NCBI RefSeq assembly: GCF_000336875.1
Contig: NZ_AOJK01000036.1
Location: forward strand, 1-61,525
Direction: 5' to 3'
Origin: Halorubrum californiense DSM 19288
GTDB taxonomy: Archaea > Halobacteriota > Halobacteria > Halobacteriales > Haloferacaceae
DNA length: 61,525 bases
Shown: one piece after another, positions 1 through 61,525 of the stretch
Position numbering within the stretch: position 1 is the stretch's first letter
Layout: every line of letters begins with the position of its first letter
The notes under the pieces: generated by a model
The model's database searches: none
What the model was told of the DNA's origin: nothing
The model's input: the letters and a program-made list of their open reading frames with translations, nothing else
Translations under genes and position numbers: made by a program

Positions 1-10
1 CCCCAGCCTC

Positions 11-43
11 GTCAGTCGCCGTCGCTTCGCTCCGGCGACTGAC
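11..43. repeat. Perfect hairpin in leading intergenic sequence
   Basis: An 11-base arm (GTCAGTCGCCG, 11-21) is repeated in inverted form at 33-43 around an 11-base loop. It lies in a GC-rich non-coding stretch (1-105) at the edge of the window, where an assembly could break at a repeated element. It could also be the terminator of an unseen upstream gene. The hairpin is read directly; its role is inference. Confidence 0.6.
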
Positions 44-160
44 TCCCTCGCGCGTGCTGCTCGGCCGCGAGGCGGCCTCGCAGGCACGCGCCACCGCACC
101 GCCGGTGATTTATAAATGGATGTGCGTTCGGTTCCCCGGCGAGCGCGTCGGGTACTCGCC

Positions 161-169
161 CCGTTTATG
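161..169 (+). promoter_or_regulatory. TATA-like box before the DHPS-like gene
   Basis: CCGTTTATG is centred about 27 bases before the ATG at 193, the spacing expected for a leaderless haloarchaeal transcript. A second, stronger-looking box (TTTATAAA, 109-116) lies 50 bases further upstream and could give a longer leader. Confidence 0.45.
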
Positions 170-192
170 TCGCTCGCGCCCGTGTTGATCGT

Positions 193-1476
193 ATGCGAAA
201 CGTGGACGCCGCTGGGCTGGGGATCGGCGACGACCACCCACCCCGGATCATGGGCGTACTCAACGTCTCGGAGGAGTCGCCGTACGACCCCAGCGTGTAC
301 GACGACCCCGGCGAGGCCGCCACCTACGTCGACGAGGAGCTGATCGGCGAGGGCGCCGACATCGTCGACGTCGGGCTCGAATCGGCGAACAAGGACCTCG
401 ACGTACTCTCCGCCGAGCAGGAGTTGGATCGGCTCGACACCGCGATCGAGACGCTCGAATCGACCTCCGGCGACGCCGTCTGGTCGATCGAGACGCGCTA
501 CCACGAGGTGGCCGACGAGGCGATCTCGCGCGGCTTCGACATGGTCAACGACATCTGCGGGTTCGCGGACCCCGAGATGCCTCGCGTCTGCCGCGAACAC
601 GACGTGGCGGTGTCGAAGATGGCCTCGCCGCCCGACCTCGAACGGCCGGGGGCGATCGAGGACGTCGACGACATCTACGAGGCGCTCTCGATGAACGGCT
701 TCACCGACAAGACGATCCTCGACCCCGCGTTCGGCGGCTGGTCCGAGGCCAAGACCCACGCGGACGACCGCGAGACGTTCCACCGCCTCAGGGAGTTCCG
801 CGGGTACGGCCGCCCGCTGCTCGTCTCGATCAACCGCAAGAGCTTCCTCAAGACCGTCGCGGGGCGCAGCACCGAGGAGGCCCTCCCGGTCTCGCTCGCC
901 GCCACGTCGATGGCGGTCGAGCGCGGCGCCCACGTGATCCGCACCCACGACGTGGCCGAGACCCGCGACGCCGCCCTGATCGGCGCCGAGTTCGCGCGGG
1001 ACCGACACCGCTCGCGGGGTGAGTCCGGCACCGTCGAGATCGAGGAACTCGACGTGACGACGGTCGGCGAGGCCGAGCGCCACCTCGACCGGATCGGCGC
1101 GTCGGGGGCCCAGCAGGGCGACCGCGCCGTCGCCGGCAGCGCGGTCGTCCGCACCTACGAACTCTCCGGCCTCGACGAGGCGGCGGTCGGCGCCCTGCGC
1201 GCCGCGACCGCGCGCGGCGACGCGAGCGGCGCGGCGTTCGCGCTGGGCGACCCGGACCGCGCGGGGACCCCGTCGGCCCCCTCGGCGACCGACGGCGGCG
1301 CCGGCGGCTCGGCCGGTCCCGCGGGCGACGGATACCCCGACGACACCCCTGCGGGCGGCCGTCGCGGACTCCTGATCGGGACGCCCGCCGCGATCGAGTC
1401 CGTCAGGGAGTCCGTATCCGACGTCTCTGACCCGCTCGACGCCGCGCTCGCGGGGATCGATCACCACGTGAGTTAA
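193..1476 (+). CDS. Dihydropteroate synthase-like protein
   Basis: The N-terminal 250 residues follow the DHPS TIM barrel that joins a pterin diphosphate to p-aminobenzoate: GVLNVSEES (21-29), [10 protein letters not shown] (55-64), VNDICGF (118-124), SINRKSFLK (192-200) and RTHD (230-233). The canonical TPDSFSDGG loop and the GGEST motif are both altered, so the enzyme may have a modified substrate or act in an archaeal pterin branch. Residues 275-427 form an Ala/Gly/Asp-rich extension of unknown role. Haloferax is known to have a folylpolyglutamate synthase-DHPS fusion, but an in-frame TGA at 106-108 rules out such a fusion here. The next gene, mptE, makes the pterin diphosphate substrate, which supports a shared pathway. 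Confidence 0.8.
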
Positions 1477-1638
1477 GAGAAAGTTTATGCCCTCGTGTAA
1501 ACAACCGATCGACCGGACGCCGGAGGGGCACGCGGGTAGGGGTACTCTGTGCCACTCCGGCCCATACCATAATTCGCCCGGCGAGCGGCGGCGCTGTCCT
1601 GTGCCCGGCGCGACGGCCTCACGGAGCGTGGTCCGGCC

Positions 1639-2343
1639 GTGAACTTCGCGACCTTCGAGCCCGTTTACGAGGCGATCCTCGCCGACTTCGGGTTCGACCG
1701 GGCGGCCGACGAGCGCGCCCGCGACGTCGCCGCCGACCTCGCGACGCCGTTCCCGCTCGACCGCCTCGGCGACTGGGAAGACGCGACGGTCGCCGTCGCG
1801 GGCGCGGCGCCGTGCCTCGCCGACGAGGTCGCGCTCGCCCGCGACGCCGACGTCGTCGTCGCGGCCTCGACCGCCGCCGACGTCCTCGCCGACCGCGGCG
1901 TCGCCGTCGACTGTATGGTGACCGACCTCGACAAGAACCCCGAGACGGCGGCCGAACTGACCCGCGATGGCGTCCCCGTCGCCGCCCACGCCCACGGCGA
2001 CAACGTCCCGGCGGTCCGCGAGTGGCTCCCGCGCTTCGCCGACGACTGGACGCTGGCGACGACGCAGGCGGCCCCCGCCGGCCCGGTCCTGAACACGGGC
2101 GGGTTCACCGACGGCGACCGCGCCGCGTTCCTCGCCGACCACGTCGGGGCCGGCGAGCTCGTCTTCCCCGGCTGGGAGTTCGACGACCCCGCCGTCGACC
2201 CGCTGAAGGCGCGGAAGCTCGACTGGGCCGCCCGGCTGCTGCGCTGGCTCGAACGCCGTCGCGGCGAGCGGTTCGCGGTCTTGGACGGCCGGCGCGAGGC
2301 GGCCGACGCAGCGCTCGGGGAGAGTCTCGGAGACGACGGTTAA
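1639..2343 (+). CDS. mptE: 6-hydroxymethyl-7,8-dihydropterin pyrophosphokinase MptE
   Basis: Archaeal MptE (DUF115 family) phosphorylates 6-hydroxymethyldihydropterin with ATP and replaces bacterial FolK. The family motifs are visible: VTDLD (94-98), AHAHGDN (116-122) and GFTDGDR (155-161), with a C-terminal KARKL segment at 190-194. The length of 234 aa is normal. The start is GTG at 1639; no other start fits the conserved N-terminus. It sits 160 bases after the DHPS-like gene and probably feeds it. Its TAA stop interlocks with the TAA of the convergent creatininase-family gene at 2340-2343. Confidence 0.88.
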
Positions 2344-3131
2344 CCGCGGGTCTCTTCGCGCTCGACTCGCGGCTCGGGGAAGAGTTCCTCGTCGTCGCGG
2401 TCGCCGATCCACTCCGCCAGCTGGACGAGCTGGTCGGTCGCGGCCTCGAACAATCGCTCGCTCTTCTCCGGAGTCACGTCGGTCGGGTCGCCGAACGCGC
2501 CGTTGGGGGAGTTGTCGACCGCGTCGTAGAACGTGCGGGCGCCGTGGACCATCGTGTCCGCGTCCTCGAGGTCGACGAGCCCGCCGTCGCGCGCGTCTTC
2601 GAGCCGGTCCTCGCGGACCAGCTCCGGCGCGAGGTGTGTGACCATCGCGGTCTCCTTGGGGCCCGCGTGGGGCCCGTTGCGCTCGAAGAGCTCGTCGACC
2701 AGCTCCGGGATCGACTCGTCCCACATCCACTCGACGGCGTAGGCCACCTCGTCCTCGTGGAGCCGGCGGCCGACCTCCCGGAGGTGCTGGACGTTGCCGC
2801 CGTGGGCGTTCACGAACACGACGCGGTCGATCCCGTGGTACGAGAGGTTCCGCGCGAACGACTCGACGTAGTCGCGGAACTCGGGCGGATCCACCCACAT
2901 CGTCCCCGGGAACTGGCGGTGATGCGGACTGACGCCGACGTTGATCGTCGGCGTCCGGAACGCGTCGGAGCGGTCCGCGGCGGCCGTCGCCAACCCCTCG
3001 GCGATCAGGTGGTCGGTTGCGAGCGGGAGGTGCGGGCCGTGCTGTTCGGTCGAGCCGAGCGGGACGAGCGCGACGGAGCCGGGAGACAGCGCGTCGCCGA
3101 GTTCTGGCCACGTGTGGTCCGCGAGGTACAT
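2340..3131 (-). CDS. arfB: Creatininase-family amidohydrolase, probable ArfB deformylase
   Basis: This is a creatininase-fold metal hydrolase. The ligand motif [14 protein letters not shown] (27-40), HRQFPGT (71-77), FVNAHGGN (106-113) and HAG-x2-ET (155-161) are intact. In archaea the usual member is ArfB, which removes formate from the formylamino-pyrimidine made from GTP on the way to riboflavin and F420. That role suits the neighbouring pterin genes, but the family also contains creatininase and mycofactocin MftE, so the exact substrate is inferred. The 263-aa length is usual. It is convergent with mptE, with overlapping stops. Confidence 0.75.
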
Positions 3132-3241
3132 ACTCCCGCCTCGCGCGCGACACGTATCAACCCCGCCGTCGCGGTCGGGTTCGCCGCCACCGTCCGGGAG
3201 CGGTTCGCCCGAGCGGCGGGCTCTCGCCCCGTGTCGACACC

Positions 3242-3250
3242 CTTTTTGTA
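3242..3250 (+). promoter_or_regulatory. TATA-like box of nac-trmI
   Basis: CTTTTTGTA is centred about 27 bases before the ATG at 3273, consistent with a leaderless transcript for nac. This supports starting nac at 3273 and not at any upstream codon of the long open frame that precedes it. Confidence 0.5.
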
Positions 3251-3272
3251 TCGTCCGGCCGAACGTTCGGGC

Positions 3273-3695
3273 ATGTTCGGAGGCGGCGGCATGAATCCGC
3301 GGAAGATGAAACAGATGATGAAACAGATGGGGATCGACGTCGAGGAGCTCGACGCCGAGCGAGTCGTCATCGAGACGGCCGACGGCGACGACCTCGTCTT
3401 CGACGGCGCCCAGGTCACCAAGATGGACGCGCAGGGGCAGGAGACCTACCAGATCGTCGGCTCGCCCGACTCGGTAGCCGACGCGGGCGCCGGCGGCGGT
3501 AGCGCGGCCGCGGTCAAGGGCGGCGATGCGGACGCGGCGGCGATCGAAGCCGAGGACGACGGCGAAGACGAGGGTATTCCGGAGGAGGACGTGAAACTGG
3601 TCGCCCAGCAGGCGGGCGTCTCGAAGGAAGACGCACGCGAGGCGCTGGAGGCGGCCAACGGCGAGCCCGCGCGGGCGATCTCCGAGCTGCAGTGA
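3273..3695 (+). CDS. nac: Nascent polypeptide-associated complex protein (NAC alpha)
   Basis: Archaeal NAC binds nascent chains at the ribosome exit. The 140-aa protein has the typical Met-rich head ([14 protein letters not shown], 7-20), an NAC beta-barrel domain to about residue 65 ([20 protein letters not shown]), an acidic Ala/Gly linker, and a C-terminal UBA domain (103-140: [20 protein letters not shown]). The reading frame stays open far upstream, but that part is the shadow of arfB; the Met-rich start and the TATA spacing fix the start at 3273. The stop overlaps the GTG of trmI (GTGA), so the two are translationally coupled. Confidence 0.93.
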
Positions 3696-4432
3696 CGGAC
3701 GCCGCGTACCTGCTCGTCCACGAGGACCGCGAGTACCTGCTGGAACCGGGCGAGGAGTTCGGCACCGACCTCGGCGTGATCGAGGTCCCGGAGGACGTCG
3801 CGGCCGGCGACGAGGTCGAGACCCACCTCGGCACCGTCTTCGAGGTCCGCGCGCTCCGGGGCCCCGACCTGTTCAACCACCTCGAACGCACCGGCGCCCC
3901 GATGATGCCGCGCGACGTGGGGCTCGTGATGGGCCACACCGGCGCGTTCGGCGGCGACCGCGTCCTCGACGCGGGCACCGGCACGGGCATCCTCGCGGCG
4001 TACCTCGGCCGGGCCGGCGCCTCAGTCACCACCTACGAGGTCGACGCCGAGTTCGCCGAGGTCGCCCGCGACAACATGGAGACCGCGGGCGTCGCCGACC
4101 GCGTCGAGGTCCGGACCGGCGACCTCACCGAAGAACTGGACGCGCTCGCCGGCGCGGAGCCGTTCGACGCGCTCACGCTCGACACCGGCGACGCCCCGGC
4201 GGTCGTCGAGCGCGCGGACGAGCTGCTCGCCCCCGGCGGCCGCCTCGCCGTCTACTCTCCCTTCGTCGAGGGGACCCGCGAGGCGGCGCTCGCGGCCCGC
4301 GACGCCGGCTTCGACGAGCTCGAGACGCTCGAAACGATCCAGCGCGAGATGGACTTCTCCGACCGCGGCTCCCGCCCCTCCACCGCCGGCGTGGGCCACA
4401 CGGGGTACCTCGTGTTCGCGCGGGCGCCCTGA
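3692..4432 (+). CDS. trmI: tRNA (adenine-57/58-N1)-methyltransferase TrmI
   Basis: TrmI makes m1A in the T-loop of tRNAs; the archaeal enzyme usually modifies positions 57 and 58. The 246-aa protein has the TrmI N-terminal beta domain ([17 protein letters not shown]) followed by a Rossmann SAM site [10 protein letters not shown] (91-100), an acidic residue after the next strand (TTYEVD) and the family C-terminus with [13 protein letters not shown]. The GTG start is the one that overlaps the nac stop by four bases, an arrangement that couples translation. Confidence 0.9.
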
Positions 4433-4450
4433 ATCCGGCGCTCACGGCGC

Positions 4451-4495
4451 TTTCCCTTCGGTCGCTTTCCTTTCCGTCACTTTCCCTTCCGTCAC
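4451..4495. repeat. Three tandem 15-bp pyrimidine-rich repeats
   Basis: Units TTTCCCTTCGGTCGC, TTTCCTTTCCGTCAC and TTTCCCTTCCGTCAC sit head to tail between trmI and the next gene. They differ at three or four positions. No gene covers them convincingly. Confidence 0.7.
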
Positions 4496-4565
4496 GTTCT
4501 CTCTCCTGTGGCGCCCGCAGCGACCGGCGCAACGCTCATTCGGATCGCGGTCGTCACCGACGGAT

Positions 4566-5636
4566 GTGACCGCGGACGACGCTGGAACTGAGGCCGACGC
4601 CGATACCGACGCCGAGGCCGGCAGCGACTGGTCCGCGCCGCAGAGCGACGGCGTCGGCGACCCGCGCGAGGTCGCCGACGTCCACCCGCGTCCCGACGAC
4701 CCGCTCGCCGAGGCGGTCGAAACCGCGCTGGCGGGCCGGTCCGGGGTCGTCGCCGTCGGCGTGCCGATCCGGCTGCTCCCGGCGGTGCTCGCCGCTCGCG
4801 AGCGCACGTCCGGGGGCCCGTGGCGGATCGCGTGCCGCCCCGGCGTCGTCGACGCCCTCGGCCGAGCGCTCGTCCTCGGCACCGCGGTCGCCGAGGCGAT
4901 CGAAGGCGACGAGATACGGGTCCGAACCGGCGATCACCTCGGTCACGGGACTGGGGGCACGCTATTCGCGAGCCCCGACCGGGCCGACGCCGTCGTCGGC
5001 CCTCGCGGGGACCGGACGCTGGCGACGACGGCGGTCGACCCCGATTCGGGAGCGGCCGACATCGATTCGGGAGCGGCCGACCCCGATTCCGCGTCGGTCG
5101 ACGGCGCCCTCGCGACGGCCGAGTCGCGCTTCGCCGGCGCGACGGCCAAGCCGGTCGAGATGCCCTCGCGGACCAGACTGCTCGCCGCCGCGCGCGAGGT
5201 CCTCGACGACCGCTTCGCCGACGACTTGGCGACCGTGCTCGCGTCGCAGGACACCGGCGAGTTCGGCCGCACGACCGAGGTTTCGGACCGGACGCTGCTG
5301 GTCGCGCTCGCGGCGCGACACGACCTCCTTTTCCGGGACCTCCGGACGTGGGTCGGGACCGACGGCGTCGGCATCGCCCCGGCACAGGAGTTCACCGGTG
5401 ACCGACAGGCGCTCGTCGACCGGGGCCTGATCGAGTCGATCAAGGTGCCGATGGGGCCGGGGCGGCCGATGCTCCGCCTCCGCGCGGTCGAGGACGCGCT
5501 GTTGCGTGCCCGGCCGGAGGAAGTGCCGAGCGTCCTCGAAGGGTGGTTCGCGTTGCCGACCGACCCGGATGGGCGGATCCGGGACGACGCGCGCCGCGAG
5601 GGACGGCGGCCGGTGTGGGAGCGGCGGCGGTCGTGA
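4566..5636 (+). CDS. DUF5821/TbsP-like winged-helix regulator
   Basis: The C-terminal 100 residues resemble the haloarchaeal DUF5821 family, which includes TbsP of Haloferax, a DNA-binding regulator of sugar metabolism. Supporting features are a helix-rich LLVALAARHDLLFRDL segment, then a wing-like region ending VPMGPGRPMLRLR. The central part (about 45-130) looks like the family's sensor half. An acidic, low-complexity head and a DSGAAD repeat make it longer (356 aa) than I expect for the family. The start is GTG at 4566; the overlapping ATG at 4564 is followed at once by a stop. The assignment rests on remembered family similarity. Confidence 0.6.
   Translation: MTADDAGTEADADTDAEAGSDWSAPQSDGVGDPREVADVHPRPDDPLAEAVETALAGRSGVVAVGVPIRLLPAVLAARERTSGGPWRIACRPGVVDALGRALVLGTAVAEAIEGDEIRVRTGDHLGHGTGGTLFASPDRADAVVGPRGDRTLATTAVDPDSGAADIDSGAADPDSASVDGALATAESRFAGATAKPVEMPSRTRLLAAAREVLDDRFADDLATVLASQDTGEFGRTTEVSDRTLLVALAARHDLLFRDLRTWVGTDGVGIAPAQEFTGDRQALVDRGLIESIKVPMGPGRPMLRLRAVEDALLRARPEEVPSVLEGWFALPTDPDGRIRDDARREGRRPVWERRRS
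5037..5090 (+). repeat. 21-bp tandem repeat inside the DUF5821-like gene
   Basis: Two near-identical 21-base units (5037-5057 and 5058-5078, differing at two bases) and a partial third encode PDSGAAD / IDSGAAD / PDS. They fall in the linker between the two halves of the protein, where length variation would be tolerated. Confidence 0.75.
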
Positions 5637-5720
5637 CCCCCCGAGCCCGATTCGGCGTCGGGTCCCCCGGATCGGCGACACGTGGCAAGAACTAACTCGC
5701 GGCGGCGCCCCCACACGGAC

Positions 5721-6842
5721 ATGACGACGTTCTCCGACAGGGTCGAGCGGATCTCCATCAGCGGGATCCGCGAGGTGTTCGAGGCGGCCGGCGACGACGC
5801 GATCAACCTCGGGCTCGGCCAGCCCGACTTCCCCACGCCGGACCACGCTCGACAGGCCGCGGTCGACGCCATCGAGTCCGGGAAGGCGGACGCCTACACA
5901 GAGAACAAGGGCACTCGGTCGCTCCGGGAGGCGATCGCCGAGAAACACCGCGCCGACCAGGGGATCGACCTCGACCCCGGCAACGTCATCGCGACCGCGG
6001 GCGGCAGCGAGGCGCTCCACGTCGCCCTCGAAGCGCACGTCGACGCCGGCGACGAGGTGTTGATCCCGGACCCGGGGTTCGTCTCCTACGACGCGCTGAC
6101 CAAGCTGACCGGCGGCGAGCCGGTCCCCGTGCCGCTCCGCGACGACCTCACGATCGACCCGGCCGCGATCGAGGCGGCGATCACCGAGGACACGGCGGCG
6201 TTCGTCGTGAACTCCCCCGGAAACCCCACGGGCGCGGTCTCTTCCGAGGAAGACGTGCGAGAGTTTGCCCGCATCGCCGACGAACACGACGTCCTCTGTA
6301 TCTCCGATGAGGTGTACGAATACACCGTCTTCGACGGCGAACACTACTCGCCGATCGAGTTCGCAGAGTCGGACAACGTCGTGGTCGTCAACTCCGCCTC
6401 GAAGCTGTTCTCGATGACGGGCTGGCGGCTCGGCTGGGTGTACGGCGCCGACGAGCGCGTCGATCGAATGCTGCGCGTCCACCAGTACGCCCAGGCGTGC
6501 GCCTCCGCGCCGGCCCAGTACGCCGCCGAGGCCGCGCTCCGGGGCGACCGCGACGTGGTCGACGAGATGACCGCCTCCTTCGAGCGTCGCCGGGACATCT
6601 TACTGGACGGCTTCGACGAGATCGGAATCGACTTTCCGACGCCCCAGGGGGCGTTCTACGCGATGCCGCGAGTCCCGGACGGGTTCGTCGACGAGTGTCT
6701 CGACCGCGGCGTGGTCGTCGTCCCCGGCGAGGCGTTCGGCGAGGGCGGCGCCGGCCACGCGCGGATCTCGTACGCGACCGACGAGGAGCAGCTCCGCGAG
6801 GCGCTCGACGTGATGGCCGAGGCGTACGCGGCGGTCCGCTGA
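5721..6842 (+). CDS. Class I/II pyridoxal-phosphate aminotransferase
   Basis: This is a fold-type I aminotransferase of the aspartate-aminotransferase family. GLGQPDFPTP is near the N-terminus, with GGSEALH (94-100), NSPGNPT (164-170), the PLP-ring Asp in ISDEVYE (D196), and the Schiff-base lysine in SASKLFSMTGWRLGW (K228). The 373-aa length is usual. The frame opens at 5682, but the ATG at 5721 gives the conserved MTTFSDRVERI start. Substrate choice (aspartate, aromatic or other amino acids) cannot be told from sequence. It stands alone, 80 bases after the regulator gene. Confidence 0.85.
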   Translation: MTTFSDRVERISISGIREVFEAAGDDAINLGLGQPDFPTPDHARQAAVDAIESGKADAYTENKGTRSLREAIAEKHRADQGIDLDPGNVIATAGGSEALHVALEAHVDAGDEVLIPDPGFVSYDALTKLTGGEPVPVPLRDDLTIDPAAIEAAITEDTAAFVVNSPGNPTGAVSSEEDVREFARIADEHDVLCISDEVYEYTVFDGEHYSPIEFAESDNVVVVNSASKLFSMTGWRLGWVYGADERVDRMLRVHQYAQACASAPAQYAAEAALRGDRDVVDEMTASFERRRDILLDGFDEIGIDFPTPQGAFYAMPRVPDGFVDECLDRGVVVVPGEAFGEGGAGHARISYATDEEQLREALDVMAEAYAAVR

Positions 6843-6909
6843 GCCGTCGGCGAGACGCTTCGACCGATCAGTCGTCTCCTTCGCCCGCTTAGTCGTCCTC
6901 TCCGCCCGC

Positions 6910-7932
6910 TCAGTTCTCTCCTCCACCCGAAATTCGGAGGTAGCGCTCGTAGTACTCGTCGCCGTACCGGATCATCTCCTCCTCGGTCTCGCCGACGCCG
7001 GCGTCTTTGCGGACGTTCCCGTCGATGTAGGGGCGCGCGTCGATCGCGCGGAGTAGTTCGACGTACTCCTCGGAGTAGGGGTGCGTCTCGGCGTACTCCG
7101 CCGCGTCCGCCTGCTCGACGATCCGCCGGGCCTCCGCGGAGAGCTCGTCCGACGCGACTCTGGGCCCGACGAACGTCGCCCGGAGGATCGCCTCCATCCG
7201 CTCGGAAGACTCGGCGACCGCCTCCGCTGTCGGCCGATAAACGGCCTCGTGAAACCGCTCTCGCTCGATTTCCACCCGATACGTGGTGTCCCGGTAGACG
7301 ACGCGTTCGGGGCCGTCGTCGCCGAGCAGCGCGCTCTCCGCCCGGGCGGTCTCGTTGCGGTACGCGTAGCCGCCCCGCTGGACCAGCCCGACGGCGTATC
7401 CGCCCACGTTCCCGCGGGCCCGCGCCGCGAAGTGCGCGATCCGGACCGCCCGTTTATCGGCGTCGGGGAGGTCACCGTCCTCGCCGGCGTCGACCGCCGA
7501 CTCAGTGTCGTCGTCCGTTGCGCTCGGATCGCTGTCGCCGTCGACCGCAAACAGGCGGAGGACGTGATACGTCTCGCCGACCTCGTCGACGACCACCGAG
7601 CCGAGCCGGTAGTAGGTCCCACCGTCGACGACGTACGCCGGGTCGTCCGGGGTCGCGAAGAACGGTTTGCGCCACTGGGTCGTGTACGATTCGCCGGCCA
7701 TCGCGGCGTCGAGCGCCGCCCCGTCCCAGTTCTCGGGCGGGTCGTCGCGGCCGTGAACGTAGCGGTCGCGCAGCGACCCCTCGACACGCGAGAGCGAGAA
7801 CCTGAGTTCCGATCCGCCGCCGCCCTCCGAGTCGCCGTCGACGCCTACCCCGAGACAGCCCGCAGCGGCGGCGACGCCGCCCGCAACCGCGCCGGCGAGG
7901 AGGCGACGGCGAGAGGGTGTGGGTTCGTCCAT
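6910..7932 (-). CDS. Tat-exported lipoprotein of unknown function
   Basis: The N-terminus SRRRLLAGAVAGGVAAAAGC is a twin-arginine signal ending in a lipobox, so the protein should be anchored outside the membrane through Cys. The remaining 300 residues are acidic, with many Tyr and Arg (REDRY-like stretches, EEYVELLRAIDARPY), and match no family I recognise. An Asp/Ser-rich loop interrupts the middle. The start at 7932 is the ATG directly before the signal peptide. The longer open frame upstream is the antisense shadow of mat. Confidence 0.75.
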   Translation of the reverse strand: MDEPTPSRRRLLAGAVAGGVAAAAGCLGVGVDGDSEGGGGSELRFSLSRVEGSLRDRYVHGRDDPPENWDGAALDAAMAGESYTTQWRKPFFATPDDPAYVVDGGTYYRLGSVVVDEVGETYHVLRLFAVDGDSDPSATDDDTESAVDAGEDGDLPDADKRAVRIAHFAARARGNVGGYAVGLVQRGGYAYRNETARAESALLGDDGPERVVYRDTTYRVEIERERFHEAVYRPTAEAVAESSERMEAILRATFVGPRVASDELSAEARRIVEQADAAEYAETHPYSEEYVELLRAIDARPYIDGNVRKDAGVGETEEEMIRYGDEYYERYLRISGGGEN

Positions 7933-8076
7933 GCGGACAGTACAGACAGACGGCTGAAAGGTATTGTCGAAACGCAAACGATCCCTTGTGCGACGGCGAC
8001 GCGGACCTTTCTGATGCCCGTCGAGAGCAAATAAAATTACTATAGGTAATTCCCCACCGCTGAAGAGTTTCCGCAA

Positions 8077-8083
8077 GTTATAC
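8077..8083 (+). promoter_or_regulatory. TATA-like box of mat
   Basis: GTTATAC is centred about 29 bases before the ATG at 8110 in an otherwise GC-rich context, fitting a leaderless or nearly leaderless mat transcript. AT-rich DNA further upstream (8026-8050) may hold additional control sites. Confidence 0.5.
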
Positions 8084-8109
8084 CGTCGCCCGCGGAGTAT
8101 CGCGCGGTA

Positions 8110-9312
8110 ATGGACCGGAACATACAGGTCAGCCGCCTCGACCGGCAGGCGGTCGAGGACCAGGAGGTCGAGATCGTCGAGCGAAAGGGGATCGGTCACC
8201 CCGACTCCATCTGTGACGGCGTCGCGGAGTCGGTCTCGCGGGCCCTCTCGCAGCTCTACCTCGACCGCGTCGGCAAGGTGCTCCACTACAACACCGACGA
8301 GACGCAGCTGGTCGCCGGGCGCGCGGCCCCCGCGTTCGGCGGCGGCGAGGTCGTCGAGCCCATCTACATCCTCATCGTCGGCCGCGCCACGAAGGAGTAC
8401 GACGGCGAACAGCTCCCGGTCGACTCGACCGCGCTGGCGGCCGCCCGCGACTACCTCTCCGAGGCGATCCCGGAGCTGGAGTACGGCACCGACGTCGTCG
8501 TCGACGTGAAACTCGGCGAGGGATCGGGCGACCTCCAGGACGTCTTCGGCGAGGAGACGCAGGAGGTCCCGATGGCCAACGACACCTCCTTCGGCGTCGG
8601 CCACGCGCCGCTCACCGAGACGGAGACCATCGTCCACGAGGCCGAGCGCGCGCTCAACACGACCTACCACGACGACCACCCCGAGCTCGGCCCCGACGTG
8701 AAGATCATGGGCAAACGCGAGGGCGACCGGATCGACATCACCGTCGCCGCCGCGATGGTCGACGCCTACGTCGACGGCCTCGGCGAGTACGACGACGCGG
8801 TCGAGAGCGTCCGCGGGTACGTCGACGACCTCGCCCGCGAGTACACGGACCGCGAGGTCAACGTCGACGTGAACACCGCCGACGACTACGACGAGGGCTC
8901 CGTCTACCTCACCGTCACCGGCACCTCCGCCGAGCAGGGCGACGACGGCTCGGTCGGGCGCGGCAACCGCGCGAACGGGCTCATCACGCCCAACCGCCCG
9001 ATGTCGATGGAGGCGACCTCCGGCAAGAACCCCGTCAACCACATCGGGAAGATCTACAACCTCCTCTCGACCCGGGTCGCCGAGTCCGTCACGAGCGAGG
9101 TCGACGGCATCCGCGACCTTCAGGTCCGCCTACTCTCGCAGATCGGCCGCCCGATCGACGAGCCGCACGTCGCCGACGCGCAGATCGTCACGGAGGAGGG
9201 CGTCGAACTGGGCGACATTGAGGCGGATGTCCTCGACATCGTCGACCGCGAGCTGGCCGACGTGACCGACGTGACCCGCAGCGTCATCGAGGGCGACGTC
9301 TCGACGTTCTGA
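8110..9312 (+). CDS. mat: S-adenosylmethionine synthetase, archaeal type
   Basis: The enzyme makes SAM from methionine and ATP in the cytosol. It belongs to the archaeal family, distinct from bacterial MetK, with the signature [17 protein letters not shown] (24-40), HYNTDETQL shortly after, and a late [15 protein letters not shown] segment. The 400-aa length is standard for the family. It has its own promoter and is followed by a small conserved gene on the same strand. Confidence 0.95.
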
Positions 9313-9390
9313 GCCGGGAACGCCGACCGCGACCGTCGCCGAGGACGCGCGACCGCAACGGATTTGCGCCGCCCGCTCCGAGGTGGGCGC

Positions 9391-9843
9391 ATGACGCGGG
9401 TGTGTCTCCTCGGCGACCCCGACGTGGAGCTCTCCTACGAGCTGCTCTCCCGCGAGACGGCTCGCGACGCGCTCGCGACCTACGACATCGAGGAGCCGTT
9501 CGAGAACAGCGTCGCCGTCGACACCGTGAGCCTCGGCGCCGCCGTCTCCCTCCTCAACGACCTCGACTGGTACCTCGTCCGCTTCGTCGAGGAGGCGCTC
9601 GTGCTGGAGCCGTCCGTCGCCACCGACCAGTGGCTCTCCCGGGACCTCGCCCGCGAGGTCCGCGACGGCGACGTGCCCCCCGAGGAGACCGACCAGCGCC
9701 TGAAGGTGTTCGGCCTCGTCGACGGCCGCCCGGTCGAGCCCCTCTTCGTCCGACGGCGACAGGGCGAGACGCCCGAGTACGACCTCCGCGACGTCGACGA
9801 GACGGTCGTCGTCCGCGTGAGCGAGTCGGAGTTCTCCGGGTGA
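9391..9843 (+). CDS. Conserved haloarchaeal protein, probably DUF5804
   Basis: The protein is 150 aa, acidic and soluble, with no signal or membrane segment. Its head (MTRVCLLGDPDVELSYELLS) and the segments SLLNDLDWYLVRF and QWLSRDLAREVRDGD resemble what I recall of the DUF5804 family, whose role is unknown. ATG 9391 is preferred over the earlier in-frame codon at 9364 because the conserved beta-strand start begins there. It lies 78 bases downstream of mat and could be co-transcribed. Confidence 0.6.
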   Translation: MTRVCLLGDPDVELSYELLSRETARDALATYDIEEPFENSVAVDTVSLGAAVSLLNDLDWYLVRFVEEALVLEPSVATDQWLSRDLAREVRDGDVPPEETDQRLKVFGLVDGRPVEPLFVRRRQGETPEYDLRDVDETVVVRVSESEFSG

Positions 9844-9877
9844 GCCGGCGTCGGCCGCCGCCCCGACCTCCCGACCC

Positions 9878-10426
9878 TCACTCGTCGACTTCCGCGAGGA
9901 TCCGCGTTCGAATCGGGTCGACGTCGACCGGCGCCCACGCCTCCACGTCGTAGGTCACGTCGGCGAGCGTTTCCAGCCGCTCGGCGTCGCCCGCGTTTAT
10001 CGCTTCGACCGCCTCCTCGCGGAGTTGCGCCAAGACCGCGTCCGCGAGCGTCTCGCGGTCGACCCCGCGGTCCGGCACGTCGAGGATGTGCGGGAGGTCC
10101 TCGGCGCCCTCCGGGAGCGTCGGGAACGCGGCCGGACCGACCGCGAGGGCGGTCCCGCCCTCGCCGGTCCCCGCCGCCGCGCGGTCTGTCCCTCCGTCGG
10201 TCGCGTCCGCGTCGCCGGAGAGCGCGCCGTCGGGAGCCGGCACGAGCGCGTACTCGGCGACCGCGAGGTCGATGGCGGCGTCGATGGCGTTCTCGTCGAC
10301 CTCGGTCCGCTGTTTGAACGCCAGCTCGGAGAGCGCCCGCGAGAGCTCCGCGCGGGTGAGCCACCCGAACAGGTCGACGACGCCGGCGAGGTCGTCGCGC
10401 GCGGCGACGCTCGGGCCGTCCGCCAT
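9878..10426 (-). CDS. Conserved haloarchaeal hypothetical protein
   Basis: The protein is 182 aa and soluble. The first third is helical (DLFGWLTRAELSRALSELAFKQ), suggestive of a helix-turn-helix-like bundle; an acidic Ala/Gly linker (about 70-95) follows, then a C-terminal helical part (LADAVLAQLREEAVEAI). I cannot name a function. It starts one base after the stop of the GT81-like gene (TGA-G-ATG), so the two are almost certainly one operon. Confidence 0.65.
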   Translation of the reverse strand: MADGPSVAARDDLAGVVDLFGWLTRAELSRALSELAFKQRTEVDENAIDAAIDLAVAEYALVPAPDGALSGDADATDGGTDRAAAGTGEGGTALAVGPAAFPTLPEGAEDLPHILDVPDRGVDRETLADAVLAQLREEAVEAINAGDAERLETLADVTYDVEAWAPVDVDPIRTRILAEVDE

Positions 10427-10427
10427 C

Positions 10428-11594
10428 TCAGTCCTCCCCCGGCGCCGGCTCCGCCTGCGCGTCCCCCGTCACCGAGCCGTCGATCCGGTCGCTCCCACGG
10501 ACCGCGTCGAGGTCCTCGCGAGCGGCCGCCCGGACCTCGTCGGGGTCGACCCGGGCCGACTCCCACGCCGGGAGCCGGGTGTCGGGGCCGGGCTCGCCGA
10601 GCGCCTCGGCGTACGTCGCCACCTGCGAGCGCTCGTCGGGGGCGTCGTACGAGAGGCCGTTGAACGCGGCGTCGGTCGCGTAGCCGTCGACCAGCGTCTC
10701 CGCGGCCTCGCGGTACCCCTCGGCGAGCCCGTCGTAGTCGACGTCGACGCCGGCGTCCTCGACCGCGCGCAGCGTCGCCGCGCCGACTGCCCGGCTCATG
10801 TCGGCGAGGCCGGTCGGGCCCTCGACGGAGCGGTGGTCGTGCTCGTAGCTCCCCAGATCGACCTGCGCGCTGTCGGCGAAGCCGGCGTGGCCGAACGCCT
10901 CGCCGAGCGTCCCGACCTCCAGCCCCCAGCCGCGCTGGACGCGGAGCCGGGAGACGAGGTCGCTCGTCGCCGCGAACTCGCCGGCGAGGGCGTAGCGGAA
11001 CGCGGAGAGGTACTCCAGAACGTCCGGCTCTCGACCGGGCGCGGCGTCGCCGAGCGCGCGGACGAGCGGCCGGAAGAACAGCCTGAACAACCGGCCGTAC
11101 AGCGAGCCGTCCTCGACGCGGGCGTAGTACCCCTTCGAGAATCGGTACCCCTCACCCAACGGGAACAGCAGTCGGTTGACGAACGCCGGCGAGTAGGTCT
11201 TCGTGTCGGCGTCGTGGACGACGACGAACTCCTCGTCGAGCGCGCGGCCGAGGGCGAGCCACACGTCGCGGCCCTTGCCGCGGTCGCCGTCGAGCCCGCG
11301 CGCTTCGAGCAGCGAGGCGAGTTCGGGACCGTCGCACCACAGCGTCTCGACGTCGAGGTCGAACCCGTCGAGCCAGTCCGCGAACGGGCCGGCGCGGTCG
11401 GCCGACGCCCGGAGCGGGACGATCACCCGAGCGGGGTCGACCGTCTCCAGCGTGGAGAGCACGCGCTCGGCCGCGAGCGTCCCGTACTCGCGCTCGGTCA
11501 TCGGCACGACGACCGCCGCTCGGTCCGTCGGGGCGTCGGGCCGGTGGTCGGTCAACGCGTGGAGGGTCGTCACGCGCTCCTGAACGTACTCCAT
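10428..11594 (-). CDS. GT81-like glycosyltransferase (glucosyl-3-phosphoglycerate synthase type)
   Basis: This is a GT-A fold nucleotide-sugar transferase. It shows VVVPMTEREY at the start of the donor domain, GKGRDVW (106-112), the metal-binding HDADTKTYSPAFV (127-139), SKGYYARVEDGS and the acceptor-side motif GWGLEVGTL (222-230). This order matches GpgS/MpgS enzymes, which make glucosyl- or mannosyl-3-phosphoglycerate, the precursor of a compatible solute. No matching phosphatase gene is next to it; instead a 182-aa unknown follows, one base away. The exact donor and acceptor are inferred. Confidence 0.75.
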   Translation of the reverse strand: MEYVQERVTTLHALTDHRPDAPTDRAAVVVPMTEREYGTLAAERVLSTLETVDPARVIVPLRASADRAGPFADWLDGFDLDVETLWCDGPELASLLEARGLDGDRGKGRDVWLALGRALDEEFVVVHDADTKTYSPAFVNRLLFPLGEGYRFSKGYYARVEDGSLYGRLFRLFFRPLVRALGDAAPGREPDVLEYLSAFRYALAGEFAATSDLVSRLRVQRGWGLEVGTLGEAFGHAGFADSAQVDLGSYEHDHRSVEGPTGLADMSRAVGAATLRAVEDAGVDVDYDGLAEGYREAAETLVDGYATDAAFNGLSYDAPDERSQVATYAEALGEPGPDTRLPAWESARVDPDEVRAAAREDLDAVRGSDRIDGSVTGDAQAEPAPGED

Positions 11595-11693
11595 TTACAA
11601 ATTACACGGGAGCGACAACCAAAACAGGTGCGGTACCACACCCCTATGCCGGTCCCGGGCTGCGAGGTCGGGATCGGCGTCCGCGTCGTCGCC

Positions 11694-12878
11694 TCAGACG
11701 GTCCGGCTCGCGCCCGCCGCGCCCCCGGGAACGCGTCCGAACCGGTACAGCACGGCGTACGCCGCGACGAGGAGCGCAAGCCCCCCGGCGAGCCCGAGGA
11801 AGACGGCGTCGTACGTCGCGCCCGCTTCGATCGCTTCGCCAACGACCCACGAGCCGGCCGCCTGCGTGGACATCATCCCGGCGGAGAACATCGCGTACGC
11901 CGACGCGCGCGACTCGTCGGGCAGCGACGCGAGCAGGTAGGTGTCGCCCGCCGGGAACAGCATGTGAATGGCGAAGCCGACGACGACGCTCGCAGTGATC
12001 ACCGCCGCCAGCCCCTCGGCGACGACCACGAGGACGACGCCGCCGACGAACGACGTGACGATGCCGAGCAGGTACGGGACGTGGGGGAGCCGGTCCGCGA
12101 GGTCGCCCGAGACGAGGAAGGCGGGCACGCCGGCCGCGAAGATCACCGTCAGGAGGTTCCGCGCGGTCGCCCGGGGGAGCCCCTTGTCGATCATGTACAG
12201 CTCGTAGAAGTTGAACAGGCCCTGCCAGACGAAGCTCGTCAGGCCCATCAGCACCACGCCTGCGAGGATCAGCTTCCACTCGCCGCGGGCGGCCGCGAGG
12301 AAGTCCGTGTCTCCCGCGCCGGCGTCCGGGAGGTCGGTCCGCTTCGCGAGCGCGACGAACAGGACCGTGCTGGCCGCCGCGGCGAGCGCGAGCGCGTAGA
12401 AGGCGTACCGCCAGTCGTACCACAGCGCGACGGTGACCGCGGGCGCGGCGATGACCGCGGAGAGCTGGCTGGCCATGCCGTGGACGCCCATCACGCGCCC
12501 GACGCGCTGCGGGAACAGCTCCGAGATGAACGGGTTCGCGGCGACGAAGTAGACCCCGGAGGCCAGGCCGACCGCGAAGGCGGCGACCATCAGCGCGAGG
12601 ACGCCCGGCGCGAGGGCGACGCCGAGCGCGCCGGCGGTCAGCATCGCGCCGGAGACGACGATCACGCTGCGCCGCGTGAAGCGCGTGAGCGCCCAGCCGG
12701 CGGGGAGCCGCGGGGCGGCCGAGCCGAGCCACGCGAGCGTGACGATGAGCCCGGCGGTCCCCTCGCGGATCCCGAACGCGTCGATGAACTCGCCCACGAG
12801 GGGGGCGAACACGACCCGCGCGAAGTTGACGAGGAAGACCAGCGCGCAGAGCGATCCGAACAGCCTGGTCCGTGACAC
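11694..12878 (-). CDS. MFS transporter
   Basis: The 394-residue protein has about 12 hydrophobic segments and MFS loop features: GWALTRFTRRS between helices 2 and 3, and a central hydrophilic loop near 195-210. A long stretch (VYFVAANPFISELFPQRVGRVMGVHG) resembles sugar- or nitrate-porter-like MFS groups, but the substrate cannot be deduced. The start is GTG at 12878, just before the first helix. Neighbours give no substrate hint. Confidence 0.82.
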   Translation of the reverse strand: MSRTRLFGSLCALVFLVNFARVVFAPLVGEFIDAFGIREGTAGLIVTLAWLGSAAPRLPAGWALTRFTRRSVIVVSGAMLTAGALGVALAPGVLALMVAAFAVGLASGVYFVAANPFISELFPQRVGRVMGVHGMASQLSAVIAAPAVTVALWYDWRYAFYALALAAAASTVLFVALAKRTDLPDAGAGDTDFLAAARGEWKLILAGVVLMGLTSFVWQGLFNFYELYMIDKGLPRATARNLLTVIFAAGVPAFLVSGDLADRLPHVPYLLGIVTSFVGGVVLVVVAEGLAAVITASVVVGFAIHMLFPAGDTYLLASLPDESRASAYAMFSAGMMSTQAAGSWVVGEAIEAGATYDAVFLGLAGGLALLVAAYAVLYRFGRVPGGAAGASRTV

Positions 12879-13052
12879 GGCGGCGCTTCTCCGCGCCCGG
12901 ACACAAGCGTTGCGAAAGCGCCCCGACGCGCCCTCCAGAGACGGATCGCGGGGAACTACGCGTGGAGGTGCCCGCTTGCCGTCGATTTCGTTCGTCGCGT
13001 CAGACCGATGTCGTACGGGGTTTTTATCCGCCCCGCCCCCGAACGGCGGGGT

Positions 13053-13223
13053 ATGAAATCCACGCGCAAGGGGCTCCGCGACGGCGACCTGATCAAGGAC
13101 ACCTACGAGCGGCTGAACTGCGCCGACTGCGAACAGGTGTTGAAAAAGGAGAACGACCCCGACGAGGTGTTCTCGGTCCGCATCTGCCCGGAGTGCGGCG
13201 CGCGGTTCAAGGAACTTCGCTGA
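13053..13223 (+). CDS. HVO_0758-family zinc-finger microprotein
   Basis: This 56-aa protein carries two Cys pairs, C23-x2-C26 and C45-PE-C48, that should bind one zinc. Length, the head MKSTRKGLRDGDL and the DPDEVFSVRICPECG block match my memory of the Haloferax HVO_0758 zinc-finger protein. ATG 13053 is chosen because a TTTTTATC box (13020-13027) lies about 27-29 bases upstream and the homologue begins with MKSTRKG. The in-frame ATG at 13008 would lie upstream of that promoter. Molecular role unknown. Confidence 0.8.
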   Translation: MKSTRKGLRDGDLIKDTYERLNCADCEQVLKKENDPDEVFSVRICPECGARFKELR

Positions 13224-13235
13224 CGCCGTCCCGCT

Positions 13236-13276
13236 CCGTCGTCGCCCCTCCGTCCCACCCCGTCGTCGCCCCTCCG
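13236..13276. repeat. 17-bp direct repeat in pyrimidine-rich intergenic DNA
   Basis: CCGTCGTCGCCCCTCCG occurs at 13236-13252 and again at 13260-13276. The surrounding 130 bases between the zinc-finger gene and a convergent lipoprotein gene are C/T-rich on this strand and hold no other feature I can see. Confidence 0.65.
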
Positions 13277-13356
13277 ACTTCTCTCCGCCGTTGTCCCTCC
13301 GCTATCCTTTTCGCTTCTCCCGTGCGGTCGATTCGTCCGGGTTCGTCCGCCCTCGC

Positions 13357-14703
13357 TCATCCCTCGAACGAGTCCCTGACCGACTGCGTCACCGTGCGCG
13401 CCTCGACCGTGACCGCCTCGATCCACCGGTACGCGGTGTACGCCTCGACCGTCGACCGGGCGCTTCGGTCGCCCGCCGCGAGCGCCCCGTCCGGCTCCGC
13501 GAACAGCGGGAGGAACTCCGTCGCCAGCCACCGGTCCAGCGGGTTCTCGCTCTCCGCGAGCGACGCCGCCGACTCGACCGCCGCGCTCCGCGCCGCGCCG
13601 ACCGCCCCCGGACCGTCGGGGAACATCGTCTCGCCGTCCTCGACGCGCGCGGCGACGTCGTCCAGCGCCCGGAGCCGCGTCCACGCGAGCGCGGTCCGGA
13701 TCAGTCCGGTCGCCGGGTGGTCGGGCTCGTAGTCGCCGAACGCGACGGGGTCGAACCGCATGTCATCGAAGCTCCGGTAGACGGCGGTCGACAGCAGGGA
13801 GGCGCTCGGCGCGCCGCGCGCGACCGCCCGGCCGTCGACGAAGGCCTCCGTGCCCGGGTAGCGCCGGAGGTCCTCGACTCCCTCACCGTGGAGGTCGCGG
13901 AGCCGGTCGCCGACCGCGCGGCCGAGCCGGTTCATCTCGCGGCGGAGCGGTTCGGCGACCGACACCGGGTCGTCGAGCGAGGCGGCGTACCGGTTCCGGA
14001 GGTGCCGCCCCGCCTCGATCAGCGACTGGACGCGCTCGACGTCGCCGGCCCCCTCACCCGTCCGGAGCGGGTTCGCCCGGTCGGTCGGGCCGCTGCCGAC
14101 CAGCGTCCGTCGCCTCGCCTCGTCGTACCAGCGCTCGATCGGGCCGTAGACCGCGGCGCCGGCCGGCGGATCCGCCGCCGGCCCCGGCAGTTCATCCAGC
14201 GTCTCGGACGCCCGTCGCCGCACCGTCCCGACGTCCGGAGCCACCGCAGTCGGGTCGCCCTCGACGGTCACGGCGGCCCACGTGCCGACGGCTGTCGCGG
14301 CGTGGCCGCGCGCGGCGGCGTAGCGCTCGGCCGCCCGCAGCGGCGGGAGCGACTTGCCGGGGCCCGGCAGCGCGTCGCGCGCCGCCGTCCGCTCCGTCAC
14401 GATCTGTTCGCGGATCTCGCCGTTCGGGAGCCGCTCCGCGGTCAGCGGCTCCGGGACAGGGGAAAGCAGGCGGTCGACGCGGTCGGCGAACGCGCCCTCG
14501 ACCGCGGGCTCGACGTCGACGGGGACGAGTCGCGGCGAGTCGGGGACCGGCTCGTCGAACTCGCGCGGAACCGCCTCCACGTCGAACGACGGCGGGTCGT
14601 CCCAGAACCGCGGCTCGCCCCGGCCCGAACAGCCGGCGAGGGACCCGAGCGCGACGGCGCCCGTGGCGGCGAGCGCGTCGCGCCGGGTGAGGCGCCGCGT
14701 CAC
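13357..14703 (-). CDS. Tat lipoprotein of unknown function (second gene of pair)
   Basis: MTRRLTRRDALAATGAVALG ends in SLAGC, a twin-arginine signal with lipobox. The 448-aa protein is otherwise helical and rich in Ala, Arg and Glu, with no domain I recognise; several AERYAAARGHAATAV-like helices suggest an all-alpha fold. Its GTG start overlaps the TGA of the preceding lipoprotein gene by four bases (GTGA), so both are made from one mRNA and may act together at the cell surface. Confidence 0.75.
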   Translation of the reverse strand: MTRRLTRRDALAATGAVALGSLAGCSGRGEPRFWDDPPSFDVEAVPREFDEPVPDSPRLVPVDVEPAVEGAFADRVDRLLSPVPEPLTAERLPNGEIREQIVTERTAARDALPGPGKSLPPLRAAERYAAARGHAATAVGTWAAVTVEGDPTAVAPDVGTVRRRASETLDELPGPAADPPAGAAVYGPIERWYDEARRRTLVGSGPTDRANPLRTGEGAGDVERVQSLIEAGRHLRNRYAASLDDPVSVAEPLRREMNRLGRAVGDRLRDLHGEGVEDLRRYPGTEAFVDGRAVARGAPSASLLSTAVYRSFDDMRFDPVAFGDYEPDHPATGLIRTALAWTRLRALDDVAARVEDGETMFPDGPGAVGAARSAAVESAASLAESENPLDRWLATEFLPLFAEPDGALAAGDRSARSTVEAYTAYRWIEAVTVEARTVTQSVRDSFEG

Positions 14704-15371
14704 GTGCCGTCACCCCCGTCGTCGTCCGCTCCGCTCAGGGCAGTGTCGTTCCCGGGCACTGTCGCATTCCCGTCGATCACGTCGTACTCGGTGTCCGTCG
14801 TCCGACACGGAGAGTGCCCGCTCGAACCGGACCCGGTGAGACGGTCGTCGAGCGCGGCCGGGAGCCGGAAGAGCAGCGCGAGGGCGACCCGCGCGTCCGC
14901 CTCGCAGGCCTCGTCGGGCGGGCGGAGCTCGCTGCAGTACTCGTACTCGACGCGCCCGGGCTGCCACGACACCGAGTGGATCACGAGTCGCTCACACGAC
15001 CGGACGCCGGCCGGCGAGACGTACACGGTCTCCGCGTCGTAGTCGGTCTCGTCGAGGAAGGATCGGACCCGCTCGCGGTCCGCGTCGGAGACGGCCTCGG
15101 CGACCAACAGTTCGTCCGCTCGCTCGGCGCTCGTCACGAGTTCCCGACCGATTCGGTTCGGTTCGTTCTCGTCGTTCGCTTCGCTCCCGTCGAGGAGGAC
15201 GCTCTCGCCGGTCGGATTGCGCGGCTTCACGACCGTCGGGTCGGTCTCCGCGCCTCGCGTCTGCGGCTGGACGGACTCCGCCTCCGGGCCGCTCGCGCCG
15301 GAACAGCCGGCGAGCGCGCCGACGACGCCGAGCGCCGCGCTGCCGAGGAGGGCTCGTCGAGTGGGGGTCAT
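14700..15371 (-). CDS. Tat lipoprotein of unknown function (first gene of pair)
   Basis: TPTRRALLGSAALGVVGALAGC is a Tat signal plus lipobox. The mature part (about 200 aa) has four or five further Cys (SCERLVIH, EYCSELRPPDEACEAD, SPCRTTD), unusual for a haloarchaeal secreted protein and suggestive of disulfides. An acidic tail (GADDDGGDG) ends it. ATG 15371 is taken as start because the signal peptide begins there; the frame opens earlier at 15398. It is coupled to the 448-aa lipoprotein gene downstream. Confidence 0.72.
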   Translation of the reverse strand: MTPTRRALLGSAALGVVGALAGCSGASGPEAESVQPQTRGAETDPTVVKPRNPTGESVLLDGSEANDENEPNRIGRELVTSAERADELLVAEAVSDADRERVRSFLDETDYDAETVYVSPAGVRSCERLVIHSVSWQPGRVEYEYCSELRPPDEACEADARVALALLFRLPAALDDRLTGSGSSGHSPCRTTDTEYDVIDGNATVPGNDTALSGADDDGGDGT

Positions 15372-15479
15372 GAGACGATGTTGGACGGGTCCCGACAAAC
15401 GCTTTCTGGCGTCCGGTCGCCGGTGCGCTCCTCCGTCGTCGCGGCCGCAGCCCCCCGGCGTCGCAGCCGTCGCCCGCGC

Positions 15480-16592
15480 TCACTCGAAGACGGCGTCGAA
15501 CGCCGATGCGCCGAGCGGGTCGAAGGTGCCGGCTGCGACGTTCTCGCGGACGTGGTCGGGGTCGGTCGTCCCGACGAGCGAGGAGGTGACGCCGGGGGCG
15601 CTCCGCGCGAAGTTGAGCGCGCGCTGGGCCGTCGTCTCCCCCGCGAGCGTCGCGTCGACGTCGGCGGGGATGGCGCCCTCGACGGTCAGGTCCCCCTGCC
15701 CGACGCTCGCGCTCGTCACCACCGAGAGCCCGGCCTCGTGGGCGAATTCGAGGGTCGAAACGGGCCCGTCGGCGTCGGCGCCGGGCGGCGCGGGCTGGTT
15801 CCGCCGCGTGAAGGCGTCCGCCATCGCGACGTTGAACGGGAGCTGAATCGCCTCGAACCCGTGGCCGTCGTCGGGGCCGACCGCCTCGCCGGCGGCCTCG
15901 GCCCGGGCGAGGACCTCGGCGAGCGAGAGGGAGTCGTCGGCCTCCTCGGGGACGCGGAACGCGCTCCACGACGCGACGCCGTACGCGCCGATGTCGCCCG
16001 CGGTCCGCCGGCGTTCGAGGGCCTCGAACGCGTCTTCGAGGGCGTCGTACACCTCGTCCCGCGAGCGGGCGGCGAGTTGCGTCTCGGGGTTGTGGACGTA
16101 GAAGCAGTCGACGGCGTCGAGGCCGAGGCGCTCGAGCGAGCGGTCCAGCGACCACTCCAAGTACGCCGGCGTCATCGCGTGCGCGCCGTTCGCGAGGTCG
16201 TCGGGGGCGACGATCCCGGGTTCGACGAACCGCTCGCGGACGTACGCGCCGGGGTCGTCCGGGCGCTCGCCGTCGAACGGAGGGAAGCCGCCCTTCGTCG
16301 CGACGACCACCGACTCGCGGTCGACGGGCGCCGCCCGAAGCGCCTCGCCGACGACGCGCTCGGCGCGGCCGCAGCGGTAGTTGGCCGCGGTGTCGACGTG
16401 ATTCACGCCCGACCGGAGCGCCAGTTCGATCGACTCGCGGGCCGCCTCGTCGACCGCGGGCGTCGGCTCGCCGAGGTACGTCCCGATTCCGACGCTGGAG
16501 ACGACGCCGGGACCGAAGCGGCGGAAGTAGGTGCGCCCGAAGGCGTCGCCGAACCGGTCCCGGTACCCCCAGAGGGCCTCGCGAGTCGCCAT
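15480..16592 (-). CDS. Aldo/keto reductase
   Basis: This is an NAD(P)H-dependent (beta/alpha)8 oxidoreductase. The catalytic tetrad is visible: D67 and Y72 (HVDTAANYRCG), K100 (VVATKGG) and H167 (CFYVHNPE). Near the end, SLVGTTDPDHVRENV is the usual cofactor-binding loop. At 370 aa it is longer than most family members because of inserted loops. Substrate unknown. A methyltransferase gene lies upstream on the same strand, 120 bases away. Confidence 0.88.
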   Translation of the reverse strand: MATREALWGYRDRFGDAFGRTYFRRFGPGVVSSVGIGTYLGEPTPAVDEAARESIELALRSGVNHVDTAANYRCGRAERVVGEALRAAPVDRESVVVATKGGFPPFDGERPDDPGAYVRERFVEPGIVAPDDLANGAHAMTPAYLEWSLDRSLERLGLDAVDCFYVHNPETQLAARSRDEVYDALEDAFEALERRRTAGDIGAYGVASWSAFRVPEEADDSLSLAEVLARAEAAGEAVGPDDGHGFEAIQLPFNVAMADAFTRRNQPAPPGADADGPVSTLEFAHEAGLSVVTSASVGQGDLTVEGAIPADVDATLAGETTAQRALNFARSAPGVTSSLVGTTDPDHVRENVAAGTFDPLGASAFDAVFE

Positions 16593-16713
16593 GTGGTCGG
16601 GGTAGTCGGCTCGCGGATAAAAGTCGCGCGGGAGGTCGGGTCGCCGTCGACCGTACCGCCTCCACCGAGGGCCCCGTCAGTCGGAGGCGCGCAGTCCGTC
16701 GGCGGCGTTCCGA

Positions 16714-17334
16714 TCAGTCGGTCGCGAGGAAGGTCCGCGTCGTGTCCCTGTCGCCGCGGACGACGTCGACCTCGTCGAGCCCCAGCGAGGCGAATACCTT
16801 GCGCCAGTCGCGGTAGTAGAGGGGCGTGTCGTCGTCGACGAAGTTCACGTCCGGGTCGGCCGGCGCCGACTCGACCGTCGGCTCCTCGATCTCGGCCGTG
16901 ACGAGGACTTCGTCGGTGACCCGGGCGATCTCTCCGAAAACCGACTCGGCCTCGGGGGGGACGTGCTGGAGCGTCTCGACCGAGTACACCGCGTCGAACG
17001 CGCCGTCGTCGAACTCCCCGAGGACGTCCGTCAGGGAACCGCAGTGAAACGTCCCGGCGGCCGCGAGGTCGGGATACGTCTCTCGCATCGTCTCGAAGGC
17101 CCCGGGGTCGATGTCGATCCCGGATAGGTTCCCGAAGCCGTGCGCCGCGAGGTGTCGGAGGTGACGGCCAGAGCCGCAGCCGAGTTCGAGGACCCCGGCG
17201 TCGCGGTCGAGGTGCGCAGCGAGGGCCGCTCGGACCAGATCGCTCGTCTCGTTCGGCCCGCGGTAGGCGTAGTACGCCGGCGAGTACTCTCCCGCCCGGT
17301 CTCGCCACGCGTCTCGCACGGTGTCGGGGTCCAC
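16714..17334 (-). CDS. Class I SAM-dependent methyltransferase
   Basis: The 206-aa single-domain protein has motif I VLELGCGSG (48-56), the acidic residue of motif II in LSGIDID, and FDAVYSVETLQHVP as motif IV. This is the Methyltransf_11-type fold. The substrate cannot be predicted. The promoter region is shared with the divergent GMC oxidoreductase gene 120 bases away. Confidence 0.85.
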   Translation of the reverse strand: MDPDTVRDAWRDRAGEYSPAYYAYRGPNETSDLVRAALAAHLDRDAGVLELGCGSGRHLRHLAAHGFGNLSGIDIDPGAFETMRETYPDLAAAGTFHCGSLTDVLGEFDDGAFDAVYSVETLQHVPPEAESVFGEIARVTDEVLVTAEIEEPTVESAPADPDVNFVDDDTPLYYRDWRKVFASLGLDEVDVVRGDRDTTRTFLATD

Positions 17335-17456
17335 GGCTAACGACTCCGACAGCGAGGGATAACGCCGTCGAACGCCGCGCGGCGGCGCGGCGGTCCCGAA
17401 CCCTCGGCGGTCGCGGACCGGGCACAGTTAATTGCCGGTGACTCGCATGGTTGTCT

Positions 17457-19082
17457 ATGATAGACACGGAATACGACTACGTCGTCGTCGGGGGCGGATC
17501 GGCTGGCTGCGTCCTCGCGAACCGACTCACCGCGGATTCGGAGACGAGCGTCCTGCTCTTGGAAGCGGGCGCGCCCGACGACGACCGGAACATGCGGATC
17601 CCGGCGGGCTTCCCGGAACTGTTCGAGACCGACGCGGACTGGGAGTACCACACCGAGCCGCAGGACGGCTGTGCCGGTCGACGGCTCTACTGGCCGCGCG
17701 GCAAGACGCTCGGCGGGTGTTCCTCGATGAACGCGATGATCTACATCCGCGGCCACCCGTCGGACTACGACGACTGGGCGACCCTCGGCAACGACGGCTG
17801 GGGGTACGAGGCCATGCTGGAGTACTTCAAGCGGGCGGAGACGTTCACCCCCTCTGGGTCGCCGTACCACGGGACCGCCGGACCGCTCAACGTGACGGAT
17901 CAGTCCTCGCCCCGGCCGGTCTCGCGGGCGTTCGTCGACGCCGCCGCGCAGGCTGGGTACGCCCGCAACGACGACTTCAACGGCGCGGCGCAGGCTGGGG
18001 TGGGGACGTACCACGTCACGCAGAAGAACGGGAAGCGCCACAGCGCGGCCGACGCGTACCTCAAGCCGGCGCTCGACCGGCCGAACCTCACCGCCGAGAC
18101 CGGCGCGCGGGTGACCGAGGTGACCATCGAGGGCGGTCGCGCGGCGGGGGTTCGGTACAGGCAGGACGGGAACAGTCGGTCCGTCGAGGCCGCGGAGGAG
18201 GTCCTCCTCAGCGCCGGCGCGGTCAACTCCCCGCAGCTGCTCATGCTCTCTGGGATCGGTGACCCGGACCACCTCGCGGACCACGCTATCGACGTCGAAG
18301 TCGACTCGCCCGGGGTCGGCCGGAACCTCCGTGACCACCTGTTCGCGTTCACCGTCTACGAGACCGACGACGACGTCAGCACGCTGGACGACGCCGGCGG
18401 GCTGACGGACGTCCTGAACTGGTTCCTGCGCAAGCGTGGGAAGCTGACCTCCAACGTCGCCGAGTCCGGCGGGTTCGCCCGCAGCGACGCGGACGAGCCC
18501 CGGCCGGACCTGCAGTTCCACTTCGCTCCCTCGTACTTCATGGAACACGGCTTCGAGAACCCCGAGACCGGGCGCGGGCTGTCGATCGGCGCGACGCAAC
18601 TGCGACCGGAGAGTCGGGGGCGCATCACGCTCGCCTCGGACGACCCGTTCGACGACCCGGTCATCGACCCGAACTACCTCGACGAGGAGGCCGATATCGA
18701 CACGCTCGTCGAGGGAGTCAAGCGCGCCCGTGAGATCGCCCGGCAGGACGCGCTTTCGGAGTACGTCGGGCGGGAGGTGTGGCCCGGCGAGGACGCGCAG
18801 ACCGACGAGGAGATCGCCAAGCACGTCCGTGACACGTGTCATACGGTGTACCACCCCGTCGGGACGTGTAAGATGGGCGACGACGAGGCGGCGGTCGTGG
18901 ACGACGAGCTCCGGGTCCGCGGCGTCGAGGGGCTCCGGGTCGTCGACGCGAGCGTGATGCCGACGCTCGTCGGCGGGAACACGAACGCCCCGACGATAGC
19001 GGTCGCCGAGCGGGCGGCGGACCTGATCCGGGACGAGCGAGCGACGACCGTCGAGGGGCAGGCCTCGGCCGCCGGCGACTGA
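17457..19082 (+). CDS. GMC-family FAD oxidoreductase (choline dehydrogenase-like)
   Basis: This is an FAD-dependent alcohol or choline oxidoreductase of 541 aa. It shows the dinucleotide fold YVVVGGGSAGC (8-18), the GMC signature GKTLGGCSSMNAMIYIRG, and the C-terminal catalytic region CHTVYHPVGTCKMG and GNTNAPTIAVAERA. No signal peptide is visible, so it is probably cytosolic. ATG 17457 is preferred to the in-frame TTG at 17451 because TTAATT (17428-17433) is centred about 27 bases before it. Substrate could be choline (for glycine betaine) or another alcohol; no betaine-aldehyde dehydrogenase is adjacent. Confidence 0.88.
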   Translation: MIDTEYDYVVVGGGSAGCVLANRLTADSETSVLLLEAGAPDDDRNMRIPAGFPELFETDADWEYHTEPQDGCAGRRLYWPRGKTLGGCSSMNAMIYIRGHPSDYDDWATLGNDGWGYEAMLEYFKRAETFTPSGSPYHGTAGPLNVTDQSSPRPVSRAFVDAAAQAGYARNDDFNGAAQAGVGTYHVTQKNGKRHSAADAYLKPALDRPNLTAETGARVTEVTIEGGRAAGVRYRQDGNSRSVEAAEEVLLSAGAVNSPQLLMLSGIGDPDHLADHAIDVEVDSPGVGRNLRDHLFAFTVYETDDDVSTLDDAGGLTDVLNWFLRKRGKLTSNVAESGGFARSDADEPRPDLQFHFAPSYFMEHGFENPETGRGLSIGATQLRPESRGRITLASDDPFDDPVIDPNYLDEEADIDTLVEGVKRAREIARQDALSEYVGREVWPGEDAQTDEEIAKHVRDTCHTVYHPVGTCKMGDDEAAVVDDELRVRGVEGLRVVDASVMPTLVGGNTNAPTIAVAERAADLIRDERATTVEGQASAAGD

Positions 19083-19170
19083 GCTGGCCGGCTTCGACCG
19101 GCGACTCCGTTCCGGGGCGCGCGATACGCCGACCGCGGCCCGCGGTCAGACGCCCGCACGACGCAACGAC

Positions 19171-19175
19171 TATAC
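19171..19175 (+). promoter_or_regulatory. TATA-like box of dacZ
   Basis: TATAC is centred 27 bases before the ATG at 19200, which favours that codon over the GTG at 19194 as the translation start and implies a leaderless mRNA. Confidence 0.45.
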
Positions 19176-19199
19176 GGACTCCGGGAGTCAGGTGTGACA

Positions 19200-20009
19200 A
19201 TGGCCTCGCTCACCGACCACCTGGCGGACCTCGTCGCCGAGGTCGATGCCGCACTGCTGTTCTCTCCGACGAGCTCCTTCTACGAGCGGTTCGCGGACGA
19301 CGGGAGCGAGGTCGTCGTCGTCGCGCCCGACAACGACGTCGACGCCGAGACGTTCGTCGATCTCCCGCTCCCCTTCGACAACGTGAAAGACCGGATCCGG
19401 TTCGGCATCGAGGGGGCGATGGACGCGGACCTCGTCTCCGAGGGCGACGAGGTCGCGTGCGTCGCCTCAGTGTTCGATGGCGGCTCGGACGCGGTGATCC
19501 GGGCGACCGTCGACCAGGGGGTCCACACCGGTATCTACGACCTGTTCGCCAACTCCCGGGCGGAGCCGAGCGTGATCCGCGACGTGTTCGAGGTCGCGAT
19601 CGAACTCGGACAGAAGGGGCAGAAGGGGAAGCCGGTGGGCGCGCTGTTCGTCGTCGGCGACGCGGGGAAGGTGATGAACAAGTCGCGGCCGCTGTCGTAC
19701 AACCCCTTCGAGAAGAGCCACGTCCACGTCGGCGACCCGATCGTGAACGTCATGCTCAAGGAATTCTCGCGGCTCGATGGCGCGTTCGTCGTCTCCGACT
19801 CCGGGAAGATCGTCTCGGCGTACCGCTACCTCGAACCCGCCGCCGAGGGGGTCGACATCCCGAAGGGGCTCGGCGCGCGCCACATGTCCGGGGCGGCGAT
19901 CACCCGCGACACGAACTCGACCGCCATCGTCCTCTCCGAGTCCGACGGACTCGTCCGTGCGTTCAAGGCCGGCGAACTCGTCTTGGAGATCGATCCGGAG
20001 GAGTACTGA
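19200..20009 (+). CDS. dacZ: Diadenylate cyclase DacZ
   Basis: DacZ makes cyclic di-AMP from two ATP. The C-terminal half is a DAC (DisA_N) domain with DGA (193-195, in RLDGAFVVSD) and RHM (227-229, in GLGARHMSGAAITRDT), the archaeal form of the RHR motif. The first 150 residues form the PK-like N-domain found in DacZ. The 269-aa length matches haloarchaeal homologues; in Haloferax the enzyme is known to be essential and tightly dosed. Three bases separate it from an MscS-like channel gene, suggesting a joint role in osmotic balance. Confidence 0.93.
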   Translation: MASLTDHLADLVAEVDAALLFSPTSSFYERFADDGSEVVVVAPDNDVDAETFVDLPLPFDNVKDRIRFGIEGAMDADLVSEGDEVACVASVFDGGSDAVIRATVDQGVHTGIYDLFANSRAEPSVIRDVFEVAIELGQKGQKGKPVGALFVVGDAGKVMNKSRPLSYNPFEKSHVHVGDPIVNVMLKEFSRLDGAFVVSDSGKIVSAYRYLEPAAEGVDIPKGLGARHMSGAAITRDTNSTAIVLSESDGLVRAFKAGELVLEIDPEEY

Positions 20010-20012
20010 CCC

Positions 20013-20801
20013 ATGTCCGCGGCCCAGATCACCGTCCCCGAGTTCCTCGTGAACGTCCCGTACCGGATCTGGCTGGCGCTCGGCGTCCTCCTGCTGGGGC
20101 TCCTCTTGGCGTACCTCACCGGCGTGATAAACCGTCGACTGCTCCGGCGCGCCGGCGTCCCCGAGGTGATCGAGGGGACCGCCTTCGAGCGGACGGCCCG
20201 CGAGTTCGACACCTCCACGGTGCGGATCTTAGCGCAGCTTTCGAGCTACTTCATCGTCGCCGTCGCGGTCATCGTCGCGCTCACCGTCGCGGACGTGAAC
20301 TACCTCGAACAGTTCTGGTCCGGGGTCGCCGCCTTCCTCCCGCGGCTGTTCGTCGCCGCCGTCGTCGTCATCGTCGGCGTCGTCGTCGGCGACAAGGCGG
20401 AGCTGCTCGTCGCCGAGCGCCTCCGGGGGATCAAGCTCCCCGAACTCGGCGTGCTCCCGACGGTCGTGAACTACAGCGTCGTCTACGTCGCCGCGCTCAT
20501 CGCGCTCGGACAGGTGGGCGTCCAGACGCTCGCGCTCATCGTGCTGCTCGCGGCGTACGCGTTCGCGCTCGTGGTGTTCGCCGCGCTGGCGACGAAGGAC
20601 CTCGTCGCGTCGGCCGCCGCCGGCGTCTTCCTCCTGCTCCGACAGCCGTACGGCATCGGCGAGGAGGTCCGTGTCGCCGGCGAGCGCGGCGTCGTTCAGG
20701 AGGTGGACCTCTTCGTCACTCACATCGAGACGGACGGCGAGGAACACGTCCTCCCGAACCACGTCGTGTTCCGCGAGGGGATCGTGCTGATCCGCGAGTA
20801 A
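20013..20801 (+). CDS. MscS-like mechanosensitive ion channel
   Basis: The membrane protein is 262 aa with about five hydrophobic segments (near 16-37, 75-98, 103-125, 145-165 and 170-205). These are followed by a short beta domain (QPYGIGEEVRVAGERGVVQEVDLFVTHIETDGEEHVLPNHV) that is the MscS middle domain signature. The large C-terminal vestibule domain of E. coli MscS is absent, as in small archaeal members. Three-base spacing after dacZ means co-transcription and probable coupling to c-di-AMP-linked osmoregulation; direct control is inference. Confidence 0.85.
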   Translation: MSAAQITVPEFLVNVPYRIWLALGVLLLGLLLAYLTGVINRRLLRRAGVPEVIEGTAFERTAREFDTSTVRILAQLSSYFIVAVAVIVALTVADVNYLEQFWSGVAAFLPRLFVAAVVVIVGVVVGDKAELLVAERLRGIKLPELGVLPTVVNYSVVYVAALIALGQVGVQTLALIVLLAAYAFALVVFAALATKDLVASAAAGVFLLLRQPYGIGEEVRVAGERGVVQEVDLFVTHIETDGEEHVLPNHVVFREGIVLIRE

Positions 20802-20909
20802 CGCCGCCCCTCTCACGCATCTCGAAATAAAAACGGACCCCCGTCACCCGTTCCCACGCTGTGAAAGTCATCGCCCCGCTATAACCCGCCGCGTCGCCAA
20901 CGTCGAGAC

Positions 20910-21575
20910 ATGACCCCCGATACCGCGAACGTCGCCTGTGACGGCTGGGACGGTAGCGAGTGCGAGGGGACGCCCCACTGTCCGCCGCGCTGTCCGCGGT
21001 TCGTCGACAAGGTGGGCGCGCGCTGGACGATCCGCCCCGCGCTCGACGCGGACGAGCCGTTCCTCGCGGAGATGTACGAGCGGTTCGACCGCGCCGACCG
21101 TGCGCAGGGGCTTCCCCCGGTGAGCCGCAGCCGGTGCGCAGACTGGCTCCGGTCCATGCTGTCAGAGGGGAACAACGTCGTCGCCGAGCGGGACGGCGAA
21201 CTCTTCGGCCACGCGATGTACACGCCGACGGACGCCGAAATCCCCGAACTCGCCGTCTTCGTCCACCCGAACGCGCAGGACCGGGGCGTCGGGACCGAGC
21301 TGTGCCGGCACGTCATCGCGAACGCCGCCGCGGCCGGCCGCGAGGGGATCGAACTCCACGTCGAGACCGGCAACCGCGTCGCCCGGAACGTCTACCGGAC
21401 GGTCGGGTTCGAGGTCGTCGAGCGCCGCGGGGACCTCCGGATGCGGCTCGACCTCGACCAGCCGATCGCGACCGAGGTCCGCTGGCCGCCGCTCGCGCGA
21501 GAGGGGCCGACGGAGCCCGCGGTCGACCTCTCACCGGGGGACGGCGGGGCCGGGCGATCCCCCGCGGACGACTGA
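20910..21575 (+). CDS. GNAT acetyltransferase with Cys-rich N-terminus
   Basis: Residues 39-180 form a GNAT domain: WTIRPALDADEPFLAEMY opens it, and AVFVHPNAQDRGVGTELCRHVI is the acetyl-CoA-binding motif A, followed by ARNVYRTVGFEV. The first 30 residues hold four Cys (CDGWDGSECEGTPHCPPRCPRF), a possible metal site not part of a standard GNAT domain. The acidic Pro/Gly tail is probably disordered. A CTATAA box near 20880 sits about 28 bases before the start. Substrate unknown. Confidence 0.82.
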   Translation: MTPDTANVACDGWDGSECEGTPHCPPRCPRFVDKVGARWTIRPALDADEPFLAEMYERFDRADRAQGLPPVSRSRCADWLRSMLSEGNNVVAERDGELFGHAMYTPTDAEIPELAVFVHPNAQDRGVGTELCRHVIANAAAAGREGIELHVETGNRVARNVYRTVGFEVVERRGDLRMRLDLDQPIATEVRWPPLAREGPTEPAVDLSPGDGGAGRSPADD

Positions 21576-21649
21576 TCCCCAGCGGTCACGCACCCTCTCC
21601 CGTCCTCACCGCAACCGTTAGGGCCCGCCGACCATAGGGTACCGTAACC

Positions 21650-24124
21650 GTGGACGACGCCATCGAGTGGCTACGGGACCGCCCCTTCTACGAGGGACAG
21701 ATCGCCGACCATCGGCGGCTCCCGGCCCGGGACCCCGAGTTCGCCGACGTCGACCTCGAACCGCGGCTCGCCGACGCGCTCGCCGACCGCGGGATCGACC
21801 GGCTCTATCGACATCAGGCCGACGCGATCGAGGCGGTCCGCGACGGCGACGACGCCGTCCTCGCGACCGAGACGGCGAGCGGGAAGTCGCTCGCGTACAC
21901 CGTCCCCGCGTTCGAGGCGGCGATGGATCACGGCGGGAGAACCCTGTACATCGGCCCGCAGAACGCGCTGATCGCCGATCAAGAGGAGTCGCTGTCCGAA
22001 CTCGCGACCGACCTCGGCTTCGGCAGCCGGGTTTCGGTCGACTCGTACACCGGCCGGCTCTCGCGCTCGGAGAAGCGCGACGTGCGCGACCGCCGCCCGA
22101 CCGTCCTCCTCTCGAACCCCGACATGCTCCACTACGCGCTGTTGCCGTACGCGGGGCGGCTCTGGGACTGGTTCTTCTCGTCGCTGGAGTACGTCGTGAT
22201 CGACGAGGTCCACAGCTACCGCGGCGTGTTCGGCTCGCAGGTCGCGTTGACGCTGCGCCGGCTCGCGCGGACCTGCGAGCGGTTCGGCTCGTCGCCGCAG
22301 TTCGTCTGCTGTTCGGCGACGATCAACAACCCCGTCGACCACGTCGCGACCGTCACCGGCCGCGACTCGGACGGGATCGAACTCGTCGACGAGGACACGT
22401 CGGGGCGCGGGCCGCGCGACTGGGTGCTGTGGAACCCGCCCGAGTACGACGACGACTGGCAGGAGCGCGGCAGCGGCCGCCGGAAGTCGAGCCACACGGA
22501 GAGCAAGCGCCTCTTCGTCGACCTCGTGACGGCGGGCCAGCAGACGCTCGCGTTCACCCGGGCGCGACAGACCGCCGAGCAGTACGCGACCGATAGCGCG
22601 AGCGACCTCCGGGAGCGCGGCGAGCGCGACCTCGCGGGGAAGGTGGGCGCCTATCAGGCGGCGCTCACGGACGACCGCCGCCGCGAGATAGAGGCCGACC
22701 TCCACGCCGGCGACCTGCGCGGCGTCTGGTCGACGAGCGCCCTCGAACTCGGCGTCGACGTGGGCGGGCTCGACGCCGTAGTGCTCGACGGCTACCCCGG
22801 CACGCGGATGTCCGCCCACCAGCGCGCGGGACGGGCCGGCCGCGGCGACGACCCCGCCCTCGTGGTGATGGTCGGCGGCGAAGACCAGCTCGACCAGTAC
22901 CTGATGCGCAACCCGAGCGACTTCTTCGACGCGCTGCCCGAGGACGCGATCTGCGACCCGGAGAACGGACAGCTCATGCCCGGCCACGTCGCCTGCGCGG
23001 CCGACGAGAACTGGCTCTCGCCCGAGGACGAGCGCTTCTTCGGCGACTCGTTCCCGAGCGTCGTCGCGGACCTGACCGACCAGGGCGTCCTGAACCGGCG
23101 CGAGGCCGCGGCGGGCACGCGCTGGGTCCACGCCGGCGGGTCGAGCCCGCAGCAGTCCGTGAACCTCCGGACCGCCGAGGAGCGGGAGATATCGCTGATC
23201 GAGCGGTCGAGCGGCGAGACGGTCGCCACGCTCGGCTTCGCCGACGCGCTCCGGGACGCCCATCCGGGCGCCATATACCACCAGCAGGGGCGCACCTACG
23301 AGGTGGTCGAACTGGACCTCGACCGCGACGTGGCCGAACTCCAGCAGTCGTGGGCGGACTACTACACGCAGGTGCGCTCCGACAAGGACATGGTCGTGAA
23401 CGAGGACCTCGACGAGCGGGCGCTCTCGGCGCGCGCGGACGTGCCCGTCCGGTTCGCGGACGTCACGGTGACCGAGCAGATCACGGGGTTCGTCCGGAAG
23501 GACGCCGCGACCGGCGAGTCGCTCGGCGAGTCGACGCTGGACCTCCCTGAGACGACGCTGCGCACGAAGTCGCTGTACTTCCCCGTCCCCGCTGATGTCG
23601 AACGCGAGATGCGGCGCCTCGGCGACCCGCTCGACGACGACGACGCGGGCGACCCCCAAGTCAGCGCCGACGGCGGCGAGGTGCCGGACAGCGAATCGGA
23701 CACGGACGACCCCACCGACGATGGGTCGGGCCCCGGGGGCGACGGCGAGCCGATCCCGGGCGGCGAGTACGCGTTCAACGGCGGCATCCACGCCGCCGAA
23801 CACGGGATCATCTCGCTGTTCCCGTTCCACCTGCTCTGCGACCGCGCCGACGTCGGCGGCATCTCGACGCCGCACCACCCCCACACCGAGGGGCCGGCGG
23901 TGTTCGTCTACGACGGCTACCCGGGCGGCGTCGGGCTCACGCGCCGCGGCCACCGGCGGATCGAGGAGCTGATGACCCGGACGGCGCGGCTCATCGACAC
24001 CTGCGACTGCGAGGGCGGCTGCCCGGCCTGCGTCCAGTCGCCGCACTGCGGCAACGGGAACGACCCCTTAGCGAAGGCGCCGGCCGTGCGACTGCTCGAA
24101 TCGCTGACCGGGACCGACGCCTGA
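21650..24124 (+). CDS. MrfA/YprA-like DEAD-box helicase with DUF1998 domain
   Basis: This is a superfamily 2 helicase of 824 aa. It has Walker A ATETASGKS (72-80), DEVH (185-188), SAT (222-224), a LELGVDVGGLDAVVLDGYPG block and HQRAGRAGRG for motif VI. The C-terminal DUF1998 domain ends with a four-Cys cluster, CDCEGGCPACVQSPHC. Bacterial MrfA and yeast Hrq1 share this plan and act in repair of bulky or crosslinked DNA, so a repair role is likely, in line with the photolyase gene 570 bases downstream. The start is GTG. An acidic Asp/Ser linker (about 665-705) separates the domains. Confidence 0.88.
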   Translation: MDDAIEWLRDRPFYEGQIADHRRLPARDPEFADVDLEPRLADALADRGIDRLYRHQADAIEAVRDGDDAVLATETASGKSLAYTVPAFEAAMDHGGRTLYIGPQNALIADQEESLSELATDLGFGSRVSVDSYTGRLSRSEKRDVRDRRPTVLLSNPDMLHYALLPYAGRLWDWFFSSLEYVVIDEVHSYRGVFGSQVALTLRRLARTCERFGSSPQFVCCSATINNPVDHVATVTGRDSDGIELVDEDTSGRGPRDWVLWNPPEYDDDWQERGSGRRKSSHTESKRLFVDLVTAGQQTLAFTRARQTAEQYATDSASDLRERGERDLAGKVGAYQAALTDDRRREIEADLHAGDLRGVWSTSALELGVDVGGLDAVVLDGYPGTRMSAHQRAGRAGRGDDPALVVMVGGEDQLDQYLMRNPSDFFDALPEDAICDPENGQLMPGHVACAADENWLSPEDERFFGDSFPSVVADLTDQGVLNRREAAAGTRWVHAGGSSPQQSVNLRTAEEREISLIERSSGETVATLGFADALRDAHPGAIYHQQGRTYEVVELDLDRDVAELQQSWADYYTQVRSDKDMVVNEDLDERALSARADVPVRFADVTVTEQITGFVRKDAATGESLGESTLDLPETTLRTKSLYFPVPADVEREMRRLGDPLDDDDAGDPQVSADGGEVPDSESDTDDPTDDGSGPGGDGEPIPGGEYAFNGGIHAAEHGIISLFPFHLLCDRADVGGISTPHHPHTEGPAVFVYDGYPGGVGLTRRGHRRIEELMTRTARLIDTCDCEGGCPACVQSPHCGNGNDPLAKAPAVRLLESLTGTDA

Positions 24125-24130
24125 CCCAAA

Positions 24131-24610
24131 GTGACTTCCCCCCGGCCGTCGACCGGTCTGTCGATGCGGCTCGACCTCGACGAGGCGGCTGACCCGGCAG
24201 CCCGCGCGATGGAGTGGCTCGTCCTCGGCGCGGCGTACTTCCTCCTCATTTTGTTCCTCATCGGGGTGTTCGACCTGTTCGTCTCGCTGTACCGGCTCCT
24301 CGTCGCGGGGAACTTCACCGACCCGGCCGAGGTCGTGGCACTCCTCGACAGCGTCCTCCTTCTGCTGATCATCGTCGAGGTCCACCGAACGATGGTGGCC
24401 TACGCGCGCGGCCAGCCCGTCCTCAGGATCGTCGTGAGCGCCGCGATCATCGCCGTCTCCCGGCGGGTGATCAGCTACCGGCTGGAGGACTACGGCTCGG
24501 GGGACGAGGCGCTGCTCGCGGCCGCGGCGCTCGGCGTCCTCGTCCTCGCGCTCACGGTCGGCTACTTCCTGCTCGACCGCGTGAGCGTTCCGGGGCGGCT
24601 GGAGCTCTGA
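24131..24610 (+). CDS. PsiE-family membrane protein
   Basis: The protein is small, with four hydrophobic segments: EWLVLGAAYFLLILFLIGVF, VVALLDSVLLLLIIVEV, VLRIVVSAAIIAVSRRVI and LLAAAALGVLVLALTVGYFLL. The spacing, with VHRTMVAYARGQPVLRIV between segments 2 and 3, is that of the phosphate-starvation-inducible E (PsiE) family, whose molecular role is unknown. Start is uncertain: GTG 24131 gives 159 aa, ATG 24164 gives 148 aa and may be the real one. It follows the helicase gene by six bases, so the two are probably co-transcribed. Confidence 0.72.
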   Translation: MTSPRPSTGLSMRLDLDEAADPAARAMEWLVLGAAYFLLILFLIGVFDLFVSLYRLLVAGNFTDPAEVVALLDSVLLLLIIVEVHRTMVAYARGQPVLRIVVSAAIIAVSRRVISYRLEDYGSGDEALLAAAALGVLVLALTVGYFLLDRVSVPGRLEL

Positions 24611-24690
24611 CGACTGGGCACGTCCGGAGGTCCGCGCGTCCCCCGCGGCGGTCCCGGTGGTTTCACGGTGGACGCGCCCGTGTCGATCCC

Positions 24691-26238
24691 ATGGAGCTGT
24701 TCTGGCACCGACGGGACCTCAGAGTCGCGGACAACGTCGGCCTGGCGGCCGCGGCGGGGGCCGGCGGCGAGGACGCGAGCGGTGACGCCGACCGCGGGCC
24801 CGCCGCGCCCGTCTTCGTCTTCGATCCCGGGGTCCTCGACCACGCGAGCGACGTGCGGATCCGCCGCCTGCTCGACGGACTGGCCGCGCTGCGAGACGAC
24901 TACCGCGAGCGCGGGAGCGACCTGCTCGTCGCGCGCGGCGACCCGGAGACCGTCCTCCCGGAGCTCGCGGCGGCGCTCGACGCCGAGCGCGTCGTCTGGA
25001 ACCGCGACTACTCCGGGCTCGCGAGAGAGCGCGACGCCGGCGTCAGGCGCGCGCTCGACGCGGTCGACGTCGAGCGCGAGGCGCACCACGACGCGGTCCT
25101 CCACGACCCCGACGCGATCCGGACGAACGCCGGCGACCCCTACTCGGTGTACAGCTACTACTGGAAGAAGTGGACGGACCGCGCGAAGGACGACCCGGCG
25201 CCGACGCCGGGCGGCGAGGGCCTCGCCGACGCCGACCGACTGGCGGAGGCGGCCGACGCGATCACCGAGAGCGACGGAACCGACGCGACGCTCGCCGATG
25301 GCGGCGTCGACGAAGGGCCCGTCGCCGCGGCCGGCGACCTGCCGACGCCCGCGGACCTCGGCTTCGCGGAACCGGATGCGGATGTCGGGCCCGCGGGAAC
25401 GGCCGCCGCCCGCGAGCGCCTCGACGAGTTCCTCGACGAGGCGGTGTTCGCCTACGAGGCCGAGCGCGACTACCCGGCCGAGGAGGCGACCTCCCGGCTC
25501 TCGGCGTTCTTCAAATACGGCGAGATCGGCGTCCGGGAGGCGTACGCGGCGACCGAAGAGGCCATGGTCGAGGCGGAGTCGGATTTGCGCCCCGAGGACG
25601 CGCCCGAACAGGTCGAGGAGTTCCAGCAGCAGCTCGCGTGGCGGGAGTTCTACACGCAGGTCCTCTTCCACAACCCCGAGGTGGTGGCGGCGAACTACAA
25701 GGAGTACGAGGAGGGGATCGACTGGCGCGACGACGGCGAGGAGATCGCGGCGTGGAAGCGGGGCGAGACGGGGTACCCCATCGTCGACGCCGGGATGCGC
25801 CAACTGCGCGAGGAGGCGTATATGCACAACCGCGTGCGGATGATCGTCGCCTCGTTCCTGACGAAGGACCTGCTCGCGGACTGGCGGCACGGCTACGACC
25901 ACTTCCGGGGGCATCTGGCCGACCACGACACCGCGAACGACAACGGCGGCTGGCAGTGGGCGGCCTCCACGGGGACCGACGCCCAGCCCTACTTCCGCAT
26001 CTTCAACCCGATGACGCAGGGGGAGCGCTACGACCCCGACGCCGAGTACATCACGGAGTACGTTCCGGAACTGCGCGGCGTCGACGCCGACCTGATCCAC
26101 GAGTGGCACGAGCTCTCCCCCACCCAGCGCGCGAACGCCGCGCCGGAGTACCCGTCGCCGATCGTCGACCACTCCGAGCGCCGCGAGGCGGCGCTGGCGA
26201 TGTACAAGCGGGCGCGCGGCGAGGATCCGGACGACTGA
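24691..26238 (+). CDS. phr2: Deoxyribodipyrimidine photolyase
   Basis: The 515-aa flavoprotein repairs UV-induced cyclobutane pyrimidine dimers with blue light. The N-terminal alpha/beta antenna domain begins MELFWHRRDLRVADN. The FAD domain contains SRLSAFFKYGEIG, WREFYTQVLFHNP, GYPIVDAGMRQL, HNRVRMIVASFLTKDLL and HDTANDNGGWQWAASTGTDAQPYFRIFNP. All usual FAD contacts look intact. An acidic Ala/Asp insertion (about 170-230) lies between the domains, typical of haloarchaea. ATG 24691 begins the conserved strand. Confidence 0.93.
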   Translation: MELFWHRRDLRVADNVGLAAAAGAGGEDASGDADRGPAAPVFVFDPGVLDHASDVRIRRLLDGLAALRDDYRERGSDLLVARGDPETVLPELAAALDAERVVWNRDYSGLARERDAGVRRALDAVDVEREAHHDAVLHDPDAIRTNAGDPYSVYSYYWKKWTDRAKDDPAPTPGGEGLADADRLAEAADAITESDGTDATLADGGVDEGPVAAAGDLPTPADLGFAEPDADVGPAGTAAARERLDEFLDEAVFAYEAERDYPAEEATSRLSAFFKYGEIGVREAYAATEEAMVEAESDLRPEDAPEQVEEFQQQLAWREFYTQVLFHNPEVVAANYKEYEEGIDWRDDGEEIAAWKRGETGYPIVDAGMRQLREEAYMHNRVRMIVASFLTKDLLADWRHGYDHFRGHLADHDTANDNGGWQWAASTGTDAQPYFRIFNPMTQGERYDPDAEYITEYVPELRGVDADLIHEWHELSPTQRANAAPEYPSPIVDHSERREAALAMYKRARGEDPDD

Positions 26239-26363
26239 CCGCGTCCGCCGGCAGCTGATCGCCTCAGACGGTTACTGGCCGCGTCCGACCGTTGGAGCCG
26301 AAAGCGAGTCCGTTCGGTCGAGAAAGTCAGTTCGACCGAGAAAACTCGCGCGGCGAGGGGGAC

Positions 26364-27329
26364 TCAGTCGGCGACCGCGGCCACCATTCCCTGCTTGTAG
26401 TACCGCTGGAGGGTGACGAACAGGAGGATGGGGACGATCATCGTCAGCACCGAACCGGCGGCGACGAGCCCCCAATCGATCTGGAGGCGCCCCTTCATCA
26501 GGGGGAGTACCTGCGGCGCGAGCTGGTTCTCGCGGGACCGCATGAACACGAGGGGGAAGAAGAAGGAGTTCCACACCCACGTGAACTGGATGACGGCCAC
26601 GGAGACGAGCGCCGGGGCCGAGTACGGCAACACGATGGACTTGAAGATCTGGTAGCGCGACGCGCCGTCGATCCGCGCCGCCTCCTCGAGCTCCTCGGGG
26701 AGCCCGAGGAGGAAGTTCCGGAGGAACATGACGACCCACCCCATCCCCCAGCCGATGTGGACGAGGATGAGCCCCATGTACGTGTCGAACAGGCCGGTCG
26801 TCCGCAGCGTGTTGTAGTTCCCCATCGCGACCAGTTCCGGCGGCGCGGCCATGACCACGATGAGCAGGAAGAACAGCGCCTTCTTCATCGGGAAGTCGAA
26901 GCGGGCGAACGGGTACGCGACCATCGTCCCGAGCAGCGTCACGGCGAGGACCGCGGGGATGGTGACGATCGCGGTGTTGTACATCGCCTGCCGCATCGGC
27001 CCGGACTGGAACGTCCACGCCTCGGCGTAGTTCTCGAAGGTGACGGTGAGCGTCTCGAAGTTCCACCAGCCCTGAATGATCTGGTCGAGCGGGCGGACGG
27101 AGGCCATGAACAGCCCGATAAGCGGGACGAGCCACAGCAGCGCGACGCCGATCGCGATCACGTACCGCAGCGCGCGCGCGCCGCTCGGAACCGCCGCGCG
27201 GAGGCGCTCGGGGAGGGGTCGGTCGGAGAGCGGTGCGGTCTCCGGCGGCTCGTGGTACACGCGCCCGCCGTCGGTCTGCGGCTCGCTGTCGGCGTCGGTC
27301 GGATCGTCTGCGTTGTGTGTGTCGGTCAT
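26364..27329 (-). CDS. Sugar ABC transporter permease (MalG type)
   Basis: The 321-residue inner-membrane permease has six main hydrophobic segments and the coupling-loop EAA motif ELEEAARIDGASRYQIF. The long N-terminal acidic tail precedes the first helix (YVIAIGVALLWLVPLIGLFMAS). C-terminal parts match the CUT1 MalG class. It is the last gene of a three-gene operon (ATPase, MalF-type, MalG-type) with six bases before it. Adjacent trehalase makes trehalose or a related glucoside the likely cargo; the operon has no binding-protein gene. Confidence 0.87.
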   Translation of the reverse strand: MTDTHNADDPTDADSEPQTDGGRVYHEPPETAPLSDRPLPERLRAAVPSGARALRYVIAIGVALLWLVPLIGLFMASVRPLDQIIQGWWNFETLTVTFENYAEAWTFQSGPMRQAMYNTAIVTIPAVLAVTLLGTMVAYPFARFDFPMKKALFFLLIVVMAAPPELVAMGNYNTLRTTGLFDTYMGLILVHIGWGMGWVVMFLRNFLLGLPEELEEAARIDGASRYQIFKSIVLPYSAPALVSVAVIQFTWVWNSFFFPLVFMRSRENQLAPQVLPLMKGRLQIDWGLVAAGSVLTMIVPILLFVTLQRYYKQGMVAAVAD

Positions 27330-27335
27330 TGTGGG

Positions 27336-28274
27336 TCAGTCCATTGACGCGATGTACCACGCCATCGGCAGCGCGATCACCAGTTCGATGAGCGCGACGA
27401 CCATCGCTTTGCTGTACTCGATCGGGACCGAGAACGCGGCCTGGTACACCTCCAGCCCCAGTACCGAGAACGCCCCGCCCGGACCCCCGGACGGGCCGCC
27501 GGCCGCGTAGACGATGGCGAAGATCCGGATCACCCAGATCATGCTCATGATCACCACGACAGCCGTCACGGGCTTGACGAGCGGCCAGATGATGTCCTTG
27601 AACCGCCGGAACCGCCCCGCGCCGTCGACGCGGGCGGACTCCAGCAACGCCGGATCGATCCCCGCGAGCGCGGAACTGTACAACAGCATGCTGAATCCGG
27701 TCTGGACCCAGACGCCGCCGGCGACCAGCGCGTAGATCGCGATCTGCGGCTGTTGGACCCAGTTCCGGACCAGCGACTCCAGCCCGATAGCCCGGAGCAG
27801 CCCGTTGAAGATGCCGGCCTGCGGGTCGTAGACGAAGAGCAGGACGAGGCCGATCACGACGGTGGGCGTGGTGAACGCGAGGAACACCATCGAGCGGAGG
27901 ATGCTCCGCCCCCGCAGGTCGGCGAAGAGCAGGGCGAGCCCGAGCCCGATCAGCGTGCTCAGCGGGACGTGGACCACCATCCAGATGACGTTCTGCGGCA
28001 GCGCCCCCATTGGGTACTGGAACGCGAGGAGGTTGTCCCAGTTGATGATCGCGTCGTCTTGGAACGTCGCGATCCACGTCTCGAACCCGGCGAACTGCCC
28101 GATCGTGAACCCGTCCCAGGTGAAGAGGCTCCCGACCGCCGAGTACAGCATCGGGCCGACGGAGAAGATGGCGAACAGCGTGAGTCCGGGGAGCATGAAC
28201 ACGAGGATCGCGGTGAGCTTCTCCCGGTCCACGTCGCGGTCGAGCCGGTCTTCGAGGTACGATCCGACAGACAT
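27336..28274 (-). CDS. Sugar ABC transporter permease (MalF/UgpA type)
   Basis: This CUT1 permease of 312 aa has a first helix AILVFMLPGLTLFAIFSVGPMLYSAV, a long extracytoplasmic loop rich in Trp and Asp, and the EAA motif LLESARVDGAGRFRRFKDIIWPL. It pairs with the MalG-type partner six bases downstream to form the channel. The start, ATG at 28274, is four bases after the ATPase stop, showing tight translational coupling in the operon. Confidence 0.87.
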   Translation of the reverse strand: MSVGSYLEDRLDRDVDREKLTAILVFMLPGLTLFAIFSVGPMLYSAVGSLFTWDGFTIGQFAGFETWIATFQDDAIINWDNLLAFQYPMGALPQNVIWMVVHVPLSTLIGLGLALLFADLRGRSILRSMVFLAFTTPTVVIGLVLLFVYDPQAGIFNGLLRAIGLESLVRNWVQQPQIAIYALVAGGVWVQTGFSMLLYSSALAGIDPALLESARVDGAGRFRRFKDIIWPLVKPVTAVVVIMSMIWVIRIFAIVYAAGGPSGGPGGAFSVLGLEVYQAAFSVPIEYSKAMVVALIELVIALPMAWYIASMD

Positions 28275-28278
28275 GGTA

Positions 28279-29343
28279 TCAGGCCACCAGTTCCCCGTCC
28301 TCGTCGTAGAGGTACGCGTCGGTCGGGTCGAACGTGAGGTGGACGTGATCCCCCGCCGCGGCGTCCGTCTTCGGGACCTTGACGTTCACCACGGAGCCGC
28401 CCACCTCGACGTTGACCAGCACGTACTCCCCGAGCGGTTCGACCGTCTTCACCGTCCCCGGCACCGTCCAGTCCGTGTCCGACGGTTCCGTCGACACGGC
28501 GATGTCCTCGGGACGGACCCCGACGGACACGGTCGTCGACGACGTCTCCGTCGGCAGGGGGAGGGTGTTGTCCTCGGAGAGCCGAACGATTCCGTCGCGG
28601 TTCTCGCCCTCGAAGAGGTTCATCGGGGGCGATCCGATGAACTTCGCGACCCACGTGGTGCGCGGTCGCGCGTACAGCTCCTCGGGGTCAGCGACCTGCC
28701 GGATCGTCCCGTCGTTCAACACGACGATCTTGTCGCCCATGCTCATCGCCTCCTCCTGGTTGTGCGTGACGTAGACGGTGGTGATCCCGAGCTCGTTCTG
28801 GATCCGCTTGAGCTCGGAGCGCATCTCCAGGCGGAGCTTCGCGTCGAGGTTACTGAGCGGCTCGTCGAGGAGGAAGACGGACGGCTCGCGGACGATCGCC
28901 CGCGCGAGCGAGGTCCGCTGACGCTGCCCGCCGGATATCTCGCCCGGGTCGCTCTCCATCTGGTCCTCGATGTGGAGCAGTTCGGCGACCTGCGCGACCC
29001 GCTCGTCGCGCTCCTCCGGCGGCACGCCCCTGACCTTCAGCGGGTACTCGATGTTCTCCCTGACGGTCATGTGGGGGTACAGCGCGTAGTTCTGGAACAC
29101 CATCGCGACGTTGCGATCGGCGGGCGGGGTCCCGTCGACCCGGTCGTCGTCGAAGTAGATTTCCCCCTCTGACGGGTCCTCCAACCCCGCGATCATCCGG
29201 AGCGCGGTCGTCTTCCCGCAGCCGGACGGCCCCAGGAACACCACGAACTCCCCGTCGTCCACCTCCATGTCCAGCTTGTAGTTGGCGACCGTGTCACCCC
29301 CGTCGAAGTACTTGCTCACCGATCGCATGCTAATGCGGGTCAT
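28279..29343 (-). CDS. Sugar ABC transporter ATP-binding protein (MsmK/UgpC type)
   Basis: The 354-aa ABC ATPase has Walker A GPSGCGKTT, the Q-loop AMVFQNYALYPHMTVREN, signature ISGGQRQR, Walker B VFLLDEPLSNLD and the switch histidine in VYVTHNQEEAMSMGDK. A C-terminal TOBE-like domain (from about 240: VGVRPEDIAVS) is typical of CUT1 sugar importers, which often share one ATPase among several systems. It is the first gene of the operon; a GTAATAAA-like box (29367-29372, minus strand) lies about 27 bases before the ATG. Confidence 0.9.
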   Translation of the reverse strand: MTRISMRSVSKYFDGGDTVANYKLDMEVDDGEFVVFLGPSGCGKTTALRMIAGLEDPSEGEIYFDDDRVDGTPPADRNVAMVFQNYALYPHMTVRENIEYPLKVRGVPPEERDERVAQVAELLHIEDQMESDPGEISGGQRQRTSLARAIVREPSVFLLDEPLSNLDAKLRLEMRSELKRIQNELGITTVYVTHNQEEAMSMGDKIVVLNDGTIRQVADPEELYARPRTTWVAKFIGSPPMNLFEGENRDGIVRLSEDNTLPLPTETSSTTVSVGVRPEDIAVSTEPSDTDWTVPGTVKTVEPLGEYVLVNVEVGGSVVNVKVPKTDAAAGDHVHLTFDPTDAYLYDEDGELVA

Positions 29344-29484
29344 CGACTACCCGCCCGTATTCATTTATTACACTTATAATTAATCATAGAACATGGATAA
29401 CAGGACGGCTGCCGCTGCGCGGTATCCGTTCTCTGCCCCGCTAATTCAATAATTACTTAGCGATCCTTTCACTACGTGGGGAAG
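29344..29484. promoter_or_regulatory. AT-rich divergent promoter region of ABC operon and trehalase
   Basis: This 141-base region is strikingly AT-rich for this genome (for example 29358-29392 and 29441-29460). A minus-strand TATA candidate (TTTATTAC read on plus, about 29364-29371) is spaced for the ATPase start, and ATTACTTAG (29452-29460) is spaced for the trehalase ATG at 29485. Such co-localised promoters suggest joint control, probably by a TrmB-type regulator; I could not find a clear TACT-N7/8-GAGTA site. Confidence 0.55.
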
Positions 29485-31008
29485 ATGAGTTCCGGTCTCT
29501 TCGACTACACAAATTTTCCGCAGATCTCCGGCGAGCTCTTCCGCACCGTCCAGCGTCGGGACCTCTTCGACGACGACAAGCGGTTCGTCGACGCCGAACC
29601 GCGCGTCTCCCCGGACCTCGTGGTCGAGCGGTACCTGACGGGACGCGACCGGCCCGACTTCGATCTGGAGTCGTTCGTCGAGGCCCACTTCCGGCTGCCG
29701 GAGCCGGTCGCCGCGGCCCCGGACCTCACCGCGTCGCGGTCGATGGAGGACCACGTCTCGTCGCTCTGGGGCGCGTTGACTCGGACGTTCGAGGACGCCG
29801 ATTCGGCGGGGTCGACGCTGATCCCCCTCCCGAACCCGCACGTCGTGCCGGGCGGTCGCTTCCGCGAGATGTACTACTGGGACAGCTACTTCACCGCGGA
29901 GGGGCTGGCGGCGGCCGACCGGGCCGACCTGATCGCGGGGATGGTCGAGAACATCGCCTCGCTCGTGGACCGCTTCGGGTTCGTCCCGCTCGGGAACCGG
30001 GCGTACTACGACAGCCGGTCGCAGGTCCCGCTGCTCTACCGCATGCTCCGCGTGCTGGAGCGCGAGGAGGGGTTCGACGCGGTCGCGCCCCACGTCGAGG
30101 CGCTCCGGACGGAACACGAGTTCTGGATGGACGGCGCCGACCGCGTGGGCGAGGCCAACGGCCCCGCGGCGCACCGCCGCGTCCTCGGGCTCGGGGACGA
30201 GACGGTCCTCAACCGGTACTGGGACGACCGCGCCCGGCCGCGGCCGGAGTCGTACCACGAGGACCGACGGCTCGCCGAGCGCGTCAACGTCGACGACCGA
30301 CCCGGGCTGTTCCGCGACGTCCGAGCGGCCTGCGAGTCCGGGTGGGACTTCAGCTCTCGCTGGCTCGCGGGCGACGACCTCACGACCATCCGGACGACGG
30401 AACTGGCCCCGGTCGACCTCAACGCCGTCCTCTTCGGCGTGGAGTCCGCCCTCGCGGAGTGGCTCCCGCGCGTCGGACGGAGCGAGGCCGGCGAGCGGTA
30501 CGCCGACCTCGCGGCCGACCGCCGGGCGGCGATCAACCGGTACTGCTGGGACGCGGACGCCGGGTTCTACGTCGACTACTCGTGGCGCGACGACGAGCGG
30601 TCGGAGCGGCTCACCCTCGCGGCCGTCGCGCCGCTGTTCACCGGCGTCGCGACCGACGACCGGGCGGCGGCGGTCGCGGACCGGCTCCGCCGCGACTTCC
30701 TCCGGCCCGGCGGGCTGGTGACGACGCTCGAAGCCACCGGCGAGCAGTGGGACGCGCCGAGCGGCTGGGCCCCCCTCCACTGGATGGCCGTCACCGGCCT
30801 GCGCCGGTACGGCCACGACGACCTGGCCGACGAGATCGCCGGCCGCTGGGTCGACCTCGCGCGGAGTTCCTTCGAGGAGACCGGCCGCATGGCGGAGAAG
30901 TACGACGTCCGAACGGTGAGTGAAACGACCGACTTGGGCGAGTACGAGCCCCAGTACGGGTTCGGCTGGACGAACGGCGTCGTCACGGCGCTGTCCGCCA
31001 GACGGTAG
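29485..31008 (+). CDS. Trehalase, glycoside hydrolase family 37
   Basis: GH37 enzymes invert and hydrolyse alpha,alpha-trehalose to two glucoses. Both family signatures are present: PGGRFREMYYWDSYF (122-136) and QWDAPSGWAP (421-430). The catalytic-acid segment ESGWDFSSRW (D288) is intact. The 507-aa protein has no signal peptide, so it is cytosolic and needs imported trehalose, which the divergent ABC operon should supply. ATG 29485 is preferred to the in-frame GTG 29476 because of TATA spacing. It shares about 140 bases of promoter DNA with the transporter. Confidence 0.93.
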   Translation: MSSGLFDYTNFPQISGELFRTVQRRDLFDDDKRFVDAEPRVSPDLVVERYLTGRDRPDFDLESFVEAHFRLPEPVAAAPDLTASRSMEDHVSSLWGALTRTFEDADSAGSTLIPLPNPHVVPGGRFREMYYWDSYFTAEGLAAADRADLIAGMVENIASLVDRFGFVPLGNRAYYDSRSQVPLLYRMLRVLEREEGFDAVAPHVEALRTEHEFWMDGADRVGEANGPAAHRRVLGLGDETVLNRYWDDRARPRPESYHEDRRLAERVNVDDRPGLFRDVRAACESGWDFSSRWLAGDDLTTIRTTELAPVDLNAVLFGVESALAEWLPRVGRSEAGERYADLAADRRAAINRYCWDADAGFYVDYSWRDDERSERLTLAAVAPLFTGVATDDRAAAVADRLRRDFLRPGGLVTTLEATGEQWDAPSGWAPLHWMAVTGLRRYGHDDLADEIAGRWVDLARSSFEETGRMAEKYDVRTVSETTDLGEYEPQYGFGWTNGVVTALSARR

Positions 31009-31081
31009 GCTCCGAGCGGACGACGAACCGGCCGCGTCGCGGTTCTGAACGCTTATCCCCGACGACCGACTTCTACCGGGT

Positions 31082-31750
31082 ATGAGCGACGACGACGCCG
31101 TCGATGTCGAGTCTCCCGACGACGCCGAGGGCGACGCGGCGAGAGCGAACGGCACGGCGGAGGCGACCGCCGAGGAAGCGAGCGGCGGGCCGGCCGCCGA
31201 CTCCCGGCGGGACGAGGAGGCGCTCGCCGCGGCCGTCGCCGAACACGACGAGGCGCTCGCCCGGGAGGTCGCGGCGCTGGAGGCCGACCTCGCTGACACC
31301 CGAGCGGCACTCCGCGAGCGCGACGAGGAAGTCGACGAGCTGACGAGCAAGCTCGCCCGCGCGAAGGCGGACTTCAGCAACTACAAGGAACGCGCGAAGC
31401 GGAAGCAGGAGGAGATCCGCGAGCGCGCCTCCGAGGCGCTCGTCGAGCGCCTCACCCCGGTCCGGAACGACCTCCTGCGCGCCCTCGACCAGGACGAGGG
31501 GAGCGACCTCCGTCCCGGGGTCGAGTCGACGCTGGAGAAGTTCGACGACGTGCTCGCCGAGGAGGGCGTCGAGTCGATCGAGCCGGAGCCGGGCGAGGAG
31601 GTCGACCCCGCGCGCCATCAGGTGATGCTCCGCGTCGACAGCGATCGGCCCGAGGGAACGGTCCACGAGGTGTACGAGCCCGGCTACGAGATGGGCGACC
31701 GCGTGCTGAGCGAGGCGAAGGTGACCGTCAGCACCGGCGACGGGGAGTAG
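31082..31750 (+). CDS. grpE: Nucleotide-exchange factor GrpE
   Basis: GrpE releases ADP from DnaK in the Hsp70 cycle. The 222-aa protein has an acidic disordered head, a long coiled coil (about 50-115: ALEADLADTRAALRERDEEVDELTSKLARAKADFSNYKERAKRKQ) and the beta-domain ending QVMLRVDSDRPEGTVHEVYEPGYEMGDRVLSEAKV. A CTTAT box about 28 bases upstream fits a leaderless transcript. dnaK is not adjacent in this window; the next gene is convergent surE. Confidence 0.92.
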   Translation: MSDDDAVDVESPDDAEGDAARANGTAEATAEEASGGPAADSRRDEEALAAAVAEHDEALAREVAALEADLADTRAALRERDEEVDELTSKLARAKADFSNYKERAKRKQEEIRERASEALVERLTPVRNDLLRALDQDEGSDLRPGVESTLEKFDDVLAEEGVESIEPEPGEEVDPARHQVMLRVDSDRPEGTVHEVYEPGYEMGDRVLSEAKVTVSTGDGE

Positions 31751-31762
31751 CGCGGCCAGCTT

Positions 31763-32557
31763 TTACGACCGGACCGCCGCTTCGTAGGCGTCCGCTAACT
31801 CGTCGAGCCCCGCGTTCGGCTCCGCCGCGTGCGGTACCGACAGCGGCGAGACCGACACCTCGCCGTCGACGACGGCCCGCCGGTCGGTCCCCACGGGGTC
31901 CGGCACGTCGCCGTCGTTCATCCGGCCCCAGATCGGGTCGGAGAAGCCCACGCGGCCGTCGCCGTTCCGCTCCGCGCGCAGCCCGTACCACGTCGAGGGC
32001 GTCGTGACGCGGAGCGGCGCGCGGTCCGCGTCCGCGATGGGCGCGTTGACGTTGAGGTAGTCCGCGCGGTCGAACACGCCCGCGCCGACCGCCTCGTCGA
32101 TGATGAACCGGGTGGCGCGGACCGCGTGCGCGAAGTCTGGTCCCTCGAACTCGCGTTTCCACCAGTCGTCGCCGCCCGGCACGTACATCGACGTCGCCAC
32201 CGCGGGCACGCCGAAGAACGACGCCTCGACCGCCGCGGAGACGGTTCCCGACCGGCCGAGCGTGTAGGCGCCGAGGTTCGCCCCCTCGTTACAGCCCGCG
32301 ACGACCGCGTCGGCGTCGGGGACCAGCTCGTCGAGCCCCGCGACGACGCAGTCCACGGGGGTGCCGTCGACGACGTACCCGAGGTCGTGGTCTTCGACGC
32401 CGACGTCCTCGGAGAGCAGGCGGCCGACCGAGGACTGGTCGTCAGCCGGCGCGACGACTGTCACCGCGTACTCGGCCGCGAGCGCGTCGTACAGCGCGCG
32501 CAGCCCCGCGGCGTCGACGCCGTCGTCGTTGGTCAACAGGATCCGGTCGACGCTCAT
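31763..32557 (-). CDS. surE: 5'/3'-nucleotidase SurE
   Basis: SurE is a metal-dependent nucleoside monophosphatase linked to stationary-phase survival. The N-terminal LLTNDDGVDAAGLRAL carries the metal Asp pair; GTPVDCVVAGL and SGCNEGANLG-like (VAGCNEGANLGAYTLGRSGTV) segments complete the active site. ATG 32557 gives 264 aa and begins MSVDRILLTND; the longer frame upstream is non-conserved. It converges with grpE, 12 bases apart. Confidence 0.92.
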   Translation of the reverse strand: MSVDRILLTNDDGVDAAGLRALYDALAAEYAVTVVAPADDQSSVGRLLSEDVGVEDHDLGYVVDGTPVDCVVAGLDELVPDADAVVAGCNEGANLGAYTLGRSGTVSAAVEASFFGVPAVATSMYVPGGDDWWKREFEGPDFAHAVRATRFIIDEAVGAGVFDRADYLNVNAPIADADRAPLRVTTPSTWYGLRAERNGDGRVGFSDPIWGRMNDGDVPDPVGTDRRAVVDGEVSVSPLSVPHAAEPNAGLDELADAYEAAVRS

Positions 32558-32679
32558 ACCCGGATCACGGGCGAGTCGGGCAAAAGTCCACCGTCGGTCA
32601 GAGGCGCAACGGCAACGAAGCGGCGGGGAACGCCGAACCGAACGGAAAAGCACACATATCGCCGGACCGACCTGTCGGT

Positions 32680-33015
32680 ATGGGATTCGGGGACACCGCG
32701 AAGAAGATCCAGACGCTCGCCGACCGCGCGGAGCGCACGTACAAGAAGATCAGCGAACTCCGCGAGGAGGTCGACGAGACGCAGGAGACGGTGATAGACA
32801 CCTCCGAGCGCGTCAAGACGCTCGAAAACGAGATGGCCGAACAGCGCGCCGTCCTCGACGCCGTCGCCGAGGAGGTCGGCGTCGACTTGGAGCGCGTGAG
32901 CACCGAGGCGCACATCACGGACGCCGAGGAGTCGGCGGCCGCCGAGGGCGACGGCAGCGGCGCGGACACCGACGCCGCAGACGGCGCCTCGGACGACGCC
33001 ACCGACGCCGCGTAG
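32680..33015 (+). CDS. DUF5798-like coiled-coil protein
   Basis: The small 111-aa protein is soluble. Residues 1-70 are predicted coiled coil with heptads (IQTLADRAERTYKKISELREEVDETQETVIDTSERVKTLENEM); an acidic Ala/Asp/Gly tail follows. The head MGFGDTAKKIQ and length match the haloarchaeal DUF5798 family as I recall it; its role is unknown. Confidence 0.65.
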   Translation: MGFGDTAKKIQTLADRAERTYKKISELREEVDETQETVIDTSERVKTLENEMAEQRAVLDAVAEEVGVDLERVSTEAHITDAEESAAAEGDGSGADTDAADGASDDATDAA

Positions 33016-33028
33016 ATCGCCGTCGCGT

Positions 33029-33577
33029 TCAGTCGTCGCTCGCCGCCGCGTCCGTCCGGGAGACGACCTCGGCCGGGACCCCCGCGACGGTCGCGCCCGG
33101 CGGCACGTCGTCCGCGACCAGCGAGTTCGCGGCGACGCGCGCGCCCTCGCCGATAGTGACGCCCGGGAGCACGACCGCCCCCGCGCCGATCATGGCCTCG
33201 TCCTCGACGACCACGTCGCCGAGCCGATACTCCTCGTGGAGGAACTCGTGGCACAGCAGCGTGGCGTCGTACCCGATTATCGCGTCGTCGCCGACGGTGA
33301 TCCGCTCGGGCCAGAACACGTCCGGCGTCGACTCCAACCCCCACGCGACGCCCTCCCCGACCGTGACGCCGATCCGCCGCAGCAGCCAGTTCTTGAGCCG
33401 GAGGCTCGGACAGATCCGCGCGAGCACGATGACGACGTAGTTGCGGGCGACCGCGAGCGGCGACTTCGCGTCCGGCCACGACCACAGAGAGTTTCGCGGC
33501 CCCGGCGTCGCAAATCGGTCGAGGCGGTCGCTTCGGGACGGGTCCTCGGGCGTCGCGGCCGCGTCGTCGTCTGTCAC
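33029..33577 (-). CDS. Hexapeptide-repeat acyltransferase
   Basis: The 182-aa protein has a left-handed beta-helix from about residue 70: repeats around ITVGDDAIIGYDATLLCHEF, LGDVVVEDEAMIGAGAVVLPGVTIGEGARVAANSLV and a VPPGATVAGVPAEVV end, the standard trimeric LbH acyltransferase close. The N-terminal third holds a hydrophobic segment (ARNYVVIVLARICPSLRLKNWLL) that may sit at the membrane. The acyl donor and acceptor are unknown. Confidence 0.85.
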   Translation of the reverse strand: MTDDDAAATPEDPSRSDRLDRFATPGPRNSLWSWPDAKSPLAVARNYVVIVLARICPSLRLKNWLLRRIGVTVGEGVAWGLESTPDVFWPERITVGDDAIIGYDATLLCHEFLHEEYRLGDVVVEDEAMIGAGAVVLPGVTIGEGARVAANSLVADDVPPGATVAGVPAEVVSRTDAAASDD

Positions 33578-33644
33578 GTCACGGCGTTCGGACGGCGGGG
33601 ATAAAAGGGTCGCTCCGGATCGCCGATCGACCGACTGGGCCGGA

Positions 33645-34928
33645 TCAGCTCCGCAGTTCGTCCATGTGGTCGATCCGGCGCTGAACGAGGTCCGCTGTGC
33701 CGATGTCGTGGCGGATCCGGACGCGGTCGCCCGCGGCGGCCAGCGCGTCCTCGGCCTGCGCCTCGGCGGCCGTAACGGAGTCGCCGCGGCCGACGACGGC
33801 GAACGCCCGCGAGGTGGTGGTGTACAGCCGACCGTCGCGCTCGTCGACGCTCGCGTAGTAGAGGAGGGCGTCGCCCGCGCTCTCCTCGTCGACGGCTATC
33901 TCCGCGCCCGCGTCCGGGTCGGTCGGGTAGCCGTCCGGCACCGCGTACTTACAGACGGTCGCCGCGCCCGAGAACTCGAGTTCCGGGAGCGAGTCGCCGT
34001 CGCGGGCGGCGGCGAGCACGTCGACGAACGGCGTGTCGAGGACGGGGAGCGTGTTCATGGCCTCCGGGTCGCCGAAGCGCGCGTTGAACTCCACCACCTT
34101 CGGTCCCTCGTCGGTGAGCATGAACTGGCCGTAGAGGACGCCCTTGTAGTCGGGGAGCGCGTCGACGACGGCGTCCAGCACGTCGACCGCGGCGTCGTAG
34201 TCGCCCTCGGTCATGAAGGGGAGCGAATAGCCGGTGTCGGTGTACGACCCCATCCCGCCGGTGTTCGGGCCCTCGTCGCCCTCGTAGGCGCGCTTGTGGT
34301 CCTGGACGGCGGGCGTCGTCCGCACGTCGCCGTTCGCGACGAACGCCTGAATCGTGAACTCCTCGCCGACGAGCCGCTCTTCGAGGACGACCCGGTCGTA
34401 GTCGACGTCGCGGAGATACGCCTTGGCCTCCTCCGCGGTCACCTGATCGCCGATCACTTTCACGCCCTTGCCGCCGGTGAGCCCGGCGGGCTTGACCGCC
34501 AGGTCGCCGTCGTACTCGTCGATGTACTCGCAGGCGGCCCCCATATCGTCGAACACGGCGTAGTCGGGACAGCCGGGGATCGCGTTCTCCTCCATGAATT
34601 CGCGCTGGTACGCCTTGTCCGTCTCCAGCCGGGCCTCCTCGGCCCGCGGGCCGAACGCGTAGACGCCGGCGTCGTCGAGCGCGTCCGCGACCCCGGCCTC
34701 CAGCGCCGATTCGGGGCCGATGACTGCGAGGTCCGCGCCGACCTCGGTCGCGTAGTCGGCGACCGCGGCGGCGTCGGTCTCCTCGATCGCCTCGAACCCG
34801 TCGGCGAGCCGTCGGATCCCCGGGTTCCGGACGCTCGCGCAGGCGTACAGCGCGCAGTCGTCCGCCACGGCGCGGGCGATCGCGTGTTCGCGGCCGCCGC
34901 CCCCCACCAGCAGTACGGTCTCCGTCAT
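33645..34928 (-). CDS. purD: Phosphoribosylamine-glycine ligase PurD
   Basis: PurD makes GAR from phosphoribosylamine, glycine and ATP in purine synthesis. The 427-aa ATP-grasp protein starts TETVLLVGGGGREHAI, has VIGPESALEAGVADAL, the ATP-binding loop AVKPAGLTGGKGVKVI and FNARFGDPEAM near the metal site. It has its own TTTACA-like box (about 34951-34956 on plus, read on minus) 26 bases before the start. It is not part of a larger purine operon here. Confidence 0.95.
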   Translation of the reverse strand: MTETVLLVGGGGREHAIARAVADDCALYACASVRNPGIRRLADGFEAIEETDAAAVADYATEVGADLAVIGPESALEAGVADALDDAGVYAFGPRAEEARLETDKAYQREFMEENAIPGCPDYAVFDDMGAACEYIDEYDGDLAVKPAGLTGGKGVKVIGDQVTAEEAKAYLRDVDYDRVVLEERLVGEEFTIQAFVANGDVRTTPAVQDHKRAYEGDEGPNTGGMGSYTDTGYSLPFMTEGDYDAAVDVLDAVVDALPDYKGVLYGQFMLTDEGPKVVEFNARFGDPEAMNTLPVLDTPFVDVLAAARDGDSLPELEFSGAATVCKYAVPDGYPTDPDAGAEIAVDEESAGDALLYYASVDERDGRLYTTTSRAFAVVGRGDSVTAAEAQAEDALAAAGDRVRIRHDIGTADLVQRRIDHMDELRS

Positions 34929-35102
34929 GTCCGACGGATATCCGCACGGTAGTGTAAACCTTACTCTCTGTCGAACTCGATATATGCGCGTTCGTGGGTA
35001 TTCATGGGGTTGTGTCGGTGGCGGGAGCGGCGGGAGCGGCCGGAGCGGCGGGCGTTCGTCCCGGCCCGGACGCCTTTTGCCCCGCCGGGCCGAATCGGGG
35101 GT

Positions 35103-37343
35103 ATGTCACAGCCGACCGAGCGGAACCGCCTCGACGGGGAGGCGAGTCCCTACCTCCAACAGCACGCGGACAACCCCGTCAACTGGCAGCCGTGGGGCGA
35201 CGAGGCGTTCGAGCTCGCCCGCGAACACGACGTGCCGGTGTTCGTCTCCATCGGCTACTCCTCGTGCCACTGGTGTCACGTCATGGCCGAGGAGAGCTTC
35301 GAGGACGAGTCGGTCGCGGGCGTCGTGAACGACTCGTTCGTCCCGGTCAAGGTCGACCGCGAGGAGCGCCCGGACGTCGACAGCACGTTCATGACCGTCT
35401 GCCAGCTGGTCACGGGCGGCGGCGGGTGGCCGCTCTCGGCGTGGTGTACGCCCGAGGGGAAGCCGTTCTACGTCGGGACCTACTTCCCGCCCGAGCCGCG
35501 GCAGAACCACCCCGGCTTCCGGGGGCTCTGCGAGCGCATCGCCGACTCCTGGAGCGACCCCGAGCAGCGCGAGGAGATGAAGCGGCGCGCCGACCAGTGG
35601 ACCCAGAGCGCGCGCGACGAACTGGAGTCCGTGCCGAACCCGGACACACCGGGATCGGACGGAGAAGCCGCCTCACCGCCCGGCGACGACCTGCTCGACA
35701 CGGCCGCCGCCGCGGCGCTGCGCGGCTACGACGAGGAGTACGGCGGCTTCGGGGGCGGGGGCGCGAAGTTCCCGATGCCCGGCCGGATCGACCTCCTCAT
35801 GCGGGCGTACGCCGGCCGCGGCCGCGACGCCCTCCTGTCGGCCGCGACGGGGACCCTCGACGGGATGGCGAACGGCGGGATGTACGACCAGATCGGCGGC
35901 GGGTTCCACCGCTACGCGGTCGACCGCCAGTGGACCGTCCCCCACTTCGAGAAGATGCTGTACGACAACGCCGAACTGCCGATGGCCTACCTCGACGGCT
36001 ACCGGCTCTCGGGCGACCCCGCCTACGCCCGCGTCGCGGGCGAGTCGCTCGCGTTCCTCGACCGCGAACTCCGGCACGAGGGCGGTGCCTTCTTCAGCAC
36101 GCTCGACGCGCGCAGCCGACCGCCCGAGAGTCGGCGAGACGGGAGCGATTCCGACGAGGGCGACGGAGAAGGGGACGTCGAGGGCGCCTTCTACGTCTGG
36201 ACGCCCGAGGAGGTCGACGCCGTCCTCGACGAGCCGGCGGCGTCGCTGGCGAAGAAGCGGTACGGGATCCGGTCCGGCGGCAACTTCGAGCGCGGCACGA
36301 CCGTCCCGACGCTCGCCGCGTCAGTCGAAGAGTTGGCCGCGGACCGCGATCTGTCGCCCGAGAAGGTTCGAGAGATCCTGACGGAGGCGCGGACGACGCT
36401 GTTCGACGCCCGGGAGTCGCGCCCGCGTCCCGCCCGCGACGAGAAGGTATTGGCCTCGTGGAACGGGCGGGCTATCTCCGCGTTCGCGAGGGCGGGGGAC
36501 ACCCTCGGCGAAGAGTACGCCGAGATCGCCCGCGAGGCGCTCGACTTCTGTCACGAGCGACTCTACGATGCCGAGAACGAGACCGGCGCCCTCGCCCGGC
36601 GCTGGCTCGACGGCGACGTTCGGGGCCCCGGATACCTCGACGACTACGCGTTCCTCGCGCGCGGCGCGCTCGACGTCTACGCCGCGACCGGGGACCCGGA
36701 GCCGCTCGGGTTCGCGCTGGAGTTGGCAGACGCGCTCGTCGACGAGTTCTACGACGCCGACGACGGGACGATCTACTTCACCCGAGACCTCGACGGAGAG
36801 GGGGCCGGAGGGGGGAGCCGGAACGCCGATTCCGGTCCCCTCATCGCGCGGCCGCAGGAGTTCACCGACCGGTCGACGCCGTCGAGCCTCGGGGTCGCGG
36901 CCGAGACGCTCGCGCTCCTCGACGGTTTCCGGACCGACGGGGAGTTCCGGGAGATCGCCGAGCGCGTCCTGACGACCCACGCCGACCGGATCCGCGGGAG
37001 CCCGCTCGAACACGCCTCGCTCGTGCGCGCCGCGGACGTCGTCGAGACCGGCGGTATCGAGGTGACGATCGCCGCCGACGAGGTGCCGGACGAATGGCGG
37101 GAGACGCTCGGCGAGCGGTACCTGCCAGGCGCCCTCGTCGCGCCGCGCCCGGCCACAGAAGACGGACTCGACGCGTGGCTCGACGCCCTCGGGATGGCCG
37201 AGGCGCCGCCGATCTGGGCGGACCGGGACGCGACGGACGGCGAACCGACCGCCTACGTCTGCGAGGGGTTCACCTGCTCGCCCCCGCGGACCGACCTCGA
37301 TTCGGCGCTGGAGTGGCTTGAGACGCGGGACGCGTCGGCGTAA
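35103..37343 (+). CDS. DUF255 thioredoxin-domain protein (YyaL/SSP411 type)
   Basis: The first 170 residues form a thioredoxin-like domain with CHWC (55-58) in SIGYSSCHWCHVMAEESF, followed by ERPDVDSTFMTVCQ and a GGGGWPL segment typical of DUF255. The rest is an (alpha/alpha)-barrel-like domain (GGMYDQIGGGFHRYAVDRQWTVPHFEKMLYDNAEL) like glycosidase or N-acylglucosamine epimerase folds. Total 746 aa is usual. Function is unknown; the family is widespread and may be a redox-linked carbohydrate protein. ATG 35103 begins the conserved MSQPTERNRLDGEASPYLQQHA. Confidence 0.85.
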   Translation: MSQPTERNRLDGEASPYLQQHADNPVNWQPWGDEAFELAREHDVPVFVSIGYSSCHWCHVMAEESFEDESVAGVVNDSFVPVKVDREERPDVDSTFMTVCQLVTGGGGWPLSAWCTPEGKPFYVGTYFPPEPRQNHPGFRGLCERIADSWSDPEQREEMKRRADQWTQSARDELESVPNPDTPGSDGEAASPPGDDLLDTAAAAALRGYDEEYGGFGGGGAKFPMPGRIDLLMRAYAGRGRDALLSAATGTLDGMANGGMYDQIGGGFHRYAVDRQWTVPHFEKMLYDNAELPMAYLDGYRLSGDPAYARVAGESLAFLDRELRHEGGAFFSTLDARSRPPESRRDGSDSDEGDGEGDVEGAFYVWTPEEVDAVLDEPAASLAKKRYGIRSGGNFERGTTVPTLAASVEELAADRDLSPEKVREILTEARTTLFDARESRPRPARDEKVLASWNGRAISAFARAGDTLGEEYAEIAREALDFCHERLYDAENETGALARRWLDGDVRGPGYLDDYAFLARGALDVYAATGDPEPLGFALELADALVDEFYDADDGTIYFTRDLDGEGAGGGSRNADSGPLIARPQEFTDRSTPSSLGVAAETLALLDGFRTDGEFREIAERVLTTHADRIRGSPLEHASLVRAADVVETGGIEVTIAADEVPDEWRETLGERYLPGALVAPRPATEDGLDAWLDALGMAEAPPIWADRDATDGEPTAYVCEGFTCSPPRTDLDSALEWLETRDASA

Positions 37344-37438
37344 CGACGTCGCCCCGGACCGCCTCGGCTCCCGGCCCGCGAATCCGGTCGGAAAGCCACC
37401 GCGTCGCAATTAAATATCCCCGTCACCTCGTTCCCTCC

Positions 37439-38539
37439 ATGTACGACTTCGTCGTCGTGGGCGCGGGGCCGCCGGGCTCCCGGTTCGCCCGGCGCGCGGC
37501 CGAGGCCGGCCACGACGTCGTCGCCTTCGAGAAGGGGGCGGTCGGCGAGCCGCTCGCCTGCTCCGGACACGTCTCGGAGGACGTGTGGGAGTACGTCCCC
37601 GACGGCGCCCGCGACGCGCTCCTCCAGAACCTCGTGTACGGCGCTCGCTTCCACGTCGGCGGTCCGGGATCGACGGCGTATCCGTTCTACAAGCGAGAAC
37701 CGGTGTCGAACGTGATCGACCGCGTCGGACTCGACCGGACGCTCGCCGACTGCGCCCGGGACGCGGGCGCCGACGTCCGAGAGGATCACACGGTCGTCGG
37801 TGTCGAGGAGCGCTCCGACCGGGTCGTCGTCGAAGTCAAGACCCCCGCGGGCGACGTGGAGCAGGTCGAGGCCCGGATGGTCGCCGGCTGCGACGGGCCG
37901 ACCTCGAGGGTGCGCCGCGCGCTCGACCTCCCGGAGCCGGACGAGCTGCTCCACGGCGTCCTCGGGTTCGACGACGAGGCCGACGCGGGCGACTACGTCG
38001 ACGTCCACCTCACCGCGCCGACGTTCTTCGAGTGGCGGATCCCCCGCGGCGACGCGGGCGTCGAGTACGGGCTGGCGGCGCCGCCGAGCGAGGACGTCTC
38101 GGGGATGTTCGACCGGCTCACGGTCGCGTACGGTGCGACGACCGACCGACGCTGCTCCGGGGCGATCCCGGTGGGGCCGCCGTCGCGGACGACGAGCGAC
38201 CGCGGCTTCCTGATCGGCGACGCCGCCGCGCAGACGAAGCCGTTCACCGGCGGCGGCATCCTCTACGGGATGCGCGCGGCCGACGTCGCGGTCGAGACGA
38301 TCGACCCGCGCGACCCGGCCACGCTCGCCGACTACGAGTCCGGGTGGCGCGACGAACTCGCCACGGAGATCCGGCTCGGGAAGGCGATCCGGCGGTGTTA
38401 CTCGCTCCCCGAGCCGGTCCAGCGGGTTGGACTGCGGACGCTGTCGGGCGAGATCGGCGTCCACATGGACGAGCCGTCGTCGTTCTTCTCGCCGTCGAAC
38501 CTGCGGGCGCTGTTCTCGCGGGGCGAACCGCCCGAGTGA
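37439..38539 (+). CDS. Geranylgeranyl-reductase-family FAD oxidoreductase
   Basis: The 366-aa flavoprotein has an N-terminal Rossmann fold VVVGAGPPGSRFARRAAEAG (glycines at 8-13), AGCDGPTSRVRRAL and the late FAD site GFLIGDAAAQTKPFTGGGILYGMRAADVA. This order matches the GGR family, which saturates the isoprenoid chains of archaeal lipids, but the family is broad. No signal or membrane helix is visible. Near the C-terminus, VHMDEPSSFFSPSNLRALF is typical of haloarchaeal members. It may act on lipids or quinones; the exact substrate is uncertain. Confidence 0.82.
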   Translation: MYDFVVVGAGPPGSRFARRAAEAGHDVVAFEKGAVGEPLACSGHVSEDVWEYVPDGARDALLQNLVYGARFHVGGPGSTAYPFYKREPVSNVIDRVGLDRTLADCARDAGADVREDHTVVGVEERSDRVVVEVKTPAGDVEQVEARMVAGCDGPTSRVRRALDLPEPDELLHGVLGFDDEADAGDYVDVHLTAPTFFEWRIPRGDAGVEYGLAAPPSEDVSGMFDRLTVAYGATTDRRCSGAIPVGPPSRTTSDRGFLIGDAAAQTKPFTGGGILYGMRAADVAVETIDPRDPATLADYESGWRDELATEIRLGKAIRRCYSLPEPVQRVGLRTLSGEIGVHMDEPSSFFSPSNLRALFSRGEPPE

Positions 38540-38611
38540 GAGGGGACGCGCGACGGCGGTCGGTGAGAAAAGGGACGCGCGGTCGGTGACGCGGAGTTCT
38601 GGAACGCGGCG

Positions 38612-39085
38612 CTACTCCTCGACGATGTCCGCGAACGAGACGTTCTCGCGGACGCTCGTGATCTCGACGGTCGGCTCCTCGCCGGGTTCGGCGTCGGGGA
38701 CGATGACGACGTAGCCGCGCTCGATCTTCGCGATCCCGTCGCCCTTGTCGCCGAGCGTCTCGATCGTCACGTCGCGGACCTCGCCCTCCGAGACGGGCGG
38801 GTCGGGCTGGACCGCGCCGGCGGCCCCGCGAGAGGTGGGACGCCGCCCGTCGTCGGACGGGGTACCGTCCGAGCCGGCGTCGGCGTCGGAGACGGACGCG
38901 TCGTCGTCGGACGCCGCCTCGCCGTCGGATTCGGCGCGGTCCAGGACGGCGATCCGATACGTTTCGCCGACGCTGACGCTTCCGTGTTCGATCTCCGAGG
39001 CGGGAACGGTGACGACGTAGTCATCGCCGCGGGACTCAACCCGCCCCGTGTACAGACACGCGAGAGAATCGGTGATTTCGACCAT
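38612..39085 (-). CDS. TRAM-domain protein
   Basis: A TRAM domain (about 97-157: EGEVRDVTIETLGDKGDGIAKIERGYVVIVPDAEPGEEPTVEITSVRENVSFADIVE) is a small RNA-binding beta-barrel found free in archaea as cold-response or RNA-chaperone proteins. The first 50 residues look like a second small beta domain; a 45-residue acidic Ser/Asp linker joins the two. 157 aa, cytosolic. Confidence 0.85.
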   Translation of the reverse strand: MVEITDSLACLYTGRVESRGDDYVVTVPASEIEHGSVSVGETYRIAVLDRAESDGEAASDDDASVSDADAGSDGTPSDDGRRPTSRGAAGAVQPDPPVSEGEVRDVTIETLGDKGDGIAKIERGYVVIVPDAEPGEEPTVEITSVRENVSFADIVEE

Positions 39086-39182
39086 GGAGACCAGTAGCGC
39101 GTACGGGGATGAAAAGCCACCTGTTCGGGCGTCCGCCGTGCGAAGGTAAACGTTTACCCTGTTCCGAATGAATCACCCGGTC

Positions 39183-40421
39183 ATGAGCCGAAACTATGAG
39201 TCGCTCCACGATCCGAACGCGGAGTACACGATGCGTGAGCTCTCCGCCGAGACGATGGAGACCACGGGGACGCGCGGCGGCGGCCGCGACGTCGAGATCA
39301 CGGACGTCCAGACGACGATGGTCGACGGCAACTTCCCGTGGACGCTCGTCCGCGTGTACACCGACGCGGGCGTCGTCGGCACCGGCGAGGCGTACTGGGG
39401 CGCGGGCGTGCCCGAACTCATCGAGCGCATGAAGCCGTTCGTCATCGGCGAGAACCCGCTCGACATCGACCGCCTCTACGAACACCTCATCCAGAAGATG
39501 TCGGGCGAGGGCTCCGTCGAGGGCGTCACCGTCACGGCCATCTCCGGCATCGAGGTGGCGCTCCACGACGTGGCCGGCAAGATCCTCGACGTTCCCGCCT
39601 ACCAGCTGCTCGGCGGCAAGTACCGGGACGAGATGCGCGTCTACTGCGACTGCCACACCGAGGAGGAGGCCGACCCCGAGGCGTGCGCCGACGAGGCCGA
39701 GCGCGTCGTCGACGAGCTCGGCTACGACGCCCTGAAGTTCGACCTCGACGTGCCCAGCGGATTCGAGAAGGACCGCGCGAACCGCCACCTCCGTCCCGGC
39801 GAGATCCGCCACAAGGCCGAGATCGTCGAGAAGGTCACCGAGCGCGTGAAGGATAAGGCCGACGTCTCCTTCGACTGCCACTGGACCTTCTCGGGCGGCT
39901 CGGCGAAGCGCCTCGCGGACGCCATCGAGGAGTACGACGTGTGGTGGCTCGAAGACCCCGTGCCGCCGGAGAACCTCGAAGTGCAAGAGGAGGTCACGAA
40001 GAACACGACCACGCCGATCACGGTCGGCGAGAACCGCTATCGCGTCACCGAACTGCGCCGCCTCATCGAGAACCAGGCGGTCGACATCGTCGCGCCCGAC
40101 CTGCCGAAGGTCGGCGGCATGCGCGAGACCCGCAAGATCGCGGACGTGGCGAACCAGTACTACGTCCCGGTCGCGATGCACAACGTCGCCTCGCCGGTCG
40201 CGACGATGGCGGCGGCCCACGTCGGCACCTCGATCCCGAACTCGCTGGCGATCGAGTACCACTCCTACGAGCTCGGCTGGTGGGAGGACCTCGTCGAGGA
40301 GGACGTCATCGAGGACGGGTACATCGAGGTGCCGGAGAAGCCGGGCCTCGGCCTCACGCTCGATCTGGACACCGTCGAGGAGCACATGGTCGAAGGCGAG
40401 ACCCTATTCGACGAGGCGTAA
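39183..40421 (+). CDS. Sugar-acid dehydratase, enolase superfamily (gluconate/xylonate type)
   Basis: This Mg-dependent enolase-superfamily dehydratase of 412 aa has LKFDLDV (K165 with D167), metal ligands D211 (DCHWTF), E237 (WWLEDPVPP) and E263 (VGENRYR), and H313 in VAMHNVASP as the second catalytic base. Close haloarchaeal relatives are GnaD (D-gluconate, semiphosphorylative Entner-Doudoroff) and XacD (D-xylonate); XacD is also about 412 aa, so I cannot separate them here. The gene stands alone without other pathway genes. ATG 39183 is chosen over the codon at 39168. Its stop lies within the first hairpin of the cluster downstream. Confidence 0.82.
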   Translation: MSRNYESLHDPNAEYTMRELSAETMETTGTRGGGRDVEITDVQTTMVDGNFPWTLVRVYTDAGVVGTGEAYWGAGVPELIERMKPFVIGENPLDIDRLYEHLIQKMSGEGSVEGVTVTAISGIEVALHDVAGKILDVPAYQLLGGKYRDEMRVYCDCHTEEEADPEACADEAERVVDELGYDALKFDLDVPSGFEKDRANRHLRPGEIRHKAEIVEKVTERVKDKADVSFDCHWTFSGGSAKRLADAIEEYDVWWLEDPVPPENLEVQEEVTKNTTTPITVGENRYRVTELRRLIENQAVDIVAPDLPKVGGMRETRKIADVANQYYVPVAMHNVASPVATMAAAHVGTSIPNSLAIEYHSYELGWWEDLVEEDVIEDGYIEVPEKPGLGLTLDLDTVEEHMVEGETLFDEA

Positions 40422-40573
40422 GCCTCGTCGTGCTCGACTGACGGAGTCAGGCGTTGTTTGATTGAGCGGAGCGAAATCAAACGCGAAAATCTCTGACTTT
40501 CGCAGTTCGACGAAGCGCAGCTTCGTCGGGCAAGCGAATCTTCGATTCGCGTTGTTCGATCCGGCGTAAGCCG
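40409..40573. repeat. Cluster of six hairpins, first a likely terminator
   Basis: Six inverted repeats follow one another: CGACGAGGC-gtaa-GCCTCGTCG (40409-40430, spanning the dehydratase stop), CTGAC-gga-GTCAG (40438-40450), GTTTGATT/AATCAAAC (40456-40482, 11-base loop), CGACGAAGC-gca-GCTTCGTCG (40508-40528), GCGAATC-ttc-GATTCGC (40534-40550) and CGGC-gtaa-GCCG (40562-40573). All short-loop stems are perfect. The first can act as a transcript end; the rest form a compact structured element of unknown role. Confidence 0.75.
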
Positions 40574-40627
40574 AAGTCAAGCGCGGAGACTATTCGCTCA
40601 TAACGGTCGACTGCCCGGCCGGCCCGA

Positions 40628-41413
40628 TCAGGCCTCCGCGACGACCCCGTCGAGTCGAACCGGCTCCAGCCCGCGCCGGTCGAGTTCGGCCTCTATCTCC
40701 CGCATGCGGGCCGCGATCGCGTCCGGTTCGTGGCTGTCGGTTCCGACGGTCACACCGACCCCGGCGTCGAGGAGTCGGTCGAGGAATGCGGGCGCCGGGT
40801 GGAACTCCCCGTAGTCGTCGAGCAGCCGGCCGGCGTTGATCTCCGGGACGGTCCGCGAGTCGCGGAACGCCTCGGCGACCGCGGCATAGTGGTCCTCGGT
40901 CGCGAACCCGCGGAGGTGCGGGTTGCGCTCGATAAGGTCCGGGTGCGCGGCGATCGCGAACAGCTCCGATTCGACCAAGGCGACCAGCTTCTCGAAGTAC
41001 CGATCGACCAGCTCCCGGCGCTCGGACTCCGGCTTGTCGGCGAAGTGCGAGCGCGTGTGGACGTTCGCGCCGTCGAGTTCGTGGACGCTGCCGACGGCGT
41101 AGTCGAAGCCGGCGTCGTCGAGGAACTCGGCGATCGCATCTTCGTGAGCGGGATCGTAGTCCATCTCGACGGCGTCGAACACGTCGATCGCGACGTCCTC
41201 GCGGACCGCCTCGATCGCCTCGCGGCGCCGCTCGTAGGTCAAGTCGAGGTTGAACCCGAGCGCGCGCTTGTAGCGCTGCGCGCTCGCATCCGGCGAGACG
41301 TTACAGTGGTCGGCGAACCCGATCCCGTCGAGCCCTGCGTCCGCGGCCGCGTCGACCATCCAGCGCAGGAACGCCCCGTCCGAGTAGTTCGTGTGGGCGT
41401 GGTGATCGTACAC
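40628..41413 (-). CDS. PHP-domain phosphoesterase
   Basis: The polymerase-and-histidinol-phosphatase (PHP) fold is clear: the opening motif YDHHAHTNYSDG gives D-x-H-x-H metal ligands, GIGFADHCN, a central VEMDYDP, FDYAVGSVHELDG, AIAAHPDL and the closing GTDSHEP. It resembles histidinol-phosphatase-type PHP enzymes. Two GTG starts are possible: 41467 (279 aa) and 41413 (261 aa); the latter puts the metal motif at residues 2-7 as in most relatives, so I use it. Substrate unknown. An MFS gene precedes it by 87 bases on the same strand. Confidence 0.8.
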   Translation of the reverse strand: MYDHHAHTNYSDGAFLRWMVDAAADAGLDGIGFADHCNVSPDASAQRYKRALGFNLDLTYERRREAIEAVREDVAIDVFDAVEMDYDPAHEDAIAEFLDDAGFDYAVGSVHELDGANVHTRSHFADKPESERRELVDRYFEKLVALVESELFAIAAHPDLIERNPHLRGFATEDHYAAVAEAFRDSRTVPEINAGRLLDDYGEFHPAPAFLDRLLDAGVGVTVGTDSHEPDAIAARMREIEAELDRRGLEPVRLDGVVAEA

Positions 41414-41500
41414 GCCCCTCTTTCGTCCCGGGTCGACTCGAAGGTTCGGGTCGCACGGAGAACCCACGCCGCGATCCGTCGACGTCCGCGGTACCGCGGG

Positions 41501-42718
41501 TCACCGCCCTTCGCCGACGAGCGCGTTCGCCGAGATGACGAGGAACGCGAGCCCCGACATGCCGGCGATGACCGCGAACGACGCCGCCCAGCCGAGCAGG
41601 TCCGCGACGAGTCCGACGCCGACGGAGCCGGCGGAGCCGATCACGGTGTAGACGGTCCGGATCAGTCCGAAGCCGGCCCCCCGCTCGGCGTCGCCGAGCG
41701 CGTCCATGAACCGGGGGTCGATGGCCGAGAAGAACGAGGAGCCGAGGCCGGCGAGGAACACGGCGACTCCGAGGCCAGCGAGGGCCGGCAGCGCGGGGAG
41801 CCCGACCGCGGTCGGGAGTTCGACGAGGTCGGGCAGCGCGACTAACCCGCCGAGCCCGAGCGCGCCGCCGAGGAGGGCCGCGGCGATGCTCGCGTCTCGG
41901 CCCAGTCGGTCGGAGAGCCGCCCGAGACCCACCTGCGCGCCGGCGCGGACGACGAAGAATGCGGAGAAGACGCCCCCGGCGAACGCGGGCGAGTACCCTC
42001 GAAGCTCGACGAGGAACGTCGGGAGGAAGGAGATGACGCCCTGCGCGACGTACGTGCCGAGCGTCGCCACGACGAGCGGGACGAGGACCTCGCGCCGCCC
42101 GACGAGTTCCAGCAGGGGGCCGATCCGGAGCCGCTCCGCCATCGGCTGGTCCGGGCGCCGCGGCTCGGTCGGCCGGACCCGCCGCGCGAAGAGGACGAAG
42201 ATGGGCACGCCGACGAGCGCGGCCAGCGCGACCCCGGGACGCCAGCCGTAGCGTACGCCGACCCACGTCGCGGCGACCGGCGCGATCAGACCCGCGAGCG
42301 GGCCGCCGAGCGAGTGGATTCCGACCGCGGTGCCGAGGTCGTCGAACGTCCGCGAGAGCAGCGTCGTCGCCACGGCGTAGTGTAGTCCCGCCGCGAGCCC
42401 GAGCAGTACCGCCGCGAGGACGAACGCGGGGAAGACCGGCACGACGGCGAGCAGGAGGCTCATCGCCGTCGTCCCGCCGACCGCGACGAGGATCACGCGG
42501 CGCTCCCCGTAGCGGTCCGCGAGGATGCCGCTCGGGAACTGCGAGAGCCCGTAGGCGAACCACATGCCGGAGAGCGCGACCCCGACCGCCGTGTTCGAGA
42601 CCCCGAAGTCGTCGATGATCAGGGGGACGACCGGGCTGATCGCCAGTCGGGCGAAGTACGTCACGAAGAAGGCGAGCATACACAGCGTCAACACCGTGTG
42701 GCGGTAGCGCCAGTTCAT
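41501..42718 (-). CDS. MFS transporter
   Basis: The 405-residue protein has 12 hydrophobic segments; the loop 2-3 motif GLSQFPSGILADRYGERRVI is a classic MFS sequence, and a matching half-signature GLGRLSDRLGRDASI occurs in the second half. The first helix is TLCMLAFFVTYFARLAISPV. Substrate cannot be told. It is upstream of and co-oriented with the PHP gene and could share its mRNA. Confidence 0.85.
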   Translation of the reverse strand: MNWRYRHTVLTLCMLAFFVTYFARLAISPVVPLIIDDFGVSNTAVGVALSGMWFAYGLSQFPSGILADRYGERRVILVAVGGTTAMSLLLAVVPVFPAFVLAAVLLGLAAGLHYAVATTLLSRTFDDLGTAVGIHSLGGPLAGLIAPVAATWVGVRYGWRPGVALAALVGVPIFVLFARRVRPTEPRRPDQPMAERLRIGPLLELVGRREVLVPLVVATLGTYVAQGVISFLPTFLVELRGYSPAFAGGVFSAFFVVRAGAQVGLGRLSDRLGRDASIAAALLGGALGLGGLVALPDLVELPTAVGLPALPALAGLGVAVFLAGLGSSFFSAIDPRFMDALGDAERGAGFGLIRTVYTVIGSAGSVGVGLVADLLGWAASFAVIAGMSGLAFLVISANALVGEGR

Positions 42719-42798
42719 CCGGCTGTCACTGGCAAGTCATCGGAGCGGTCCGCGGTCAACCCTTACGGTTCCAGCAGAACGCCACCCGACGGGTGAGA

Positions 42799-43422
42799 TC
42801 AGCGCACGGCCGCCGGATCGACGCGGCTGCCGACCCACAGGAGCGTGACGAGGAGCCCGGCGACGGACGCGGGCAGGAACCACTGAAACGCGGCGAGCAG
42901 TCCCGCAGACGCCTGGACGCCGATCACCGCGAGCAGCGTCGGGCCGCAGCAGGCGAACCCGGAGAGGATCCCGGGGACGCCCGCGACCGCGCCCGCGCCG
43001 GCCCCGATCCGGCACGCCGAGGGGCCGCGCCACGTCACGACGGAGACGGCTATCGTGACCCCCACGAGCGCCGCGAGCGCGAGGCCGAGGGCGGCGTTGA
43101 CGGGGGCGAAGAGGTACTCGACGGGCCCGACCGACAGCAGGGCGACTGGCTCGTACTGGAACGGCGCGGCGCGCCGCGCCGCGAGCGCCACCGGGTCGTC
43201 GGCGACGACGAGGTCGAACCGGGGCGCCGAGGCGCCCGCGCGCCGGCCGAGGTGCCCGAGCCCGAGGTGGTACGCGACGAGGTAGCCGGCGGCGACGGCG
43301 GCGGCCGTCGCCCGACCGTCGCGGCGGCCGAGCGACGCGCGGACGGCGAACAGCGTGCGGCGGACCAGCCCGACGACCCGGGCGCGCGGCGACCCCGACG
43401 GCGCGGCGGCCTCAGCGGCCAT
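42799..43422 (-). CDS. Membrane protein with CCGP motif, unknown function
   Basis: The 207-aa integral membrane protein has hydrophobic segments near 45-60, 100-125, 135-160 and 180-200 and a conserved-looking SGFACCGPTLLAVIGVQ where a helix is broken by Cys-Cys-Gly-Pro. Paired-Cys helices of this kind occur in metal or thiol transport proteins, but I do not recognise the family. Its ATG lies 11 bases inside the end of the DUF3179 gene, so the two are translated together. The longer open frame to 43668 is an out-of-frame shadow of DUF3179. Confidence 0.7.
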   Translation of the reverse strand: MAAEAAAPSGSPRARVVGLVRRTLFAVRASLGRRDGRATAAAVAAGYLVAYHLGLGHLGRRAGASAPRFDLVVADDPVALAARRAAPFQYEPVALLSVGPVEYLFAPVNAALGLALAALVGVTIAVSVVTWRGPSACRIGAGAGAVAGVPGILSGFACCGPTLLAVIGVQASAGLLAAFQWFLPASVAGLLVTLLWVGSRVDPAAVR

Positions 43423-44539
43423 AGCCCGCCCCCGTGTGCTCGCCGACGAACGCGGTGTCCGGGTAGAAGCCGAACCACGCGAACCACATCGCGTCGAACG
43501 CGAGGACCCGTTCGAGCGGCAGGTCCGCCGCGGCGACCCCGCCTTCGCCGTCGACGCGGTACCCGTCGTCGTCCGGTTCGACCACGGCGCCGTTCGGGTT
43601 TCGGTAGACGTAGCCGGTCGAAAGGCCCGGGTCGGCGACGGCGAGGACGCTCGCGTCTCCGTCGCCAACGGTCCCGGTCAGGACGCGCTCCGAGAGCAGC
43701 GTCGCCTTGTCGAACGCGACCGCGCCCGCGTCGGTCCGCGCGCCGAGGACGACCGACTTCGGGTGGCCCTCCTCCGCGGACGCGAGCGGCGGAAACATCG
43801 TCCCGTCCCGCGAGTAGTAGCCGTTCAGCGGCGCGTAGCTCCCGTACGGGTCGCTGTCGTAGCGGCGGACGTAGCCGGTCTCTTCGGTCATCGCGAGCGA
43901 GTCGGGGCGGCGCGCGGCCCACTCGCTCGCGGTCGTCCACACGACGCGGAACTCGTCTAAGGTCTCTCCGGTCATCGGACCGTCGACACCGGCGGCGAGC
44001 ATCTGCGGCCACCAGCTGTCGGTGGCGCGGTCGTACATGACCAGGTTCGAGTTGACGAGCCGGCCCGACACCCCGAAGGTCGTGTCGCCGCGGCGGAACC
44101 CCTGGGCCGTCCCGGTGAGCGGACAGTACGTGACCGCGACCGGCTCGCCGCCGACCTCGTCGTTCACGATCTCGTGGTGCGAGAGGATCCGCCGGGGGTA
44201 CGCCTTCGCCTCGCCGCCGCGGACGACGCCGAACACCGGCTCATCGTCTGCCAGATCCGCCTCCGAGATCGGTTCGAAGGTGGGGTCGTCGACGGAGGGG
44301 ATCCCGTCCTTACCGACGCCGCCGTCGAGCGACTCCGAGGCGAGCGCGCCGGCCTCGTACGCGAGGAGGTAGTCGGCGTCGACGGTCGGCGGGGGACCGT
44401 CGCCGCCCGATTCTTCCTCGCTCGACTCCCGGTCGCTCCGGTCGGCCGTGCCCGTCGCTCGCCCACCGAGGCAGCCGGCGAGCGACGCGGCGCCGACCCC
44501 CGCGATACCGACGAGCGCCGCGCGACGGGTTCGCTTCAT
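43412..44539 (-). CDS. DUF3179-domain lipoprotein
   Basis: The head MKRTRRAALVGIAGVGAASLAGC is a signal with lipobox; the RR pair makes Tat export plausible. After a Ser/Glu-rich linker the protein (375 aa) matches DUF3179: YLLAYEAGALAS, PVFGVVRGGEAKAYPRRILSHHEIVNDEVGG, VTYCPLTGTAQGF and a late PRRVLAFD-like LERVLAFDAMWFAWFGFYP. The invariant Cys of VTYCPLTG is there. Function unknown; it should be surface-attached. A TCTAAAG box 27 bases upstream fits a leaderless mRNA. It overlaps the CCGP membrane protein gene. Confidence 0.85.
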   Translation of the reverse strand: MKRTRRAALVGIAGVGAASLAGCLGGRATGTADRSDRESSEEESGGDGPPPTVDADYLLAYEAGALASESLDGGVGKDGIPSVDDPTFEPISEADLADDEPVFGVVRGGEAKAYPRRILSHHEIVNDEVGGEPVAVTYCPLTGTAQGFRRGDTTFGVSGRLVNSNLVMYDRATDSWWPQMLAAGVDGPMTGETLDEFRVVWTTASEWAARRPDSLAMTEETGYVRRYDSDPYGSYAPLNGYYSRDGTMFPPLASAEEGHPKSVVLGARTDAGAVAFDKATLLSERVLTGTVGDGDASVLAVADPGLSTGYVYRNPNGAVVEPDDDGYRVDGEGGVAAADLPLERVLAFDAMWFAWFGFYPDTAFVGEHTGAGYGR

Positions 44540-44570
44540 GTCGTCGTGTCCGGTTTCGAGCGTCTAAAGC

Positions 44571-44605
44571 CCGAAGCGCGGGTGTGAATTTCACGCACAC
44601 CCGCG
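44571..44605. terminator. Strong hairpin downstream of the MOSC gene
   Basis: CGCGGGTGTG (44577-44586) pairs perfectly with CACACCCGCG (44596-44605) around a nine-base AT-rich loop; flanking bases extend the stem with a one-base bulge. It lies 36 bases past the MOSC stop on the minus strand, as expected for a transcript end, and upstream of the DUF3179 promoter. An alternative is an operator acting on that promoter. Confidence 0.5.
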
Positions 44606-44640
44606 TTCGGAGAGAAAAAGGCCTCGTATGGGGGAGAAGG

Positions 44641-45237
44641 CTACTCGTGGCCGCTCGTCGATCGCTCCCGCAGCCTGTCGGCGATGGCCGCGCCCGCGGT
44701 CCGGGGGTCGGCCTCGCGGATCCGCACCGCGTCGCCGACGGCGACGCGCCCGGGTTCGACCACGTCACAGCAGAGGCCGCCGCGGTTCCGCAGCGCCGAC
44801 GCGAGTCCGTCCTCGCCGGCGAGTTCCTCGACGCGTGCGCAGGGCGGGCGCCGACGAGTCGGGCGCAGGAGCGCGCCGCCGACCGCGACGGTCGCGTCGA
44901 GGAGCGCGTCCATCCCCGCGCCGAACCCGGAGACGACGACGTTCCGGCGATGGCGGCCGTCGCGCACGTCGATGCCGGTCTCTTCGCGGACCGCGGCGAG
45001 CGCCCCCGCGGCGACGAGGGTGACCGCGCAGCCGTCGAGTTGGAAGTGGCCGTCGCCGCTTCGGTAGCGGTCGCCCTCGACGCCGTCCGGCAGGATCTCG
45101 ACGGCGTCGCGGCGGACGGGCGGCGCGCCGCCCTCGGGCGCCGTGACGAGCGCCTCGACCGCGCCGGTCGTCGAGTCGGGCTCGGCAGCGGAGTCGTCGT
45201 CGTTGTCGGACCCAGCGGGCGATCCGTCGGTCGGCAT
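44641..45237 (-). CDS. MOSC-domain protein
   Basis: This is a molybdenum-cofactor sulfurase C-terminal (MOSC) domain of 198 aa. It has GVEGDRYRSGDGHFQ, a TLVAAGALAAVREETGIDVRDGRHRRNVVVSG core and an RPTRRRPPCARVEELAG segment with the conserved Cys. Such stand-alone proteins transfer sulfur or handle molybdopterin adducts, often in N-hydroxylated base reduction. ATG 45237 is used; its A is the last base of the TGA of the upstream gene, so the pair is coupled. The frame continues upstream but there overlaps that gene. Confidence 0.82.
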   Translation of the reverse strand: MPTDGSPAGSDNDDDSAAEPDSTTGAVEALVTAPEGGAPPVRRDAVEILPDGVEGDRYRSGDGHFQLDGCAVTLVAAGALAAVREETGIDVRDGRHRRNVVVSGFGAGMDALLDATVAVGGALLRPTRRRPPCARVEELAGEDGLASALRNRGGLCCDVVEPGRVAVGDAVRIREADPRTAGAAIADRLRERSTSGHE

Positions 45238-45632
45238 CACGGTCCCCCGAGGAGGTTCGACTCGTCGGGTTTCAGCCACTCGCGGTGCGCGTAGTAGAGG
45301 ACGGCGACCGGCGGCGCGGGGAGCGCGACGAGCGCGTAGATCCACTTGAAAACCCCGAGGTCGACGACGCGCCGCTCGGCGAGCGAGAGCGCGTCGAGCA
45401 GGATGGTCGCGGTCGCCAGCGGCGCGAGCAGGTAGCCGTGCGCGAACGACACCGCGGCGCCGAGCGGCGTTTCGGGGGTCAGAAACGCCCAGTCGAGCGC
45501 GTACAGCAGCGTCCACGCCGCGACGGTCGCCGCGAGCGCGGCGAGCCACGGCCCGTCGAAGCGGCGGTCCGGGGCGCCGGATCGGTCGCCCGACTCCTCC
45601 TCCGACGCCGCCGATTCTGCGCGCGTGTTCAC
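45237..45632 (-). CDS. Small membrane protein of unknown function
   Basis: 131 aa with three hydrophobic segments (PWLAALAATVAAWTLLYAL, GYLLAPLATATILLDALSL and WIYALVALPAPPVAVLYYA) and an acidic N-terminal tail. No family recognised. It overlaps the MOSC gene start by one base (TGATG), so they are translated as a pair. CysK follows upstream with its own promoter. Confidence 0.7.
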   Translation of the reverse strand: MNTRAESAASEEESGDRSGAPDRRFDGPWLAALAATVAAWTLLYALDWAFLTPETPLGAAVSFAHGYLLAPLATATILLDALSLAERRVVDLGVFKWIYALVALPAPPVAVLYYAHREWLKPDESNLLGGP

Positions 45633-45681
45633 GTGCGAACTGCGCGCCGGACGCTAATCAACTCCCGGGTGGCCGCGGCGT

Positions 45682-46611
45682 TCACTCCTCGTCGAGTCCG
45701 CCGAAGGTGCCCGCGGTCAGGTAGCGCTCGCCGCTGTCCCAGAAGACGGTGACGACGAGCGGGTCCGCGCCCGCGAACTCCCCGCTCTCGCGGAGTTCGG
45801 CCGCCACGTCCTTCGCGGCGAGGTTCGACGCGCCCGACGACTGACCGACCAAGATTCCCTCTTCGCGGGCGAGCCGGCGGCACTCGGCCTCGGCGGCGTC
45901 GAGTTCCACGGTGTGGACCTCGTCGATCAGGTCGACGTCGAGGTTCGGCGCGACGAACCCCGGCCCCATCCCCTGGAAGCCGTCGACGCCCTGCTCCCCG
46001 CCGGAGAGGACGGCGTTGTCGGCGGGTTCGACCGCGTCGATCCGCACCTCCGGGAACGCCTCGCGCAGGCGGCGGCCGATGCCGGAGAGCGTGCCCCCGG
46101 TGCCGACGCCCGCGACGAGGGCGTCGACCGGCCGGTCGCCGACCTGATCGAGGATCTCCGGGCCGGTCGTCTCGTAGTGCGCGCGCGGGTTCGCGGGGTT
46201 TTCGAACTGGCGCAGCTGGACGGTGTTCGGGTCCGCTTCGAGTTCGTCCGCGCGGTCTTTCGCGTCCGAGATGTCGCCGTCGACGAGTTCGACGGTCGCG
46301 CCGTACGCCGTCATGACCTGCCGGCGCTCGATCGACTTCCCCTCGGGGATCACGAGCGTCACGTCGTAGCCGCGCACGGCGCCGACCATCGCCAGCCCGA
46401 TGCCGGTGTTGCCGGAGGTGGGCTCGACGATGCGGTCGCCCGGCGCTATCTCGCCCGCCTCCTCGGCGGCCTCGATCATGTACCGCGCCGGGCGGTCCTT
46501 CGCCGAGCCGCCCGGGTTCCGGGACTCGACCTTCGCCGCCACGGTGGTTCCCGCGGGCGCGTCGACCCGCACCAGCGGCGAGCCGAGCGTCGACAGGATG
46601 TCGTCGTCCAT
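45682..46611 (-). CDS. cysK: Cysteine synthase (O-acetylserine sulfhydrylase family)
   Basis: The fold-type II PLP enzyme forms cysteine from O-acetylserine and sulfide. The Schiff-base lysine is K38 in GGSAKDRPARYMI; PTSGNTGIGLA binds the substrate carboxylate and GVGTGGTLSGIGR the PLP phosphate. Length 309 aa is usual. ATG 46611 gives MDDDILSTLGSPLV; upstream codons add a non-conserved tail. A TTTTT-rich box (46634-46639) is spaced for that start. Some relatives use other donors, so a cystathionine-beta-synthase-like role remains possible. Confidence 0.9.
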   Translation of the reverse strand: MDDDILSTLGSPLVRVDAPAGTTVAAKVESRNPGGSAKDRPARYMIEAAEEAGEIAPGDRIVEPTSGNTGIGLAMVGAVRGYDVTLVIPEGKSIERRQVMTAYGATVELVDGDISDAKDRADELEADPNTVQLRQFENPANPRAHYETTGPEILDQVGDRPVDALVAGVGTGGTLSGIGRRLREAFPEVRIDAVEPADNAVLSGGEQGVDGFQGMGPGFVAPNLDVDLIDEVHTVELDAAEAECRRLAREEGILVGQSSGASNLAAKDVAAELRESGEFAGADPLVVTVFWDSGERYLTAGTFGGLDEE

Positions 46612-46828
46612 TACCCCGTACGAGGCGGTCGCGACAAAAAGGCCTCGCGGACTCCGGCAAGGGATGTCGACCACGGGCGAGCTCGGGACCGGCCGTCCCG
46701 ATATTCGGCGCTCCGAGCTGGTCGGCGGAATCGGTCATGGATACTCGGCGATCTCATCACGCCGCCAGTGCTCGTATGCGATGGGCTCTCAGATGGGATT
46801 TTTAATCGCTTGCTGACACGGCAGACCC

Positions 46829-47302
46829 ATGGAAAGCGATGAATCTGTCGAGGAGTATATCGAGACGCTCGCGGGGAGACTCGACGGGTTCGAGCGGTCG
46901 ACGACGACGGTGGACGACCAGCGTGTACCGGTGTTCCACGACCGTTCGCTGTCGCTCTCGAAGTTCGGATTGGTCGACACGGTGTTCGTGGTCGGCACCG
47001 CGGACGCAGCCTCTCAGGCGCGAGCGTTCAGCGAGGCCGCCTTCGAACACGGCCTCTCCCTGAAGTCGAAATTCCCGCGGGGATTGGGCGGCAACCTCGT
47101 CGTCTACCCGGTCGTCGTTAGCGAGACGGACCTCGCCGATTGGGTCCGACAGTACGGCCCGAAACACTGGTCGTCCTTCGAGTTTCCCGTCGTCGTCGAC
47201 CCGACCGAGGGGACCGCCGACTACGACGAGTCGTCGCCGCTGTGGGGGGGGATCTATTACAAGGGGTTCAGGAAGACGGCCGAGACGACGATCAAACCGT
47301 AG
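46829..47302 (+). CDS. Hypothetical protein
   Basis: The protein is 157 aa and soluble. It alternates beta strands and helices (VDTVFVVGTADAASQARAFSEAAFEH, GNLVVYPVVVSETDLADWV) and ends FRKTAETTIKP. It resembles no family I can name. TTTTTAAT (46799-46806) is centred about 27 bases upstream of the ATG, so it should be expressed. Local composition is slightly less GC-biased than neighbours; this alone does not show transfer. Confidence 0.65.
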   Translation: MESDESVEEYIETLAGRLDGFERSTTTVDDQRVPVFHDRSLSLSKFGLVDTVFVVGTADAASQARAFSEAAFEHGLSLKSKFPRGLGGNLVVYPVVVSETDLADWVRQYGPKHWSSFEFPVVVDPTEGTADYDESSPLWGGIYYKGFRKTAETTIKP

Positions 47303-47431
47303 GTCCGCGAACGGGCCGTCATCACGCACTGCCGGACTCGACGAGAGAGTTCCCGGCTTCCCGCGATCGCAACTCGGTCCCCCTTTGCCACCGACGCGCC
47401 GTTTACGTGTCTCGACGGCCTACCGAACGGT

Positions 47432-47818
47432 ATGACGCTCGAAACCCTCGCGCCCGCCGGTGACCTCGACGCGGACGCGTTCGACGACTCCGTCGTAGAA
47501 GCGCTCGCGGCCGACGAGTACGTGTTCAAGCTGTGGGGCGGCGACTGGTGCGGCGACTGTCAGCGACAGCTGCCCGAGTTCGGCGCCGCGCTCGCGGCCG
47601 CCGGCGTCCCCGACGGCCGCATCCAGGCGTACCCGGTGACGAAGGGCCCGGACGGAAAGGAGGGTGAGCTGGTCGAGGCGTACGACATCGAACTGATCCC
47701 CACCGTCGTCGTCGAGTCGCCCGACGGCGAGGAACTCGCGCGGTTCGTCGAGGAGGAAGACAGCTCTATCGCGGAGTACCTGGCCGAGCGGCTCGCCGAC
47801 GTCGAAGCGACAGCCTGA
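47432..47818 (+). CDS. Thioredoxin-family protein with CGDC active site
   Basis: A 128-aa thioredoxin fold: YVFKLWGGDWCGDCQRQLPEF carries the redox pair in C-G-D-C form, and IELIPTVVVESPDGEELARFVEE supplies the cis-Pro loop and last strands. The CGDC variant occurs in haloarchaeal small thioredoxin-like proteins; substrates are unknown. No signal peptide, so it is cytosolic. A GTTTACGT box lies about 28 bases upstream. Confidence 0.85.
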   Translation: MTLETLAPAGDLDADAFDDSVVEALAADEYVFKLWGGDWCGDCQRQLPEFGAALAAAGVPDGRIQAYPVTKGPDGKEGELVEAYDIELIPTVVVESPDGEELARFVEEEDSSIAEYLAERLADVEATA

Positions 47819-47847
47819 GCCGCCCTTTCTACCGCGGCCGCGCGGTC

Positions 47848-48063
47848 TCAGTCGTCTTCGGCGTTCACGTCGAACGCGTAGTAGAGGACGGCCATCGTAA
47901 CGCCCATCGTGACCGCCTGAACCGTCGTCGAATCGTCGAAAATGACCCCGACCGCGAGCACCGACGCGGTGACGATCACTCCCGTGAGCAGGGCGTAGCG
48001 TAGGCGCGAGAGGCCGCGCACCCAGTCGTCGAGTCGTCGAGACAGCTCTCGGGGACCTGCCAT
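47848..48063 (-). CDS. Small two-helix membrane protein
   Basis: 71 aa: a basic head ([21 protein letters not shown]), two hydrophobic segments ([19 protein letters not shown] and [17 protein letters not shown]) and an acidic end. ATG 48063 is chosen since the longer frame overlaps the divergent ThuA promoter and is not protein-like. No known function. Confidence 0.65.
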
Positions 48064-48158
48064 ACCCCCTCGTCCCGCGTCGCGGACAAGTGCCTTCGGA
48101 TCGGTCGGCGACGGCCGCGGGGGCGAGCGCTCAAGTCGGTTCGGCGACGACCCGAAGT

Positions 48159-48902
48159 ATGGCAAACGTCACGGTCTGGAACGAGTACCGGCACGAGCGC
48201 GAGAGCGACGTCGTCGCCGACGTCTACCCCGACGGAATCCACGCCGTCGTCGCGGACGCGCTGGAGGAGGGCGGCCACGAGGTCCGCACCGCGACCCTCG
48301 ACGAGGGTCCCGAACACGGGCTCACCGAGGCCGTCCTCGACGACACCGACGTGCTCGTCTGGTGGGGCCACGCGGCTCACGACGAGGTCCGTGACGAAGT
48401 CGTCGACCGCGTTCACGAGCACGTTCTCGACGGAATGGGCCTCATGGTCCTCCACTCCGCGCACTACTCGAAGATCTTCAAGCGGCTGATGGGGACCAGC
48501 TGTTCGCTGAAGTGGCGCGAGGCCGCGGAGCGCGAGCGGCTCTGGACGATCGAGCCGAGCCACCCGATCGCCGACGGGATCGGCGAGACGATCGAACTCG
48601 CCGAGACCGAGATGTACGGCGAGCGGTTCGACGTGCCCGCCCCGGACACGCTCGTGTTCACGTCGTGGTTCGAGGGCGGCGAGACGTTCCGCTCCGGCTG
48701 TTGTTACCGCCGCGGGAGCGGGAAGGTGTTCTACTTCCGACCCGGCCACGAGACGTACCCGATCTACTACGACGAGGACGTTCGGCAGGTGCTGCGGAAC
48801 GCGGTCGACTGGGCGGCGCCGGGCGACGGACCGACGCCCGAGTTCGGCAACGCGGATCCGATCGAGGATATCGACACGAGCGACGACCGTAGCGTTCACT
48901 GA
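48159..48902 (+). CDS. ThuA-like protein
   Basis: ThuA proteins (glutamine-amidotransferase-like fold) belong to trehalose and related sugar utilisation in Rhizobia. This 247-aa copy has [54 protein letters not shown] and [35 protein letters not shown], the conserved late GHE block. The trehalase and its transporter are 17 kb away, so the link is thematic, not positional. Function in archaea is unproven. Confidence 0.82.
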
Positions 48903-48957
48903 GTGGAATCGTCGGTCGGGTACGCCGTCCGGTGAGAATGCCGCGAGCCGTCCGCAC

Positions 48958-49626
48958 TCACCCCACGTCGCGAAGTCGCATGAACGCGTTCATCATCGCC
49001 GATTCGGCCTTCCTGAGGTGTTCGGACGCGGTGCTCGGCGAGGCGCCGATCCGATCGGCGACCTCCGAGACGGACGCCGCGCGCGGGGACTCGTAGTAGC
49101 CGCACTCGACGGCGGCCGCGACCGCGTCGAACTGCCGGTCGGTCAGCCCCGGGTCGAAGAGGTGCTGGCGCCAGTCGTACTCGCCGATCCGGAGGACCTC
49201 GCTTTCGATCCGGTCCGGGAGCGCGGCGAGCGCCTCCCGAAGCGGCCCGTGGTCCCCGAGGACGGTCAGCCTCGCGACGCCGTTCGGACGGAAGTCGATC
49301 GGCGGGACGACGACGATCCCGGTCCGCCGGAGCGAACCGAACATCGCGTCGTCGACGCCGTCGCGTCGTTGCGTGAGAAAGACGTAGTAGCCCGTCTCGT
49401 CGATCCGGGTGACCTCGAACTCCCGGATGCGGTCGACGGCGCGCAGCGCGTCGACGTACACGTCGATGTCCCCTTCCACGTAGAACAGGAAGGTGTCCGC
49501 GGTCTCGTCGAAGAGGCTGCCGTGAAGGAGCACGTCCCGACCGATGGCGTCCGACTCGTCGACCAGTCGGTGCATCGGATGTATGAGTTCCGGCGGGTAC
49601 CGGAGTTCGAGGCGCAGGTACTTCAC
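48958..49626 (-). CDS. Bacterio-opsin-activator-type HTH_10 regulator
   Basis: The 222-aa transcription regulator is of the haloarchaeal Bat-like group without PAS or GAF domains. The first 150 residues form the sensor-like region (KYLRLELRYPPELIHPMHRLV at the start), and the C-terminal HTH_10 (about 160-222) shows LTDRQFDAVAAAVECGYYESPR and VSEVADRIGASPSTASEHLRKAE. GTG 49626 is the start by homology and by the TATA box 26 bases upstream. The same box faces nuoCD, 84 bases away, a likely target. Confidence 0.85.
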   Translation of the reverse strand: MKYLRLELRYPPELIHPMHRLVDESDAIGRDVLLHGSLFDETADTFLFYVEGDIDVYVDALRAVDRIREFEVTRIDETGYYVFLTQRRDGVDDAMFGSLRRTGIVVVPPIDFRPNGVARLTVLGDHGPLREALAALPDRIESEVLRIGEYDWRQHLFDPGLTDRQFDAVAAAVECGYYESPRAASVSEVADRIGASPSTASEHLRKAESAMMNAFMRLRDVG

Positions 49627-49647
49627 GCCGGACAATGACGACGGCGG

Positions 49648-49659
49648 TTTTATAAATAT
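49648..49659. promoter_or_regulatory. Shared TATA box between HTH_10 regulator and nuoCD
   Basis: TTTTATAAATAT has a near-palindromic core TTTATAAA (49649-49656). Its centre is 26 bases from the GTG of the minus-strand regulator, giving a leaderless mRNA. On the plus strand it would place a start near 49680 and a 30-base leader for nuoCD. No second TATA box is evident in the 84-base gap, so one element may serve both directions. Confidence 0.55.
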
Positions 49660-49710
49660 CCGTACTGAGCCGGCAGAAGCCTCGGGTCGTGCGCCCGCGT
49701 TGCTTCCGGT

Positions 49711-51363
49711 ATGTCGACAGAGCTGCTGCGCGAGCGCGACGACGGGGAGACGGCGGACGCGTTTTCGTCGATCCGCGAGTTGGTCACGGCGCGCGAGACC
49801 CACGTGAACGCCCCCGCGGCCAGGATTCGACCCGACGCGGTGCAGGAGGCGCTCTCCACGCTGCGAGACGAGGCGGGGTACGACCACCTCGCCTGCGTCA
49901 CCGCCCAGGAGTACGAAAACCGCTACGAGTCGGTCTACCACCTGCGTTCCTACGACGACCCGACCCGGGAACTCAGTGTCGTGGTCCCCGCCGACAAGGA
50001 GGACCCGGTCTCCGAGTCCGCCGCGTCCGTGTTCCGCACAGCGGACTGGCACGAGCGGGAGGCGTACGACCTCGTCGGGATCGAGTACGACGGTCACCCG
50101 GACCCCCGCCGGATCCTGTTGCCGGAGACGTGGCAGGGCCACCCGCTCTCCGCGGACTACGACAAAGATCAGCCGCAGATCGCCGCGCTCTCCGAGAACG
50201 AGCCGATCGAACCGGGGTCGTCGACCGCGACCGGCACCGACACCATGCTGCTCAACATCGGGCCGCACCACCCGGCGACCCACGGCGTCTTACACCTCCA
50301 AGTCACGCTCGACGGCGAGACGGTCGTCGGCGTGGAGCCCGACATCGGCTACATCCACCGCTGCGAGGAGCAGATGGCGCAGTCCGGGACGTACCGCCAC
50401 CAGATCATGCCGTACCCCGACCGCTGGGACTGGGGCGGCGCGGGGCTGCTCAACGAGTGGGCGTACGCCCGCGTCGCCGAGGACCTCGCGGACATCGAGG
50501 TCCCCGAGTACGCGCAGGTGATCCGCACCATGAGCGCGGAGCTCAGCCGGATTCTCTCGCACATGCTGGCGATGGGCGCGTACGCGCTCGACGTGATCGG
50601 CGACTTCACGGCGACGTTCATGTACGCCATCCAGGAGCGCGAGCGCGTTCAGGACATCGTCGAGGACCTGACCGGCCAGCGGCTGATGTTCAACTACTTC
50701 CGGCTCGGCGGCGTCGCGTGGGACCTGCCCGAGCCCCGGGAAGCGTTCCTCAGGAGCATCCGGGAGTACCTCGACGGCCTCCCGCGCCGCATCGAGGAGT
50801 ACCACGACCTCCTGACGCGGAACGAGATCCTCCAGCTCCGCACGGTGGACACGGGGACCCTCCCGCCGGAGGTCGCGAAGAGCTACGGCGCGACCGGCCC
50901 AGTCGTCCGCGGTTCGGGAGTCGAGTACGACATCCGCCGCGACGACCCGTACGGCTACTACGACGAACTCGACTGGGACGTGATCACCGAGGACGGGTGC
51001 GACAACTACAGTCGGCTGCTCGTCCGGATGCGCGAGGTCGAGGAGTCGGCAAAGATCATCGAGCAGTGCGTCGACCTGCTCGAAGACTGGCCCGAGGACG
51101 AGCGGACCGTTCAGGCGAACGTGCCGCGGACGATCCGGCCGGACGACGACGCTGAGATCTACCGCGCCGTCGAGGGCGCCAAGGGCGAACTCGGCATCTA
51201 CATTCGCTCCGACGGGACGGACAAGCCCGCCCGGTTCAAGATCCGCGGGCCGTCGTTCTCGAACCTCCAGACGCTGCCGGAGATGGCCGAGGGGGAGTCG
51301 ATACCGGACCTGATCGCCGCGCTCGGCAGTCTCGACACGATTATGGGAGAAGTCGATCGGTAA
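49711..51363 (+). CDS. nuoCD: NADH-quinone oxidoreductase subunit CD fusion
   Basis: Residues 1 to about 160 are the 30-kDa NuoC domain (DHLACVTAQEYENRYESVYHL, REAYDLVGIEYDGHPDPRRILLPE) and about 185-550 the 49-kDa NuoD domain (LLNIGPHHPATHGVLHL, PDIGYIHRCEEQM, NEWAYARVAEDL, FKIRGPSFSNLQTLPEMAEG). The fusion is normal for haloarchaea. The expected flanking genes (nuoB before, nuoH/I after) are absent: neighbours are an HTH_10 regulator and an unrelated minus-strand gene. It is thus a lone or second copy. The frame is intact, with no decay seen. Confidence 0.9.
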   Translation: MSTELLRERDDGETADAFSSIRELVTARETHVNAPAARIRPDAVQEALSTLRDEAGYDHLACVTAQEYENRYESVYHLRSYDDPTRELSVVVPADKEDPVSESAASVFRTADWHEREAYDLVGIEYDGHPDPRRILLPETWQGHPLSADYDKDQPQIAALSENEPIEPGSSTATGTDTMLLNIGPHHPATHGVLHLQVTLDGETVVGVEPDIGYIHRCEEQMAQSGTYRHQIMPYPDRWDWGGAGLLNEWAYARVAEDLADIEVPEYAQVIRTMSAELSRILSHMLAMGAYALDVIGDFTATFMYAIQERERVQDIVEDLTGQRLMFNYFRLGGVAWDLPEPREAFLRSIREYLDGLPRRIEEYHDLLTRNEILQLRTVDTGTLPPEVAKSYGATGPVVRGSGVEYDIRRDDPYGYYDELDWDVITEDGCDNYSRLLVRMREVEESAKIIEQCVDLLEDWPEDERTVQANVPRTIRPDDDAEIYRAVEGAKGELGIYIRSDGTDKPARFKIRGPSFSNLQTLPEMAEGESIPDLIAALGSLDTIMGEVDR

Positions 51364-51558
51364 TGCGGCGCGACGAGCCGGCGGCTCACAAGTGTAGGGC
51401 GACCGCCGCTACGGCGCGGACGTTGAAAGGCGGCCGCCTCGCGCGAACGCGAGACGACCGGTTGTGTCGCACGCCGGCGGCCGGTCGAGTAGGCGTCGGC
51501 CGCGGCCCTATATAAACCCTCGCTCACGGGGCCGCGAGGGGACGGTCGACGCGCCCCG
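51364..51558. other. Non-coding interval with a TATA box inside an inverted repeat
   Basis: No ORF here looks real. CGCGGCCC (51501-51508) and GGGCCGCG (51529-51536) flank a 20-base loop that contains TATATAAA (51509-51516). A transcript from it in either direction would run into or antisense to the end of nuoCD or of the next gene, so it may drive a small RNA or be an operator. Role unknown. Confidence 0.4.
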
Positions 51559-52419
51559 TCAGTCCGGTCGGTGGACCTCGCCGTCGCGCGAGTCGGCGTC
51601 CTTCCGACGGACCGCGGCGGCCGCGTTGTTGGCGTCGTAGCCGAAGAACACGTCCTTCGCGTACGTCTCGGCGACCTCGGTCGCGTGGATCAGGTCGTCG
51701 ACGTCGACGTCGACGGCGTACAGCTCCAGCGAGAACGGCGTCTCCGGCGGCGCGCCGTGGAGGTCGTAGTCGCCGCCGAGTCGCGAGCGGAACCCGCGGG
51801 CGATCGACTCCAGCCAGTAGGTCGTCGCGTACTCGGTGTCGTACAGCGGGACGACGAACTCGTCGACGTGGTCGGCGAGCCGGTCGAGGTCGAGGCCGGC
51901 CCGCTCGTAGAGGTGGTCGGGGTAGGGGTCTGGGTACAGCGTGAGCAGGAGCCGTCCCGGGATCAGCTCGGCCGCCTCCGCGACGAACTCGGTGATCACG
52001 TCCGCGCGCCAGTCGGCGAACTCGTCGCGGTCGCTCTCGGCGAACAGGCGCTCGCAGCGGTCGCAGTGACAGAACCCCTCCCGGGGGAACCCCACGTCGT
52101 CGAGGCGCACGTCCTCGTTCTCGGCGGCGCAGTCCGCGATGATCTCCAAGAGTCCCTCGCGGTACTCGGGGTGCGTCGGGCAGATGTACGCCCAGTCGAA
52201 GTAGTCGCGGTCGCGGGTCGCGGGCTCGCCGCGCTCGTCGACCGGGACGAGGTCGTCGTCCTCGCTCGCGGCCGCGTTGTCACCGAAACACGACACCATG
52301 TTCACGGCGTTCGGCAGGGGCTCGGCCGCCCGGCCGGTGACGTCTTTGACCTCGTAGAAGCCGAGGTCGAACGGCTCCATCGCGACCTCGTCGGCGTTGC
52401 GCGTGACGACCCCGTACAT
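51559..52419 (-). CDS. Uncharacterised TIM-barrel-like protein
   Basis: The 286-aa soluble protein has the run ICPTHPEYREGLLEIIADC, VRLDDVGFPREGFCHCDRCERLF and LLLTLYPDPYPDHLYERAGLDLDRL. The C-x-C-x2-C-x3-F segment (C117, C119, C122) after an Asp-Asp pair recalls hypothetical glycosidase-like barrels where Cys mark a metal site next to an active-site strand. I infer a carbohydrate-linked barrel, with low certainty. Nothing nearby indicates a substrate. Confidence 0.6.
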   Translation of the reverse strand: MYGVVTRNADEVAMEPFDLGFYEVKDVTGRAAEPLPNAVNMVSCFGDNAAASEDDDLVPVDERGEPATRDRDYFDWAYICPTHPEYREGLLEIIADCAAENEDVRLDDVGFPREGFCHCDRCERLFAESDRDEFADWRADVITEFVAEAAELIPGRLLLTLYPDPYPDHLYERAGLDLDRLADHVDEFVVPLYDTEYATTYWLESIARGFRSRLGGDYDLHGAPPETPFSLELYAVDVDVDDLIHATEVAETYAKDVFFGYDANNAAAAVRRKDADSRDGEVHRPD

Positions 52420-52549
52420 GGAGTCGGCTACGGGACTGGTCGGTAAAAACGGACGGTATCGCGGCGGTCGAACGCGGACGCGCTCGACGACGGGGTTCGG
52501 TTCGGCGCGCGACGCGGTTCGCGGAGGGCGCGAGCGAGGCGTCGCGTCG

Positions 52550-52645
52550 CTACTCGACTTCGACCGGCTGCTTGTCGCCGGCGAACAGGAAGTACGCGAG
52601 TGCGACCAGCGACAGGACCAGGACGAGCTTCAGTTTCTTGCTCAT
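52550..52645 (-). CDS. 31-aa single-helix membrane peptide
   Basis: A basic head (MSKKLK) is followed by one hydrophobic helix of about 17 residues (LVLVLSLVALAYFLFAG) and a charged tail (DKQPVEVE). GATTTTAGC, read on the minus strand with centre near 52673, is 27 bases before the ATG, so a leaderless mRNA is plausible. The gene lies between pyrI and the TIM-barrel-like gene. It is too short for automatic gene callers. Function unknown; a small regulator of a membrane complex is one possibility. Confidence 0.6.
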   Translation of the reverse strand: MSKKLKLVLVLSLVALAYFLFAGDKQPVEVE

Positions 52646-52740
52646 GTCTGATATATCGGGCGGCGGGCGCTAAAATCTACCGGAGCCCTCGTCGATCGCG
52701 GCCGGGCGTCCCCGTCGATCGCGGCCGGGCGGTCCCGCCG

Positions 52741-53199
52741 TCAGACGTCGATGTGCTCGGCGATGTCGGACCGGAGGATCGTCGCGCAGTAGTCGCAGCG
52801 CACGCCGTCGGCGACGACGTCGAAGCGGGTCTCGATCGGCTCGTCGGCGTTCGTGATGCAGTTGCGGTTCGGACAGGAGAGAACCCCCGTCACGCCCTCG
52901 GGGCGGGTGACGCGGTTCTTCTCGACGACCTCGAAGTCGCGGACGATGTTGATCGTCGCCTCGGGCGCGATGAGCGAGAGCACGTCGACCTCCGACTGCG
53001 ACAGCTCCCGGTCTTCGACCTTCACGATGTCCTTGCGGCCGAGACGGTCGGAGGGGACGTTCATCCCGACGGAGACGCCGAACCCCTCGGCGCCGTCGAT
53101 ACCTAAGATCGCGAGGACGTTCAGCGCCTGTCCCGCCTCGACGTGGTCGATGACGGTGCCGTCGCGGATCTTCGAGACGCGCAGTTCGTGCTCGCTCAT
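52741..53199 (-). CDS. pyrI: Aspartate carbamoyltransferase regulatory chain PyrI
   Basis: PyrI binds CTP/ATP and gives allosteric control to PyrB. The 152-aa protein has the nucleotide-binding N-domain ([29 protein letters not shown]) and a zinc domain with four Cys: C109 and C114 (CPNRNC), C135 and C138 (CDYC). Its start overlaps the end of pyrB by four bases, the usual pyrBI arrangement. Confidence 0.95.
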
Positions 53200-54143
53200 C
53201 GGTCCACCTCCGTCCCCTCGTCGCCGTCGGGGTTCGCGTTCTCCAAGAGGGTGTCGAGCAGCGCCATCCGCACTGGGATCCCGTTGTGCGCCTGTTCGAA
53301 GTAGCGCGCGTGGTCGGTGTCGTCCACGTCGGGCGCTATCTCGTCGACGCGCGGGAGCGGGTGCATCACGGTGAGGTCGTCGGCGGCGGCGTCGAGCGTC
53401 TCGGCGTCGATCCGGTACTCGCCCGCGACGCGGTGGTACTCGTTCTCGTCCGGGAACCGCTCCTTCTGGATCCGGGTGACGTACAGCACGTCGAGTTCGT
53501 CGATGATCGGGTCGAGCTCCTCGTGTTCGCGGATCTGCGCGCCCGTCTCGTGGAGGTCGAACCGGACCGACCGCGGGAGCCGCAGCGACTCGGGGCTGAT
53601 GAAGTGTTGGTTGGCGTCGAACTCGGTCAGCGCGGCCGCCAGCGAGTGGACCGTCCGCCCGTACTTCAGGTCGCCCATGATCCCGATCGTGAGGTCGTCG
53701 AGCCCGTGGTCCTCGCGGATCGTGTGGAGGTCGAGGAGGGTCTGGGAGGGGTGCTGGCCCGCGCCGTCGCCCGCGTTGACCACGGGGACGTCGACGCGCT
53801 CGCCCGCCAGCGTCGCGGCGCCCTCGCTGGGATGACGGAGGACGAGGGCGTCCGCGTATCCCTCGATGACGCGGACGGTGTCCGAGAGCGACTCCCCCTT
53901 CGACACCGACGAGGAGTCGACATCGCCCATGTCGATGGTGTTCATTCCGAGGCGCTTGGCCGCGCTGTCGAAGCTCATCCGGGTGCGCGTGCTCGGCTCG
54001 AAGAAGCAGAGCGCGAGCACGCGCCCGGCGTGCCGGTCCGCGTAGGCGGCGGGGTCGTCGGCGACCGCCCGGGCTCGGTCGAGAACGGCCTCGATGTCAT
54101 CCCGCGAGAGCTGGGTCGCGGTGATGAGGTGGTCCTGTCGCAT
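53196..54143 (-). CDS. pyrB: Aspartate carbamoyltransferase catalytic chain PyrB
   Basis: PyrB condenses carbamoyl phosphate with aspartate at the start of pyrimidine synthesis. The carbamoyl-phosphate loop [15 protein letters not shown] (47-61) and the late [14 protein letters not shown] segment are intact; the 80s-loop region is [15 protein letters not shown]. Length 315 aa is normal. Coupled with pyrI by a four-base overlap. Confidence 0.96.
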
Positions 54144-54329
54144 CGTCTGAGATGGGACTCGGCAGTATCTTGAATCCCCCGGCTCGGCCGTCGAAACGGG
54201 TGTTCACGTCCGTGTCGATCCCCGAGACCGACGACTTCGAGATTCGTAGAACACGGGGACGGTTCGCACTCTCACCGGCCGCCGCTTCGTGGCCGCGCTT
54301 ATAAACCGATTCGGACCCAACGAGCGGAC

Positions 54330-54647
54330 ATGTCCGAGAACGACCCGGCCGATCTGCTGCCGAACGACCGCGTGAAGCAGGCGGCCCTCGACGGCGACGT
54401 GACGCAACTCCACCGCGGAAACCGGTACGGCGAGGAGGGCGACAGCTTCGAGATCGACGGTGTCGCCTTCGAACTGGTTGAGGTCACCGAGCGTACGCTC
54501 GGCGACATGACCGACGCAGACGCGAAACGCGAGGGCTCCCCCTCGCTTGAGGCGTACAAGGAGCGGATGGTCCGCGCGCACGGCGGGAACTTCGACTGGG
54601 ACGACGACGCCGACGTGGTCAGACACCGCTTCGAGCGCGTCGAGTAG
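54330..54647 (+). CDS. ASCH-domain-like protein
   Basis: The protein is 105 aa, acidic and soluble. GDSFEIDGVAFELVEVTERTLGDMTDADAKREGSPSLEAYKERM and the close DVVRHRFERVE match the ASCH fold (PUA-like), thought to bind RNA or modified nucleosides. Assignment is by pattern memory, without alignment. CTTATAAACC (54298-54307) is centred about 27 bases before the ATG, so the start is firm. Confidence 0.65.
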   Translation: MSENDPADLLPNDRVKQAALDGDVTQLHRGNRYGEEGDSFEIDGVAFELVEVTERTLGDMTDADAKREGSPSLEAYKERMVRAHGGNFDWDDDADVVRHRFERVE

Positions 54648-54720
54648 GGCGCCGCCTCGCGCGGTCGGTACTCTCGCGAGTCCGGGTGCCGAACGTGTCA
54701 TGCGATGTGCCTGTTTCCCA

Positions 54721-54730
54721 TTATTTATAA
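54721..54730 (+). promoter_or_regulatory. TATA box of the AtoE-like transporter gene
   Basis: TTATTTATAA is centred about 28-29 bases before the ATG at 54755. The spacing favours that ATG over the in-frame GTG at 54734, which would lie upstream of transcription start. Confidence 0.6.
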
Positions 54731-54754
54731 TGTGTGATACTGGATACGGCGTGT

Positions 54755-56224
54755 ATGGCGGCAAGTGACGAGGCAGGTGTCATCGAGCGTATCGGATTCC
54801 GAATGTCTGAGGCCGTCGAACGGTGGATGCCGAGTCCGTTCGTCTTCGCCATCCTGTTGACGTATATCGTATACGTGGCCGGGCTGGTGACCACGAACTC
54901 CGGGCCGGTAGAACTGTTGGAGTTCTGGTACGGCGGCTTCTGGGCGTTCCTCGGCTTCTCGATGCAGATGGTACTCATCCTGATGACCGGGTTCGTCATC
55001 GCGTACCATCCGCGGGTCAACGCGATCCTCCAGCGACTCGCCGAGATTCCGAACTCCGGCGCGCAGGCCGCCGCGTTCGTCGGCTTCATTTCGATGTCGC
55101 TAGCGTGGGTTCACTGGGGGTTCAGCCTCATCATGGGCGCCATCTTCGCCCGCGAGATGGGAAAGGTCGCCCACCGGAAGGACATCAATATCCACTACCC
55201 CCTGCTGGCGGTCGCCGGCTACATGGGGCTCGGCCTGACGTGGCACTGGGGTATCTCCGGCTCGGCGCCGCTCCAGTTGACCGACGCGAACAACATCGGC
55301 GAGGGGACCGGGTTCGAGTTCCTGACCTCGACCGTCCCGGCCGCAGAGACCATCTTCCACCCGTACACGCTCACGCTCACCGTCCTCTCGATCCTCTTCG
55401 CGAGCGCCGTGCTGTACGTTCTCGCGCCGTCGGGCAGCCGCGCGAAGGGGATCACGGAGTACGTCGACGAGGCGGAACTGTTCGATGCGAGTGCTGACGG
55501 GGGCCGCGCAACTGACGACGCGGTCACCGATGGCGGCACCGACGCCGCCGAGGCCGCGGACCCGGTCGACGAACCGCCGGCGGCGGTCGACGACGTCCCC
55601 GCCGAGCGGCTGAACAACAGCCGGATCATCGGCGGGCTGGTCGCGCTGTCCGGCCTCGCCATCCTCGCGCTCCAGTTCGCCGGGCAGGGGCTCGGCGCGT
55701 TCACGCTGAACGCCGTCAACTTCGGCTTCCTCTTCGCCGGGCTGCTCATCTACCAGCGCCCGGCGTACTACCGCGACCGGTTCAACGACGCGGCCGGCGC
55801 GGCGGCCGGCATCGTCCTGCTGTTCCCCTTCTTCGCCGGGATTCAGGGGATCATGGCCGACTCCGGGCTGGCGCTATTGCTCGCCGAGGGGCTGCTCGAA
55901 GTGTCGACGGCGGCGACGTACCCCGTCGTCGCGTGGGTCGTCGGCTCCGTCGCGAACCTGTTCGTCCCCTCCGGCGGCGGCGAGTGGCTCGTCGTCGGCC
56001 CGTCGGTGCTACAGGCCGCGCAGGAGCTCGGCGTTCCCTACGGACAGGCCACCGTCGCGTACGCGGTCGGCGACGCGCACACGAACCTGCTCAACCCGTT
56101 CTGGGCGCTGCCGCTGCTCGCGATCACGAACGTGAAGGCCCGCGAGATGTTCGGCTACGCCATCGCGATGCTGATCGCGCTGATCCCGTTCCTCGCGATT
56201 GCGCTGTACGCGGTGCCGTACTGA
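54755..56224 (+). CDS. AtoE-family short-chain fatty acid transporter
   Basis: The AtoE/TIGR00366 family imports short-chain fatty acids such as acetoacetate or butyrate. The 489-aa protein has 10-12 hydrophobic segments and family stretches MPSPFVFAILLTYIVYVAGLV, FWAFLGFSMQMVLILMTGFVIA, SLAWVHWGFSLIMGAIFAREMGK, a GGGEWLVVGPSVLQAA block and GDAHTNLLNPFWALPLLAIT. An acidic cytoplasmic loop rich in Ala and Asp (about 230-275) is a haloarchaeal insertion. No metabolic gene for fatty acids is adjacent. Confidence 0.85.
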   Translation: MAASDEAGVIERIGFRMSEAVERWMPSPFVFAILLTYIVYVAGLVTTNSGPVELLEFWYGGFWAFLGFSMQMVLILMTGFVIAYHPRVNAILQRLAEIPNSGAQAAAFVGFISMSLAWVHWGFSLIMGAIFAREMGKVAHRKDINIHYPLLAVAGYMGLGLTWHWGISGSAPLQLTDANNIGEGTGFEFLTSTVPAAETIFHPYTLTLTVLSILFASAVLYVLAPSGSRAKGITEYVDEAELFDASADGGRATDDAVTDGGTDAAEAADPVDEPPAAVDDVPAERLNNSRIIGGLVALSGLAILALQFAGQGLGAFTLNAVNFGFLFAGLLIYQRPAYYRDRFNDAAGAAAGIVLLFPFFAGIQGIMADSGLALLLAEGLLEVSTAATYPVVAWVVGSVANLFVPSGGGEWLVVGPSVLQAAQELGVPYGQATVAYAVGDAHTNLLNPFWALPLLAITNVKAREMFGYAIAMLIALIPFLAIALYAVPY

Positions 56225-56242
56225 GCGAGTAAGAGTCGCTTT

Positions 56243-56584
56243 TCAGTCGTCGTCCGCGGCCGCGCCGTCGCCGTCCGCCGCGGAGACCGCGGCGTCGTCC
56301 TCGATGCTCGGCGGGTACTTCCCGCGGTCGAGCTTCAGGTCGGACTGCGGGCGGGCCATACAGGTAAGCGCGAACTCCTCGGCCTCCTCGTCGGTGAGGC
56401 CGCGGGCCGCAGGCTGGGTCACCTCGCCCTCGACGATTTCGGCGGAACAGGCGAGACACATCCCGACCCGGCAGGAGTACTCCTGAGCGATCCCCTCATC
56501 GAAACAGGAACTGAGGATCGTCTCCGTGTCGGCCACCTCGATCGTCTCGCCGGTGCCGACGAACTCGACGGTGTACTCGGTCAT
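56243..56584 (-). CDS. 2Fe-2S ferredoxin
   Basis: A plant-type 2Fe-2S ferredoxin of 113 aa. The cluster ligands are C38, C43, C46 (SCRVGMCLAC) and C75 (LTCMARP), and the fold opens with EYTVEFVGTGETIEVADTETIL. The tail is acidic and Ala/Asp-rich. ATG 56584 fits the conserved beginning; the longer open frame upstream is not conserved. Partner unknown. Convergent with the AtoE gene. Confidence 0.9.
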   Translation of the reverse strand: MTEYTVEFVGTGETIEVADTETILSSCFDEGIAQEYSCRVGMCLACSAEIVEGEVTQPAARGLTDEEAEEFALTCMARPQSDLKLDRGKYPPSIEDDAAVSAADGDGAAADDD

Positions 56585-56714
56585 GGCGCGGAATCCCCGC
56601 CGACCCGTCAAAAAGGGTTCCCCTCTATCGCGTCGCCGTCGCGGGGACGAAAGGAGACGGAGCGGACCTGGAACAGCATTGAAATTGATAAGAGAATAAC
56701 TTGTACAGAGACCG

Positions 56715-56933
56715 ATCAAAACGATCACGCTCGACGAGGAGGCCTACGAGCGACTCGAATCACACAAGCGAGAGGGGGAGTCTTTCTCCGACGTAGCGAT
56801 GCGGATCGCCGGCAAACGGTCGTGGACGGAGGTCGCCGGGTTCCTTTCGGAAAGCGAGGCCGACGAACTCGAATCACTCGTTCGAGAGGGACGAAACCGT
56901 TCCGTTGACAAGCGTGATCGGCCAAGCGGCTAA
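56715..56933 (+). pseudogene. Relic VapB-type antitoxin without a start codon
   Basis: Translation from 56715 gives IKTITLDEEAYERLESHKREGESFSDVAMRIAG and onwards to a stop at 56931-56933, which matches the head of haloarchaeal VapB antitoxins (KTI-L-x-EEAYERL-x-x-KREGESFSDV). No ATG, GTG or TTG lies in frame between the TAA at 56697 and this homology; the spot where Met is expected reads CCG. No VapC toxin follows; the next gene is mvaD. It looks like a leftover antitoxin that lost its start and its partner. Use of a rare start such as ATC cannot be excluded. Confidence 0.6.
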
Positions 56934-56986
56934 TCCACGAGGCGACCATCGCAACGACTAATCCCCCGCCGGACGCTTCCCGAGGT

Positions 56987-57985
56987 ATGACCGGCAAGGC
57001 CACCGCGCGAGCCCACCCAATTCAGGGGCTCGTCAAGTACCACGGGATGCGCGACGAGGAACTGCGACTCCCGTACCACGACAGCATCAGCCTCTGTACC
57101 GCCCCGACCGCGACGACGACCACCGTCGAGTGGCAGCCCGACGCGAGCGAGGACGCGTACGTCATCGGCGGCGAGGAAGTCGACGGGCGCGCGGCCGAAC
57201 GCATCGACATGGTCGTCGACCACGTCCGCGATCTGGCCGGCGTCGACGCCGCGGTTCGGCTGGAGAGCGAGAACTCCTTCCCGTCGAACATCGGCTTCGG
57301 CTCCTCATCGTCCGGGTTCGCGGCCGCCGCGCTCGCCCTCGTCGAGGCCGCGGGGCTCGACATGTCGCTGCCGGATGTCTCCACCGTCGCTCGACGGGGC
57401 TCCTCCTCCGCGGCCCGCGCCGTGACCGGCGCGTACTCGCGGCTCGACGCCGGGCTCAACGACGAGGACTGCCGCTCGTACCGTCTCGACGTGGGCGTGA
57501 GCGAGGACGGGTTCGACCCCGAGGAGGACCTCCGGATCGTCGCCGCCCACGTTCCCGCGTACAAGGAGACGGAGGAGGCGCACCGCGAGGCCGCCGCGAG
57601 CCACATGATGCAGGCGCGGACCGCGCACGTCCAAGACCAACTGGTCGAGATGACCGACGCGCTCCGCGACGGCGACTTCGACCGGATCTTCGAGACCGCG
57701 GAGCACGACTCCCTCTCCCTGACGGCCACGACGATGACCGGCCCCGCGGGCTGGGTGTACTGGCAGCCCGAGACGATCGCGGTGTTCAACGCGGTGCGCG
57801 AACTCCGCGAGGATGGCGTCCCCGTCTACTTCTCGACGGACACCGGGGCCTCGGTGTACGTGAACACGCTCGCCGATCACGTCGACGAGGTCGAGAGTCG
57901 CATCGCGGAGGTGGGTATCGACACGGACGTCTGGGAGGTCGGCGGCCCGGCGCGGGTCCTCGACGAGAGCGAGGCGCTTTTTTAA
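56987..57985 (+). CDS. mvaD: Phosphomevalonate decarboxylase (haloarchaeal MvaD)
   Basis: The GHMP-kinase-fold decarboxylase has LVKYHGMRDEELRLPYHDS, the phosphate loop SENSFPSNIGFGSSSSGFAA (94-113), a RGSSSAARAVTGAYSRL segment and AGWVYWQPETIAVFNAV. In Haloferax the matching enzyme uses mevalonate 5-phosphate and gives isopentenyl phosphate, later phosphorylated by IPK: the archaeal alternate mevalonate pathway for membrane isoprenoids. The 332-aa length is usual. It stands alone, without other pathway genes. Confidence 0.88.
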   Translation: MTGKATARAHPIQGLVKYHGMRDEELRLPYHDSISLCTAPTATTTTVEWQPDASEDAYVIGGEEVDGRAAERIDMVVDHVRDLAGVDAAVRLESENSFPSNIGFGSSSSGFAAAALALVEAAGLDMSLPDVSTVARRGSSSAARAVTGAYSRLDAGLNDEDCRSYRLDVGVSEDGFDPEEDLRIVAAHVPAYKETEEAHREAAASHMMQARTAHVQDQLVEMTDALRDGDFDRIFETAEHDSLSLTATTMTGPAGWVYWQPETIAVFNAVRELREDGVPVYFSTDTGASVYVNTLADHVDEVESRIAEVGIDTDVWEVGGPARVLDESEALF

Positions 57986-58101
57986 CGAGACGAGCGGTGC
58001 GGCCGCGTCGCCGGCGGCTTCCGTGGCGACTTCGGCGACGGCCCCGAGATGACTCCGAACCGGATCTCTGACGAGACAAAAGAATACGCGATTCGGCCGT
58101 C

Positions 58102-58407
58102 TCAGTACGGCAGCACGCCGGTCGTGGTCCCGAGAAGCGACACGCCGATCGCGAGCACCTGCGCGACGAAGAACGCCTTCGAAGAGGCCCACCCGAAGTA
58201 CAGCAGCGTCGCCATCGGGACCAGCCCGATGACCGACGGCCAGAGCCCCATGGTGAACAGGATCGCGAGGAAGCCCGTCGTCACGAGGATGAGCACGTCC
58301 ATCCCGAGCGAGACGAGGTTGCGTCGGCGGAGCTCTTCGGGGTCGAACATCCGCGCCAGCGACCCGCGCCGGTCGCTTCGGTCGTCCGCGGTCGACGTCG
58401 ACTCCAT
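58102..58407 (-). CDS. Small membrane protein linked to a sugar-binding lipoprotein
   Basis: 101 aa: a charged cytosolic head (ESTSTADDRSDRRGSLARMFDPEELRRRN) and about three hydrophobic segments (LVSLGMDVLILVTTGFLAIL, WPSVIGLVPMATLLYFG, FFVAQVLAIGVSLLG). It starts two bases after the binding-protein stop, so both come from one mRNA. Permeases of this importer class are far larger, so it is not one. Function unknown; an accessory role is inferred from position. Confidence 0.65.
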   Translation of the reverse strand: MESTSTADDRSDRRGSLARMFDPEELRRRNLVSLGMDVLILVTTGFLAILFTMGLWPSVIGLVPMATLLYFGWASSKAFFVAQVLAIGVSLLGTTTGVLPY

Positions 58408-58409
58408 CG

Positions 58410-59726
58410 TCAGTTACTCAGCGTCTCCTGATGCGCGTCGTCGAGCGGCCCGACGATATCCTCGGTCGGGGTGTCGGGCGTGGCCCACAGGCCCTTGAGC
58501 ACCGACCAGAACTCCTGCTGGAACGGGTTCCCGAGCGCGTCGTCGAGGTCCGGCACGACCGTCACTTCGGCGGCGAGGTCCGGCAGATTCGCCATCACTT
58601 CGATCTCGTAGGCGTCGTCCGGCACCTCGGTGTTGGAGGCGATGAACCCGCCGTCCTCGACCCACACCTGCTGCCCCTCGGCGGAGACGAACGAGCTCAG
58701 GGCGTCGCGCGCGGCGTCGACGTTGTCGGAGTATTTCGGCACGGTGAACCAGTTGACCGACGAGGAGATGCCGTCGGTACCGGGCAGCCGGAACACGCCG
58801 AGGTCCGACGGGTCCTCGACCGCGTCCTGCGCCGGCGTGAACGAGCCCATGAAGTACAGCGGGAGGCTGTTGTCCCAGAAGTACTCGTACTGAACGCCGA
58901 AGTCGCGGGTCTGGCTGAAGTACCCCTCCTCGTGGAGCATCTTGATCTCGTCGAACGCCGTCGCGACCCGGTCGTCGGTGAAGGAGGCGTCGCCGTCGAT
59001 GAGCCCCTGCTGGAGCGACGCGCCGTCTTCCTGCCGCATGAAGAAGCCCTCGGTGAGGTCGCTGAGCGGCCAGCCCGTACCGTTCCCGGAGGCGACGGGG
59101 GCGTCGACGCCGTCGATCCCCGAGATGTCGTCGAGCAGGGTCATGAACTCGTCCCAGCTCTCGGGCTCGGAGAGGTCGTGTTCGTTGAAGAACGACTTCC
59201 GGTACCAGAAGCCGGGCTTGAGGTCCATCTTGAACGGCGCGGCGTACACCTCGCCGTCGACGGTGACCCGCGAGGGGTCGACCGCGAAGTTGTCGGCGTC
59301 CCACGCGTCGCCGACCGGCGCGAGGTGGCCGTTCTGGGCGTCCGAGATGATGCGCGCCGGCGAGGGCATCACGACGATGTCCGCGGAGGCGACGCCGGAC
59401 TCGTAGTCCATCAGCGTGCCCGTGAGCAGGCTGTCGGTGTCGCGCGGGAAGTACTCCAAGCCCATGCCCGTCGACTCCTCCACGTAGTCCATCACCTTGC
59501 TGAACGACTCCTGCTCGCCGCCCGACCAGACGCCCGTGATCTCGAGGCTGTTGCTCCCGCCGTCGGAACCGTCCCCGCCGTCGCTGCCTTCTCCGCCGTC
59601 GCTGCCGTCCCCGCCGTCGCCGCCGTTACCGGAACAGCCCGCGAGCGCAACGCTCCCGAGTACCGACGCGGTGCCGGTCGTCTTCAGTACGCTCCGCCGC
59701 GTAGTACAGGATCGATCATCGGACAT
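58410..59726 (-). CDS. Tat-exported sugar-binding lipoprotein (ABC family 1)
   Basis: The 438-aa extracellular solute-binding protein has the head TTRRSVLKTTGTASVLGSVALAGC (Tat signal and lipobox), then a Gly/Asp/Ser repeat linker (GGDGGDGSDGGEGSDGG), then a periplasmic-binding fold: LEITGVWSGGEQESFSKVMDYVEESTGM, ADIVVMPSPARIIS, YAAPFKMDLKPGFWYRKSFFNEH. It is the CUT1-type receptor. No permease or ATPase gene touches it; the complete ABC operon lacking a receptor lies about 29 kb away. It is divergent from a sulfatase gene. ATG 59726 begins the signal. Confidence 0.88.
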   Translation of the reverse strand: MSDDRSCTTRRSVLKTTGTASVLGSVALAGCSGNGGDGGDGSDGGEGSDGGDGSDGGSNSLEITGVWSGGEQESFSKVMDYVEESTGMGLEYFPRDTDSLLTGTLMDYESGVASADIVVMPSPARIISDAQNGHLAPVGDAWDADNFAVDPSRVTVDGEVYAAPFKMDLKPGFWYRKSFFNEHDLSEPESWDEFMTLLDDISGIDGVDAPVASGNGTGWPLSDLTEGFFMRQEDGASLQQGLIDGDASFTDDRVATAFDEIKMLHEEGYFSQTRDFGVQYEYFWDNSLPLYFMGSFTPAQDAVEDPSDLGVFRLPGTDGISSSVNWFTVPKYSDNVDAARDALSSFVSAEGQQVWVEDGGFIASNTEVPDDAYEIEVMANLPDLAAEVTVVPDLDDALGNPFQQEFWSVLKGLWATPDTPTEDIVGPLDDAHQETLSN

Positions 59727-59821
59727 GTCGTCCCAACCCAGTTTGCCCACTTACTTCAAATTTGCTTATTAATTACCGCTATAGTTACTAACCACAACCG
59801 AACGGTCACGGAACGCGATCA

Positions 59822-59832
59822 CGGTTATTTAT
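59822..59832 (+). promoter_or_regulatory. TATA-like box of the sulfatase gene
   Basis: CGGTTATTTAT is spaced about 28-31 bases before the ATG at 59859, close to the leaderless optimum. The 130-base gap to the divergent binding-protein gene is AT-rich (59751-59790), suitable for regulator sites; I saw no clear TrmB palindrome. Confidence 0.5.
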
Positions 59833-59858
59833 GGGTGTATCGGGGGGTAATGGTGGAT

Positions 59859-61214
59859 ATGACGGACAGCGCCGACTCACCTTCCGACGCGTCGGACCGC
59901 CCGAATCTCGTCCTCGTTCACTGTCACGACCTCGGCCAGCACCTCGGCTGTTACGGCGCCGACGTCGACACGCCGAACATCGACGGGCTCGCGGCCGACG
60001 GCGCGCGGCTGGCGAACAGCTTCTGTACGGCCCCGCAGTGTTCGCCGAGCCGGTCCAGCATGGTGACGGGCACCTACCCGCACGAGAACGGCGTCATGGG
60101 ACTCGCGCACATGGGCTGGGCGCTCGGCGACGACCGGGAGACCCTCCCGAAACGCCTCAAAGCGGCGGGGGACGAGACGGCCCTGCTCGGCTTCCAACAC
60201 GAGGTCCCCGACGAGCCCGAGCGGCTCGGCTACGACCACGTCGACAGCGGGACGAAGCGCGCGCTGGAACTCGTCGACGTCGTCGACGACTTCTTCGCCG
60301 AGCGCGCCGACGCCGACGACCCATTCTTCGTCTCGATCGGCATCGAGGAGCCGCACCGCCCGTTCCGTCGGGAGTACCTTCCGGACGAGACGTACGACGC
60401 CTACGACCCGGACGAGGTCCCGCTCGACGACTTCGCGTACCTCCCGGACGCGCCCGGGGTCCGCGAGGACGTCGCCGACCTCCGGTCGGTGATCTCGGAG
60501 GTGCTTGACCCGGCGGTGGGTCGCTACCGCGAGTCGCTCGCGGACGCCGGGCTGGCCGAGGAGACGGTGTTCGTGTTCACCACCGACCACGGACTCGCGA
60601 TCCCGCGCGCGAAAGGGACCTGTTACGACCCGGGAATCGAGACCGCGCTCGTGGTCCGCCAGCCGGGGGCCGTCGAGGGCGGCGAGGTCCACGAGTCGCT
60701 CGTCACCAACGCCGACTTCACGCCGACGATGCTGGACCTGCTCGGGATCGACCCGCCGACGGACCTCTCGGGGGAGTCGTTCGCGCCGCTGCTCCGGGGC
60801 GAGCCGCACGAGGGCCGCGACCGGATCTTCGCCGAGATGACGTGGCACGACCGCTACAACCCGATCCGCGCGATTCGGACGGAGCGGTACAAGTACGTTC
60901 GCAACTTCTCCGTGCTGCCGAAGGTGTTCGTCCCGATGGACGTCGCGCCGACGGCCTCGGGCCGCGAGGTCCACGAGGAGTTCCACGTCCCGCAGCGCCC
61001 GGCGGAGGAGCTGTACGACCTCGAAGCCGACCCCCACGAGTCGGAGAACCTCGCCTCGGACAAGAAGCCGTTCGAGCCGGCGGCCGAGGCGAGCGACCCC
61101 GACCCGGCCCACGCCGACGCCCTCGACCGACTGCGCGACGAACTGGAGGCGTGGATGGAGTCGACCGACGACCCCCTGCTCGACGGTCCCGTCCCGTACC
61201 CGGACGTGGAGTGA
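59859..61214 (+). CDS. Cytosolic sulfatase (formylglycine type)
   Basis: This is an alkaline-phosphatase-superfamily sulfatase of 451 aa. The C-x-P-S-R motif is present as C61-S-P-S-R (APQCSPSRSSMVTG), whose Cys must be turned into formylglycine by an FGE. LVLVHCHDLGQHLGCYG holds the first metal Asp (D24), FVFTTDHGLAIPRAKG the later metal ligands. No signal peptide, so desulfation should occur inside the cell, after import. ATG 59859 is used; ATG 59850 (three residues longer) is the alternative. It is divergent from the sugar-binding lipoprotein and upstream of a TrmB regulator. Confidence 0.88.
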   Translation: MTDSADSPSDASDRPNLVLVHCHDLGQHLGCYGADVDTPNIDGLAADGARLANSFCTAPQCSPSRSSMVTGTYPHENGVMGLAHMGWALGDDRETLPKRLKAAGDETALLGFQHEVPDEPERLGYDHVDSGTKRALELVDVVDDFFAERADADDPFFVSIGIEEPHRPFRREYLPDETYDAYDPDEVPLDDFAYLPDAPGVREDVADLRSVISEVLDPAVGRYRESLADAGLAEETVFVFTTDHGLAIPRAKGTCYDPGIETALVVRQPGAVEGGEVHESLVTNADFTPTMLDLLGIDPPTDLSGESFAPLLRGEPHEGRDRIFAEMTWHDRYNPIRAIRTERYKYVRNFSVLPKVFVPMDVAPTASGREVHEEFHVPQRPAEELYDLEADPHESENLASDKKPFEPAAEASDPDPAHADALDRLRDELEAWMESTDDPLLDGPVPYPDVE

Positions 61215-61292
61215 GGCGTCCGACGCGACGGGTCGGTGCGGCGCGAGGCGGACTCGGTGATTTTTAAACACCGAAGTAGTTAATCGATCGTC

Positions 61293-61505
61293 ATGGACAC
61301 CGAGGAACTCCTGGAGACGCTCCAGGCCGCGGACCTCTCTTACTATCAGGCGAACGCGTACGTCACGCTGCTGGAACTGGGGACCGCCTCCGCGACCGAG
61401 GTTGCGCAGGCCAGCGACGTGCCGGACGCGCGGATCTACGACGTGCTCCGCGACCTCGACGACTTCGGGTACGTGGAGCTGTACGAACAGGAGACGTTCC
61501 AAGCG
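61293..61505 (+). CDS. TrmB-family regulator, truncated by the contig end
   Basis: The first 71 residues are a winged-helix TrmB domain: LLETLQAADLSYYQANAYVTLLELGTASATEVAQASDVPDARIYDVLRDLDDFGYVELYEQ. TrmB proteins sense sugars through a C-terminal domain that is missing here. TTTTTAAA (61261-61268) is about 28-30 bases before the ATG. Genomic sequence stops at 61505; the bases after it are adapter, so the real C-terminus is unknown. Position next to a sulfatase and sugar receptor suggests it controls them. Confidence 0.85.
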
Positions 61506-61525
61506 CTGTCTCTTATACACATCTC
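61506..61525. other. Nextera transposase adapter left in the assembly
   Basis: CTGTCTCTTATACACATCT (61506-61524) is the reverse complement of the Tn5 mosaic end used in Nextera libraries, and the next base (C) continues the known adapter. Read on the minus strand it gives the well-known artefact peptide start MYKRQ. It marks where the contig stops, not biology. Confidence 0.97.

Follow-up and report, generated by a model that had tools for sequence, protein, structure and literature searches.

One of the closest described parallels to the locus reported here is bacterial. Streptobacillus moniliformis possesses a glycosaminoglycan importer (Smon0120-0123) and a cytosolic sulfatase (Smon0126) (PMC5430744). 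As proposed here for the haloarchaeal locus, sulfated disaccharides are taken up by binding-protein-dependent ABC import and then undergo desulfation and glycosidase cleavage in the cytosol; however, the S. moniliformis substrates are chondroitin and hyaluronan disaccharides, a GH88 enzyme takes the place of a trehalase, and neither a TrmB regulator nor a 101-aa protein is described (PMC5430744). Among haloarchaea, Natronoarchaeum sp. H-hyl1 and other H-hyl strains carry glycosaminoglycan islands that likewise combine a sulfatase with a disaccharide importer, but these also contain a GAG lyase, GH88 and GH154, and no link to a trehalase is reported (PMC13260240).

Two further likenesses concern parts of the locus. 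The sulfatase shares its fold, the S1 nucleophile motif and the C-terminal domain PF16347 with human SGSH and the S1_8 sulfatases; these enzymes, however, show only ~22-28% identity and are lysosomal or secreted, and the replacement of the first metal Asp by His is a trait of the family studied here. Thermococcus litoralis has a TrmB-regulated trehalose/maltose importer, which resembles the present locus in setting a CUT1 transporter for trehalose (here predicted) beside a TrmB regulator; we know of no sulfatase, GH37 trehalase or 101-aa protein in that system.

In several species of Natronococcus and Natronobacterium the major solute was 2-sulfotrehalose, which has also been found in Natrialba magadii (PMC1224877, PMC3403918, PMC2881530). 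We found no description of its uptake or breakdown in the limited collection of literature searched, and thus neither a consumer nor a route for this major solute of some haloalkaliphilic archaea. On balance we lean towards reading the locus analysed here as a TrmB-controlled system that imports 2-sulfotrehalose, or a sulfated trehalose similar to it, and converts this sugar to glucose and sulfate, the substrate being deduced from the genes. The locus supplies named genes and clear presence/absence contrasts for the study of sulfotrehalose use.

Gene content and organization of the locus

The window, i.e. the whole 61,525-nucleotide stretch of Halorubrum californiense DSM 19288 that was analysed, contains near its end four genes that open reading frames and domain matches recover just as the preliminary description had them: a small membrane protein, a receptor, a signal-less sulfatase and the start of a TrmB regulator. 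The membrane protein (58102-58407, reverse strand) has 101 aa and two to three hydrophobic segments by hydropathy, and its gene adjoins and follows the receptor gene in each locus opened. The receptor (58410-59750, reverse strand; SBP_bac_1, E=3.5e-20) is a substrate-binding lipoprotein with a Tat signal and a lipobox, as seen from the twin-arginine and lipobox-like motifs of its N-terminus (RRSVLKTTG...LAGC). Its structural model is poor (mean pLDDT 64.9) but has the fold of sugar receptors (best Z 30.9, rmsd 3.4 over 354 residues), and the proteins that it resembles bind glucose, galactose and oligosaccharides. The sulfatase gene (59850-61214, forward strand) is divergent from the receptor gene and is followed by the first 71 codons of the TrmB gene (61293-61505, forward strand; PF01978, E=1.3e-15), the remainder of which lies past a scaffold gap.

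The preliminary description had also considered the locus to be cut by the contig end, with permeases that may follow. Neither holds. The last 20 bases of the window (61506-61525, no strand assigned) are a Nextera read-through remnant, CTGTCTCTTATACACATCTC; NNNN follows it, and the remnant is an artefact at a gap inside a 261-kb scaffold and not a true contig end. The TrmB reading frame picks up again beyond the gap. Domain searches find in full-length relatives both the HTH domain and a C-terminal sensor domain, PF11495; the window itself holds the N-terminal HTH of a gene interrupted by the gap. Read on the opposite strand, the remnant encodes DVYKRQ, and it truncates TrmB in the assembly. 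Permeases 3′ of TrmB could be ruled out: the genes there are DUF1028/BolA-like genes, then fumC and sucCD, and no permease follows TrmB in any genome read.

The transporter genes are found at 26.4-29.3 kb, ~30 kb from the receptor and the sulfatase and on the side opposite to TrmB. They encode two CUT1-type permeases, PermG (26364-27329, reverse strand; BPD_transp_1, E=6.6e-17) and PermF (27336-28274, reverse strand; BPD_transp_1, E=9.4e-17), and a MalK/UgpC-like ATPase (28279-29343, reverse strand; ABC_tran, E=2.4e-34, with TOBE_2 and OB_MalK). PermF is 95% identical to the permease adjacent to the cassette in genome G050, and in relatives PermG is contiguous with the 101-aa, receptor, sulfatase and TrmB genes. 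Divergent from the ATPase gene is a gene for a GH37 trehalase (29476-31008, forward strand). The intact order, namely trehalase (reverse), ATPase, PermF, PermG, 101-aa protein and receptor (reverse), sulfatase and TrmB, is present in H. xinjiangense, H. distributum, H. trapanicum and two other Halorubrum, and also in Salinarchaeum laminariae, the related genome G075 and Halobacterium CBA1126. Permease and ATPase genes, which the preliminary description proposed to look for beside TrmB in related genomes, thus do belong to the same intact locus, though not after TrmB. Receptor, two permeases and MalK-like ATPase are contiguous in these relatives and separated by an inversion in the window, and from their sequences they are likely to form a CUT1 sugar importer.

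The gene neighbours are those expected if the locus, to judge from gene order, is split in this window by one inversion of ~32 kb. Genomes G048 and G024 show the same split, with a photolyase gene beside PermG and MvaD beside the 101-aa gene, and G026 has undergone a separate rearrangement. In three species, an Opp/Dpp-type peptide transporter cluster is found between PermG and the 101-aa gene: G014 (L024 398-4062), G046 (H. tebenquichense, L032) and G045 (L030). We excluded this transporter, as well as the MvaD gene of the window, G048 and G024, from the locus, considering both as genome-to-genome variation beside the 101-aa gene. The grpE gene (31082-31750) adjoins the trehalase gene in the window and in intact Halorubrum loci, and adjoins the receptor gene in several transporter-only genomes, a position that suggests an old location of the locus.

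The two hydrolases

The trehalase (510 aa; PF01204, E=1.1e-130) aligns with the E. coli periplasmic trehalase TreA (2jf4) with E=1.9e-124, and by inspection has no signal peptide. Besides the PF01204 domain, it contains both trehalase signatures, PGGRFxExYxWDxY and QWDxPxGWAP, with intact catalytic motifs, and is predicted to hydrolyse trehalose. In Halobacterium sp. CBA1126 (L066 3488-5016, 9959-11313), trehalase and sulfatase are each read in two frames, either through decay or through sequencing error.

The sulfatase is a cytosolic, signal-less S1-type protein of 454 aa (PF00884, E=1.7e-31), for which hydrolysis of a sulfate ester is predicted from the S1 fold and the C/S-x-P-x-R motif. The motif is CSPSR at residues 64-68, in the context FCTAPQCSPSR; CSPSR occurs in all 11 Halorubrum copies, and Cys-x-Pro-x-Arg (CSPSR or CTPSR) is invariant in the 79 readable members of the family (79/79). 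The predicted structure (mean pLDDT 84.5) has human sulfamidase SGSH as its nearest solved fold (4miv, Foldseek E=4.5e-33). Sulfamidase acts on the C2 N-sulfate of alpha-linked glucosamine. Lambda-carrageenan S1_8 enzymes are also among the relatives. In place of the canonical N-terminal Asp-Asp metal pair, the family alignment shows an invariant His-Asp (H26, D27), so that the first metal-ligand Asp is replaced by His across the family.

Maturation of the cysteine is a problem for a desulfation reading because the genome of the window contains neither an FGE gene (PF03781) nor an anSME gene above the cut-off (TIGR03942). The latter is absent above the cut-off from all 52 Halorubrum genomes, and no Halorubrum is found among the 47 FGE-positive of 392 genomes, so that the FGE gene that the preliminary description also proposed to look for beside TrmB was detected in no Halorubrum genome surveyed. 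The wider sulfatase family is present in 96 of the 392 genomes, 12 of them with FGE, two with anSME (one with both) and 83 with neither, and it shows no association with FGE (12/96 against 35/296, p=0.86). That many haloarchaea keep the cysteine motif while having neither maturase would suggest either an additional way of maturing the cysteine or formylglycine-free catalysis. In genome G282 (L204; C35:12758-14992) an FGE gene lies ~100 bases upstream of a sulfatase gene of this family, and the two would possibly form an intact enzyme-maturase pair. The genome of the window encodes a second Cys-type sulfatase-like protein with the motif CMPAR (L154).

Occurrence across genomes

Of 52 Halorubrum genomes, 11 have the receptor, the sulfatase and a trehalase above the family cut-off, and the remaining 41 have none of the three. 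For the co-occurrence of the trehalase with receptor and sulfatase, Fisher p=1.7e-11 over the 52 genomes, uncorrected for relatedness. The 101-aa, receptor, divergent sulfatase and TrmB genes have the same order in all 11, that is, in 10 genomes besides the window, where the proteins are 85-98% identical to those of the window; this shared order shows that they are more than chance open reading frames. Close relatives of the sulfatase occur in 16 genomes. Receptor and sulfatase genes are side by side in 14 of these, in a fifteenth (G218) the distance to the 101-aa gene corresponds to this arrangement, and in Halorussus halobius the transporter is not nearby.

The locus exists in three forms: the transporter only, a form probably belonging to Natrialbaceae (family f7); transporter and trehalase (G190, G058); and transporter, trehalase, sulfatase and TrmB. 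Among 14 chosen, non-random genomes, trehalose-phosphate synthase (PF00982) is present in 7/7 that have the transporter but no adjacent sulfatase, and in 0/7 with the full set. We infer that organisms making trehalose-type osmolytes retain the transporter for recapture and that non-producers carry the catabolic set. The otsB gene adjoins otsA wherever seen; beside otsA in transporter-only genomes we recognised otsB and small conserved genes, and no sulfotransferase.

Relatives of the 101-aa protein were detected in 48 of 392 Halobacteriales genomes. A distant sulfatase-family member is encoded elsewhere in 29 of the 33 genomes that have the 101-aa gene and lack a close sulfatase relative, a count from which we conclude nothing because nearly all of them belong to one archaeal family. 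Sulfatase relatives of 45-56% in Natrialbaceae have no such transporter or trehalase nearby. Several Natrialbaceae (L051, L059, L061, L063, L067, L068, L096, L097) have two sulfatase-family genes in divergent orientation, one of them the distant sulfatase relative.

Proposed substrate of the system and alternative readings

Since permeases, ATPase and trehalase form one locus with the receptor and the sulfatase, the substrate is likely to be a sulfated trehalose. Taking gene identities, linkage, co-occurrence and the conserved promoter elements as directly established, we propose that the lipoprotein receptor would pass 2-sulfotrehalose, or the similar sulfated trehalose, on to the PermF/PermG/ATPase importer, probably with assistance from the 101-aa membrane protein. 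The sulfatase would then strip the sulfate inside the cell, and the GH37 trehalase would cleave the resulting trehalose into two glucoses, an order of reactions that we presume. TrmB may sense the sugar and control both divergent promoters by binding to them. We count in favour that the linked glycosidase is a trehalase, that the linked hydrolase is a sulfatase and that its fold is nearest to sulfamidase. The contiguous locus of the relatives, the shared occurrence of receptor, sulfatase and trehalase, the distribution of trehalose-phosphate synthase, the osmolyte reports and the presence of ATTAATTA in both promoters also speak for it. Counted against are the missing FGE and anSME, the two genomes (G190, G058) that have transporter and trehalase but no sulfatase at the locus, the exception of H. 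halobius, and a receptor sequence comparison in which no clear sulfate-binding signature distinguishes sulfatase-bearing loci. The receptor residues marking these loci against both other groups were essentially Q80, M87, K270 and T427, and were discarded as too weak for specificity.

The import of a sulfated sugar and its intracellular desulfation, as the preliminary description had it, therefore fits a locus that also has permeases, an ATPase and a trehalase, but maturation of the sulfatase is a problem for it. That description had named two observations that would refute it. On the first, receptor and sulfatase never being neighbours, the genomes show the opposite; the second, no FGE gene in the genome, is what we found, and anSME is missing as well.

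In the first alternative, transporter and trehalase serve plain trehalose, while the sulfatase, whose substrate is a different sulfate ester, shares no more than its regulation with them. Since G190 and G058 have trehalase and transporter without a sulfatase at the locus, the transporter may carry plain trehalose; the receptor is nearly identical whether or not the locus has a sulfatase, and a known maturase is missing from the genome. We nevertheless consider this unlikely: the sulfatase gene is divergent from the receptor gene in nearly all genomes with a close relative, across several families, and TrmB comes directly after it. The substrate might instead be another sulfated sugar, e.g. a disaccharide derived from glycosaminoglycans, from polysaccharides of algae or from sulfated glycans of archaea, as the lambda-carrageenan S1_8 relatives and the reported glycosaminoglycan-degrading haloarchaea with sulfatases and ABC disaccharide importers (PMC13260240) would allow. 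Yet near the copies read we noticed neither a lyase nor GH88 nor any other enzyme acting on polysaccharides, and the trehalase is the sole glycosidase linked to the locus, which makes this substrate quite improbable. That the enzyme works independently of formylglycine, on another ester or through the plain cysteine, and hence desulfates nothing, would agree with the 83 of 96 genomes without either maturase and with the His at the first metal ligand, but is very unlikely given the Cys-x-Pro-x-Arg kept in 79/79 members, the FGE gene next to the G282 sulfatase and the sulfamidase-like fold.

If the sulfotrehalose reading is correct, the locus would be the first uptake and degradation system for 2-sulfotrehalose, by which haloarchaea that do not make this osmolyte live on that of their neighbours, with a Cys-type sulfatase matured by an enzyme other than FGE and anSME and with a 101-aa subunit, linked to the receptor, of a kind not described for ABC importers; we put this forward tentatively, as a possibility that is rather doubtful in its entirety.

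Divergent promoters

Both halves of the split locus contain a divergent promoter with a common element. Between the trehalase and ATPase genes, ATTAATTA (29377-29384, reverse strand) is conserved in 13/13 aligned loci, and TAATTACTTAGCGA (29450-29463, forward strand), a promoter-like element on the trehalase side, has one mismatch to the searched element. Between the receptor and sulfatase genes, TAATTAATAAGCAA (59762-59775, reverse strand) contains ATTAATTA at 59768-59775. The elements were selected post hoc from the same alignments, and they may be plain core-promoter sequence instead of TrmB sites. The two copies of ATTAATTA in the 61.5 kb are divided between the two divergent promoters, and no occurrence is expected in shuffled sequence. 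Window matches to the longer element TAATTAMTWAGCAA with ≤2 mismatches are likewise confined to the two promoters, and both promoter regions are conserved across genera.
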